Assembly: GCA_903869725.1 (NCBI GenBank)
Contig: CAIQAD010000046.1
Span: 1-53,278 of the forward strand
Direction: 5' to 3'
DNA: 53,278 nt
DNA from: an uncultured Alphaproteobacteria bacterium
GTDB taxonomy: Bacteria; Pseudomonadota; Alphaproteobacteria; Pelagibacterales; Pelagibacteraceae
The notes under the pieces were generated by a model. The model saw nothing but the letters and a program-made list of their open reading frames with translations. It did no database searches and was not told the origin of the DNA. Numbering within the stretch: position 1 is the stretch's first letter; every line of letters starts with the position of its first letter. Position numbers and translations under genes: made by a program. This document shows, one piece after another, positions 1-53,278 of the stretch.

Positions 1-85
1 AAATTATAAATTTTATTTTATTTTTTACTAATTTATAAATTAGATATTTTGGTAAGTTGCTTTCTCCAACAATTATTCCAAGCAT
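1..85 (-). CDS. lpxI: LpxI/DUF1009-like UDP-2,3-diacylglucosamine pyrophosphatase, N-terminus only (runs off window)
   Basis: Reverse-strand translation from ATG at 85: MLGIIVGESNLPKYLIYKLVKNKIKFII, resembling the LpxI N-terminus (LGIIAGxGxLP); directly downstream of lpxA. Confidence 0.65.
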   Translation of the reverse strand, partial: MLGIIVGESNLPKYLIYKLVKNKIKFII

Positions 86-88
86 CTA

Positions 89-862
89 TTATAAAGGTCT
101 GCAAATTGGTCTTTTATTATTATTCTGAAGAAAATTAATCACTTCCGAAACAGTTTTATATTTTAAATATTTTTTTGCTTCATTAATTCCACCAATTAGA
201 GTTTTGCTACCAAATATTATCTCGACTGATTTACTTAAAATTCTTATCTCTTCATTTTCATATCCGGCTCTTTTAAGACCAATAATGTTAATACCGTCTA
301 AATGACATCTGTTTCCAGTAACAAGACCATACGGAATAACATCTTTTTCAACTCCAGTCATTCCTCCAATCATTGCAAACTTTCCTATTCTAGTAAATTG
401 TTGAACTGCAGAGTTGCCACCGATTATTACATTGTCTTCAATTTCTACATGTCCTCCTAATGAGACATTATTTGCTAAAATGACATTGTTTCCAATTTTG
501 CAATCATGGGCAATGTGAGAGGAAATCATAAATAAACAGTTGTCTCCTACTATAGTAACTCCTCCTCCTTGTTCGGTTCCTGGGTTAATTGTCACGTATT
601 CTCTAATTTTATTATTTTTTCCAATTTTTAAAAAAGTTTTTTCATTTTTATATTTAAGATCTTGAGGTTTGCTTCCTATAGATGCAAATGAGAAAATTTC
701 GCAACTTTCATCAACAGTTGTATTGCCAGAAATTACTACATGGGATGAAATTTTGTTATTCTTTAGAATTTTTACATTTTTACTAATAACACTAAAAGGG
801 CCTATAGCAGATGTTTTGTCAATAATAGCTCCCTTTTCAACTACGGCTAACTTGTTAATCAT
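89..862 (-). CDS. lpxA: acyl-ACP--UDP-N-acetylglucosamine O-acyltransferase
   Basis: 257 aa left-handed beta-helix hexapeptide protein (HIAHDCKIGNNVILANNVSLGGHVEIEDN); follows fabZ. Confidence 0.95.
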   Translation of the reverse strand: MINKLAVVEKGAIIDKTSAIGPFSVISKNVKILKNNKISSHVVISGNTTVDESCEIFSFASIGSKPQDLKYKNEKTFLKIGKNNKIREYVTINPGTEQGGGVTIVGDNCLFMISSHIAHDCKIGNNVILANNVSLGGHVEIEDNVIIGGNSAVQQFTRIGKFAMIGGMTGVEKDVIPYGLVTGNRCHLDGINIIGLKRAGYENEEIRILSKSVEIIFGSKTLIGGINEAKKYLKYKTVSEVINFLQNNNKRPICRPL

Positions 863-1313
863 TCTTGTCTACAATTGTTGCCATCCATTCGGCATTTGCC
901 ATCAATTCCTTGTTAACAAAAGCTGAACCCTCATAGGCCCAAATTTTGCTTCTAATTTTTGTAGCTCTAACTTTAAGTTCTAAAATGCAATCTGGCATTA
1001 TAGGTTTTCTAAATTGCGCTTTATTTATTGTCATCAGATATACTAATTTATTTTTAGTAACCTCTGATGATAAGCTAATACTAGTTAACGTTGCAGCAGT
1101 TTGACCAAAAGCTTCTACAATTAAAACGCCTGGCATCACTGGCTGTCCTGGAAAATGACCGTTAAAAAAAAAATTATCCTTAGTAATATTCATAATCCCT
1201 GTAGCAGATTCCATTGGAATAATATCAGTTAATTTTTCAATTAATAACATTGGTTTCCTGTGTGGAATTAAATTTTCAATATTTTTAATATTTAAATCTC
1301 TAATTTTTTTCAT
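855..1313 (-). CDS. fabZ: 3-hydroxyacyl-ACP dehydratase FabZ
   Basis: IPHRKPMLLIEKL...NGHFPGQPVMPGVLIVEAFGQ signature. Confidence 0.95.
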   Translation of the reverse strand: MKKIRDLNIKNIENLIPHRKPMLLIEKLTDIIPMESATGIMNITKDNFFFNGHFPGQPVMPGVLIVEAFGQTAATLTSISLSSEVTKNKLVYLMTINKAQFRKPIMPDCILELKVRATKIRSKIWAYEGSAFVNKELMANAEWMATIVDKND

Positions 1314-2286
1314 TTTTATTTTTTATAAATTCTTTAATATTTTTGGCAGGATAACCCATTACAGTTTCATTGTCTTTTATGTTTTTAATAACTCCACTCT
1401 TGCCACCGATTTTAACATTATTGCCAATTCGCAAATGACCTGAAATTCCAGATTGTCCACCAATACTTACATTGTTTCCAATTATTGTACTACCTGCAAT
1501 TCCACATTGAGCAGCAATCATACAAAAATTACCAATTTTAACATTATGAGCAATTTGCACTTGATTATCTACAGACGTAAATTCTCCAATAACGGTGTCG
1601 GACAAAGAACCTCTATCAATTGTACAAAGTGAACCTATTTGAACATTGCTTTCAATAATAACTCTACCTATGTGAGGAAAAACTATTTTTTTTTTATTAA
1701 CATAAGTAAAACCAAATCCAATAAGACCAATCAAGGATCCAGATTTTATTATAACGTTGTCACCTATGAATGCATTATGAATAACAACATTTGATCCAAT
1801 GTTACAATTTCTACCAATTTTAACATTCGAATTAATGATCACATTATTTCCGATCTTAGTATGCTGTCCTATTTTGACTGATTTATCAATTAAGCCGTTA
1901 TTACCAATAATAATTTTATTTTTTTTATAATTATTATTTTTATAAGAATTTTTTACTATTTCGTCATCTTTGTCTGAATCTGGATAAAATAATAATGCAA
2001 TACGATAAAAATCGATTAATGGTTTATCAGAAATTATTTTTACAATATTTTTATTTAGATGGCTGCTTAAATTGTCTGTAACAATACAAACTGATGCCTT
2101 GGTTAACTTAGCATCACTAATATATTGAGATTTATTCAAAAAAGTAATTTCATCTTTTTTTGCTTCTTTAAGGTTACTTATATTTTTTATTTTAATATCT
2201 TTTACTATTTTAGAACTTTTTAAATTTAAAAAATTTAAAATAAACTTTAAACTGATTTCTTTCTTTTTAAAAAAAAAGGAACTCAT
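1300..2286 (-). CDS. lpxD: UDP-3-O-(3-hydroxyacyl)glucosamine N-acyltransferase
   Basis: Hexapeptide repeats, QVQIAHNVKIGNFCMIAAQCGIAGSTIIG; lpx operon context. Confidence 0.95.
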   Translation of the reverse strand: MSSFFFKKKEISLKFILNFLNLKSSKIVKDIKIKNISNLKEAKKDEITFLNKSQYISDAKLTKASVCIVTDNLSSHLNKNIVKIISDKPLIDFYRIALLFYPDSDKDDEIVKNSYKNNNYKKNKIIIGNNGLIDKSVKIGQHTKIGNNVIINSNVKIGRNCNIGSNVVIHNAFIGDNVIIKSGSLIGLIGFGFTYVNKKKIVFPHIGRVIIESNVQIGSLCTIDRGSLSDTVIGEFTSVDNQVQIAHNVKIGNFCMIAAQCGIAGSTIIGNNVSIGGQSGISGHLRIGNNVKIGGKSGVIKNIKDNETVMGYPAKNIKEFIKNKNEKN

Positions 2287-2304
2287 AGAATAAATGAAAT
2301 ATTT

Positions 2305-4539
2305 TTAAAATACTCCGCCAATTGTAAAGAAAAAAGGCCGAGTACTATCATAAGGACCTTTGCTAATCGGAATACCGTAAGTCAATCCTATAGGGCCAAG
2401 TGGAGTTGTAAAATTTAAACCTATTCCAGCTGACATTCTCAGTTTTTGATTTTGTTGCAGGTTAGTGTCATGAAAATCTGTTCCCCACGTTTCTCCAATA
2501 TCATAGAAAAGAAAACTTAACGCTCTCCAGTTTTCAGGTATTGGATTAGGAAAAGATGTTTCAAAATTTAGGTTTGCAAGATAATTACCTCCAACGAATA
2601 TACCATCTTCATAAGGTCCGGTTCTACGATTTGAAAACCCTCTTAATTCATTTTCAGACAGATATAATCTTTCTGACATTTTTACTGGACTACTACTCAA
2701 AGAACTAGCATCTGCTACTTTAAACTTAACTGAACCAATAAAATCTTTATTTATTAATTCATGATAAACTGTTCCACCAACAGTAGTAACTATTCCTGGT
2801 CTGTCGCTAATTCCAGGTACATCAAAAGATTGTGAAAGAAAAAGACTGTATCCTGAAGTTGGTGAAAACTTTGAGTCTCTATTATCAAAAGTTAAACGAT
2901 AACCAGGTGTTATTGCGTTATATGTTCCATTTTGACTTTGAAGATAACTTGTTGATGCAGATGATGTGTTTAGTTGTTCTACTTGCGCAGTAATTGATGG
3001 TGATAAATAAAATTTTTCATACACTTCGTAAACAGTATAAACAGTATCTCCCAATTTTTTATCATCCAAACCACCAATACTTTTCCACTTATCATTTTCT
3101 ATGTATACAGTATTGCCTGCTATTCTGCCCGAGTCGTTAAAATTTGGAGACTCAACGTTAATCGAACCCATAACTTTTTGTGTTCCGAGTGTTGCATTAA
3201 CACCTACATTTGTACCATTCCCTAATAAATTTTTTTCCTTAAAATCTAATGTAATTAAAGGACCTTGCGTTCCATATCCTATTCCGGCTCCTATACTGCC
3301 TGAAGGTTGTTCCTTAACTGCAAAATCAATATCTTTATAATCATTTCTGTTAGTGTCTTTAATATTATAAGTAACATCCTTAATGTAACCTTTTGATTTA
3401 ATTTGATCTATTGAGCGTTTAATTCTAAAATTATTTAAGTAATCTCCCTCAGAAATAGACATCTGGTCTCTAATTGTTTTTTCTTTTGTAATGTCATTAC
3501 CAGTTACGTTAATTCTATTAATGTACTTGACAGGAGATTTATTAATTGTGACTGCAACATCGATGTTATTCATAGATATATCTTTTTTCTCAATAATATT
3601 TACATTTAAATTAGAATAATTTTTACTTTCTAAATAATTAACAATTTTCTCATTTAGATTTTTAATACTAGTAGACGAATAAATTTTATTTATAAGTAAC
3701 TTGTTTGTTATATTTTTGACTTCATTAAGATCTTTATCAATTGCAAAATTATCAAACTGAAAATCTACTTTTCCAAAATTAAATATTTTTCCAGAATTAA
3801 CTGAAAAAGTAATATTAATATTATTATTTTCTAAAGCAGCATATGACGACTCTATTTGCACATCATAAAAACCTTTGGACTGGTAATAATCGCGTAACAT
3901 TTTTTTATCATTTTCAAGAATATCTTCATTAAAATATGGCGAAGAAAAAAAATTCCACCATTTATATTCTGCTGTATTTATTTGGCTAATTAACTGCGAA
4001 GAACTAAAATACTTATCGCCAATAAAATAAACATTTTTTACATAAACTTTATCGCCTTTATTAATATTAAAAATGACATTTACTTGATTTCCTTCTATTT
4101 TAATTACCTCAGGCTTAATAGAAGCTTTAAAATATCCATCTTTTTTATAAAATTCGATTACTTTAGTTAAATCTTGATTTAGTCTATTAGTTGAGAAAAT
4201 AGAATTTTCTTTTAAATAAAGTATTTTATAAAGATCTTCTTTCTCTGCATCTTTAACACCATCTAAATAAAAAAAATTAACAACAGGATTTTCAGAAACT
4301 TTAATATTTAATATATTATTTTTATAATCGATTGTTACGTCCGAAAAAAACTCAGTACTGTAAATTTTTTTAGTTAAATCGTTTATAAAAAAACTATCAA
4401 CATTTTTAGTTTTTCTATCAATCAAATCCAGAATTGATTTATCAGAGATTCTTTTATTACCTAATATTTTAATGTCAGAAATATCAGCGAAGGAGCTTGT
4501 AGAAAAAAAAAGTAAAAAAAATAAAAAAAAAAATCTCAT
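2305..4539 (-). CDS. bamA: outer membrane protein assembly factor BamA
   Basis: Signal peptide, POTRA repeats, C-terminal Omp85 barrel (LRGFSNRRTGP..., terminal F). Confidence 0.95.
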   Translation of the reverse strand: MRFFFLFFLLFFSTSSFADISDIKILGNKRISDKSILDLIDRKTKNVDSFFINDLTKKIYSTEFFSDVTIDYKNNILNIKVSENPVVNFFYLDGVKDAEKEDLYKILYLKENSIFSTNRLNQDLTKVIEFYKKDGYFKASIKPEVIKIEGNQVNVIFNINKGDKVYVKNVYFIGDKYFSSSQLISQINTAEYKWWNFFSSPYFNEDILENDKKMLRDYYQSKGFYDVQIESSYAALENNNINITFSVNSGKIFNFGKVDFQFDNFAIDKDLNEVKNITNKLLINKIYSSTSIKNLNEKIVNYLESKNYSNLNVNIIEKKDISMNNIDVAVTINKSPVKYINRINVTGNDITKEKTIRDQMSISEGDYLNNFRIKRSIDQIKSKGYIKDVTYNIKDTNRNDYKDIDFAVKEQPSGSIGAGIGYGTQGPLITLDFKEKNLLGNGTNVGVNATLGTQKVMGSINVESPNFNDSGRIAGNTVYIENDKWKSIGGLDDKKLGDTVYTVYEVYEKFYLSPSITAQVEQLNTSSASTSYLQSQNGTYNAITPGYRLTFDNRDSKFSPTSGYSLFLSQSFDVPGISDRPGIVTTVGGTVYHELINKDFIGSVKFKVADASSLSSSPVKMSERLYLSENELRGFSNRRTGPYEDGIFVGGNYLANLNFETSFPNPIPENWRALSFLFYDIGETWGTDFHDTNLQQNQKLRMSAGIGLNFTTPLGPIGLTYGIPISKGPYDSTRPFFFTIGGVF

Positions 4540-5678
4540 ACTAGTTTACTGTGTGTAAATTTGATAATATCGTTAATGTCATAAATAGATGTAATTTTAG
4601 TATTTTTGACATATCTTTGTATATCTTTTCTATCAAAAAATACACATAAGTTCTTTAAAATATGCTCAAATAAAATCTCATTATTAAGAAATTTTGATAC
4701 CAAAAATTCATTCGCACAATTAAGAACTATATATCCAACAAAATTTAGTTTATTTAAGAAGTTAAAGATTCTGTAAACTGACATTCGTACATCAAATTTA
4801 TAAAAATTTAATTGCATTTTATTTGTACTTAAAAAATTATCGTTCGATGTAATTATTTTTTTATTATTCATAAATAAAAAATTCATGATCGGAATTTTCA
4901 TATCTGTATCATGATAAATCATTGATGAGAAATTATTGCGAAAATTAACAATTGCATGAACCTTAGACTCCGGATGTATTACAAAAGAAAATTTATTTAT
5001 AGGCAAATCAAATATCAGTGATGCCTCAATAATTTCTAATATTTTATTAAAAAGATTAGCAGAATCTACTGATATTTTTTTTCCCATTTTCCATTTCGGG
5101 TGTTTTACTGCTTGTTTAGGAGTGACTTTAGATAAATTAATTTTTTTATTAAAAAAAGGACCACCAGATGCAGTAAGAAAAACTTTAGAAATAGTACTAA
5201 TATTCTTTTTTTCTAAAAGTTTGTAAATTGAAAAATGTTCAGAATCTAATGGGAAAAAAGAGCATCCAAACTTTTTCATCTCTTTTTTTAAAAATGGCCA
5301 ACCACATATAATACTTTCTTTATTTGCAATTCCTAAATTTTTTGTAAATTTAATTATTTTATAAGTTGGTATTAAACCTTCAACTCCAGAAATTGCAGAA
5401 ATACTTATATCGAATTTATTTTTTTTTATTTCATCAATGTCATTGATTAATTTTATTTTGTTTTTAGAGGTAAATTTTATTAATTTATTAGATAAGAGTT
5501 TATTATTTGTATAAATATACTTTGGTTTAAAAATTTTTGACTGATTAACTAATAAATTATAATTTGTACTTCCGCTTAATAATTCAACCTTAAAATAACT
5601 TTTGTATTTTTTTATAATTTCTAGAGTTGATTTGCCTATGCTTCCTGTCGAACCAAGAATTGCAACTTTTTTTTTCAT
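4536..5678 (-). CDS. dxr: 1-deoxy-D-xylulose-5-phosphate reductoisomerase
   Basis: KKKVAILGSTGSIGKSTLEII; LTASGGPFF; VIHPESKVHAIV. Confidence 0.95.
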   Translation of the reverse strand: MKKKVAILGSTGSIGKSTLEIIKKYKSYFKVELLSGSTNYNLLVNQSKIFKPKYIYTNNKLLSNKLIKFTSKNKIKLINDIDEIKKNKFDISISAISGVEGLIPTYKIIKFTKNLGIANKESIICGWPFLKKEMKKFGCSFFPLDSEHFSIYKLLEKKNISTISKVFLTASGGPFFNKKINLSKVTPKQAVKHPKWKMGKKISVDSANLFNKILEIIEASLIFDLPINKFSFVIHPESKVHAIVNFRNNFSSMIYHDTDMKIPIMNFLFMNNKKIITSNDNFLSTNKMQLNFYKFDVRMSVYRIFNFLNKLNFVGYIVLNCANEFLVSKFLNNEILFEHILKNLCVFFDRKDIQRYVKNTKITSIYDINDIIKFTHSKLV

Positions 5679-6301
5679 ATTTTAAAAATATAAGCAAATA
5701 TTATGATCCAAAAAAAACCATCTAATCTATCTAAAAACCCTCCGTGCCCAGGTATGAGATTTGAAGAATCTTTAACTTTATTTTTTCTTTTAATAAACGA
5801 CATTAGCAAGTCACCTAGTTGACCTATTAAACACAAAAATGACTGAAAAAAAATTATATTTAAAATAGAAAAACTATTTGTAGAAATTAACAAAACAAGA
5901 AAAGAAAGTTGACTCAGAACAAAAGAACCTATGACTCCAGACCAGGTTTTTTTCGGGCTAATTTTAGTAAGTTTTTTCCATTTAAATAACTTTCCAAAAA
6001 TAAATCCACCCATATCAGTTAGCCAACTTATAATAATTAACCATAAAAAATGAAAATTATAATGACTAGCATTATATAAACTTAAACAAGCATAAGAAAA
6101 AAATACCAAGAAAATAATTCCAAGAATAAAAATATAATTTTTTTTTGTATTCAGCTTAAACCATTCGTAAATACAGCAAATAATACTAATCAAAATTACA
6201 AAATTAAAAATTATTGGCTTAAAAATAATAAAATAAATCAAAGGTAACGCGAGCAGACTTACTAATATTCTAATTGTAGTATTATTCATTAACGCTTCCA
6301 A
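5675..6301 (-). CDS. cdsA: phosphatidate cytidylyltransferase
   Basis: ISPKKTWSGVIGS... GDLLMSFIKRKNKVKDSSNLIPGHGGFLDRLD CdsA signature. Confidence 0.93.
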   Translation of the reverse strand: MEALMNNTTIRILVSLLALPLIYFIIFKPIIFNFVILISIICCIYEWFKLNTKKNYIFILGIIFLVFFSYACLSLYNASHYNFHFLWLIIISWLTDMGGFIFGKLFKWKKLTKISPKKTWSGVIGSFVLSQLSFLVLLISTNSFSILNIIFFQSFLCLIGQLGDLLMSFIKRKNKVKDSSNLIPGHGGFLDRLDGFFWIIIFAYIFKI

Positions 6302-6971
6302 AATTTCTTTTAATTTTTGTAAATTTTATAATAATTTTTTTAAGGTCATTAAAATTAAAATCAGGCCAATTTTTTTTTAAAAAAAATATCTCAGCATAAG
6401 AAAGTTGCCAAAGTAAAAAATTACTCAATCTCTGGTCACCTCCAGTTCGAATTAAAATTTCAGGATCAGGTATATTATTAGTATATAAATTATTACTAAT
6501 TAATCTTTCGTTAACTTTCTTTATTTTTTTATTCATTATAATTTTATTAAATGCTCTTATTAATTCTAATTTTGAACCATAATTAAACGCAAAATTCACA
6601 ATAATTTGATTGTTTTTATTAGTTTGTTTTTTTACTTTTAAAATTATATTTCTTATATTTTTTGGAAATTGCGAAATATTACCTAAAAAATTAATTTTGA
6701 TGTTATTTTTTTTTAATTTACTAAATTTTTTTAAATAAAAAATTTTAAGTAAATAAAATAGATAATCAATTTCTTCCTTTGGACGCTTCCAGTTTTCAGT
6801 TGAAAAAGTATATAGTGTTAGATATTTTATTTTTAATTTAATTGAATTTTTTATAACCTCTTCTATCGCAGACAAGCCATAATAATGGCCTTTATTCCTA
6901 TTATTATAATGCTTTAAACCCCATCTACCATTTCCATCCATAATAATCGCAATATGCGATGGGTACGTCAT
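6282..6971 (-). CDS. uppS: isoprenyl (undecaprenyl) diphosphate synthase
   Basis: HIAIIMDGNGRWG; TLYTFSTENWKRP; PDPEILIRTGGDQRLSNFLLWQLSYAE. Confidence 0.95.
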   Translation of the reverse strand: MTYPSHIAIIMDGNGRWGLKHYNNRNKGHYYGLSAIEEVIKNSIKLKIKYLTLYTFSTENWKRPKEEIDYLFYLLKIFYLKKFSKLKKNNIKINFLGNISQFPKNIRNIILKVKKQTNKNNQIIVNFAFNYGSKLELIRAFNKIIMNKKIKKVNERLISNNLYTNNIPDPEILIRTGGDQRLSNFLLWQLSYAEIFFLKKNWPDFNFNDLKKIIIKFTKIKRNFGSVNE

Positions 6972-7516
6972 ACTTTAATTATTTCGGCTTCTTTTTCAGT
7001 AAGTTTTTTATCTATTTCAGCTATCTTTGTATCAGTTAGCTTTTGAATATCATTTGATTTTTTCTTTGCATCATCTTCGCTTAATGAATTACTTTTTTGC
7101 TCATTCTTTAAATCTTCTAATGAATCTCGTCTGATATTTCTAATGCTGACTTTGGCTTTTTCTGCAATACTTTTTAAAATTTTAATTAATTCTTTTCTTC
7201 TTTCTTCTGTTAATTTTGGAATTGCAATTCTTAATAACTGTCCATCTACCAACGGATTTAAATTTAATTCAGAAGTTCTAATAGCGTTATCAACTGATCC
7301 TACATTGCTTTTATCCCAAACTTGTACGGTAATCATCTGCGGCTCAGGAACAGAAATTGTAGCAACTTGACTAATTGGCATTTTTTGTCCGTAAACATCT
7401 ACTTTTATACTATCCAGCATTTTAGGATTAGCACGTCCAGTACGTATAGTTTGAAGTTCTCTTTGATAAGACGAAATAGACAAATTCATCTTTTCTTCAG
7501 TCTTTTTTAAAATCAC
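6968..7516 (-). CDS. frr: ribosome recycling factor
   Basis: LQTIRTGRANPKMLDSIKVDVYG; PKLTEERRKELIK. Confidence 0.95.
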   Translation of the reverse strand: MILKKTEEKMNLSISSYQRELQTIRTGRANPKMLDSIKVDVYGQKMPISQVATISVPEPQMITVQVWDKSNVGSVDNAIRTSELNLNPLVDGQLLRIAIPKLTEERRKELIKILKSIAEKAKVSIRNIRRDSLEDLKNEQKSNSLSEDDAKKKSNDIQKLTDTKIAEIDKKLTEKEAEIIKV

Positions 7517-7517
7517 T

Positions 7518-8438
7518 TTATGCCCCTACTAACGATTGTACTTCTTGGTTAAAATCAGTTTTTTTAACTTCGATACCCTCACCTACTTTATATCTTATAA
7601 ATTTAGAAATTGTTAAAGTAATATTTTTAGATTTTTCAAATTCTTTTATTGCTTGATCGACAGTCAAATCTTGGTTATGAATCCACTTTTGTCCTAGCAA
7701 AGTATTATCGGATATAACTTTTTTTATTTTTCCAACTAAAATTTTATCAATCATTGCGTTATCTTTGCCTTGATTTTTCAACTCTTCTTTTAAGATTTCT
7801 TTTTCTTTATTAATAAAATTTACATCTAAATCTTTCTCATTAATGCTCATTGGAGACATTGCTGCGATATGCATGCATATTTTTTTTGAAAAATTTTTTA
7901 TATCTTCTGATGTATTGTTAGTATCAATACTAATTAAAACTCCGATTTTCCCCATATTATCATTCTGATTATTATGTATATATTTTTCTATAATTCCTTT
8001 TGTGCTATTTAAAAAATCAGTTCTTCTAATTTTAATATTCTCTCCAATTTTAGAAATTAAATCAATAATTTGATCTTTAATTGACTGATTGTTTATTTTT
8101 TCATTTAAAAGATCTTCTAATGAAATAGCTTTATTTAACGCCACATTAGAAATATCAGAACAAAATTTTATAAATTCATTATTTTTGGCAACAAAGTCTG
8201 TTTCAGAATTTACTTCTGTAATTGAAGCCTTGTTACCACTTGCCGATATAACAATTAAACCTTCTGCAGCATCACGTGAAGATTTTTTTGCAGCTTTAGA
8301 AATTCCTTTTTTTCTTAAATATTCAATTGATTTTTCAATATCATAATTATTTTCTGAAAGAGCAATCTTGCAATCCTGAATGCCAGCTCCTGTGAGTTCT
8401 CTGAGTTCTTTAACTTTATTTAAATTATCTGATGACAT
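7518..8438 (-). CDS. tsf: translation elongation factor Ts
   Basis: VKELRELTGAGIQDCKIAL; NSETDFVAKNNEF. Confidence 0.96.
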   Translation of the reverse strand: MSSDNLNKVKELRELTGAGIQDCKIALSENNYDIEKSIEYLRKKGISKAAKKSSRDAAEGLIVISASGNKASITEVNSETDFVAKNNEFIKFCSDISNVALNKAISLEDLLNEKINNQSIKDQIIDLISKIGENIKIRRTDFLNSTKGIIEKYIHNNQNDNMGKIGVLISIDTNNTSEDIKNFSKKICMHIAAMSPMSINEKDLDVNFINKEKEILKEELKNQGKDNAMIDKILVGKIKKVISDNTLLGQKWIHNQDLTVDQAIKEFEKSKNITLTISKFIRYKVGEGIEVKKTDFNQEVQSLVGA

Positions 8439-8456
8439 TAAAATAAGATATAAAAC

Positions 8457-9269
8457 TTACTGAATTGTATCCGTTTTTTTAGAAGAAGATTTTTCTTTTA
8501 TCTCTAATTTAACTGTTTTTTTAATTTTCTTTTCTTCAAGATTTTTAACTTTCTTTTCTTCAATAATAGGCTCTTCAATTTTAATATTTTGTTTTGCTTC
8601 AAGAATTGTTCTTTTAGCAATATCGCAATATAAGTTTATAGAACGTCTTGCATCATCATTTCCTGGGATTGGAAAATCAATATCATCAGGATTAGAGTTG
8701 CTATCTACGACTCCGATAATTGGAATTTTTAATTTCTTGGCTTCTTGAATAGCAAGAGATTCAATATTTGTGTCAATTACAAATAATAAATTAGGTAGGC
8801 CTTTCATGTCCGCTATACCGCCAAGAGATCTATTTAACTTATCTCTTTCCAAACTCATTTTTATAAGTTCTTTTTTAGTGAAACCCTTATTTTCTTTATT
8901 AAGTTCTTCTGTAATTTTTTTCAGTCTTTTGATTGAATTGCTAATAGTTTTCCAATTGGTAAGCATTCCGCCTGGCCATCTATGATTAACAAAAAATTGT
9001 CCTGTTTCTTTTGCCGTTTCGCCAATAAGTTCACTTGCTTGTTTTTTAGTTGATACAAATAAAACTTTTCCACCTGTGGATACGCACTTAAATAATTCTA
9101 GCATTGCAGAATTAAGAAGTTTTACTGTTTGTAATAAATCAATAATGTGAATTGAATTTTTTTCACCAAAAATAAATTTTTTCATTTTTGGATTCCATCT
9201 GAAGGTCTTATGCCCTAAATGAACTCCAGCTTCTAAAAGCTCTTTAACTGATACACTTGGTACATTCAT
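8457..9269 (-). CDS. rpsB: 30S ribosomal protein S2
   Basis: VKELLEAGVHLGHKTFRWNPKMKKFIFG. The ORF track starts at 9305, but the ATG at 9269 (MNVPSVSVKELLEAG) has an upstream CCGGAGAA SD and matches the usual S2 N-terminus better. Confidence 0.92.
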   Translation of the reverse strand: MNVPSVSVKELLEAGVHLGHKTFRWNPKMKKFIFGEKNSIHIIDLLQTVKLLNSAMLELFKCVSTGGKVLFVSTKKQASELIGETAKETGQFFVNHRWPGGMLTNWKTISNSIKRLKKITEELNKENKGFTKKELIKMSLERDKLNRSLGGIADMKGLPNLLFVIDTNIESLAIQEAKKLKIPIIGVVDSNSNPDDIDFPIPGNDDARRSINLYCDIAKRTILEAKQNIKIEEPIIEEKKVKNLEEKKIKKTVKLEIKEKSSSKKTDTIQ

Positions 9270-9276
9270 ATATTCT

Positions 9277-9328
9277 CCGGTTATTTCCACCGCAGTTTCT
9301 GCCATTAAGGACCGGGGGTATTTCTACC
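9277..9328 (-). promoter_or_regulatory. structured leader of rpsB (candidate S2 autoregulatory element)
   Basis: On minus strand: GGTAGAAATACC hairpin, then CCGGT...GCAG-AAA-CTGC...ACCGG; the 3' arm ACCGG overlaps the SD (CCGGAGAA) of the ATG at 9269. Confidence 0.6.
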
Positions 9329-9389
9329 ATTAACTGCGTGCGAATTTTGAACGTTTTATAAGCAAAAAATTGGAAAAAACAACTAAATA

Positions 9390-12300
9390 CTATCCAGTTT
9401 TACACTCAAATCCTGCTGAATTTAGAACGTTTATTACAGAACTATTAACTAATTTATTCTCTTTAAGATCAATTATGTAATTTTTTCCTTGAAGGGAATA
9501 TTTAATTTCGACTTTTGTTTCACCTTTATCTTTTAATAAAGATTTTAATTCATCAATTTTTTTAAGATCTTTAATAAGTATCTGCGTTTTGAAAACTTTG
9601 GCCTCTTTAATAGAATTAATCTCGGTTAATTTCCTTACTGTTAGTCGAGAAGTTCCATTTGTCATAGTCTCTTTTACAACATTAATTAAAAAGGAATTTC
9701 CTGCGATAAGATAGCTTCGATTGGCAATTAAAATTTCAGAAAATATAAATAGCTCATACATTCTGCTCAAGTCGCTTAATTTAATAATACCAAATGGCTG
9801 ACCTTTTGAAGTTTTCTTTTCCTGCAATGCCATTAAGGTTCCTGATAAAACAAACTCTTTACCATTTAAATTATTTTCTGAAATTTCTACATAATTAATA
9901 ACGTTATAAGTTTTTAAAACTTTTGAATAGTTAAGTAATGGATGTTCGCTCATAAAAAATCCTATAGATTCAAATTCATTATTCATTTTTTCATTTTGAT
10001 TCCAGTTCAATTGAGCGTCTTTTTTAAAAGGAATTACAACTTCGTCTGTATTGTTAGAAAATAAATTATTTTGAAGTAAATTAGATTCTTTATAATTTTT
10101 AGATATTTTTATAATTTCAGGAACGTTATCAAATAAAAGTTTTCTATTTTTATTTAAACAATCAAAAGCTCCTGATTTGATTAATCCTTCTAATTGAAGT
10201 TTATTGATTAGTTTTGAATCAATTCTTGAAATAAAATTTTCTAACGATTTAAATTGTCCATTTTTTTCTCTTTCTTTCACAATTTCTTTTACAGAAACAT
10301 AACCTACAGCTTTAATTCCTGAAAGAGCATAATAAATTTTATTATCATTAACTATAAAGTCTGCATAAGATGAATTTATTGAGGGTAAAACAACTTCGAT
10401 ATTTAATCGTTTTAATTCTTGATAAAACTCATTTAATTTATCTGTATTAGCCAAATCTAAATTCATAGATTCTGCTAGAAAATAAGCAGGAAAATATGTT
10501 TTCAAATATGCTGTTTGATAAGCAATCAAAGCATAAGCAGCAGCATGGCTTTTATTGAAACCGTATTGAGCAAACTTTTCTACTAACTGAAATATATAAA
10601 CAGCTTGGTCTTTTGGAATTCCATTTTTAACAGCTCCTTCTATAAAATCTTTTTTCTGTCTTTCCATTTCAGCAGATTTCTTTTTACCCATGGCTTTTCT
10701 CAAAATGTCAGCTTTACCAGCAGAAAAACCAGAGAGTGCTTGGGCTATTTGCATGACCTGCTCTTGATAAATAATAACTCCATAAGTCTCTTTTAATATG
10801 TGTTCAATTTTTGGATGAAGGTAGTCAGGTTTTTCAATGCCGTGTTTACAATTATTATATTTAGAAATATTTTGCATTGGGCCAGGTCTAAACAATGCAA
10901 CGAGTGCTATGATATCTTCAAATTTATTAGGTTTCATTTGTTTTAGTACTTCGCGCATTCCAGCACTTTCCAACTGAAATACCCCCATACTTTCACCTGA
11001 TGTAAGAAGATCAAAAACCTTAGTATCATCCATTGGAATTTTTTCTAAATCCAAAGAGATATTATTTTTTTTTAAAGAATTAATTGTTTTTTTAATAACT
11101 GTTAAAGTTTTAAGTCCTAAGAAATCAAATTTTACTAAGCCTGCGTTTTCAGACCACTTCATATCAAACTGGGTTACCGGAATATTATTTTCTCCATTTA
11201 AATCTTTGTACAAAGGAGCTAATTCTTCAATATTTCTATCTGCAATAACAATTCCAGCAGCATGGGTTGCTGTATTTCTGTAAAGACCTTCTAATTTAAT
11301 AGCTAGTTTTACAAGTTTATCAATTTTTGGATCTTGTTTTTGAGCTTCTTGAATCCTTGGTTCGATCGCAACTAATTCCTGCAACGACATAGGATGCGAA
11401 GGATCAAACGGGATCATTTTAGAAAGACCGTCTACAACTATATAAGGAAGACCTATTACTCTTCCTATATCCCTTAAAGCCATTCTGGCTTGAAGTTTTC
11501 CAAATGTTATAATTTGAGCAACGCCACCTTTGTATTTATTTTTTACATATTCAATAACTTTATCTCTGTCTTCTTGACAGAAATCGATATCAAAGTCTGG
11601 GATAGAAATACGATCAGGATTTAAAAATCTTTCAAAAATTAATCCAAATTTAATGGGATCAAGTTCGGTTATAAATAAACACCAAGCAACTAATGATCCA
11701 GCTCCAGATCCTCTCCCTGGTCCAACTGGGATATTGTTTTTTTTAGCCCACAAAATATAATCAGAAACAATTAAAAAATATCCAGAGAATTTCATCTGAT
11801 TAATCATTTTGATTTCATAACTAAGTCTTTCAAAATATATTTTTTTTAATTCATCAATTTTTGATTTATCTGAAATATTTTTTAGAACAAATTCATCTAA
11901 TCTTATATTCAAGCCAGCAATTGCAAGCTTTTCTAAAGTTTGCTCAATTGTCTCTGAAGACTTGCCGTCAGCAGCAATAAAGTTTGGCAAAAGAGGTTTG
12001 TTAGGTAAAGGTCTGTAAGTGCACAAATATCTTAAATTATTGTTATTTTCTAACGCAGATGGAATATCTTTAAAAAGCTCAATCATTTCAGCGTTAGATT
12101 TTAGGTAATGTTGATCTGTGTAACTTATTCGATTTTTGTCATCCACGTATGATTTTTGTCCTATGCAAATGTAAGCATCATGCGCTTCAAACATATCTTG
12201 ATTAATATAAAAAACTTCATGAGTTGCAATTAGAGGAATATTTAAATTCTTACTTGAGTTTAACAAATAGTTTTCAATTTTACTTTCATTAACATCGCCA

Positions 12301-12815
12301 TGACGTTGAATTTCATAAAAAAAATTATCTTTGAAAACGGATTTAATATTTTTTACAAATTCATCAAAAATACTATCTTGGTTAGCTAAAATAAGTTTAG
12401 AACATAATGAATAATTTCCACCGAATAAAATAATCAAACCCTCTGAAAAGTTTATTAAATCTTCTAATAAAACATGCGGATCTTCAGTTGTTGTGTTTTC
12501 TAAATATGATTTCGAAGAAAGCTTAAGTAATTTTTTATAACCAATTTCATTTTTAGCTATTAAAGTAATTTTGCCAATAATATTTTTAACTTTGATGTTC
12601 AGTTGAGTTCCAATAATTGGGTGTACACCAACTTTTGATAATTCTTCCGAAAACTCTAAAGCTCCACCTAAATTTAGAGTATCGCACACACCAAGCGCAT
12701 AAAATTTTTGAAGTTTAGAATACTTAGCAAGCTCTTCAATTTTAACTGCTCCTTCGCAAATAGAATATTGCGTGTGAATTTTAATATGATTAAATTGTAT
12801 ATTATCTAGACTCAT
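9390..12815 (-). CDS. dnaE: DNA polymerase III subunit alpha
   Basis: 1141 aa; IPVGPGRGSGAGSLVAWCL, IPDFDIDFCQEDRDKVIEYV, YQEQVMQIAQALSGFS, GFNKSHAAAYALIAYQTAYLK. Confidence 0.97.
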   Translation of the reverse strand: MSLDNIQFNHIKIHTQYSICEGAVKIEELAKYSKLQKFYALGVCDTLNLGGALEFSEELSKVGVHPIIGTQLNIKVKNIIGKITLIAKNEIGYKKLLKLSSKSYLENTTTEDPHVLLEDLINFSEGLIILFGGNYSLCSKLILANQDSIFDEFVKNIKSVFKDNFFYEIQRHGDVNESKIENYLLNSSKNLNIPLIATHEVFYINQDMFEAHDAYICIGQKSYVDDKNRISYTDQHYLKSNAEMIELFKDIPSALENNNNLRYLCTYRPLPNKPLLPNFIAADGKSSETIEQTLEKLAIAGLNIRLDEFVLKNISDKSKIDELKKIYFERLSYEIKMINQMKFSGYFLIVSDYILWAKKNNIPVGPGRGSGAGSLVAWCLFITELDPIKFGLIFERFLNPDRISIPDFDIDFCQEDRDKVIEYVKNKYKGGVAQIITFGKLQARMALRDIGRVIGLPYIVVDGLSKMIPFDPSHPMSLQELVAIEPRIQEAQKQDPKIDKLVKLAIKLEGLYRNTATHAAGIVIADRNIEELAPLYKDLNGENNIPVTQFDMKWSENAGLVKFDFLGLKTLTVIKKTINSLKKNNISLDLEKIPMDDTKVFDLLTSGESMGVFQLESAGMREVLKQMKPNKFEDIIALVALFRPGPMQNISKYNNCKHGIEKPDYLHPKIEHILKETYGVIIYQEQVMQIAQALSGFSAGKADILRKAMGKKKSAEMERQKKDFIEGAVKNGIPKDQAVYIFQLVEKFAQYGFNKSHAAAYALIAYQTAYLKTYFPAYFLAESMNLDLANTDKLNEFYQELKRLNIEVVLPSINSSYADFIVNDNKIYYALSGIKAVGYVSVKEIVKEREKNGQFKSLENFISRIDSKLINKLQLEGLIKSGAFDCLNKNRKLLFDNVPEIIKISKNYKESNLLQNNLFSNNTDEVVIPFKKDAQLNWNQNEKMNNEFESIGFFMSEHPLLNYSKVLKTYNVINYVEISENNLNGKEFVLSGTLMALQEKKTSKGQPFGIIKLSDLSRMYELFIFSEILIANRSYLIAGNSFLINVVKETMTNGTSRLTVRKLTEINSIKEAKVFKTQILIKDLKKIDELKSLLKDKGETKVEIKYSLQGKNYIIDLKENKLVNSSVINVLNSAGFECKTG

Positions 12816-12817
12816 TT

Positions 12818-13498
12818 TTAATTCAAAATTTTAACATTAGAATTTTGAATAGCTAATTGGATATCAGATTTTTTTGCTAATTCTCTATTGTGAGTTGCAA
12901 AAATGATCAATCTATCCTTAGATTTTATATTAAGCAAAATATTAAAAACTTCATCAGCTGTTTTGTGATCTAAATTACCAGTTGGTTCATCTGCTAATAT
13001 TAAGTTTGGCTCATTAATTAGTGCTCTTGCTATCGCAACTCTTTGTTGTTCTCCACCTGATAATTCTGTTGGATAATGATTCAGTCTGTTAGCTAAACTT
13101 AAATCAGAAAGTAATTTTTTAGCTTTTATATAAGCACTATTTTTATCGATATTATTAATTAAAGCTGGAAGTGTAACGTTATCAATCGCAGTTAAATCTG
13201 AAATTAAATTATTAAATTGATATACAATTGAAATCTTATTTCTACGGTATAGCGTTTTTGAGTTCTCATTAATTTTAAATAGATCTTCATTATTTAAAAA
13301 TAATTGACCCTGATCAGCTTTTTCAAGCAATGCTAAAATGTGAAGTAATGTAGATTTACCAGAACCAGAAGGGCCTACGATAGATACTAAATTATTTTTA
13401 TCTAAAGCAATATTAATTCCATCGAATATTAAAATATCTTTGTTTGCATCATGATAGCTCTTCTTCAAGTTTGAAATTTTTAAAAAACTATTAGTCAT
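12818..13498 (-). CDS. lolD: lipoprotein-releasing ABC transporter ATP-binding protein
   Basis: Walker A GPSGSGKST, signature LSGGEQQRVAIARAL, ADEPTGNLD; adjacent to lolC/E permease. Confidence 0.92.
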   Translation of the reverse strand: MTNSFLKISNLKKSYHDANKDILIFDGINIALDKNNLVSIVGPSGSGKSTLLHILALLEKADQGQLFLNNEDLFKINENSKTLYRRNKISIVYQFNNLISDLTAIDNVTLPALINNIDKNSAYIKAKKLLSDLSLANRLNHYPTELSGGEQQRVAIARALINEPNLILADEPTGNLDHKTADEVFNILLNIKSKDRLIIFATHNRELAKKSDIQLAIQNSNVKILN

Positions 13499-14723
13499 GT
13501 TTTAATCCTCGTATTGGATTTAATTTAGATGCAGTAATTGCAGGATATAGACTTGCTAAAAAAGTAATTAAAATTGAAAAAGAAGAAATTATTAAAATAA
13601 GCTTATAATCAATTAAAGATGGTAACTTAGTTAAAAAATAAATTTCTGGTGGAAAAATCTGTACGTGAAATAGCTTACTAAAAAATAGTCTGATATTTTC
13701 AATATAATGAGCAAATACAATTCCAAGAATTACTCCAAAAATAGTTCCAATCACTCCTATAAAAGAACCAATTATGAAAAATATTTTAGCAATAGAAAAT
13801 TTAGAAAATCCAAGAGTATTAAAAATTGCAACATCTTTAGTTTTATTTTTAACCAAAATTGTCATGCCAGAGATAATATTAAAAGCAGCAACAATAATAA
13901 TTAATGTTAAAATAATAAACATTACATTGCGTTCAACAAGTAACGCGTCAAAAAAAGTCTGATTATTATCAATCCAAGTAGTAAAAAAGTAATTTTGAAA
14001 ATTATTTTCAAGCTCTTTTTTGTAAATATCAGCTTTGCTAAAGTCTTTAAGTTTAATATCAACAGCTAGAAAATCTTTTTTTTTATTTACAAAATTAAAC
14101 GCATCATCAAATGTAATAAATGCGTAGTTATAATCTAACTCAGAAACTCCGCTATTAAATGTGCCTGCTATCTTAAAATTAGATTGTTGAGGAATGTTTC
14201 CAAATGGAGTGGAAACGTTGTTAGATGATAAAATATTAAGCACTTCATTAGGCTGTAAACCGTATTTATTTGATAAAGATTGACCTACAATAATAGATCC
14301 ATTTTTAAAATTATTAAGTCCTAATATGTTCTTTGCAAAATCCTCTTTAGATAAATCCTCTTTACTAATTCCAACCACTAAAATTCCCGTATTTCTACCA
14401 TGAGTAACTAGCAATCCCTGTGATGAGATAGTTTTTTTAATACTCTTTAACTCTAATTTATGATCAACAAAATATTGATTAATTTTTGAAACATTTACAT
14501 CATCTTTAGTGTAGGATTTTACAGTAATATGAGAATTAAATTTAAGTAATTTATCAAATAACTCAGCTCTAAAGCCATTCATTACTGACATCACAATAAT
14601 TAGTGTTGCAACTCCAATCGCTATTCCAAGAAATGAAAATAAAGAAATAATTTTAAGAAAACTGTCTTTTTTCTTAGACGAAATATAATTCTTAATAATT
14701 AAGAGTTCAGCTGATGATATCAA
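13491..14723 (-). CDS. lolC: lipoprotein-releasing ABC transporter permease (LolC/LolE family)
   Basis: Four-TM MacB/FtsX-like permease; N-terminal IGVATLIIVMSVMNGFRAEL LolC/E motif. Confidence 0.92.
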   Translation of the reverse strand: MISSAELLIIKNYISSKKKDSFLKIISLFSFLGIAIGVATLIIVMSVMNGFRAELFDKLLKFNSHITVKSYTKDDVNVSKINQYFVDHKLELKSIKKTISSQGLLVTHGRNTGILVVGISKEDLSKEDFAKNILGLNNFKNGSIIVGQSLSNKYGLQPNEVLNILSSNNVSTPFGNIPQQSNFKIAGTFNSGVSELDYNYAFITFDDAFNFVNKKKDFLAVDIKLKDFSKADIYKKELENNFQNYFFTTWIDNNQTFFDALLVERNVMFIILTLIIIVAAFNIISGMTILVKNKTKDVAIFNTLGFSKFSIAKIFFIIGSFIGVIGTIFGVILGIVFAHYIENIRLFFSKLFHVQIFPPEIYFLTKLPSLIDYKLILIISSFSILITFLASLYPAITASKLNPIRGLKHD

Positions 14724-14724
14724 T

Positions 14725-16047
14725 TTAACCTTTTAATTTTTTAATTTTAATTATTATTTCAGAGACTGATAAATTTTCAGTAATTCCATTCAGTTCTTTA
14801 AATTCAAATTGATCATCTACACTTTTCGATCCGATAATAATTTGAAATGGCACTCCAATAAGTTCAAAATTTTTAAACTTGCTTGCTGGACTTTCTTCAG
14901 TGTCATCTAAAATAACATCAATTCCATTTGCTTTTAATTCATTATAAATTTTTTTTCCTTTATCTAATGACTTAGGGTCTGATTTATTATTTAAAGGAAT
15001 AATCGCAACTTCAAATGGCGCAATGGCAAGTGGCCATTTCATAATATTATTATTGTATTTTGCCTCAATTACAGCAGCAACTAGCCTTGAAACTCCAATG
15101 CCATAAGACCCCATTTGCGAATTAATATTTTTACCATCTTTTCCAAGAATGTTAGCTTTTAAAGGTTTTGAATATTTGTCTCCAAAGTAAAAAATATGGC
15201 CTACTTCAATTCCTTTAGTAACAACTTGATCAGATTTTTTAACTTTAGACTCAAATTCATCTTTTGAATATTTTTCATCTGTTGCACTGTAAAATTTTGA
15301 GTAATCTGCAACCATAGCATTAATAGAGGTTTCGCTATCATCATATTTTTCAATGTTAATATCTAATAAAGCCTTATCCAGATAAACCTGACTTTCTCCA
15401 CTATCGGTTAAAATAATAAATTCATGAGAAGAATCTCCTCCTATTGGACCAGAACTTGCTTTTAATGGAAGAGCTTTTAATTCAAGGCGATGAAACGTTC
15501 TAAGATATGCTAGAAACATTTTGTTATAAGACTTAATTGCATCTTCTTTTGTTAAATCAAAAGAGTAGGCATCTTTCATTAAAAACTCCCTACATCGCAT
15601 AACTCCAAATCTTGGTCTAATTTCATCTCTAAATTTCCATTGAACATGGTACAAAATTAATGGCAAAGATTTATAGGACTTAACGTTATCTCTGAATATT
15701 TCAGTAATTAATTCTTCATTAGTTGGCCCATACAAAAGCTCCCTGCCTTGTCTGTCTTTAATTCTAAGCATTTCTTCGCCATAATCATTATAACGACCAC
15801 TTTCTTTCCAAATATCAGCAGACTGAATAGTTGGCATTAGCATCTCTTGTGCACCAATTTTATCTTGCTCTTCGCAAACAATTTTTGTTATTTTTTTTAA
15901 AATTTTTAAACCTAATGGCAGCCAAGAATAAATACCTGCGGTACTTTGACGGATCATGCCTGATTTTAGCATTAATTGATGTGATTTTAATTTAGCGTCG
16001 GCAGAAACATCTCTTAATACTGGAAAAAATAATTTTGAAATAAACAT
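14725..16047 (-). CDS. proS: proline--tRNA ligase (short alphaproteobacterial type)
   Basis: SKLFFPVLRDVSADAKLKSHQLMLKSGMIRQSTAGIYSWLPLGLKILKKI; GPTNEELIT; FRDEIRPRFGVMRCREFLMKDAYSFD. Confidence 0.95.
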   Translation of the reverse strand: MFISKLFFPVLRDVSADAKLKSHQLMLKSGMIRQSTAGIYSWLPLGLKILKKITKIVCEEQDKIGAQEMLMPTIQSADIWKESGRYNDYGEEMLRIKDRQGRELLYGPTNEELITEIFRDNVKSYKSLPLILYHVQWKFRDEIRPRFGVMRCREFLMKDAYSFDLTKEDAIKSYNKMFLAYLRTFHRLELKALPLKASSGPIGGDSSHEFIILTDSGESQVYLDKALLDINIEKYDDSETSINAMVADYSKFYSATDEKYSKDEFESKVKKSDQVVTKGIEVGHIFYFGDKYSKPLKANILGKDGKNINSQMGSYGIGVSRLVAAVIEAKYNNNIMKWPLAIAPFEVAIIPLNNKSDPKSLDKGKKIYNELKANGIDVILDDTEESPASKFKNFELIGVPFQIIIGSKSVDDQFEFKELNGITENLSVSEIIIKIKKLKG

Positions 16048-16295
16048 TAAATAATCTTTCTTAAGCTAATTATATCAAATTTAGTCAATAAAAATAATAT
16101 AGTAAAAACAATTGTAGTAATTAGTGTTGTTATTAAAACTTTTTTCCTCATTTTAGATTTAATGGGAGCTCCTGGGTCAGTACCTTTTTGAAATTTATTA
16201 TCTTCTAACTGATTTCTTACACCCCATGGCAAGACCATAAATAATATAATCATCCATAAATTTACAAATACAACAATAGAACCAATAAGCGACAT
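16047..16295 (-). CDS. DUF1467 family small membrane protein
   Basis: 82 aa, two TM segments, WGVRNQLEDN...GTDPGAP motif, between proS and rnj as in other alphaproteobacteria. Confidence 0.8.
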   Translation of the reverse strand: MSLIGSIVVFVNLWMIILFMVLPWGVRNQLEDNKFQKGTDPGAPIKSKMRKKVLITTLITTIVFTILFLLTKFDIISLRKII

Positions 16296-16296
16296 A

Positions 16297-17967
16297 TCAC
16301 AGTCTTATTAAATTAACGTTTACCAAAGGTTTCTTACCTGATTTGTCAGTGATAACTTTTCTTGAATTTATTCTTAATGTCTCTATTAAATTTTTTTCTT
16401 GTTTTGCATTATTTAAAGAAAAAGCTTTACATGTTTTAAGAACGGTATCTTCAATGTCGTATTCAATTTCATCCATATCAGCATCTTCAAGCGGTATTCC
16501 CTGTAAAGTTATAATTGGAGAATTATGAATTTTTCCATTTTTATTAATCAGGACTGAAATTTCCATATAACCATTTGAGGCCATATTTCTTCTCTCCTTC
16601 AATACGTAAGAATCTTGATGAATTAAAACTTTTCCATCTAAATAAACTCTACCCCATGTTACCTTATCAATAACTTTAGGCTCGTTTGGATATAATCTTA
16701 ACACATCTCCATTCTCAACTTGCGTTGGAAATTCTACACCCATTTCTTTTGCAAAATTAATATGCTCTGCAAGATGACGATTTTCACCATGGACTGGCAC
16801 AGCAATTTTTGGTCTTACCCATTGGTACATCTTTTTAAGGTCGTCACGTGAAGGATGGCCTGAAACATGAATTAATGCGTTCTCTTCTGAAAGCACATTA
16901 ATTTTACTCTTAGAAAATTTATTAAAAAGACTAAACAATTTTTTTTCATTGCCAGGAATAATACGAGCAGAAAATAAAACATTATCATTTTCTTCCAAAT
17001 GAACATCAGGATGTGTTCCGCTTGCAATTCTACTTAATGCAGCTCTTTGTTCACCTTGACTACCGGTGCATAAATATACAATTTTGTTTTTCGGAATTTT
17101 TTTAGCATCTCGAACATCAATCGGAGGTTTGATATTTTGTAAATAACCACATTGACGGGCCAGATCATAAATTCTACCCATTGATCTTCCAACTAAAGAA
17201 ACGACACGGCCAGCTTTTTCTGCAGCTTTAAAAATAGATTCCATACGAGCTACGTTTGATGCAAATGCAGTAATAACAACTCTATTTTTCATTTTCTCAA
17301 AAACAGTTATCAAATTATCTCTAACTTCACTTTCTGATCCGGTACTACCAAGATTAAATATATTGGTTGAATCGCAAATCATCGCCAATACACCTTTTTT
17401 TCCAATTTCGATTAATTTTTTTTGATCTATTGGATTTCCAATCAAAGGATTTTCATCAATTTTCCAATCGGCGGTATGCATAACAGTTCCAACGGGTGTA
17501 TGGATAGCAAGTCCGTTTGGTTCTAAAATGGAATGAGTTAAAGTAATATATTCAACTTTAAAATCTTCAAGTGTAACAGTGCTGTTAAGTTCAATTACTT
17601 TTAAATAACTTCCAATATTAATTTTTTTTTCTTTGAATTTTTCTCTAACAATACTTGCTGTAAAAGGTGTTGCGTAAATTGGGCATTTAAGCATTGGCCA
17701 TAAATGTGCAATGGCACCTACATGATCTTCATGGGCGTGTGTTAATAAAATTCCAAGTAAATTCTCACTTTGCTCAACAATAAAATCAGGATTTGGAAGA
17801 ATAACTTCAATTCCTGGCGCATTCTCTTCTGAAAAAGTAACACCAATATCAACGATGATCCACTTATAATCGCGGTGTTTACCATAGCCATATAAATTGA
17901 GATTCATTCCAATCTCGCCTGCTCCACCTAAAGAGCAGAATACAAGTTCTTGATTGCCTTTAATCAT
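16297..17967 (-). CDS. rnj: ribonuclease J
   Basis: Metallo-beta-lactamase/beta-CASP: LLTHAHEDHVGAI, MICDSTN, STGSESEVRDNL, HVSGHPSRDDLKKMYQWVRPKIAVPVHGE. Confidence 0.95.
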   Translation of the reverse strand: MIKGNQELVFCSLGGAGEIGMNLNLYGYGKHRDYKWIIVDIGVTFSEENAPGIEVILPNPDFIVEQSENLLGILLTHAHEDHVGAIAHLWPMLKCPIYATPFTASIVREKFKEKKINIGSYLKVIELNSTVTLEDFKVEYITLTHSILEPNGLAIHTPVGTVMHTADWKIDENPLIGNPIDQKKLIEIGKKGVLAMICDSTNIFNLGSTGSESEVRDNLITVFEKMKNRVVITAFASNVARMESIFKAAEKAGRVVSLVGRSMGRIYDLARQCGYLQNIKPPIDVRDAKKIPKNKIVYLCTGSQGEQRAALSRIASGTHPDVHLEENDNVLFSARIIPGNEKKLFSLFNKFSKSKINVLSEENALIHVSGHPSRDDLKKMYQWVRPKIAVPVHGENRHLAEHINFAKEMGVEFPTQVENGDVLRLYPNEPKVIDKVTWGRVYLDGKVLIHQDSYVLKERRNMASNGYMEISVLINKNGKIHNSPIITLQGIPLEDADMDEIEYDIEDTVLKTCKAFSLNNAKQEKNLIETLRINSRKVITDKSGKKPLVNVNLIRL

Positions 17968-18725
17968 TTAATATTTTCATAATTTAACTTCAAAATTTCT
18001 ATAATTCCTTTTAACGTTATATCGTGATCAATAATCTTTTTAGGATGCGTAACGGATTTAAAAAAAATATGCGCTAATCCACCTGTAAAAATGATTGTAA
18101 ACTTATTACGAGTTTCTTTATTAATCACTCTAACTAATTCTTTAATTAATCCAATATAGCCCCAAAACATACCATTATTCATAGCGCTTACTGTGTTTTT
18201 TCCTATGTATTTGCTAGTTTTTTTTAATTTAATTAAAGGAAGTTTGGCAGTTGCATATTTTAAAACATTCAAAGATAAATTGATTCCAGGTGTAATCATT
18301 CCACCTAAATAATTATTTTTAACAATTACATCAAATGTGGTTGCTGTACCAAAATCAATTACGATTGAATTTGTTTTAAATAATTTAAAAGCAGCAACAG
18401 AATTTGCAATTCTATCAGAACCTACTTCGTTTGGATTCTTTAATTTAACATTTAATGGAATTTTTACATTTTTATTTTTTATTTCAGTTAAATTAATTTT
18501 TTTTCTATTTAAAATACTTTTTAATACTTCAAAACTTTTAGGAACAACGCTTGATGTTAGAGCTGTTATAGGTTTATATTTTTTAATATAATTATTAATT
18601 TTTGAGATATTTTTAGTTATCTTGTTTGTATCTATAAGTAGTTTTCCAAAATGTTTATTATTTTTTCTATTAAAAATAATAAAATCAGTATTAGTATTTC
18701 CGATATCGATTATTAAGTAATTCAA
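17964..18725 (-). CDS. coaX: type III pantothenate kinase
   Basis: MNYLIIDIGNTNTDF; VGSDRIANSVAA; VIDFGTATTFDVI; GGMITPGINLS. Confidence 0.93.
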   Translation of the reverse strand: MNYLIIDIGNTNTDFIIFNRKNNKHFGKLLIDTNKITKNISKINNYIKKYKPITALTSSVVPKSFEVLKSILNRKKINLTEIKNKNVKIPLNVKLKNPNEVGSDRIANSVAAFKLFKTNSIVIDFGTATTFDVIVKNNYLGGMITPGINLSLNVLKYATAKLPLIKLKKTSKYIGKNTVSAMNNGMFWGYIGLIKELVRVINKETRNKFTIIFTGGLAHIFFKSVTHPKKIIDHDITLKGIIEILKLNYENIK

Positions 18726-18734
18726 TTTAATTTT

Positions 18735-20144
18735 CTATTTAAAATTCAAAGCAACATTATCTGCTATGTTGCTTAGTAACGAAGGTTGAATAAAATAAAA
18801 TAATATAAATATTATTGCTACTGCTAGTGAAAATTTAATTCCTATATTTTCTACTGGATCGTAATTGTCTACAGGCTGATCAAAATAAATAACTTTAATA
18901 ACTCTCAAATAGTAAAATGCAGATATAACGGCGGATATTAATCCAATTACAGCAAGGTAATAAATTTTTTGCTCAATGATACTTGATATTATATAAAATT
19001 TTGCAAAGAACCCAGCTAATGGTGGAATACCTGCTAATGAAAACATTAGCATTGATAATGAAAACGCAACAACCGGGTGATTTTTTGAAAGTCCTGAAAG
19101 ATCTGAGATTTTTTCAAAATATGCACCTTTTCTATGAATGCACATAATGCAAGCAAACGTTCCAATATTCATTAAAACATAAATAAAAACATAAACTAAA
19201 ACTGCGCTTAAAGATTGTTTTGTGCCAACTGCAAGACCCGCAAGAATAAATCCAATGTGTCCAATTGAACTAAATGCCATAAGTCTTTTAATATTATTTT
19301 GACCAATCGCAGCGACAGCACTTAAAATCATTGAAGCAATAGAAATGACAATAATAATAGCTTTCCAATCGGCATAAAAGTTAGCGTATGGAATATGTAA
19401 AAATCTTATCAAAGCCGCTAATGCCGCTATTTTTGGAGCCATAGCAAAAAATGTAGTGACTGAAGTAGGTGATCCTTCATAAACATCTGGCGCCCACATA
19501 TGAAATGGTACCGCTGAAATTTTAAAAGCAATCCCGCACAAAATAAAAACTAAGCCAAATTTTAAAGCGTCACCACTTGTAAGAAAGCTATTTGCAATGA
19601 CATAATAATCTGTTGATCCAGTAAAACCGTAAACTAAAGAACAGCCATACAATAATAAGCCAGAAGATAAAGAGCCTAACACAAAGTATTTAAGTCCAGC
19701 TTCAGATGATTTAACTGATGTAGTGTTGATTGACGCTAAAATATAAAGACATAAAGATTGTAGCTCTAAGCCTAAATAAAAAATAATTAAATTATTTGCG
19801 CTAATCATCGTAAACATTCCGACGACTGAGAATAAAATTAATATTGAATACTCAAAACGAGTAAGTGATTGATTTCTTAAATATTGTGAAGAGATTAAAT
19901 TTGTAAAAATTACAGCTATTAGGACTGTAATTTTCATAAAGTTTGATAACAAATCAACAGAATAAGTATTATTAAAAAAATTTTGATTATCTTTATAATT
20001 AACGCCAATAATTCCAATTAAAATCACCAGTAATACTAAAATAAAATTATTAATTAATTTTTGAGAATTTTTTTTAAACACTCCAAGCATTAACAATCCA
20101 AGAGAACTGATAATTAATGCAAATTCTGGTATAAGTAAGTTCAT
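18735..20144 (-). CDS. nuoN: NADH-quinone oxidoreductase subunit N
   Basis: Multi-TM proton-pumping subunit; end of nuo operon. Confidence 0.95.
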   Translation of the reverse strand: MNLLIPEFALIISSLGLLMLGVFKKNSQKLINNFILVLLVILIGIIGVNYKDNQNFFNNTYSVDLLSNFMKITVLIAVIFTNLISSQYLRNQSLTRFEYSILILFSVVGMFTMISANNLIIFYLGLELQSLCLYILASINTTSVKSSEAGLKYFVLGSLSSGLLLYGCSLVYGFTGSTDYYVIANSFLTSGDALKFGLVFILCGIAFKISAVPFHMWAPDVYEGSPTSVTTFFAMAPKIAALAALIRFLHIPYANFYADWKAIIIVISIASMILSAVAAIGQNNIKRLMAFSSIGHIGFILAGLAVGTKQSLSAVLVYVFIYVLMNIGTFACIMCIHRKGAYFEKISDLSGLSKNHPVVAFSLSMLMFSLAGIPPLAGFFAKFYIISSIIEQKIYYLAVIGLISAVISAFYYLRVIKVIYFDQPVDNYDPVENIGIKFSLAVAIIFILFYFIQPSLLSNIADNVALNFK

Positions 20145-21643
20145 TTAGTTATTAAAGTTGATGGTATATTTTTAGCAAATCCTAAAATAGATTGATCAAC
20201 TGATGTTGATATAGTTGAAAGTATACTGTTTGGGTAAATCCCAACATATAAAATAAGCACCATTAAACTAAATAATATTAATGTTTCAGTTTTATCTAAA
20301 TCTAAAATTTTAACATTACTATCCTGTTTAATACTAAAATTTCCAAATATTACTCTTTTGCATAACCATAATGAATATGCTGCGGATAAAATGACTCCTG
20401 ATGTTGCAAACATCGTCACAATGTAATTTACTTTAAAACTTCCTATTAAAGTTAAGAACTCACCAATAAAACCACTTGTTCCGGGCAATCCAACGTTAGC
20501 AAGCGAAGAAAGCAAAAACACTAAGGAAAATTTTGGCATAAAATGAACAACGCCAGAATAATCATTAATCAGTCTTGAATGGATTCTGTCGTATAAAACT
20601 CCGACACATAAAAACAATGCTGAAGATACAAAGCCATGACTGATCATTTGAAACATAGCGCCATCAACACCCTGCTTAGTAAAAGAGAAAATTCCAATTG
20701 TTACGTACCCCATGTGAGCAACGGAAGAATAAGCGATTAATTTCTTCATATCTTTTTGCATAAGAGCAACAAGCGATGCATAAATAATTGCACAAACACT
20801 TAAAACAAAAACAAAATTTGCAAAATATTCTGATGCTATTGGAAAAAGACCCAATGAAAATCTTATAAATCCATAACCAGAAATCTTTAACAAAATTGCA
20901 GCAAGAATTACAGATCCTGTCGTTGGTGCTTCAACGTGCGCATCTGGAAGCCAAGTATGAAATGGAAACATAGGAAGTTTTACTGCAAGTGAAATAAAAA
21001 AACCAAACCACATATAATATTGCAGGTGCTCTGGAATTTTAGAACTTAATAAAGTTGGAATATCTAAAGTATTCATATTCCAATAAATCGAAATGATAGC
21101 AATCAACATAAAAATTGATCCTAAAAAAGTATACAAGAAAAATTTTAATGAAGCATAAACTCTTCGTTCGCCACCCCAAATACCAATAATTAAAAACATT
21201 GGAATTAACCCACCTTCAAAGAATAAAAAGAATAAAAAAAGGTTAAGCGCTAAAAAAACACCAATCATAAAAGTTTGCATAAATAAAATTGCAATCAAAT
21301 ATTCTTTGATTTTTTTATCGATAGTATTTATCGCTCCAAAAATGCAAATGGGTCCAATGAATGTTGTAAGCAGAACTAAAAAAAGAGATATTCCATCCAC
21401 TCCAACTTTATATGACACAAAATTTGTAATCCAATTTGCATTTTCAACAAACTGAAACCCTTTATTTAATGAGTCAAATTTAATCCAGACAATTAGAGAT
21501 AATATAAAATCAATTATTGAAATTAAAATCGCGACATTTTTACTAAATTTATTTTTTTGATCATCAGTTCCGCCTGCTAACAAAATTGCTATAACGCCAA
21601 CAATTGGAAGAAATGTAATAAGAGATAAAATTGGAAAATTCAT
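20141..21643 (-). CDS. nuoM: NADH-quinone oxidoreductase subunit M
   Basis: FEGGLIPMFLIIGIWGG; LPMFPFHTWLPDAHVEAPTTGSVILA. Confidence 0.97.
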   Translation of the reverse strand: MNFPILSLITFLPIVGVIAILLAGGTDDQKNKFSKNVAILISIIDFILSLIVWIKFDSLNKGFQFVENANWITNFVSYKVGVDGISLFLVLLTTFIGPICIFGAINTIDKKIKEYLIAILFMQTFMIGVFLALNLFLFFLFFEGGLIPMFLIIGIWGGERRVYASLKFFLYTFLGSIFMLIAIISIYWNMNTLDIPTLLSSKIPEHLQYYMWFGFFISLAVKLPMFPFHTWLPDAHVEAPTTGSVILAAILLKISGYGFIRFSLGLFPIASEYFANFVFVLSVCAIIYASLVALMQKDMKKLIAYSSVAHMGYVTIGIFSFTKQGVDGAMFQMISHGFVSSALFLCVGVLYDRIHSRLINDYSGVVHFMPKFSLVFLLSSLANVGLPGTSGFIGEFLTLIGSFKVNYIVTMFATSGVILSAAYSLWLCKRVIFGNFSIKQDSNVKILDLDKTETLILFSLMVLILYVGIYPNSILSTISTSVDQSILGFAKNIPSTLITK

Positions 21644-21644
21644 A

Positions 21645-23555
21645 TTATAAAATCATTAGAACAGTTACGATTAAAGCAACGCCAATTAAAATTACAAAAG
21701 CGTAATGATAGAGATATCCTGATTGAAATTTACTAGCTTGGCCTGCTATTTTTTTAACTGAATTTGATATGCCATCAGGTCCATAAGCGTCGATCGTTCC
21801 AACATCACCTTTTTGCCAGAAAAACACTCCAATTCGCTTGGCGTTATTGACGAATAGATATTCATATAGTTCATCAAAGTACCATTTCTTAACTAAAAAA
21901 TTATGAACTGGCTTATTCATATCAACGATAGTTTTAACAACGTTATTATTTCCTAAGAATAAATAATAAGAAATTGGAATTGATGAAATCACTAGCGTTG
22001 GAGTTAATATAGTTAACCACTCAGGTACTTCTTGTTCTTTCATTTTTTCTAAGAAAAATATTGATGTACCCCAGAATTTTGTACTCTCTTCACCTAAATA
22101 AATATTATGAAATAAATATCCAGAAAACACAGCTCCAAGCGAAAGTAATATTAATGGAATTAACATTACAAGACCTGATTCATGAACTTTAGAAATATCC
22201 ATATGTGTATTATTGTATTTACCGTGAAATGTTTTATAAATTAATCTCCAAGAATAAATTGCGGTAATAAAAGCAGTTAAAATACCAATTACAAAAGCAT
22301 AGCCAGAGAAAAATGATTTTGAAAAAAATGCAGATTCAATAATTGCATCTTTTGAATAAAAACCTGCAAACAATGGAAATCCAGTTAGCGCTAACGTACC
22401 AATAATCATTAATACATAAGTGAACGGTAATTTTTTCCAAACTCCGCCCATATGATTAATATCTTGTTCATCATGAAATCCGTGAATAACTGAGCCTGCG
22501 CCTAAAAATAATAACGCTTTAAAAAATGCGTGCGTGAATAAATGAAATATTGCAACATTATATGCACCCATGCCTGCTGCAAAAAACATATAACCTAACT
22601 GCGAACAAGTAGAGTAGGCAATAATTCTTTTAATATCCGTCTGAACAATTGCAATGGTTGCTGCAAATATTGCAGTTGTTGCTCCAACGAATGCAACAAC
22701 ATTTAAAGCATCTTTTGAATATTCAAATAATGGCGAACAACGTACTACTAAAAAAACTCCAGCAGTAACCATGGTTGCAGCATGAATTAAAGCTGAAACA
22801 GGCGTTGGTCCTTCCATTGCATCTGGTAGCCAAGTGTGTAGAATAATCTGGGCAGATTTTCCCATTGCTCCCATAAATAAAAATAAGCAAATAACGGTGA
22901 TTAGATTAAATTCTTCACCAAAAATATGAATTGTTTTTTTAGAAAATTCAGCTGCATGAATAAACACGTCATGAAAATTTAAAGTTCCAAAAGTGCTAAA
23001 GATTAAAAACATTGCAATTAGTAAGCCAAAATCACCTACTCTATTAACAATAAAAGCCTTGATCGAGGCATTATTTGCGCTCTCTTTATGAAACCAAAAA
23101 CCAATTAATAAGTACGATGCAACACCAACACCTTCCCATCCGAAGAACATCTGCAAAAAATTATCAGCTGTAATAAGCGACAACATCGCAAACGTAAACA
23201 AAGAAAGATAAGCAAAAAATCTTGGTTTATGAGGATCATGACTCATGTAACCGATTGAATAAATATGAACTAATGCTGAAACTGAATTAACAACTACCAA
23301 CATAACAGCAGTTAAAGAATCTACATAAATAGACCAATGTAGTTTTAAACTACCAGAATTAACAAAATCAAAAATGGGATATTGAAGAACTTCGGCATGT
23401 TCAATTGTTCTCAGTAAAATTAAAATAGATAAACATGCGCCTATAACAATAAATGTTGAGGTTAAAATTTGAGAAGTTTTGTCTCCTATCTGCTTATTAA
23501 ACAAGCCAGCAAGAATTGATCCAAGCAAAGGTAGAAAAAGAATTGCGTAAACCAT
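21645..23555 (-). CDS. nuoL: NADH-quinone oxidoreductase subunit L
   Basis: GWEGVGVASYLLIGFW; HTWLPDAMEGPTPVSALIHAATMVTAG. Confidence 0.97.
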   Translation of the reverse strand: MVYAILFLPLLGSILAGLFNKQIGDKTSQILTSTFIVIGACLSILILLRTIEHAEVLQYPIFDFVNSGSLKLHWSIYVDSLTAVMLVVVNSVSALVHIYSIGYMSHDPHKPRFFAYLSLFTFAMLSLITADNFLQMFFGWEGVGVASYLLIGFWFHKESANNASIKAFIVNRVGDFGLLIAMFLIFSTFGTLNFHDVFIHAAEFSKKTIHIFGEEFNLITVICLFLFMGAMGKSAQIILHTWLPDAMEGPTPVSALIHAATMVTAGVFLVVRCSPLFEYSKDALNVVAFVGATTAIFAATIAIVQTDIKRIIAYSTCSQLGYMFFAAGMGAYNVAIFHLFTHAFFKALLFLGAGSVIHGFHDEQDINHMGGVWKKLPFTYVLMIIGTLALTGFPLFAGFYSKDAIIESAFFSKSFFSGYAFVIGILTAFITAIYSWRLIYKTFHGKYNNTHMDISKVHESGLVMLIPLILLSLGAVFSGYLFHNIYLGEESTKFWGTSIFFLEKMKEQEVPEWLTILTPTLVISSIPISYYLFLGNNNVVKTIVDMNKPVHNFLVKKWYFDELYEYLFVNNAKRIGVFFWQKGDVGTIDAYGPDGISNSVKKIAGQASKFQSGYLYHYAFVILIGVALIVTVLMIL

Positions 23556-23867
23556 TTAGCCTTTCATCGAATTAATATCTTGAACTTCAATTGATCCCTT
23601 GTTTCTAAAAAAGACCACAAGAATAGCAAGTCCAATTGCAGCCTCACCTGCTGCAACAGTTAAAATAAATAAAGTAAAAATTTGTCCTGTAAAATTTTGT
23701 AAATAAACAGAAAAAGCAACAAAGTTAATATTGACTGATAGAAGAATTAATTCAATGCACATTAAAATAGTAATAACATTTTTTCTATTCACAAATATTC
23801 CAAATACTCCAAGAGTAAAAATAATTGCAGATAAAAATAAATAATGAGTAAAAGTAATACTAATCAT
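23556..23867 (-). CDS. nuoK: NADH-quinone oxidoreductase subunit K
   Basis: 103 aa, three [36 protein letters not shown]. Confidence 0.96.
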
Positions 23868-24477
23868 TTACCTTCACTCCTTTTCCGCTTTCTGGATCAG
23901 TTAAATAAATTGAATCATTACGTTCTCTGCTGGATTGAGTTGCGATATCTTGCCTTTTAAGATCAGAACGTTTGTTAAACGTTAATAAAATTGCTCCAAT
24001 CATAGCAACTAATAAAATTAATCCTGACAACTGAAACGCTAAAATATAGTCAGTGTAAATTAACTTTCCCAATGACTGAGTATTAGTAGTACTTACATTA
24101 TATGGAATGCTAGAAACTCTAATCAAATTAGGTTTGTATTTCCAAGCTCCAATAATAATAACGATTTCAAATAACACTACAGCTCCAATAAAGGCTCCAA
24201 ATGGAAGATATTGTAAAAAGCCATGTTTTACGTTTTTAAAATTACCTTCAAGCATCATCACAACGAATAAAAATAAAACTGCGACAGCTCCAACGTAAAC
24301 AATAAGTAAAATCATTCCGATAAATTCAGCGCCGATCATAATGAATAAGCTTGCAACGCTAATAAACGCTAAAATTAAAAAGAAAACTGAATGTACAGTA
24401 TTCTTGGAAGAAATAACCATGATTGCTGATAAAATTGCAATTGCAGAAAAAACATAAAATATAAGAGCGTGAACCAT
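23860..24477 (-). CDS. nuoJ: NADH-quinone oxidoreductase subunit J
   Basis: [25 protein letters not shown]. Confidence 0.95.
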
Positions 24478-24478
24478 A

Positions 24479-24964
24479 TTATCTAAATGATTTATCTACT
24501 TTAATATTGTGAGCTATTTCTTTTTCCCAACGATCACCATTTTCAAGAAGTTTTTCTTTATTGTAATACAGCTCTTCTCTTGTTTCTGTTGCAAATTCAA
24601 AATTTGGTCCTTGAACAATTGCATCGACTGGACAAGACTCTTGGCAAAGACCACAATAGATACATTTTAACATATCAATATCGTATCGGGTTGTTCTTCT
24701 AGAACCATCTTGTCTTGGTTCAGATTCAATTGTTATTGCTTGAGCTGGACAAACTGCTTCACACAATTTGCAAGCAATACATCTTTCTTCACCGTCAGGA
24801 TAACGACGCAATGCATGCTCTCCTCTAAATCTTGGACTAATAGTACCTTTCTCAAATGGATAATTTACAGTTGCTCTTTTTTTGAACATGTAAAAAAACG
24901 CAAGGTAAAGTCCCTTAACGAATTCTGATAAAAATATAATATTTAATAATCTTCTAATTTTCAT
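24479..24964 (-). CDS. nuoI: NADH-quinone oxidoreductase subunit I
   Basis: Two 4Fe-4S motifs: [16 protein letters not shown] and [16 protein letters not shown]. Confidence 0.97.
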
Positions 24965-25965
24965 AATGTATTCGGTAATAAGTTAAAAAAATATAAAAAC
25001 GCTGAAGTTAAAATCACCCAAAATAAGGAGAATGGTAAAAATACTTTCCAACCCAAACGCATCAATTGATCATATCGGTAACGTGGTACAATTGCTTTAA
25101 CCATCGCAAATAAAAAGAATAAGAATAATATTTTTAAAATTAACCAGATTGGTGCTGGTACTGCATTTAAAGGATAAACATCAAATGGTGGCAGCCAGCC
25201 GCCTAAAAATAAAACCGATCCTAACCCACATAAAAGAAGGATATTTGCATACTCTCCAAGCCAGAATAATGCGTACATCATGCCTGAGTATTCTGTTTGA
25301 TAACCGGCAACTAATTCAGCTTCAGCTTCTGGTAAATCAAATGGTGGTCTGTTTGTTTCTGCTAAGGCAGAAATAAAATATACAACAAACATTGGTAATA
25401 ATGGTATTGCATACCAAACATGTTTTTGAGCGTTTACAATTGTAACTAAGTTTAAAGAACCAGCACACAGTAATACGTTAATAATTACAAACCCAATTGA
25501 AACTTCATAGGATACCATTTGAGCTGCTGAACGAAGAGCTCCTAAAAATGGATATTTAGAATTAGATGACCAACCAGCCATTATAATTCCATAAACACCA
25601 AGGGATGAAACTGCAAAAATATAAAGAACTCCAACATTAATATCAGCAAGCACTAACTTTTCACTAAATGGAATTACTGCCCAAGCAACTAATGCTAAAG
25701 ACATGGTAACTACAGGTGCTAAAATAAAAATTACTTTATTAGCACGAACTGGAATAATAATTTCCTTAAAAATATATTTTAAAGCATCAGCAATCGTTTG
25801 TAATAATCCAAACGGTCCAACAACGTTAGGACCTTTTCTAAGTTGAACAGCTCCCCATACCCGACGATCTACCCAAACAATCATTGAAACTGCAATTAGC
25901 ACCGGAACCAGGATTGCAAGTATTTTTAGTAAATCATAAATTAAAAAACTTATATAATCCTTCAT
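24961..25965 (-). CDS. nuoH: NADH-quinone oxidoreductase subunit H
   Basis: [60 protein letters not shown]. Confidence 0.97.
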
Positions 25966-25966
25966 A

Positions 25967-28012
25967 CTAATTTTCTGTTGCTGTTTTTTTTAAAATCAGT
26001 TTAGCTTTTCTACATTCATCCATAGTCTTAGAATTTGCTGCGATAATATTGGTCGCGTAATAATCAAAACTATTTAATTTAATATCTCCATTAACATCGC
26101 TTACATTTTTAAATGTTAATTGTTCTGCAGAACTATTTGGTAAAACATCGAAATGTTTGAAAATTGGAAAATCTTTAAATAAATGCTCTCTTAAAATTGA
26201 ATGAGTATTAAAATCAATTGGATTTCCTAAAGCATCGGATAATGCTTTGATAATTTTCCAATCATCTTTAGCATTTCCTACAGTAAAGGTTGCTTTTTTA
26301 GCTTCCTGAACTCTACCTTCTAAGTTTACAAATAAGCCATCTTTTTCAGTATATGCAGCGCCTGGTAAAACAACATCTGCTATCTTACTGTTAGATCCGC
26401 CGTGTGTACCTTGGTAAATAATAAAATTATTTTTTGAATTGATTTTAACTTTATCAGCTCCAAGTAAATAAATAAGTTTTGGATTACTATCATTTATTTT
26501 ATCAAGCACATTAGTGTTATTGGATAATAAATTTAAATACAGCGCTCCAACAGAAGATGCATTTTGGTGAAGAATGTTTAGTGCATTCCAATTTTTACCT
26601 AAAAGATTATTTTGTTTTAATATTTTTTTAACAGTTTCTAAAACGTATTCTCCAATTTCAATTTGAAGCGCAGATTCACCAATAATAAACATTGGCTTTT
26701 TAGCTGATTTAATAAGTGCGCTTAATTTATGAGAATTATTTGCAATATCTTTTAAGATACTTAATTTAGATCCAAGATTTTCATAATTGTAAGTAAGATC
26801 ACCAACATCGCCTAGTGAAAATACTTTTGCTTTATTATTTATTTGAGCTTTTCTAATTCTAGCGTTAACAATTGTAGCTTCTAATCTTGGATTAGCGCCA
26901 ACTAAAATAATTAAATCGCTTTCATCAATTTTTGCAATTGGTACATTAAATAAATAATTCGTTTTATTAGATGCATCTAAGTAATATTTTGATTGTCTGA
27001 ATTCGATATTATTAGAAGACAAAATATCATTAAAAAACTTCTTAAAAATATACATAGTCTCCACATCAACCAAATCTCCAACTATTCCAAACGCGTTATC
27101 TCCACTAAATTTTTTTATATTTTTAGATATAAAATTAAATGCTTCAATCCAATCACATGATTGAAGTCGTCCATTCACTCTAATATAAGGAGCATCAATT
27201 CTATTTACTGACAAACCATCGCAAGCATAACGTGACTTATCGCTAATCCACTCTTCATTAATGTCGATATTAATTCTTGGTAAAATTCTTTTTACTTCCC
27301 AACCCTTGGTATCAACCCGAATATTTGAACCAACTGCATCCATAACGTCGATGCTTTCTGTTTTTGTCAACTCCCAAGGTCTAGCTTCAAACGCATAAGG
27401 CTTAGAAGTTAATGCGCCAACTGGACATAAATCGATAACGTTAGCTGACAATTCAGAGTCTAGTGTCTTTTCTAAATAGGTAGTAATTTCCATATTTTCA
27501 CCCCTATTTATCGCTCCAATCTCTGGTACGCCTGCAATCTCTTCTGCAAATCGAATGCAACGAGTGCAATGAATACAACGTGTCATAACCGTTTTAATTA
27601 ACGGTCCCATATATTTTTCTTTTACTGATCTTTTGTTAAGTACATAACGCGATTTATCAACTCCATATTTCATTGATTGATCTTGAAGATCACACTCTCC
27701 CCCTTGATCACAAATTGGACAATCTAGTGGATGATTAATAAGTAAAAATTCCATCACACCTTGGCGAGCTTTTTTAACCATCTCAGTGTTTGTATAAATA
27801 ACTTGTCCATCCATTACAGGCATTGCACATGACGCAACTGGTTTTGGAGATTTTTCCATTTCAACTAAACACATTCGACAATTACCAGCGATCGATAATC
27901 TTTCATGATAACAAAATCTTGGAATCTCTTTACCAGCAGCTTCACACGCTTGTAGGACAGTTGAGCCTTGTGGTACTTCAATATCTATTCCATCAACTTT
28001 AACTTTTGGCAT
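25967..28012 (-). CDS. nuoG: NADH-quinone oxidoreductase subunit G
   Basis: N-terminal 2Fe-2S/4Fe-4S motifs ([35 protein letters not shown]) and molybdopterin-fold domain. Confidence 0.97.
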
Positions 28013-29295
28013 TATGCTATTTTTTTATTTTTAAAATTTAATCTCTCTTCAATTTCTGTTCTAAAATGACGTAATAATCCTTGTACCGGCCAAGATGATC
28101 CTTCGCCAAATGCACAAATAGTGTGACCCTCAATTTGTTTTGTAACATCCATTAACATATCAAGTTCAGCAATTTCAGCTTCACCTTTTTGAATTCTCAC
28201 TAACATTCTCCACATCCACCCTGAACCTTCTCTGCATGGAGTACATTGACCACAGCTTTCATGTTTATAAAATCGTGCGATACGCGCAATAACTTTTACA
28301 ATATCTTGTGATTTATCAATCACAACAATTCCTGCAGTTCCAAGTCCACTCTTTGCCTCAACTAGCGCATCAAAATCCATCTTGATAGTGTCGCAGATTG
28401 CTTTACTTAGAATTGGCATCGATGAACCTCCAGGAATAACTGCTTGTAAATTATCCCAGCCACCAATTACTCCACCTGCATGTTTTTCAATTAAATCTTT
28501 TAAAGGCACTCCCATTTCTTCTTCCACATTACATGGGTTGTTAACGTTACCTGAAATACAGAAAATTTTTGTACCAGTGTTTCGTGGTCTACCAAATCCT
28601 GCAAACCATTTACCACTTCTTCTTAAAATTGTTGGCACCACAGCAATCGTCTCAACGTTGTTAACAATTGTTGGACATCCATAAAGACCTACCAAGGCTG
28701 GAAATGGTGGTTTTAATCTTGGTTGTCCTTTATTGCCCTCAATACTTTCTAAAAGCGCTGTCTCTTCACCACAAATGTAAGCACCTGCTCCCATATGAAT
28801 AAACATATCGAAATCAAAGCCTGTTCCAGATGCATTTTTACCTATAAGGCTATTTGCATAAGCTTCATCAATTGCTTTTTGTAAAATCTTACTCTCAGCA
28901 ATATATTCGCCTCGTATATAAACGTAACAAACGTTTGCACTCACAGCAAAAGCTGCAATCAAACATCCTTCTATTAACTTTTGAGGTTCAAATCTTAAAA
29001 TATCTCTATCTTTACAAGTGCCTGGTTCAGACTCGTCAGCGTTAATAACTAAATAATGAGGTCTTGATGAGTTAGCATCTTTTTTTGGAGCAAAAGACCA
29101 TTTCATACCAGTTGGAAAACCAGCCCCCCCTCGTCCTCTAAGTTCTGAAACTTTAACTTCGTTAATGATCCAATCTTTACCTTTTTCAATTAAACTTTTT
29201 GTATCTTTCCAATCGCCTCTTTGTTTTGCAGAGGATAAATCAAAACCGTAGTCTCCATATAAATTTGTAAAAATTCTATCTTTATCCTGCAGCAT
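28012..29295 (-). CDS. nuoF: NADH-quinone oxidoreductase subunit F
   Basis: [32 protein letters not shown]. Confidence 0.97.
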
Positions 29296-29296
29296 A

Positions 29297-29893
29297 TTAA
29301 TTTTTAACTAAAGTTAATCGTTTGTTTGGCTCAAACCCTTTTCTACCTTTTTGAGAACCTGGTTTTGGAAGTGTATCATTTTTAATACCTTCAAATATTT
29401 TAACTGCGCTTTGCTCATCCAAATCTTCATAAAAATCATCATTGATCTGCATCATTGGTGCACTAACACAAGCACCTAAACATTCAACTTCAAGCCATGA
29501 ACTTTTTCCATCTTTGCTAAGATGACTTTCTTTTTCAGAAATATATTTTTTACAAAGGTTTACAATTTTATCAGAACCACGAATAGCGCATGGTGATGTC
29601 GTGCAGACTTGTACAAAATATTTTCCGGTTGGCGCTAAATTGTACATTGTGTAAAATGTCGCAACTTCGTAAACTTTAATGTAAGGAACTTCTAAAATTT
29701 CTCCAATTTTTTTTATCGCAGCTAATGGTATCCAATTATCGTGTTGACGCTGCGCAAGATCAAGTAATGGCATTACTGCACTTTTTTTTCTCTCGGTTGG
29801 ATATTTTTTTAAAATTGTTTCAATCTTTTTTAAACTCTCATTATTAAATTCAAATTTATCTGGTTGATTGGCTTCAACGTGTTTACCGCTCAT
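29297..29893 (-). CDS. nuoE: NADH-quinone oxidoreductase subunit E
   Basis: Thioredoxin-like 2Fe-2[14 protein letters not shown] ... [13 protein letters not shown]. Confidence 0.96.
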
Positions 29894-31065
29894 CGATCGA
29901 TCTCCCCAAACACAATGTCCATAGAGCCTAACACTGCGGGAACGTCTGCTAACATGTGACCTTTTACGACATAATCCATAGCTTGTAGGTGAGCAAAACC
30001 AGGAGCTTTAATCTTACATCTATAAGGCTTATTTGATCCATCGGCGATTAAATAAACGCCAAACTCTCCTTTTGGAGCTTCAACTGCTCTATAAACTTCA
30101 CCTTTAGGAACGTGATAACCTTCGGTAAATAATTTAAAATGATGAATTAAAGCTTCCATAGATTTTTTCATCATAGCGCGAGAGGGAGGCGTTACCTTTC
30201 CATCTTGGGCCATCACTGGTCCTTCAGGCATTGTCTGTAATGCATCAATAATTATTTTTGTACTTTCGCGCATTTCTTCAATTCTGCATAAGTATCTATC
30301 GTAACAATCTCCATTTTTTCCAACTGGAACTTTAAATTTAAATCGATCATACACTTCATAAGGTTGGGCTCTTCTTAAATCCCAAGGAATATTAGATCCT
30401 CTTAACATCACACCAGAAAATCCATGTGCCACTGCATCTTGTGGAGTTACAACTCCAATATCAACATTACGTTGTTTAAAAATTCTATTATCAGTTAATA
30501 AGTTTTCTAAATCATCAATTACTTTTGGAAAATGTTTACAAAAATCTAAAATATCTTCTTTAAGTCCGACAGGGAAATCTTGATGTACACCCCCTGGTCT
30601 AAAGTAATTGGCATGTAGTCTTGAGCCAGAAACTCTTTCATAAAAACACATTAACTTTTCTCTCTCTTCAAATCCCCAAAGAGATGGGGTTAATGCACCA
30701 ACATCTAACGCTTGTGTGGTAATATTTAAAATATGACTTAATATTCTTCCAATCTCACAAAACACAACTCGTATATAACTTGCTCTTTCAGGAACTTTTA
30801 TTTTAAGTAACGTCTCGACAGCAAGCGCAAAGGCATGCTCTTGATTCATTGGCGCTACATAATCTAATCGATCAAAGTAAGGAACTGACTGAGTATAAGT
30901 TTTATTCTCAATTAATTTTTCAGTTCCTCTATGTAATAATCCTATATGTGGATCTGCTCTTTCAATAACTTCTCCATCAAGTTCTAATATCAAACGTAAC
31001 ACTCCGTGAGCCGCTGGATGTTGTGGGCCAAAATTTAAATTCATCGTTTTTGTCGTCTTTGCCAT
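29890..31065 (-). CDS. nuoD: NADH-quinone oxidoreductase subunit D
   Basis: [37 protein letters not shown]. Confidence 0.97.
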
Positions 31066-31655
31066 TATGCTTTTTTATCCTGTTCGCGTTTAATATACTC
31101 AGTTCCCTCCCAAGGACTCTCAAAATCAAAATCTCTATAAGCTTGAGATAATTTAACTGGGTCATAAACAACTTTTTTTAACTCATCGTCATATCTAACT
31201 TCTGTATGCCCTGACAAAGGAAAATCTTTTCTCAATGGATAACCTTCAAATTCGTAATCAGTTAAAATTCTTCTAAGATCTGGATGATCAGTGAATTTAA
31301 TTCCGTACATATCAAACGCTTCTCTCTCAAACCAATTAGCAACTGGAAATATATCTATAACGCTTGGTAGTGGCTCGTTATCTTGGATTGCAACTTTAAC
31401 ACCAATTCTAATGTTAAATTCATGACTTAATAATAAGTAGATAACTTCAAAACGATTTTCTTTGCTCGGGTAATCAACGCCTAAGATATCGATCAATTGT
31501 CTAAAACGTAACGCACGACTATCTCTTAAAAATACTAAAAATTCATACAATTCACTTTTAGAAACTGTAACTAAAAGTTCACCAAAATTTTCTTTAAATT
31601 CAATTGATCTAAACTCCGAATTTTTTAGCGCTTCTTTTATTGAGCTAATATTCAT
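31065..31655 (-). CDS. nuoC: NADH-quinone oxidoreductase subunit C
   Basis: [42 protein letters not shown]. Confidence 0.97.
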
Positions 31656-31658
31656 AAA

Positions 31659-32177
31659 TTATCTTTCGATCGTCCCTTCACGTCTTATTTTTTTTTGTAA
31701 TTGTAGAATTCCATACAACAATGCTTCAGCTGAAGGCGGACAACCTGGAACATAAATATCAACTGGAACTATTCTATCGCAACCTCTGACAACTGCGTAA
31801 GAGTAATGATAATACCCTCCGCCATTTGCACAGCTTCCCATAGATATTACATAACGAGGTTCTGGCATTTGATCGTAAACTTTTCTTAAAGCTGGTGCCA
31901 TTTTGTTTGTAAGTGTTCCAGCTACAATCATAACATCGGATTGTCTTGGGGATGCTCTTGGGGCTGCTCCAAATCTTTCAAGGTCATATCGCGGCATAGA
32001 TGTTTGCATCATTTCAACAGCACAACATGCAAGCCCAAATGTCATCCAATGCAAAGATCCGGTTCTTGCCCAGTTAATTAAATTGTCAGTTGATGTTGTA
32101 ATAAAACCTTTTTCAGCAAAATCTTTTGCAAGTTCCTTAAACTCATCTGGAATTTTTGATAATTTATCTTCAATCAT
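31659..32177 (-). CDS. nuoB: NADH-quinone oxidoreductase subunit B
   Basis: [46 protein letters not shown]. Confidence 0.97.
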
Positions 32178-32542
32178 TCCCAGTCAAGTGCTCCACTTTT
32201 CCATTCATAAATAAATCCAACTGTTAGTACGCTTAAAAAAATCATCATTGACCAAAACCCTAAAGCCCCAATTTTAGAAAGAGTTACCGCCCAAGGAAAA
32301 AGAAAAGCAACTTCAAGATCAAAAATAATAAACAGAATTGCAACTAGATAAAATCTTACATCAAACTTCATTCTAGAATCTGAGAAAGGTTCAAATCCAC
32401 ACTCATAGGGTGATAATTTTTCAGAGTCCGGATGACTTGGGGCGCAAATAAAATTTACAATAATGAAAGCAAAACCAAGGCCAATTGCGATTACTAAAAA
32501 GATCAGAATAGATAGGTAGTTTTGCAAATATTCTAATAACAT
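32174..32542 (-). CDS. nuoA: NADH-quinone oxidoreductase subunit A
   Basis: [44 protein letters not shown]. Confidence 0.97.
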
Positions 32543-32659
32543 TGCATAGTCTTATATTATAACGCTCAAAACTCTCAAACAGACTATTTTGCACAACTGT
32601 TAATAGATTTTTTTAAAAACTGCGCGATAATTAAAGGAAAATAGATCTTAAAATTTAAA

Positions 32660-33154
32660 TTACCAACTACTTGTTGGCACAAACGGAACGCTTGGATTAT
32701 ATTTATCAATATTAGCTTTTAACAATTTAAATTCATTGCAGTTACATGATTTTAGAACTTCTAAACGTTCTTTAGCCTTCTCAGGTCTTTTCGTCTCTAA
32801 ATACAATTCTCCAAGATATTCATTAGCTCCTGGATGATTTGGTTTAATTGTTAATGCCTTTAAGTAATAAGTTTCAGCAACATCAAAGTGTTTTAATTTT
32901 CTTTGAGAAAAAGCGTAATAATTTAAAATATCTGCATCTTTGGCATTGTCAGAATCTTTTAATAGTTCTTGTAAAATAACTGTCGCTTGTTGATAATTTT
33001 TTTTATCTATTAAATCTTTTGCCTGACTAAACTGCGCTTTATTTCTTTCGGCTATAGGATTAACCATGGTATCAGCAGCAAAACCATTAATAGATACAAA
33101 CAAAGTTAAATTAAGAAAACTTAATAGAATAAAAAATTTTTTAAGTAATTTCAT
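32660..33154 (-). CDS. secreted/periplasmic TPR-repeat protein
   Basis: Signal peptide and TPR repeats (AETYYLKALTIKPNHPGANEYLGELYLE). Confidence 0.8.
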   Translation of the reverse strand: MKLLKKFFILLSFLNLTLFVSINGFAADTMVNPIAERNKAQFSQAKDLIDKKNYQQATVILQELLKDSDNAKDADILNYYAFSQRKLKHFDVAETYYLKALTIKPNHPGANEYLGELYLETKRPEKAKERLEVLKSCNCNEFKLLKANIDKYNPSVPFVPTSSW

Positions 33155-33156
33155 TT

Positions 33157-33492
33157 TTAGTAAGCAAATCTAGTTCGAAGATAATAAAATGGAACTTTTT
33201 TACCAGATAGTTTTTCGATCACATAATCTCTATATGAAGTTATTTCCATTGCTAGACTTGTAGGAACATCTTTATCTACAACTAAAGCATCTAAAATTTT
33301 TTTTGCTTCACCATAATTTTCATGAGCTCTGAAATCTTGAGCTTTAAGATATTTTTCATTAGCTCTAATATAATATGCATTTGTCATATTAAGAGTTCTT
33401 GGAGGCCCCCAAGAATAAGCGGTTGAACTATTACATGATATTGAAATCAAGGTGCTAAAAACAACAAATAAAGTTAATACAATTTTTTTCAT
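33157..33492 (-). CDS. small exported hypothetical protein
   Basis: Signal-like MKKIVLTLFVVFSTLISISC; ORF track starts at 33513 but the MKKIV start at 33492 fits a signal peptide; co-oriented with the TPR gene. Confidence 0.65.
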   Translation of the reverse strand: MKKIVLTLFVVFSTLISISCNSSTAYSWGPPRTLNMTNAYYIRANEKYLKAQDFRAHENYGEAKKILDALVVDKDVPTSLAMEITSYRDYVIEKLSGKKVPFYYLRTRFAY

Positions 33493-33592
33493 ACTTACAA
33501 TACTATACAACATTTAGACTTAAATATGACCTATATATAATTTAAAATGAATGTTAATATTATAAATCAACTTATTAAAAAGAACTAAATAT

Positions 33593-34567
33593 ATGGTCAA
33601 AGCGATTAGAATTTACGAAACTGGTAAGCCAAGTGTAATGAAATTTGAAGATGTTCAACTTAAACCGCTTGCTCCAAATGAAGTATTAATCAAAAACAAC
33701 TCAATTGGTTTAAATTACATCGACACTTACCACAGAACAGGTCTTTATCCTCTGCCTTTACCATCCGGTATTGGACTTGAAGCTGCAGGAATTATTGAAG
33801 AAATTGGATCTGCAGTTACTGAATTTAAAGTTGGAGATCGTGTAGCGCATTCTGCAGCGCCCGTTGGCTCTTATTCTGAAAAACAAGTTTATCCTCAAGA
33901 AAAAATTGTAAAAATTCCAGATTTTATCAGTGATGAAATTGCATCAGTTGCTATGTTAAAAGGAATAACGTGCGAATATTTATTGCACCGCGCTTACAAA
34001 GTTAAAAAAGATCAGTTTATTTTATTTCATGCGGCGGCGGGTGGAGTTGGACAAGTATTTGGTCAGTGGGCAAAAGCTTTAGGAGTTAGAGCTATTGGAA
34101 CGGTTAGTTCTGATGAAAAAGCAAAAATTGCAAAAGAAAATGGATTTGAATTTGTAATTAACTATTCAAAAGAAAAGTTTTCAGAAAAAGTAAAAGAGAT
34201 CACAAATGGTAAGATGTTAGATGTGGTATATGACGGAGTTGGTCAAAAAACATTTGAAGAATCTATAGACTGTCTTGCAATTAGAGGTACTTTAATTGCA
34301 TTTGGAAATGCGTCTGGCTCTATTTTATCAATTGATCCTAAAAAACATATGCAGCCAAAGGGAATATTTATAACACGTCCTTCAATTGCACATTACACCG
34401 TTACTAGAAAAGAATTAACTGATGCAGCAGCGACAGTATTTGATGCGATTAAAAATAATAAATTTAAAATTAAAGTGTTTAAAAAATTTGCTTTAAAAGA
34501 TGCAATCCTTGCTCACGAAGAGTTGGAAGGCAGAAAATTATTAGGACCTGCAGTATTAATTCCATAA
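33593..34567 (+). CDS. qor: quinone oxidoreductase (NADPH, zeta-crystallin-like MDR)
   Basis: GIGLEAAGIIEEIG; FHAAAGGVGQVFGQWAKALG; 324 aa. Confidence 0.92.
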   Translation: MVKAIRIYETGKPSVMKFEDVQLKPLAPNEVLIKNNSIGLNYIDTYHRTGLYPLPLPSGIGLEAAGIIEEIGSAVTEFKVGDRVAHSAAPVGSYSEKQVYPQEKIVKIPDFISDEIASVAMLKGITCEYLLHRAYKVKKDQFILFHAAAGGVGQVFGQWAKALGVRAIGTVSSDEKAKIAKENGFEFVINYSKEKFSEKVKEITNGKMLDVVYDGVGQKTFEESIDCLAIRGTLIAFGNASGSILSIDPKKHMQPKGIFITRPSIAHYTVTRKELTDAAATVFDAIKNNKFKIKVFKKFALKDAILAHEELEGRKLLGPAVLIP

Positions 34568-34917
34568 TGAATTGGATTATTTTCAAATACCTGGTTACCG
34601 CGGGTATGGTTGTTTTAATTTCAGAAATTGCAAAACGTAGTGATAGATTGGGAGGATTAATTGCAGCACTACCATTAGTTACGGTGCTGACGCTCACGTG
34701 GCTTTATATTGAAAACCAATCAGCAGATAAAATAGCAAATCATGCGTACTATACATTTTGGTATGTTATTCCAACATTACCTATGTTTGTAATATTTCCT
34801 TATTTGCTTAAAAAATATGGATTTTGGAGCACTTTGTCTTTGAGTATGGTGATCACCTTAATTGTATTTTATATTTTTGCAAAAGTTGTAAAATCTTTTG
34901 GAATAAATCTTCTCTAA
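34567..34917 (+). CDS. DUF3147-like small membrane protein
   Basis: Four-TM 116 aa; EIAKRSDRLGGLIAALPLVT. Confidence 0.65.
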   Translation: MNWIIFKYLVTAGMVVLISEIAKRSDRLGGLIAALPLVTVLTLTWLYIENQSADKIANHAYYTFWYVIPTLPMFVIFPYLLKKYGFWSTLSLSMVITLIVFYIFAKVVKSFGINLL

Positions 34918-34922
34918 AATTT

Positions 34923-34997
34923 GGGCATGTAGTTCAGTGGTGGAATGCTACTTTGACATAGTAGAGGTCGGAAGTTCGATTCTTCCCATGCCCACCA
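34923..34997 (+). tRNA. tRNA-Val(GAC)
   Basis: Cloverleaf by eye: acceptor GGGCATG/CATGCCC, anticodon stem CTACT/AGTAG with loop TTGACAT (anticodon GAC), T-arm GGAAG-TTCGATT-CTTCC, CCA encoded. Confidence 0.93.
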
Positions 34998-35013
34998 ACT
35001 TATTTAATTAAAT

Positions 35014-35358
35014 TTATTTAGGTTGTGGTCCGAAATTATTTTTTCCTTTAGTACCTTCCGTTGCGTACCAAATAACTAAAAGAATAAAACCAGCTATAGG
35101 AATTAATAAAAGCAATTGAAACCAGCCTGATCTATTTGTGTCATGTAATCTTCTGCAAGCTACCGCTAAGTGCGGAATAATAATTCCAAAAAAGAAAACA
35201 GTGTAAAGACCAATAGAGATAAATGTTAGAACAATTGAAGTTACAAAAACGAATAATGTAAAAAACCAATATTCAGATCTGTTCGCTCTGCCATCAAACG
35301 TTGCGTATTTATTAAAACACGTTTTAATAGCGCCTGTTAATGTATCTAGATCTCCCAT
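35014..35358 (-). CDS. DUF805 family membrane protein
   Basis: F..YATFDGRANRSEYWFF; RRLHDTNRSGWFQLL; EGTKGKNNFGPQP. Confidence 0.88.
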   Translation of the reverse strand: MGDLDTLTGAIKTCFNKYATFDGRANRSEYWFFTLFVFVTSIVLTFISIGLYTVFFFGIIIPHLAVACRRLHDTNRSGWFQLLLLIPIAGFILLVIWYATEGTKGKNNFGPQPK

Positions 35359-35435
35359 ATAACGAATTCAAATAACATTATATTTTAAATTGATCTAGCG
35401 GTAATATTTTAAATGCAACTAAAGATTGTTGATAA

Positions 35436-36056
35436 CTAATTTTTTGTTTGTTTAAAAAAAGCGCTAATACGGTGACGTAATTGTTCAAACCAAACAACGC
35501 CTTTATCTCTCACCCAGTTTAATTGGATAACTCTTCGTTCGCCATCAAAACTTTCATGACCATGCCAAGAATTAGGTTGGTTTAAAAATGCAAGTAACGT
35601 TCCTTGCACAGGCGGAACTTCATTAAAAGAGTCATTAAGATCATTAGGAGAATTTAAAAGACGCAGTCGTCCTCCAGGCTGCTCCCATTTGCTATTCATA
35701 TAAATTAAAACTGTGATTAATTTACTTTTACTGTCTGTGTGAATTTTTCCATCGGTTGGTCTGCAACGACCGCGTACTGTAACGGTTGTTGGACGATCTT
35801 TGAGATCAACACCAAATTTTTCAGTCATAATAGCAGTCATTTCATCACTTCTAATATCTTCCATAAACCGTTTAAAATTTTGTCCGTAATTTAATGACGC
35901 TAGTGGTAAACTTCCTGGCACAGTAACTTTAGGATAATCAGCTTCAATATCTGCGATCGCTTCATCTTTAACAAAACCTGGTACGATTAAATAAGGAAAT
36001 GGACTTTTAGTTACTGGAGTTGCTCTTAATGTTTCTAGGTTAACAGTAGTGCTCAT
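35436..36056 (-). CDS. 2OG-Fe(II) oxygenase-like protein
   Basis: H-x-D (HTDSKSKLITVLIYMN), PGGRLRLL, SWHGHESFDGERRVIQLNW. Confidence 0.8.
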   Translation of the reverse strand: MSTTVNLETLRATPVTKSPFPYLIVPGFVKDEAIADIEADYPKVTVPGSLPLASLNYGQNFKRFMEDIRSDEMTAIMTEKFGVDLKDRPTTVTVRGRCRPTDGKIHTDSKSKLITVLIYMNSKWEQPGGRLRLLNSPNDLNDSFNEVPPVQGTLLAFLNQPNSWHGHESFDGERRVIQLNWVRDKGVVWFEQLRHRISAFFKQTKN

Positions 36057-36163
36057 TATATTTTATTAATAATTTATATCTCTAACGATAAATCTTGTTA
36101 TGAATTTGTCCGTATTTTTATAAAAATTCGACGCAAAAGAAAACTATTTATTTCTCTAAACAA

Positions 36164-36553
36164 CTAGGGTTTTGGCTCATAAGTCATCTTACCATTGCCA
36201 AAAGACCAGTTCTCCTTATTAACTTCGGTTAGACTAATAATGATATCTTCTGCTCTAATTTTAAGTTGTAAAACAAGTTGATCGTTTATTGCTTTATAAA
36301 ATTTCTTTTTCATTTCAGTGGTTCTACCTTCATTTAATGTTATTTGAATAAAAATAATATTATCTGTGTAGGTAACTCCTAAATAACTTTTAGGATGAAC
36401 CATTTCTTTAACATTATGTTTAGTAATCACTTGAAACTTATCATCTTCAGGTACATTAATTGTTTTTTTCATGACCTCAAAAATAATGTCGCCTACTTTT
36501 TGTGCAAAGCTTTCTGGATGTTGATCGCTTAAATCTATTCTAACAAATGGCAT
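36164..36553 (-). CDS. tautomerase family protein
   Basis: Pro-1 start MPFVRIDL; 129 aa; TLNEGRTTEMKKKFY. Confidence 0.75.
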   Translation of the reverse strand: MPFVRIDLSDQHPESFAQKVGDIIFEVMKKTINVPEDDKFQVITKHNVKEMVHPKSYLGVTYTDNIIFIQITLNEGRTTEMKKKFYKAINDQLVLQLKIRAEDIIISLTEVNKENWSFGNGKMTYEPKP

Positions 36554-36559
36554 GTTTAA

Positions 36560-38011
36560 TTAACGATTATTTAATTTAGCTCTATATTTATTCGCAGCCT
36601 TAGTTTGAGCAATAACTTTAGCTTTAAAGTTTGCGATAAATCTTCTTTGATTTGGACTGTTATGTGTTTTAATCCAATACAAAATATAAAGTGTAATAAA
36701 CCACAGTGGTAAAAAATACATTGCTATACGAGTGCCTTGATTAAGCGTTAGGGCGTAAATAACTACAATAAAAAACAAAAGTATTACATAAGGCATAATG
36801 TTACTGAGTGGCATTTTAAATTGAGATTTAGCGTGCGCTGCTGGCATTCGTCGACGATATGCAAGGTAGGCAAATATAATCATCGACCAAATATAAATAA
36901 AAATTAATGCCGCAACCGTTCCAACTAACTCAAATGCATCCATCATAGATTTTGTATTGGTTAGAATAAAAGTAGCTGATAAAATTAAAGCTGTTGCTAA
37001 AAAGATTCCGCCAGTTGGAATTTTAAAATCAGATAGTTTGCCAAAGATTGCAGGTGCGTGGTGATTTTTAGATAATCCGTAAAGCATACGTGAGGTTGCG
37101 TAAATTCCGCTATTACTTGATGAAGTTGCAGAACTAATTACTACTAAGTTGACAATCGATGCTGCACTTGCCATGCCAACTAACGTAAACATACCAACAA
37201 ATGGACTTTGATCAGCAGGAATTTTATTCCAAGGCGTAACCGCCATTAACACAACTACAGTGCCAATGTAAAAAAACATAATTCGTATTGGAATTTTATC
37301 GATTGCTTTGCGCAGCATAACTTTTGGATTTTTTGCCTCCGCCGTCATTGTGCCAATAACTTCCATGCCAGCAAATGCAAAGATGGTTGTTTGTAAACCA
37401 GCTAATAAGCCAGTAAATCCATGCGGCATAAATCCGCCATTGGTCCATAAATTACTTGCCTGCGCTTTAATGCCTGTAGGAGAGACAAACCCTGTAAAGC
37501 ATAAATAAATTCCTAAAATAATAAGAAATATAATTGCAACCACTTTAATAATTGCCATCCAAAACTCTAGTTCACCAAAAGCTTTGACGCTTAAAATATT
37601 TAAAGTAAGTAGAAGAAAAATAATTGCAAATGCCGAAATCCAGTGCGGAAGATCTGGAAACCAAAACGAAAAGTATCCAGTGATTGCAATAATTTCAGCA
37701 ATCGCTGCAACGATCCACGCAAACCAATAACTCCAGCCGACCATGTAGCCAGCGTTTGGTCCTAGAATATCTTCAGAAAAATCTATAAACGATTTGTATT
37801 TTAAATCATACAGTAACAACTCGCCCATTGCTCGCATCACAAAATATAAAATGATGCCAGTGATTGCATAAATAAAAATAATGCCAGGTCCTGCAAGAGA
37901 GATCGTTTTGCCAGAGCCCATGAACAAACCAGTGCCAATACAGCCGCCAATGGCTATCATCTCCATCTGCCGTTGACCTAAACCGCGCTCAAGTTTTGAA
38001 CTGTTCTTCAT
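36560..38011 (-). CDS. amino acid permease (APC superfamily, CycA/LysP-like)
   Basis: LGQRQMEMIAIGGCIGTGLFMGSGKTISLAGPG; 12 TM. Confidence 0.88.
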   Translation of the reverse strand: MKNSSKLERGLGQRQMEMIAIGGCIGTGLFMGSGKTISLAGPGIIFIYAITGIILYFVMRAMGELLLYDLKYKSFIDFSEDILGPNAGYMVGWSYWFAWIVAAIAEIIAITGYFSFWFPDLPHWISAFAIIFLLLTLNILSVKAFGELEFWMAIIKVVAIIFLIILGIYLCFTGFVSPTGIKAQASNLWTNGGFMPHGFTGLLAGLQTTIFAFAGMEVIGTMTAEAKNPKVMLRKAIDKIPIRIMFFYIGTVVVLMAVTPWNKIPADQSPFVGMFTLVGMASAASIVNLVVISSATSSSNSGIYATSRMLYGLSKNHHAPAIFGKLSDFKIPTGGIFLATALILSATFILTNTKSMMDAFELVGTVAALIFIYIWSMIIFAYLAYRRRMPAAHAKSQFKMPLSNIMPYVILLFFIVVIYALTLNQGTRIAMYFLPLWFITLYILYWIKTHNSPNQRRFIANFKAKVIAQTKAANKYRAKLNNR

Positions 38012-38134
38012 TTATTTTAATAAATTAATTATTTTTAAAACGTCTTCGACTCTTAATTGCTAAAAATATACTAACAATTTTAAAAAAGATAGTTTTGACT
38101 TTAATTATAAACAAAAATAGTAAGCAAACCTAAA

Positions 38135-39304
38135 ATGAATCAGCAATCATCCCATCAAACACTATCAGAAGGAATGATTTTATTATTCGCATTCTCTTGC
38201 GGGCTTATTGTTTCAAATTTATACTACGCGCAACCTCTTATCAGTTTAATCGCACCCGAAATAAAATTAACTGAAGCAATTGCTAGTTTTATCGTAACGT
38301 TAACCCAAATAGGATACTGCGCAGGTCTTGTTTTGTTAGTTCCGCTTGGAGATTTAATTGAAAATAAAAAATTAATTCTTTTTACAATTGTCTCTTCAAT
38401 CATTGCGATGATTTCAGCTATGCAATCACATACCGCTAATACTTTTCTTATTTCATCGCTTGCAATTGGAATAACAACAGTTGCCGTTCAAATGTTAATT
38501 CCACTTGCCGCTCATCTTTCGCCAGTTGAAAAACGTGGTCAAACTGTTGGCACGATTATGGGTGGATTATTAGCTGGCATCATGTTGTCACGTCCTTTTT
38601 CAAGTTTACTATCACACGCCTTTGGCTGGCGCGCAGTATTTGGTATAGCTGCGACATTGCTTATTATTTTAGCAATCGCATTATTTATTAAACTGCCAAA
38701 TCGTAAACCAAACGCCGAGCATAATTATTTTTCGTTAATTGCATCTTTATGGCCTTTACTTAGGGACACTCCTATCCTAAGACGACGTGCGATTTATCAA
38801 GGATCTTTGTTTGCATCATTCTCTCTATTTTGGACGATAGCTCCAATCTTATTGCTAAGCCCTCTTTATAATTTTACTCAAAAAGAAGTTGCATTATTTG
38901 CGCTTGCTGGAGCATTAGGAGTATTTGCAGCTCCGATTGGTGGACGATTAGCTGATAAAGGTTATACAACAATTGCAACAGGTGTTGCTTTATCTCTTGG
39001 AGCGCTAGCATTTTTGATTTCATATTTTGGAGGTAAAGGCTCTCTCACAGCGCTTGTATTGTCTGGAATTATTCTTGATATTGGAGTGCAGCTTAATGTA
39101 GTGCTCGGACAAAGAGCGATTTACACATTAGCTCCAGAATTTAGAAGTCGTTTTAATGCACTGTACATGTCGATCTTCTTCTTAGGTGGATCTTTAGGAT
39201 CTGCCATTGCAAGTTATGCTTATTTAACAGGATCTTGGAATTTAATTGCAATCATTGGCTTTGCTTTTCCAGCCTCTGCGTTTGTTTATTATCTTAAAGA
39301 ATAA
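38135..39304 (+). CDS. MFS transporter
   Basis: 389 aa, 12 TM; SNLYYAQPLISLIAPEI; LVPLGDLIENKKLI. Confidence 0.88.
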   Translation: MNQQSSHQTLSEGMILLFAFSCGLIVSNLYYAQPLISLIAPEIKLTEAIASFIVTLTQIGYCAGLVLLVPLGDLIENKKLILFTIVSSIIAMISAMQSHTANTFLISSLAIGITTVAVQMLIPLAAHLSPVEKRGQTVGTIMGGLLAGIMLSRPFSSLLSHAFGWRAVFGIAATLLIILAIALFIKLPNRKPNAEHNYFSLIASLWPLLRDTPILRRRAIYQGSLFASFSLFWTIAPILLLSPLYNFTQKEVALFALAGALGVFAAPIGGRLADKGYTTIATGVALSLGALAFLISYFGGKGSLTALVLSGIILDIGVQLNVVLGQRAIYTLAPEFRSRFNALYMSIFFLGGSLGSAIASYAYLTGSWNLIAIIGFAFPASAFVYYLKE

Positions 39305-39349
39305 AAATACTTTTGGTCATTAATATTTTATAATTAATATTTAATAGCA

Positions 39350-39955
39350 ATGGCTAAAAATAATAAAATATTAATTGCACCTTTATTAATTCGTATCACT
39401 CACATTGTTAATGCAATTGCCGTCATCATCATGATCATGAGTGGACTTAGAATTTATAATGCTTCGCCTATTTTTAATTTTTATATTGCAGATTTTTTAA
39501 CATTGGGTGGTTGGTTGGCGGGTGCACTATTGTGGCACTTTGCTTTTATGTGGTTACTGGTTGCAAACGGACTTATTTATTTAATTTATAATTTTGCAAC
39601 TAACAGATTTAAAATGAAATTTTTTCCAATCACAATAAACAATTTAATTAATGACGCTTATGCTGCTACAACCGGCAGATTAAATCATACCAATTTAGAA
39701 AAATATAATAGCATTCAAAAGTTAGCCTACCTTTCTATAATGCTAGATACTGTTCTGCTTGTTGTCTCAGGTTTAGCTATTTGGAAGTCTGTGCAATTTC
39801 CAATTTTAAGAACGCTGATGGGTGGCTATGACAGCGCACGCATTATTCATTTTTGTGCAATGCTATATGCAGTATTTTTCATCATCGTGCATTTAATTAT
39901 GGCATTTAAAGTGCCTCAAACTTTACTCATTATGACCATTGGTAAAAAGAAATGA
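39350..39955 (+). CDS. cytochrome b561-type membrane protein (partner of molybdopterin oxidoreductase)
   Basis: Four TM with conserved His (RITHIVNAIAVIIMIMSGLRIY; ARIIHFCAMLYAVFFIIVHLIMAF). Confidence 0.78.
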   Translation: MAKNNKILIAPLLIRITHIVNAIAVIIMIMSGLRIYNASPIFNFYIADFLTLGGWLAGALLWHFAFMWLLVANGLIYLIYNFATNRFKMKFFPITINNLINDAYAATTGRLNHTNLEKYNSIQKLAYLSIMLDTVLLVVSGLAIWKSVQFPILRTLMGGYDSARIIHFCAMLYAVFFIIVHLIMAFKVPQTLLIMTIGKKK

Positions 39956-40725
39956 TTAAAAAAGTTAAAATTATTCACCCGCACAAACGTGAAATTATAA
40001 AAGACACCTATAAAATTTTAGATAAACAAATAACACGCAGAATTTTCGCTAAACAAACTTTAAGTTTAGGTCTTATTACCATGTTAACTGGCTTTAAATT
40101 ATCTGATGATTTTTCAGTTGAACGGGCACTTAAAGCCATGTCACGTTTTAATGACAACGCACAAGCTCTGCTGTTCGATATTAATAAATTAGCGCCAACC
40201 TATCCAGCGAGTATGATTACTAAACCTTTTCCATTTAACGCTTATTATGGAGAAGATGAAATAAGACCAAGTCCTAAAAATTTTAAATTAAAAGTCTCAG
40301 GGCTAGTTCAAAATAAAAAAACTATAACGCTAGACGAATTACAATTGATGCCTCAAACCTCACAAATAACCCGTCACATTTGTGTCGAAGGTTGGTCTGC
40401 AATCGGTTCTTGGTCAGGAGTTAAGTTTAGTTATTTTTTAAATAAAATTGGCGCGGACACGACTGCAAAATATGTGGGCTTTACTTGTCATGATGGTTAC
40501 TCAACTAGCATAGATATGAAAACCGCTTTACATCCCCAAACCTTACTAACGTTAAAGTATGCAAACGAAACATTGCCTGCAAAGTATGGCTATCCGCTAA
40601 AACTTAGAATGCCAACCAAGCTTGGTTATAAAAATCCAAAATACATTAATGAAATTTTTGTAACCAACACCTACCCTGGCGGGTTCTGGGAGGATAAAGG
40701 TTATAATTGGTTTGGCGGCAGTTAG
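39952..40725 (+). CDS. sulfite oxidase/MsrP-like molybdopterin-dependent oxidoreductase, probable Tat substrate
   Basis: ITRRIFAKQTLSLG twin-arginine stretch; HICVEGWSAIGSWSGVKF cofactor-Cys region; PLKLRMPTKLGYKNPKYINEIFV. Confidence 0.85.
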   Translation: MIKKVKIIHPHKREIIKDTYKILDKQITRRIFAKQTLSLGLITMLTGFKLSDDFSVERALKAMSRFNDNAQALLFDINKLAPTYPASMITKPFPFNAYYGEDEIRPSPKNFKLKVSGLVQNKKTITLDELQLMPQTSQITRHICVEGWSAIGSWSGVKFSYFLNKIGADTTAKYVGFTCHDGYSTSIDMKTALHPQTLLTLKYANETLPAKYGYPLKLRMPTKLGYKNPKYINEIFVTNTYPGGFWEDKGYNWFGGS

Positions 40726-40822
40726 AAATTATTGTTAACTGTCATAAAAATTTAATACAACTTCACAATTAAGACACATCTTATTCATTATTAAGTAACA
40801 TTTGCGGTCTATATCAAGATCT

Positions 40823-40939
40823 ATGAATACAAAAATAGAAAGCATTAATTCAATTAAAGCACTTGGAACAGTAATTGCACTTTCATGCGTTGTATCAGTT
40901 ACCATGTTATTACCAGTTGCACTTAATTTAATTAAATAA
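40823..40939 (+). CDS. small membrane protein (38 aa), hypothetical
   Basis: MNTKIESINSIKALGTVIALSCVVSVTMLLPVALNLIK with one TM; below ORF-track cutoff. Confidence 0.4.
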   Translation: MNTKIESINSIKALGTVIALSCVVSVTMLLPVALNLIK

Positions 40940-40947
40940 GTAAAATT

Positions 40948-41109
40948 ATGACACCGTATAACGATTGCGAACTAACTTTTGTTAGTGTTAAAACAACTAA
41001 CGTAATGACATCGCCTTTAGATGTTAAAGAGCAACCAACATTTGCTAAAGTTAATGAAGTTAAAGCGGTTGAGACTGAAATTAAAATAACAAACGCTATA
41101 AACGGCTAA
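40948..41109 (+). CDS. small hypothetical protein (53 aa)
   Basis: MTPYNDCELTFVSVKTTNVMTSPLDVKEQPTFAKVNEVKAVETEIKITNAING, 8 bp after the preceding sORF. Confidence 0.35.
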   Translation: MTPYNDCELTFVSVKTTNVMTSPLDVKEQPTFAKVNEVKAVETEIKITNAING

Positions 41110-41167
41110 TTTCTTTTAAAAAAAGCTGCTTAGTATTTTAAATATTAATTTATTGTTAGTTATAAAA

Positions 41168-42436
41168 TTAAAGCACTATTAACAATATAAGCCCCACAAC
41201 ACTAAGTGCGCTTAAAAACATTAAACTTTGTTTACCACTTTCTTTTGATCCTAAAGTATAAGCATAAACACCCTTTACAATATTATTGCTTAAGGTTGCG
41301 ATTAGAATTGCATTGGCTGCAATTGAAAACATTGCGCTATTAGCAGGAGTGTGCGTTAAACTCATTATAAAAGGATCTACATCAGTCACACCCATAATAG
41401 CTGATAAGGTATATAAACCTTTGCTACCAAAATAATTTACAACAAAATGCGTAATCACTACCATCGCCACAAAAATACAACCAAACACTAAAGCTGTTTT
41501 AATTTCTAAAGGATTTTTATTTTGAACTTCCTTATTAGTGCGAGTTGAATTAAATGTTTGCGATTTCATCCAAACAACTCCAACAATAATTGCAGCCAAC
41601 CCTAAAATTAAAAAAATTGTAAGCAACTTAAACATCAAATCTTTATTAAATAACCCAAGCAAAACAATTAAGCGTAAGTACATCATGCCAGAGGCAACTA
41701 ATGTAGCGCCTGAAAACACTCTAGCTAAATTTTCAGTTTTAGAACGTCTTGCAAATGCAACTGTAGTTACGGTTGATGAATAAGCCCCACCTAAAAATGC
41801 TGCAATAAAAATTCCACCTTTTCCCTTGTGCAACAGATAACTTAAATAAGAAATGCCAGAGACCGTAACAACGATAAGCCATGTTTTAAATGGGTTAATC
41901 TCAAACGGACCAAAAGGTTGATTTGGTACTATTGGTAGAATAACAAGTGTGAGAAGTAAAAATTTAGTAAATGTAAAAATATCTACCGCACGTAATTTAT
42001 TAGCTAAATTTTCTAAAACATTCTTAAGCTCAAGTAATAACAAACACACAATGGTAATTGCTGTTGCAAACCACAGATGATCAAAAGCTACCAGACAGGC
42101 AACCAGATAAACTACCAGCCCGCTCATTTCACTCGTTAATCCAAAATGATCTGATTTTGAAACCTTTTCAAAATAAGCCACCAATAAAAAAGCACCAACC
42201 AATACAAACCCAATTAATACTGGAACAATTTGATTGTTAGTGAGATAAGAGATGGAAAAACCAATTAAGCCAATAATTGGGAAAGTACGCACCCCACCAA
42301 ATATAAAAGGATTAAGTTTTAATTTCTGCCGCTCGCGCTCAAGTCCTATTAAAAAAGATAAGAATAAGACAAACAAAAACCTGCTAGCCTGCAACGGCAG
42401 CCACCAGAATAGCGGAACATTATTCAAATCATGCAT
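41168..42436 (-). CDS. MgtC/SapB-type DUF4010 membrane protein
   Basis: FLSFLIGLERERQK; GVRTFPIIGLIG; GGAYSSTVTTVAFARRS; ~12 TM. Confidence 0.82.
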   Translation of the reverse strand: MHDLNNVPLFWWLPLQASRFLFVLFLSFLIGLERERQKLKLNPFIFGGVRTFPIIGLIGFSISYLTNNQIVPVLIGFVLVGAFLLVAYFEKVSKSDHFGLTSEMSGLVVYLVACLVAFDHLWFATAITIVCLLLLELKNVLENLANKLRAVDIFTFTKFLLLTLVILPIVPNQPFGPFEINPFKTWLIVVTVSGISYLSYLLHKGKGGIFIAAFLGGAYSSTVTTVAFARRSKTENLARVFSGATLVASGMMYLRLIVLLGLFNKDLMFKLLTIFLILGLAAIIVGVVWMKSQTFNSTRTNKEVQNKNPLEIKTALVFGCIFVAMVVITHFVVNYFGSKGLYTLSAIMGVTDVDPFIMSLTHTPANSAMFSIAANAILIATLSNNIVKGVYAYTLGSKESGKQSLMFLSALSVVGLILLIVL

Positions 42437-42557
42437 ATAGTAAGCTTATCTTTTATTTTTAAAAAATCATAACCTTTAAACTTCATATAAATAAATTTTT
42501 TAGTGTTGGTTTTCACCCTATGCTTGATTTTGTTTTTTATAAGCATTCGGTTGCTGA

Positions 42558-42591
42558 TGGCGGCAGTTAATAAATAATTAAACAACCGCCA
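42558..42591 (-). terminator. stem-loop terminator-like inverted repeat
   Basis: TGGCGG...CCGCCA with an inner GTTAAT/ATTAAAC arm, just downstream of the 42603-43781 operon. Confidence 0.55.
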
Positions 42592-42602
42592 AATCATCAC
42601 TG

Positions 42603-42746
42603 TTAAAAATTAAACCAATTATGTTTAAACACAAAGAAACTGTTGTTTCTATTTTTTCTCTGTTCTCTTTGTTTCATAAACTCTTCCTCATTGTTAAACC
42701 AAGGTTTACGTTTAACAATTTTTAATTTAGTAGTATTTTTTTTCAT
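42603..42746 (-). CDS. small basic hypothetical protein (47 aa)
   Basis: MKKNTTKLKIVKRKPWFNNEEEFMKQREQRKNRNNSFFVFKHNWFNF; preceded by AAGGAGG SD; overlaps 3' end of upstream ORF by 20 bp. Confidence 0.55.
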   Translation of the reverse strand: MKKNTTKLKIVKRKPWFNNEEEFMKQREQRKNRNNSFFVFKHNWFNF

Positions 42747-43230
42747 TCTTCTTATCCTCCTTCCAACCGTAAGCAGAGCCAAGTTTACCTTTATTGATCG
42801 GTTCATAAGCATTGACCCAACGTCCATACCTACTCCAATCAGTGCGCGGCTTATGTTCTACAAACGAACTTATGTTCTTTGCTGCAATTGCCTTTTCTAA
42901 CTCTAACTTACGTTCAGCTGCTTTAGTCGTTTGATAAACAGTAAGTTCATCCGCTGCACTAGTTGTTTGCTCTTCAACCTTTTCAGCTACAGGACAAGCA
43001 GTAGATGGTAGTTTAACTTTTTTGCCAGTCATTGCTTGATAGCGCATAGGATCATTGACCATCATGTAAGGTCCCCATGTTGCAACAAACTGATCACACA
43101 CATTTTTTATCTGCTGTTTAAAGTTTGGCTTTGTTTTGACACGGCTTAAACTTTGATAACGAGGATTATTTAATAAAACTCTTTTATTACGCCCGTAATA
43201 ACTGATTTTATAGTCTAGAATCTTACTCAT
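42727..43230 (-). CDS. hypothetical protein
   Basis: 167 aa intact ORF immediately downstream of 43230-43781. Confidence 0.7.
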   Translation of the reverse strand: MSKILDYKISYYGRNKRVLLNNPRYQSLSRVKTKPNFKQQIKNVCDQFVATWGPYMMVNDPMRYQAMTGKKVKLPSTACPVAEKVEEQTTSAADELTVYQTTKAAERKLELEKAIAAKNISSFVEHKPRTDWSRYGRWVNAYEPINKGKLGSAYGWKEDKKNEKKYY

Positions 43231-43781
43231 TATTTACCGCCTTTTCTTCTTTTATTTTGAGCTTTAAGAAGAAGATCTTCATACAACTGAACTCGACTTA
43301 TTAATCGGCCTTCAATTGTATTTAACTTTAGCAAAGAACTTCCAGCATTAGAGTCTCTAGTGAATGCAACCCCAATCAAAGACTGGTTCTTCAAAACTTT
43401 ATTTTGATCTCCTCTTTTAAAATCAGGATGAGAAATATTTGAAGACAATGTAGGTTTATATTTGTCTTTGTCATACTCAAGTATTTCATTGCCAAATATG
43501 CCAGTCTCAATTAACCCCACTCTTCTTAATCGCCATAAAAACTCAACCAGCTTTATAAAGATTTCTTCCTCGTACGCACCTCGAGGTCGATAGGTTTTAA
43601 ACATGCTGTCTTTTAAAGTATTAAACTCTTCAATACTTTCGCCAATGATCACATGCTTTTCTGCCGTTAATCCATGGCTTAAGGCATTGCCACTTACTAT
43701 TTGTTTTCCCGAAACTGATTTCGGGCCTGTTGATTTTAGAGCGTTTAATCTGTTTGCTCTAATTTTCTTTTTACTAGACAT
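43230..43781 (-). CDS. hypothetical protein of the 'STGPKTxxGK...NALxHGLTA' type
   Basis: RANRLNALKSTGPKSVSGKQIVSGNALSHGLTAEKHVI motif; SD AAGGAG before ATG. Confidence 0.75.
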   Translation of the reverse strand: MSSKKKIRANRLNALKSTGPKSVSGKQIVSGNALSHGLTAEKHVIIGESIEEFNTLKDSMFKTYRPRGAYEEEIFIKLVEFLWRLRRVGLIETGIFGNEILEYDKDKYKPTLSSNISHPDFKRGDQNKVLKNQSLIGVAFTRDSNAGSSLLKLNTIEGRLISRVQLYEDLLLKAQNKRRKGGK

Positions 43782-43949
43782 GATCGTCTCCTTATTAATT
43801 AATTAATTTTCTTAACGCACAGCACAAAGACTATGCCTCAAGGCCAAAAAATGTTTTGAAATAGGGTTCCCACCGTTACCGGCAATAATTTAAGGGAGCG
43901 TAGTTTGCAGCAACTGCGAAGTACTATTACAGAAATAATTTCTATAATG

Positions 43950-43984
43950 ACAATATATTACATTATAAAACACTATCAAGTCAA
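43950..43984 (-). promoter_or_regulatory. candidate sigma70-type promoter for the 43781-42603 operon
   Basis: Minus strand TTGACT - 18 nt - TAATAT, about 170 nt upstream of the first ATG. Confidence 0.4.
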
Positions 43985-44038
43985 TAATGCAAATAATCCT
44001 TTAAAATCAACAATTCTAGACGATAGTTATATAGGATT

Positions 44039-44356
44039 TTATGGGATATAATATATTTTTTCTCCTGATTTTAATGGGGTATTGCTGTCATCTTTTTTAA
44101 AAGCAGACTCATAACGTTCGCTGTTAATCCCAGCGGCATTATCTCTAATTTCAATCTCATTTCCTGATAAATTTATTTTAATTTTTAATTTATAATCAGG
44201 ATTAATTCTTTTAAGAATTTTTTTGTTAGTTAAATAGCTTTGAATTGAATTGTCTACAAATTCAGCAAGCGCGTACCACTCAGTGTATCTCATATTCTTT
44301 AGGAGTCCCAAAAGGCTTACTGTGGGTGCAATATTTAATTTTTGAATATCTTTCAT
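44039..44356 (-). pseudogene. 5' fragment of GHKL/HATPase_c_3 (MutL/MORC-like) ATPase
   Basis: ALAEFVDNSIQSY (N box) and IEIRDNAAGI (G1 box) present; G2 box and the rest missing; stops at 105 aa. Confidence 0.7.
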
Positions 44357-44394
44357 TTTAATTTTAAAATATTACTAATTTCAATATAAACAAT

Positions 44395-44748
44395 CTAATA
44401 ATCTATATAAATTTTATAATTCAATATCTTGCAAAAGTTATTAAGCAAAATTAATTGATTTATACTTCTTGGATAAACATCTAATAATTTAGGATTAAAA
44501 ATAATAATCGATATTAACTGTGATCTTGAGATAGAAACATTCAATCTATTTTTATCAAAAAGGAAGTCTAAATTTCTAGGCAAACATTCAGGATCTGAAC
44601 TTGTCATAGATACGATAGTAATTGATCCTTGTTGTCCTTGAAATTTATCGATCGTTCCCATTTTTGCTAATTTTTTAAATTTAGAAGTTAAGAAATTTGT
44701 TTGAATATTATAAGGACTAACAACAAGTATATCTTCTTTAGATATTAA
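44395..44748 (-). pseudogene. 3' fragment of UPF1/DNA2-like superfamily 1 helicase (AAA_12 domain)
   Basis: In-frame reading from 44748: ISKEDILVVSPYNIQTNFLTSKFKKLAKMGTIDKFQGQQGSITIVSMTSS...LFDKNRLNVSISRSQ; Walker A/B portion absent. Confidence 0.75.
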
Positions 44749-44750
44749 TT

Positions 44751-44822
44751 ATCTTTAAAAATTACTACTAAGCTAGGTAGAGGCTTATTTAAGCCCCTAC
44801 TCATCTAATAATTAATTTATTT
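44751..44822. repeat. 72-bp direct repeat, copy 1 (contains terminator-like hairpin GTAGAGGCTT/AAGCCCCTAC)
   Basis: atctttaaaaattactactaagctaggtagaggcttatttaagcccctacTcatctaataattaatttattt; differs from copy 2 at one base. Confidence 0.95.
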
Positions 44823-45614
44823 TAGTAATTCATTTAATGGTTCAGAAATAACTGAAACTGTATTCACTCCATTATGATCTAAACCAGCAAGAATTTTGTA
44901 TTGAGCATTAATATTAAGATCCGTTAATGATTTAATATAATCTAACGCAAGTACGTCAGCCGTATTGTTGTCATTGCTGCCTGTGATTGCAAATACTTTG
45001 GTTGTTTTTGGAATATTTTTAATAAAATCACTTGGTGACAACGAAAAATAACGAGACGACGCGCCCCTCATAAATCTCCAACTACTAATATTGCAAGGGC
45101 ATGCAAGTAATATTGCGCCTTCTGCAATGCCAGGAGTACGTCCAATCATTATACCGCTAGTCGCCGCTCCACCCGAATGTCCAATAAGAATAGTTTTAGT
45201 AGGTTTGTAATAATTTTTAAGAGATTGGACTGCAGCAGTCATCTCATCCAAATTTGTTGTTGTGTAACAATCACGTCTTCCACAATCACTTCCTGAAGAT
45301 TTATTATTTTGGTTATCAAAGTATCCAGGTCGCAAAATTGCAACTTTAACAGTTCCAGCGGGCACTTCTACTTTTTCAGCATTTCTAATCATGCCAACTA
45401 CAGGACCATTATCACTTTGATCGCCATGGATAAAAATTACTAAATTTTTTATTTTTGTTTCAGGATTTTTTTTAAAAGTATGAATAGCTAAACACTCATC
45501 TTTTCCAGTAACACGAGTTACTTTATCATTTAAACATTCAACTGATTGTGCCGAAGATATTAAAAATAGTTCTGAGCACAAAATAAAACTAAATAATATA
45601 AAAAGTTTTTTCAT
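44817..45614 (-). CDS. secreted alpha/beta hydrolase
   Basis: Signal peptide; VIFIHGDQSDNGP; nucleophile elbow GHSGGA; catalytic-like GLDHNGV. Confidence 0.82.
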   Translation of the reverse strand: MKKLFILFSFILCSELFLISSAQSVECLNDKVTRVTGKDECLAIHTFKKNPETKIKNLVIFIHGDQSDNGPVVGMIRNAEKVEVPAGTVKVAILRPGYFDNQNNKSSGSDCGRRDCYTTTNLDEMTAAVQSLKNYYKPTKTILIGHSGGAATSGIMIGRTPGIAEGAILLACPCNISSWRFMRGASSRYFSLSPSDFIKNIPKTTKVFAITGSNDNNTADVLALDYIKSLTDLNINAQYKILAGLDHNGVNTVSVISEPLNELLK

Positions 45615-45733
45615 TTAAAGTATTTTTCATTATTTTTTACAGGCATAAATTTTTAACCCCCAATAATTTAGCAACAAAAGCTTATTTAGATAAAAATACT
45701 TAGTAAAAATACTTTATATACTTATATTTAAAA

Positions 45734-45805
45734 ATCTTTAAAAATTACTACTAAGCTAGGTAGAGGCTTATTTAAGCCCCTACCCATCTAATAATTAATT
45801 TATTT
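45734..45805. repeat. 72-bp direct repeat, copy 2
   Basis: Same 72 nt as 44751-44822 with T->C at one position; same orientation. Confidence 0.95.
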
Positions 45806-46250
45806 CAATCGTTCTTGATTTTTTAGACTCAGGAATAATTCTCTCTAAAGAGATTTTTAACAAACCATCTTTCAACTGCGCCCCTTTGATTTCTGTATCA
45901 TCAGAGACTGTGAAAGTTTTGCTAAAGTATCTTTTAGAAATACCTTGATGAATAACCTCATTATTTTCATCTTTATTCTCAGTCTTATTTTCCTTAATAG
46001 ATTTTATCTTCAAAAGACCATCTGCATATTCAATGCTGATATCTTTCTTAGAAAAACCAGCCAAAGCCAATTCAATATCATAGGTATAGTCACCTGTTTT
46101 AACGATATTGTATGGTGGATAATTTACTAGAGATGATTCAAAGTCATTGTCTTCGAACATTCTCTCAAAATTATCAAATAAATTATCATAACCAATTGAA
46201 ATAGGCTTCAACTGATTAAAGATAGATAGGCTTCCATTTAGTTTGTTCAT
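45795..46250 (-). CDS. Hsp20/alpha-crystallin small heat shock protein
   Basis: PPYNIVKTGDYTYDIELALAGFSKKDISIEYADGLLKI... ACD; IbpA-like. Confidence 0.93.
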   Translation of the reverse strand: MNKLNGSLSIFNQLKPISIGYDNLFDNFERMFEDNDFESSLVNYPPYNIVKTGDYTYDIELALAGFSKKDISIEYADGLLKIKSIKENKTENKDENNEVIHQGISKRYFSKTFTVSDDTEIKGAQLKDGLLKISLERIIPESKKSRTIEIN

Positions 46251-46257
46251 TGTGTTT

Positions 46258-46302
46258 CTCCTTATTTAAGCGAGTTAGGTAAGTCCCACTAAGGCAACTT
46301 AC
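46258..46302 (-). promoter_or_regulatory. ROSE-like RNA thermometer upstream of hsp20
   Basis: Minus strand CTC(G)CTT-AAAT-AAGGAG pairs the SD with a bulged G inside the UCGCU motif; preceded by hairpin GTAAGT...ACTTAC. Confidence 0.7.
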
Positions 46303-46415
46303 TCTGTATGAAATGGGTAATTATTTTTAATTTCCAATATCAAAAAAAATTTATTTTTAAGCCCCTTGAAAATCTAAAATTTATTATTAAGACTTAATTT
46401 AATTTTTTAATTGAA

Positions 46416-46439
46416 AAAAGGAGGCCTTTGCCTCCTTTT
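46416..46439 (-). terminator. Rho-independent terminator
   Basis: AAAAGGAGGC-AAAG-GCCTCCTTTT 10-bp stem followed by a T-run on the minus strand. Confidence 0.85.
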
Positions 46440-46690
46440 AAGAGTTTTAATAAAAAACTTCAGGAAAAATTTAGAATGGACCTTATTGTTGAGAGCTAAG
46501 GATCCGTAGGCTCTTATTCGATAGTTACACTTTCAATTCAAGTGTAAGGTAGTGGCAACGTATTTACTTTCATTTCCCCTCCTACATAAAAATATCTGCC
46601 GAGTTGCTTTTAAAGTCAAATTACCCTCAACAATAATGCTTTAACAAATAAGCATTATAGATGAGCAGTTTAGCTATACATTAAGGCAGA
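46440..46690 (-). ncRNA. candidate structured non-coding RNA / leader RNA
   Basis: TCTGCC...GGCAGA closing helix enclosing CTCA-(ATAATGCTT...AAGCATTAT)-TGAG; then TTACACTT/AAGTGTAA hairpin; GAGC/GCTC hairpin; ends at the terminator 46416-46439. 5' end not determined. Confidence 0.5.
46538..46573 (-). CDS. 11-aa micro-ORF / possible leader peptide
   Basis: AGGAGGGGAA-ATG AAA GTA AAT ACG TTG CCA CTA CCT TAC ACT TGA (MKVNTLPLPYT); stop codon lies within an 8-bp hairpin. Confidence 0.35.
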   Translation of the reverse strand: MKVNTLPLPYT

Positions 46691-46968
46691 GCTTTAAGTT
46701 TTAAATTTAAAACACTATTGTTTTATAAGCCTTTTTAAACTCTTCAGTAGCTGTAAAAGAAATATAGAAATAAAAACAATTATTTAAAATTGTTTAACTT
46801 TTTAAATTTAAGAGTAATATTTTCGCATCTTTTTTTTCAAAATTAAAATCCCAGATTTATTCATTTTTTTCTAAAAATAGTTCATTAGAATAATTACAAT
46901 CAACAATCAGCTGATTGAGAATAAAAAAGCCTGTAGCGTTAAAATAAAAAAATAATCTCGCTTAATTA

Positions 46969-48063
46969 TTATTTTTTAAATAAATCCTTAAATTCTCTTG
47001 GTTCTGACCTTAAATATTGCGGTGGCACATCAACAGATGCTTTTAGTTCGGCAGCTGCATGCCAAGGCCATCGAGGATCGTATAAAGCTGCTCTTGCAAT
47101 TGCTATTAGATCAGCCTGATTGTTTTTTAATATTGTCTCTGCTTGTTGAGCTTCAGTGATTAGACCAACGGCTATTACAGGCATTGAAACTTTTTTCTTA
47201 ATCCTGTCTGCAAAATGCACTTGATAACCAGCTTCAACTGGAATTTTTTGTAGGGGTGATAATCCTCCGCTCGATACATGAATAAATGCACAGTTTATTG
47301 TTTGAAGTTCAATTGCAAACTGAATACTTTCATCAATATTCCATCCCCCTTCAACCCAATCAGATGCTGAAATTCTAATTCCAATTGGAATATCTTTTTT
47401 AATATGAGTTCTTACAAATTTAAATAATTCTAAAGGATAACGCATACGGTTCTCTAATGATCCACCGTACTCGTCTGTTCTGGTGTTTGATAACGGAGAT
47501 AAAAATTGATGCAGTAAATAGCCATGGGCTGCGTGCAGTTCAATTAAATCTAATCCTACAGTAATGGCCCGTTCAGCTGATTTTAAAAATGACTGTTTAA
47601 TTCTCTCTAACTCATTTTTGTTAAGTGCGTGCGGTAATCTTTCATCATTATTAAATGGGATTGCAGAAGGTGCATCCGTCATCCAGCCACCATTATTTTC
47701 TTCTAAAATTTTTCCACCTTTCCACGGCGCAGCGCATGATGCTTTTCTACCTGCGTGTGCGAGTTGCACTCCAATTGGAATTTTTGAATGTTGCCTAATT
47801 GCATAAATGACTTTTTCTAAGGCAATTTGATTGTCATTTGAATAAAGTCCCAAATCAAAAGGGGTAATTCTACCGTTTGCCTCTACTGCTGTTGCCTCAA
47901 GAATTAATAAGCCTGCACCAGAATGAGACAGTGAGCCAAGATGCATTAAATGCCAATCCGTTGCTTTGCCATCAACAGCTGAATATTGGCACATTGGTGC
48001 AATAACAATTCTATTTCTAAGATTTAATGAACCTATTTTAACGCCTTCAAACAATTTACTCAT
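46969..48063 (-). CDS. NADH:flavin oxidoreductase, old yellow enzyme (NamA/YqjM-like)
   Basis: LRNRIVIAPMCQYSAVDGKATDWHLMHLG; GVQLAHAGRKAS; ELHAAHGYLLHQFLSPLSNTRTDEYGGSLENRMR. Confidence 0.93.
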   Translation of the reverse strand: MSKLFEGVKIGSLNLRNRIVIAPMCQYSAVDGKATDWHLMHLGSLSHSGAGLLILEATAVEANGRITPFDLGLYSNDNQIALEKVIYAIRQHSKIPIGVQLAHAGRKASCAAPWKGGKILEENNGGWMTDAPSAIPFNNDERLPHALNKNELERIKQSFLKSAERAITVGLDLIELHAAHGYLLHQFLSPLSNTRTDEYGGSLENRMRYPLELFKFVRTHIKKDIPIGIRISASDWVEGGWNIDESIQFAIELQTINCAFIHVSSGGLSPLQKIPVEAGYQVHFADRIKKKVSMPVIAVGLITEAQQAETILKNNQADLIAIARAALYDPRWPWHAAAELKASVDVPPQYLRSEPREFKDLFKK

Positions 48064-48172
48064 TTAGCTTTGTTATGAATTAATTTATTTAAATATATAA
48101 AACTTTATACTGCTTGCTACCTCTCTGTAAATGACATACGCACTGGCCTCGTTCAATTAAACAAAAGGAAAT

Positions 48173-48583
48173 ATGCATAACATTATTGATACAGCTGCTG
48201 AAGCTGGATCGTTCAAAACATTAGCAACTGCACTTACAGCAGCGGGTTTAGTAGATACATTAAACGGTAATGGACCATTTACAGTTTTTGCTCCAACCGA
48301 TGATGCATTTAAAAAATTACCTGCTGGCAAATTAGAGTCTTTGCTTGCGGATGTTCCACAATTAAAATCAATCCTTACCTATCACGTAGTTGCTGGTAAA
48401 GTGATGGCAGCAGATGTAATGGGCTTAAATGGTAAATCTGCTAAAACCGTTAATGGATCTGATGTTAAAATTAGTACAGATGGTGGTGTTAAATTAAACG
48501 GTACTTCTAATGTTGTTAAAACAGACATCGAATGCACGAATGGCGTTATTCATGTAATTGATTCTGTAATTATTCCAGCCTAA
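48173..48583 (+). CDS. fasciclin (FAS1) domain protein, no visible signal peptide
   Basis: [43 protein letters not shown]. Confidence 0.92.
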
Positions 48584-48610
48584 GTATTTTTAAAATAACA
48601 GTTAAATATA

Positions 48611-48636
48611 AACATCCAGTTACAACGCTGGATGTT
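48611..48636 (+). terminator. stem-loop terminator downstream of fasciclin gene
   Basis: AACATCCAG-TTACAACG-CTGGATGTT 9-bp stem, weak U-rich tail. Confidence 0.55.
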
Positions 48637-48783
48637 ATTATTAATTCTAAATTATCCAAACTAACTAAAAAAGTTTTATGACATCTAACTGTCGCTTGTA
48701 ATTCCAATGTCGTTTTGTCTTTTGATACAATTTAACTGTTTACTATTTGTTTATAAAAACTAAGATACTTACCAAAGTATAGA

Positions 48784-49374
48784 ATGTTTGAATTACCAAA
48801 ATTAAATTATCCAAAAAACGCTTTAGCTCCTGTGATGTCTGAAGAAACGTTAGATTTTCATCATGCTAAACATCACCAAACTTACATTACAAATTTAAAT
48901 AATCTTATTAAAGATAGCCCGCTTGCAAAAAGTTCGCTTGAGGAAATAATTAAGGATAGTGCAAAAGATAGTTCAAAAATTGCAATTTTTAACAATGCTG
49001 GTCAACACTGGAATCATATTTTATTTTGGAATTGTATGAAACCAAAAGGCGGCGGAGCAATGCCAGCTACATTAGAAAAAAAAATTGTTGAGGATTTTGG
49101 CAGTGTCGATAAATTTAAAGAGGATTTTATTCAAGCAGGAGTTTCTCAATTTGGCTCAGGCTGGGCGTGGCTTGCTATTAAAAATGGAAAACTTGTAGTG
49201 ACTAAAACAGCTAATGCATCTAATCCGTTAGTAGATAATATGAAACCTATTTTTGGATGTGACGTATGGGAACATTCTTATTATATAGATTACAGAAATC
49301 GAAGAGCCGACTATCTTAAGGCTTTTATAAATGAATTAGCAAATTGGGAATTCGTAGCATCGCAATTAAATTAA
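48784..49374 (+). CDS. sodB: superoxide dismutase (Fe/Mn type)
   Basis: LDFHHAKHHQTYITNLN; QHWNHILFWNCM; FGSGWAWL; DVWEHSYYIDYRNRRADY. Confidence 0.95.
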   Translation: MFELPKLNYPKNALAPVMSEETLDFHHAKHHQTYITNLNNLIKDSPLAKSSLEEIIKDSAKDSSKIAIFNNAGQHWNHILFWNCMKPKGGGAMPATLEKKIVEDFGSVDKFKEDFIQAGVSQFGSGWAWLAIKNGKLVVTKTANASNPLVDNMKPIFGCDVWEHSYYIDYRNRRADYLKAFINELANWEFVASQLN

Positions 49375-49421
49375 TTAAAGAAACTAATAATTCATATTGA
49401 TTAAGACTGCTGGTTTAAATT

Positions 49422-50921
49422 TTATATAGTATTATTTTCAACAAACACATCGGCAGCTTTAAATATTTTTGATTTGCGGTCATTATCCATTTTTTCTAAA
49501 ATTTTAACCATCATCGACAACCGATAATTGGTAGAGAAAAACTTTTTATTATTTTCAATAAATCTCCAATAAAGACCATCCATCGTCTCACACCACTCGC
49601 CTTTTTTAAAATCGCTCATTTTTAGTAAATAACTAGAAGCACAGATGTAGGGTTTAGTTGCAAATATTCCACCATCACTAAATAATCCCATACCAAATAC
49701 ATTGGGTGCCATCACCCAATCTGAAGAGTCAACGTACATTTCCATAAACCATCGATAAACAGATTTAGGTTCAATTTGGGATAAGTTCATAATATTAGCA
49801 ACCACCATCAAACGCTCGATATGATGACTCCAGCCATAGGTATTACAGTTTTTAATGGTGTGATCTAAAGGATCAATGCCGGTGGTGCCGTCATACCAAC
49901 TTTGTTTAAGTTTTCTTTTATGTTTAAAAAAGTTGTTAGTTGTCATTGTATTTTCAAAATTCTGATAAATGCCACGCATAAACTCACGCCAACCAATAAT
50001 CTGTCTTAAAAATCCTTCCAAATTATTAATTTTCACTTTATGCGTTTTAGTAAAAGCCATAGTCTCTTTGACTAACTCTTCAGGAGTAATCAGTCCTAAA
50101 TTCATCACCGGACTTAACAGGCTGTGAAATAAGGTATGAGATTTTTGTGAGATCGCGTCTTCAAAATCACCAAACGAATCTAGTTTATGTTTTAAAAAAT
50201 CAAAAAACAAATTGAGCGCATCTTTTCTAGTGGTTGGATAATTAAATGCTGCAATAGTACCAGGGTGATCGGTAAAATTATTTTCTAAAAATTTTTTAAT
50301 GTTCTTAGTGTGGGTTGTGTCAGTAAATACTAAAGTTTTTGGTATTTGAACTTTAGGATCAAGTTTGCGTCTATTATCTTCATCGAAACTCCATTTGCCG
50401 CCTAAAGGTTCCTGCTTATTCTTCATTAAAATATTAAATTTAATTCTCTGAATTTTATAAAAATTAGCCATGAAAGGTTTTTTAGTAGTACTTAGATACT
50501 CTTTAAAATCAGCGCGGTTACTTAAAAACATCGGAGATGGGATGAAATGATACTGAATGCTATGGTTGGTAAAAAAAGTTTTCAGTTGTTGTTCAAAAAA
50601 TTTATCTTCAATCTCAAATAAACTAACTTCTTTTGCATTAATCTTTTTTAAAAAAACTAAAATCTTGTCTTCAAATTTCTTCTTAAACAACTCATGGCTT
50701 GCATCATAATAATGCACGCTAAACTTAGCTTTTTTTAACTCATCGGCATAAGAGCGCATGGCTGACAGGAAAAGTAATATTTTTTGTCGGTGATGCTTTA
50801 CATAGGTGCAGAGCTGATAATCTTCAGCAAGCATGATGTGGTGATCTTTAAAATGTTTAAGATAACTTAAGGGAAACAGTTGATTACCAAGGATGATAAA
50901 GGCTTTTGATTTATTCGTCAT
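49422..50921 (-). CDS. cryptochrome/photolyase family protein (FeS-BCP / PhrB-like)
   Basis: 499 aa; LGNQLFPLSYL; GWREFMRGIY; YGWSHHIERLMVVANIMNLSQIEP; MYVDSSDWVMAPNVFGMGLFSDGGIFATKPYICAS. Confidence 0.92.
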   Translation of the reverse strand: MTNKSKAFIILGNQLFPLSYLKHFKDHHIMLAEDYQLCTYVKHHRQKILLFLSAMRSYADELKKAKFSVHYYDASHELFKKKFEDKILVFLKKINAKEVSLFEIEDKFFEQQLKTFFTNHSIQYHFIPSPMFLSNRADFKEYLSTTKKPFMANFYKIQRIKFNILMKNKQEPLGGKWSFDEDNRRKLDPKVQIPKTLVFTDTTHTKNIKKFLENNFTDHPGTIAAFNYPTTRKDALNLFFDFLKHKLDSFGDFEDAISQKSHTLFHSLLSPVMNLGLITPEELVKETMAFTKTHKVKINNLEGFLRQIIGWREFMRGIYQNFENTMTTNNFFKHKRKLKQSWYDGTTGIDPLDHTIKNCNTYGWSHHIERLMVVANIMNLSQIEPKSVYRWFMEMYVDSSDWVMAPNVFGMGLFSDGGIFATKPYICASSYLLKMSDFKKGEWCETMDGLYWRFIENNKKFFSTNYRLSMMVKILEKMDNDRKSKIFKAADVFVENNTI

Positions 50922-51207
50922 CTAAAGAATAATTTTTATTATTTAATTGTCGTCTATCGTACTCAAATTTCTTTCTATGCTTTAAGCTTTTGTGTCTAAC
51001 CCTTTTTCTCCATAATCTAAACGAACTAGGTTTTAGTTCGCTGCGCATAATTTTAATAACTTCCGCTTCAGATTTACCCGTCTGTTCTCTAATATATTCA
51101 AAAGTAATCCGATCTGCCCAAGCTGCCCAAATAATCCAGGAGTTTGAAGATTTGTCTTGTGGTTCTGGGTTAGCAGTGTTTGTTAAAGGTCTAAGGCCTT
51201 TTTTCAT
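50911..51207 (-). CDS. TIGR03643/DUF2805 family protein
   Basis: WAAWADRITFEYIREQTGKSEAEVIKIMRSELKPSSFRLWRKRVRHKSLKHRKKF; overlaps the photolyase gene. Confidence 0.88.
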   Translation of the reverse strand: MKKGLRPLTNTANPEPQDKSSNSWIIWAAWADRITFEYIREQTGKSEAEVIKIMRSELKPSSFRLWRKRVRHKSLKHRKKFEYDRRQLNNKNYSLDDE

Positions 51208-51211
51208 TTAA

Positions 51212-51640
51212 TTATTTAATCGTACTGCCGATACTAAATATTGGAAGATATAACGCAACTAACAGTAACCCAATAATTGCTCCAATTGCAACAATCATTA
51301 TAGGCTCAATAATGGTTGTTAAGCCTTTAACCACCGTATCAAACTCTTCCTCATAATAATTTGAAATCGATTGAAACATATCTTCTAAGTTACCAGTATT
51401 TTCACCAACATAAGTTAACTGCGCAAGTTGTGCTGGAAAAACTTCTTTTTCATCAGTAAATAATTTTGATAACGAATCTCCGGTTACAATCTTTTTAGAT
51501 ATACGGTTAAGGGCGTACACAAATACCAAGTTATCCGTAACACTTTTTGCAATATTTAAAGTCTCAACAATACCAACGCCTGCGGCTTGTAAGTTTGCCA
51601 TGATTAGTAATAAATTAAAGACCAAAGATGACTTAACCAT
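51212..51640 (-). pseudogene. C-terminal fragment of type II secretion/type IV pilus inner-membrane protein (GspF/PilC)
   Basis: LQAAGVGIVETLNIAKSV ... VGENTGNLEDMFQSISNYYEEEFDTVVKGLTTIIEPIMIVAIGAIIGLLLVALYLPIF; only ~140 of an expected ~400 aa. Confidence 0.75.
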
Positions 51641-51843
51641 GCTGATTATTAAAGGTTAGTTGAATATTAAATAAAATCTATTTTAATGAAAAGAGTAGAG
51701 TGTAGATTTTTGCATAACGCTAGACAACTACTACTGAAGTTTTAACAGCATAATATTTGGTGTTTAGAGCGCACCCATCATCATCGGCGTAACGTACTAA
51801 TTATATATTCAATAAATCTAAAATTAGGTTTATATTTAATATT

Positions 51844-52149
51844 ATGACTAATTTTGATGACCGAGAAAAAGGTTTTGAGCGAAAATTTGTACATGATTCA
51901 GAAATAGAATTTAATATTAAAGCTAAAAGAGACAAATTAATTGTTAACTGGGTCTCTAAAATTTTAGATTATAATGATGAACAAAAGAATAATTATTTAA
52001 AAAAAGTTATTCATAATGAAGTTGAACAACACTCGGATGAAGATCTTTTCAAAATAATTAAAAAAGATTTAGAAGATAAAAACATTCAAGATCAAGAAAT
52101 CAGACAAAAGATGGCCGAATTTTTAGCAATTGCTAAAACCGAAGTGTAA
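51844..52149 (+). CDS. DUF1476 family protein (F1-ATPase zeta-subunit inhibitor-like)
   Basis: FDDREKGFERKFVHDSEIEFNIKAKRDKLI; alphaproteobacterial family. Confidence 0.9.
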   Translation: MTNFDDREKGFERKFVHDSEIEFNIKAKRDKLIVNWVSKILDYNDEQKNNYLKKVIHNEVEQHSDEDLFKIIKKDLEDKNIQDQEIRQKMAEFLAIAKTEV

Positions 52150-52172
52150 TTAAACGTATTAATGTATAAAGC

Positions 52173-52628
52173 TTAATTAACGATATATTTTTGAAGCTGC
52201 TCTATTAAATATTTTTGCTCATCAATCATCAAATTAACCACATCGCCAATTGATATCACGCCAACATTTTTTCCATTGTCTTGAACCGGCAAATGTCTAA
52301 CTTTTTTCTCCGTCATTAACTTCATACAATCTGCAATTTTAAATTCAGGAGAAACGGTCACTAATTCTCTCGACATCACTTCATGTAGTTGTGTGTCATG
52401 ACTATGTTTACCCATCAATATTACTTTGCGTGCGTAATCTCTTTCTGTGAAAACTCCAAGTAGTTTATCGCCATCATTGACCAGCACACAACCTATGTTT
52501 CGATCTGCCATTAATTGAATAGCTTGTTTAACTGTATTGTTAGAACTTAACGACCAAGTCTGTCTTTTATTTTGTTCTAAAAATTGACCTACGTTAATTA
52601 AGATATTTATTAAACTAGTGTGGATCAT
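52173..52628 (-). CDS. CBS domain-pair protein
   Basis: AIQLMADRNIGCVLVNDGDKLLGVFTERDYARKV; MTEKKVRHLPVQDNGKNVGVISIGDVV. Confidence 0.93.
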   Translation of the reverse strand: MIHTSLINILINVGQFLEQNKRQTWSLSSNNTVKQAIQLMADRNIGCVLVNDGDKLLGVFTERDYARKVILMGKHSHDTQLHEVMSRELVTVSPEFKIADCMKLMTEKKVRHLPVQDNGKNVGVISIGDVVNLMIDEQKYLIEQLQKYIVN

Positions 52629-52752
52629 AATTTTTTATAATTGTTATGACGATTGCAATCAATCTAACCTAATATTACAGTCAATGTAAGCATATAAAGA
52701 ATTTAGAAATGTATTAATAATTTATTTACTAAATATTAATACATTGTTTGAT

Positions 52753-53115
52753 TTAGGTTTTTAATTTAGTCATCCACTCAAGATATTCTTTAATAAACTT
52801 ATCTGTAGGTTTTATAGTTTTTTTTCTTTTGTCTGATTTACTATTAGCTTTTAGTAAAATTCCTTCTTGTGTAGCATCATCAATGTAAGAAATTAAACTT
52901 AACCTAGAAACAATATTATTTGGGACTGTCTCTAGCAGTTCTTCAATGTGCAAATCTTTATCTAAAAAATAATGATGCATTATATTTAGCATTAAAAGAT
53001 AGCCTCCTGGCGTTCTTCTAAAAAAACCTACTGTTTTGTAAATATGATTATGGGTAACGAATTCATCAAAAAAAAACTTACTTGCTTGCGCTATATTTTT
53101 TTTATTTACACCCAA
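52753..53115 (-). CDS. MarR-like winged-helix regulator (tentative)
   Basis: SRLSLISYIDDATQEGILLKANSKSDKRKKTIKPTDKFIKEY resembles MarR recognition helix plus wing (SDKRxKxIxPT). Confidence 0.5.
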   Translation of the reverse strand: MGVNKKNIAQASKFFFDEFVTHNHIYKTVGFFRRTPGGYLLMLNIMHHYFLDKDLHIEELLETVPNNIVSRLSLISYIDDATQEGILLKANSKSDKRKKTIKPTDKFIKEYLEWMTKLKT

Positions 53116-53181
53116 ATAATTATACCTTCTTTATACAATTTGATCGTTGTAATTGATGACTTTAAAAAAACTTATAATTTT

Positions 53182-53278
53182 ATGATAAAATTTTTAAGAT
53201 TGTTAAATTTTGAATATTTTTTTATTACAAAATTAAAAAAAGGTATACCAGAAATTTTTGCTAAAAAGCTAACATATC
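53182..53278 (+). CDS. partial ORF running off window end
   Basis: MIKFLRLLNFEYFFITKLKKGIPEIFAKKLTY..., open to the last base. Confidence 0.4.
   Translation, partial: MIKFLRLLNFEYFFITKLKKGIPEIFAKKLTY

What the first reader, a model, noticed from the sequence alone, without database searches (positions are those of the whole stretch)
44039..44751. Fossil junction of a lost helicase-ATPase operon, cut exactly at a repeat
Two neighbouring minus-strand fragments are complementary truncations: the upstream one keeps only the C-terminal AAA_12 part of a UPF1/DNA2-like helicase (SPYNIQ...GTIDKFQGQQ...NRLNVSISRSQ), the downstream one only the N-box and G1-box of a GHKL (MutL/MORC-like) ATPase. They are 38 bp apart, so this ~710 bp appears to be the internal junction of an ancestral two-gene operon whose flanks were deleted. 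The helicase frame ends in a TAA (44749-44751) that coincides with the first base of the 72-bp repeat. Helicase and GHKL-ATPase genes are associated in the literature with restriction-modification-type defence operons (Iyer/Aravind work on MutL/MORC homologues), so a decayed defence island is a reasonable inference; the intact system may be poorly described.
Basis: partly seen in the sequence, partly recalled or inferred. Interest (0 to 1): 0.72.

Follow-up and report, generated by a model that had tools for sequence, protein, structure and literature searches.

The report
Debris of two marine defence genes
A short stretch in a SAR11-type marine bacterium holds the tail of a helicase gene and the head of an unrelated MORC-type ATPase gene, both broken; both are known families tied to phage defence or restriction-modification, and they are not neighbours in any other genome examined, so this is ordinary genomic debris rather than a trace of a new system.

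Summary
On the minus strand, 44395-44749 is the C-terminal ~115 codons of a UPF1-like (AAA_12) helicase. After 38 bp, 44093-44356 is the first ~87 codons of a GHKL ATPase. Both are truncated: relatives are ~1,120 and ~512 aa. The helicase homology stops within about 7 bp of a 72-bp repeat.

Relatives resolve both parts. The helicase is a RecB-like nuclease/RNase H/UPF1-helicase fusion (TIGR03491 N-terminus), with a second, contig-truncated copy elsewhere in this genome beside a Dcm methylase. The ATPase is a prokaryotic MORC of the published 'type 3' restriction-modification operon (MORC, Z1 helicase, nuclease, Dcm).

The two are not partners in any genome examined. None of 93 MORC loci contained a UPF1-helicase motif and none of the helicase loci contained a MORC motif. 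Apart from this genome only one sampled genome has both, on different contigs. The repeat is a duplicated hsp20 3' end and terminator.

Best reading: decayed island debris in a Pelagibacteraceae genome. The genes were probably once adjacent, but a conserved helicase-MORC operon is not supported.

The parts
44395..44749 (-). C-terminal ~115 codons of a UPF1-like (AAA_11/AAA_12) helicase of the RecB-like/RNase H/helicase fusion family; 5' ~90% of the gene missing, natural 3' end kept
   Evidence: AAA_12 E 2.8e-14; 71% aa to own contig C12 and matched in full-length 1120-1130 aa relatives; natural C-terminus aligned
44357..44394 (-). 38-bp spacer between helicase stop and GHKL start; gene end faces gene start
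   Evidence: direct reading
44093..44356 (-). N-terminal ~87 codons (N-box EFVDN, G1 DNAAGI) of a prokaryotic MORC-type GHKL ATPase; the remaining ~425 codons are missing from the assembly
   Evidence: HATPase_c_3 4e-6; 69% and 62% aa to full-length 512-aa MORCs; rest of the protein not found in the genome
44045..44103 (-). 59-bp piece of an unrelated small gene fused in frame after the GHKL fragment; it overlaps the GHKL homology by about 11 bp (microhomology at the junction)
   Evidence: 88% identity to G001:C22:113435-113493, alignments
44752..44822 (.). Repeat copy 1: duplicated hsp20 3' end and terminator, here downstream of the hydrolase gene and abutting the helicase fragment
   Evidence: terminator-like hairpin 44777-44800, z -2.7
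45735..45805 (.). Repeat copy 2: 3' end and terminator of hsp20, the ancestral position
   Evidence: single related copy at the hsp20 3' end in same-genus genome G003
44817..45614 (-). Alpha/beta hydrolase (Peptidase_S9-like) gene lying between the two repeat copies
   Evidence: Pfam PF00326 4.4e-6
43230..43781 (-). 183-aa 'RANRLNALKSTGPK' protein; with the 167-aa gene 42727-43230 it is a pair found at different chromosomal places in the genus, near a tyrosine recombinase in three of the four fetched relatives and beside a ~857-aa helicase-like ORF in one
   Evidence: no Pfam match

Best explanation
The segment is non-functional debris of a decayed defence or R-M island in a Pelagibacteraceae (SAR11-type) genome. 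Two genes of known families stood next to each other: a RecB-nuclease/RNase H/UPF1-helicase fusion and a prokaryotic MORC ATPase. Deletion or illegitimate recombination removed the 5' ~90% of the first, with the break at the duplicated terminator of the neighbouring hsp20/hydrolase genes. It also removed the 3' ~83% of the second, with the break at a ~10-bp microhomology to another island gene. Shown: the gene pieces, their relatives, the three junctions, and absence of the partners from this assembly. Inferred: original adjacency and the order of events. When intact, the MORC would be the ATPase of a restriction system (MORC, Z1 superfamily II helicase, RE-fold nuclease, Dcm methylase), expected to remodel DNA or complexes so that the nuclease acts on unmodified DNA (established family inference, PMC2292703). 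The helicase would be a nuclease-helicase that is R-M-linked in some genomes and stand-alone in others.
For: No truncated homologue exists elsewhere: the closest relatives have frames of 500+ aa and mostly ~1120 aa. Missing parts of the MORC and its Z1 partner are absent from the assembly and genus. Full-length MORCs lie in MORC-Z1-DUF4420/MTaX1-Dcm clusters, carry the S5 motif G-F-S-L-F-R-R-G-R-L-I and sit beside a Z1 protein with DTVYQRARFFG, the signatures given by Iyer et al.. A second helicase copy in this genome lies beside Dcm and a putative nuclease, and in G001 the helicase is followed by an N4/N6 methylase. The window helicase piece has 13 private amino-acid changes where three relatives agree, against 1 each for C12 and G001, consistent with relaxed constraint. 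The flanking gene pair is found at variable, recombinase-linked sites.
Against: Neither piece has internal stops or frameshifts, so decay must be recent if both are dead. Excess replacement on the helicase branch could also mean an older divergent paralogue. Read-level support for the junctions cannot be examined.
Confidence: 0.82

Rival explanations
1. One reading: the pair is the internal junction of an ancestral helicase-GHKL operon that was one functional defence system, now lost.
For: Same strand, 38-bp spacing, natural gene end facing natural gene start. MORC ATPases are usually linked to helicases in R-M operons (PMC2292703). One Pelagibacteraceae locus has a different superfamily I helicase (NERD-UvrD, 625 aa) directly upstream of MORC-Z1 on the same strand (L084).
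Against: 0 of 93 MORC loci (80 genome, 13 viral) hold the UPF1-type motif V pattern or the QGPPGxGK pattern, although these find the full-length helicase loci. None of the helicase loci holds EFVDN. Only one other sampled genome (G222) has both families, on different contigs. In 385 alphaproteobacteria only this genome has both. The partner seen next to full-length MORC in Pelagibacterales is Z1.
Confidence: 0.1
2. Assembly or amplification chimera: the junctions are artefacts of joining reads at the repeat or at microhomology.
For: One break coincides with a repeat edge and another with ~11 bp of shared sequence, as expected of chimeras.
Against: The helicase piece is only 71% aa to the genome's other copy, so it is not a misplaced copy of it. 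The two repeat copies differ from each other (92% over 87 bp) and the segment lies well inside a 53-kb contig. Relaxed substitution on the helicase branch fits a genuine old remnant.
Confidence: 0.07
3. The fragments are functional small proteins, for example a stand-alone GHKL N-domain acting as a dominant-negative or an anti-defence decoy.
For: Both frames are open, and the GHKL piece begins with a natural start codon.
Against: No short homologue in ~100-400 relatives. The ATP-binding G2 box is missing, the frame ends in unrelated sequence, and the helicase piece lacks a plausible start for its first ~27 residues.
Confidence: 0.02

Closest known systems
Prokaryotic MORC / type 3 MORC restriction-modification operon (Iyer, Abhiman, Aravind 2008, PMC2292703)
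   Same: The GHKL fragment is 62-69% identical to full-length Pelagibacteraceae MORCs that carry the MORC S5 motif and lie beside a Z1 superfamily II helicase with the DThhQXuRhFG motif, a nuclease gene and Dcm.
   Different: Here only the first ~87 residues survive; S5 domain, Z1, nuclease and a linked Dcm are all absent.
MZA anti-phage system (MzaB ATPase, MzaC Z1; NCBIfam NF041932, NF041933, PADLOC)
   Same: Relative G067 scores MzaB 7e-7 and MzaC 9e-36: same GHKL-Z1 pairing.
   Different: All scores are far below the equivalog cut-offs (28 vs 850 bits, 123 vs 1500), so these relatives are MZA-like, not MZA; the window fragment itself scores only E 0.1.
TIGR03491 (TM0106 family RecB-like putative nuclease) + RNase_H_2 + AAA_11/AAA_12 helicase fusion
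   Same: The helicase fragment is the C-terminus of this architecture; the G001 relative scores TIGR03491 6e-66, RNase_H_2 1e-23, AAA_12 1e-27.
   Different: Window copy lacks nuclease, RNase H and Walker A parts.
Mokosh MkoA (PADLOC)
   Same: Best PADLOC match of the helicase domain (2e-15 fragment, 1e-38 full length).
   Different: Match covers only the helicase core; relatives have TIGR03491 and RNase H parts instead, and no Mokosh partner gene was identified.

Membership tests
Prokaryotic MORC ATPase (type 3 R-M operon) | GHKL N-box and G1 box at the N-terminus | tested here: met
   EFVDN and DNAAGI present; HATPase_c_3 4e-6; 69% aa to L084 MORC
Prokaryotic MORC ATPase (type 3 R-M operon) | G2 box and S5 domain with GhXhhpXXRhl motif | tested here: not met
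   Absent from the fragment and from the whole assembly; present in all six full-length relatives
Prokaryotic MORC ATPase (type 3 R-M operon) | Neighbouring Z1-type superfamily II helicase with DThhQXuRhFG | tested here: not met
   No Z1 (PF10593) in this genome or the 12 same-genus genomes; control genome rings
Prokaryotic MORC ATPase (type 3 R-M operon) | RE-fold nuclease (DUF4420 or equivalent) and Dcm alongside | tested here: not met
   None between 41 and 46 kb of the window; present in relatives
RecB-like/RNase H/UPF1 helicase (TIGR03491 fusion) | AAA_12 C-terminal helicase half with motifs V and VI | tested here: met
   GTIDKFQGQQ and RLNVSISRSQ; AAA_12 2.8e-14; 71% aa to C12 copy
RecB-like/RNase H/UPF1 helicase (TIGR03491 fusion) | N-terminal RecB-like nuclease, RNase_H_2 and Walker A | tested here: not met
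   Sequence upstream of 44749 is repeat and hydrolase gene
   0 of 93 MORC loci and none of the helicase loci
MZA anti-phage system | MzaB/MzaC above equivalog cut-offs | tested here: not met
   28 vs 850 bits and 123 vs 1500 bits in the G067 relative

The most novel reading that the evidence does not exclude
A rare Pelagibacteraceae restriction-type system in which a RecB-nuclease/RNase H/UPF1-like superfamily I helicase, rather than the Z1 superfamily II helicase, worked with a MORC ATPase; this segment would be its only known trace.
Probability: 0.06. Interest if true: 0.5.

Novelty: new member of a known kind. Interest (0 to 1): 0.15.

Why it matters
It shows at base-pair scale how defence genes are broken up in streamlined SAR11-type genomes: gene ends stitched together at microhomology and at a duplicated terminator. 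It also adds a MORC remnant to a genus in which no Z1 partner was found. It does not by itself point to a new system. The side finding, a nuclease-helicase that is R-M-linked in some Pelagibacterales and stand-alone in others, is modestly useful to defence-island annotation.

Tried and rejected
Rejected: an intact helicase-MORC pair elsewhere. Searched ~100 relatives, 297 and 397 genomes of the order, 385 of the class for both families, 80 genome loci and 13 viral loci of the MORC, 5 viral helicase loci, and 14 MORC-bearing genomes for the helicase, which had no positive control in the same search. Rejected: repeat as a mobile-element boundary. It is an hsp20 3' end and terminator; no tRNA lies nearby. 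Rejected: the C12 nuclease being the MORC-locus nuclease; no similarity. First viral scan with a single MORC sequence found nothing. Paper searches for MZA by name found nothing useful, and one for the TM0106 family returned only unrelated RNase H2 papers.

Full report
SETTING. The window is a whole 53,278-bp contig (C46) of a 1.08-Mb, 97%-complete genome. Its relatives with names are Pelagibacteraceae, so this is a SAR11-type alphaproteobacterium.

WHAT IS THERE. On the minus strand, 44395-44749 reads ...DILVVSPYNIQTNF...GTIDKFQGQQ...NRLNVSISRSQ...NNFCKILNYKIYIDY*, and 44039-44356 reads MKDIQKLNIAPTV...EFVDNSIQSY...IRDNAAGINSERYESAFKKDDSNTPLKSGEKIYYIP*. Pfam: AAA_12 E 2.8e-14, end of the profile only; HATPase_c_3 E 4e-6, start of the profile only. 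The spacer is 38 bp.

HELICASE PIECE. The same genome has a second, contig-truncated copy (C12, 267 aa, 71% aa identity) convergent with a Dcm methylase and a 362-aa protein, possibly its nuclease. A same-genus genome (G001) has the full 1,125-aa gene, followed by a DUF4365-like protein and an N4/N6 methylase. The full protein is TIGR03491 RecB-like nuclease + RNase_H_2 + AAA_11/AAA_12. Seventeen of 397 genomes of the order match, fifteen of them convincingly besides this one. In those inspected it lies either beside R-M genes (G051, G062) or alone near folC/trp genes. The window piece keeps the natural C-terminus but shows 13 private replacements at sites where three relatives agree, versus 1 each for C12 and G001.

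GHKL PIECE. The closest full-length relatives are 512-aa proteins of Pelagibacteraceae single cells (L084, 69%; L085, 62%). They carry the MORC S5 motif (GFSLFRRGRLI against GhXhhpXXRhl) and are followed by a Z1 helicase with DTVYQRARFFG (against DThhQXuRhFG). Dcm and either DUF4420 or MTaX1 nuclease-like genes are nearby. This is the type 3 MORC operon of Iyer et al. 2008, whose figure legend lists Candidatus Pelagibacter among its species (PMC2292703). In the window, homology stops at residue ~87, before the G2 box. The remaining ~19 codons are a 59-bp piece, 88% identical to the 5' part of a small unrelated gene of G001. The two homologies overlap by about 11 bp, so the junction lies in microhomology. 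Neither the rest of the MORC nor a Z1 gene is present in this assembly.

REPEAT. The 72-bp repeat comprises the last codons of hsp20 plus a terminator-like hairpin. Same-genus G003 has a single related copy, at the hsp20 3' end. In the window a second copy ends the hydrolase gene and abuts the helicase piece. The helicase homology ends within 44746-44752, so 'cut at the repeat' is right to within ~7 bp. The repeat marks a duplication of a gene end, not an element boundary.

WERE THEY AN OPERON? Anatomy says the intact genes were probably adjacent: 3' end to 5' start, same strand, 38 bp. Comparative evidence says this was not a conserved pair. A motif V pattern and a QGPPGxGK pattern found the full-length helicase loci but none of 93 MORC loci with up to 10-kb flanks. 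EFVDN was in none of the helicase loci; that pattern misses some MORC loci, so it is the weaker test. G222 has both families, on different contigs. In 385 class-wide genomes only this one has both. One MORC locus (L084) has a different superfamily I helicase, NERD-UvrD, directly upstream, so helicase genes can sit there without being the UPF1 type.

FLANK. The 183/167-aa gene pair to the left occurs elsewhere in the genus at different places, three of them beside a tyrosine recombinase, in keeping with a plastic site.

VERDICT. Real, recent debris of two known defence-associated families, stitched into a variable site. The defence-island inference stands; the operon inference does not gain support. 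The main uncertainty is whether all junctions are genuine, which needs reads or a second strain.

Noticed in passing
L005 (own genome contig C12) 478-2608: Overlapping Dcm-type methylase (351 aa) and a 362-aa protein without Pfam match, convergent by 4 bp with a helicase gene cut by the contig end: a likely type II R-M pair with a novel nuclease.
   Followed up: partly
L084 9171-11048, 7559-9097, 5001-7586: NERD-UvrD helicase, MORC and Z1 consecutive on one strand, with two convergent Dcm genes flanking an MTaX1-domain protein: an elaborate MORC R-M cluster.
   Followed up: partly
L082 5529-8111 and L083 4597-7197: 860-aa proteins (L082 copy scanned) with two RNA polymerase alpha-CTD-like domains and a sigma-70 region 4 immediately upstream of MORC-Z1-DUF4420; an unusual partner, perhaps a regulator.
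   Followed up: no
window 44817-45614 between repeats 44752-44822 and 45735-45805: Hydrolase gene inserted with duplication of the hsp20 3' end and terminator; looks like gene gain by recombination at a terminator.
   Followed up: partly
L033 3018-3296, 13339-13719, 15863-16201: Family of small, apparently paralogous proteins scattered in the G001 island (by eye, not aligned); a relative of one supplied the 59-bp piece in the window.
   Followed up: no
window 42727-43781; L224, L225, L226, L227: Gene pair (KSTGP-type protein plus 167-aa protein) occurring at different sites in the genus, three of the four fetched sites beside a tyrosine recombinase.
   Followed up: partly
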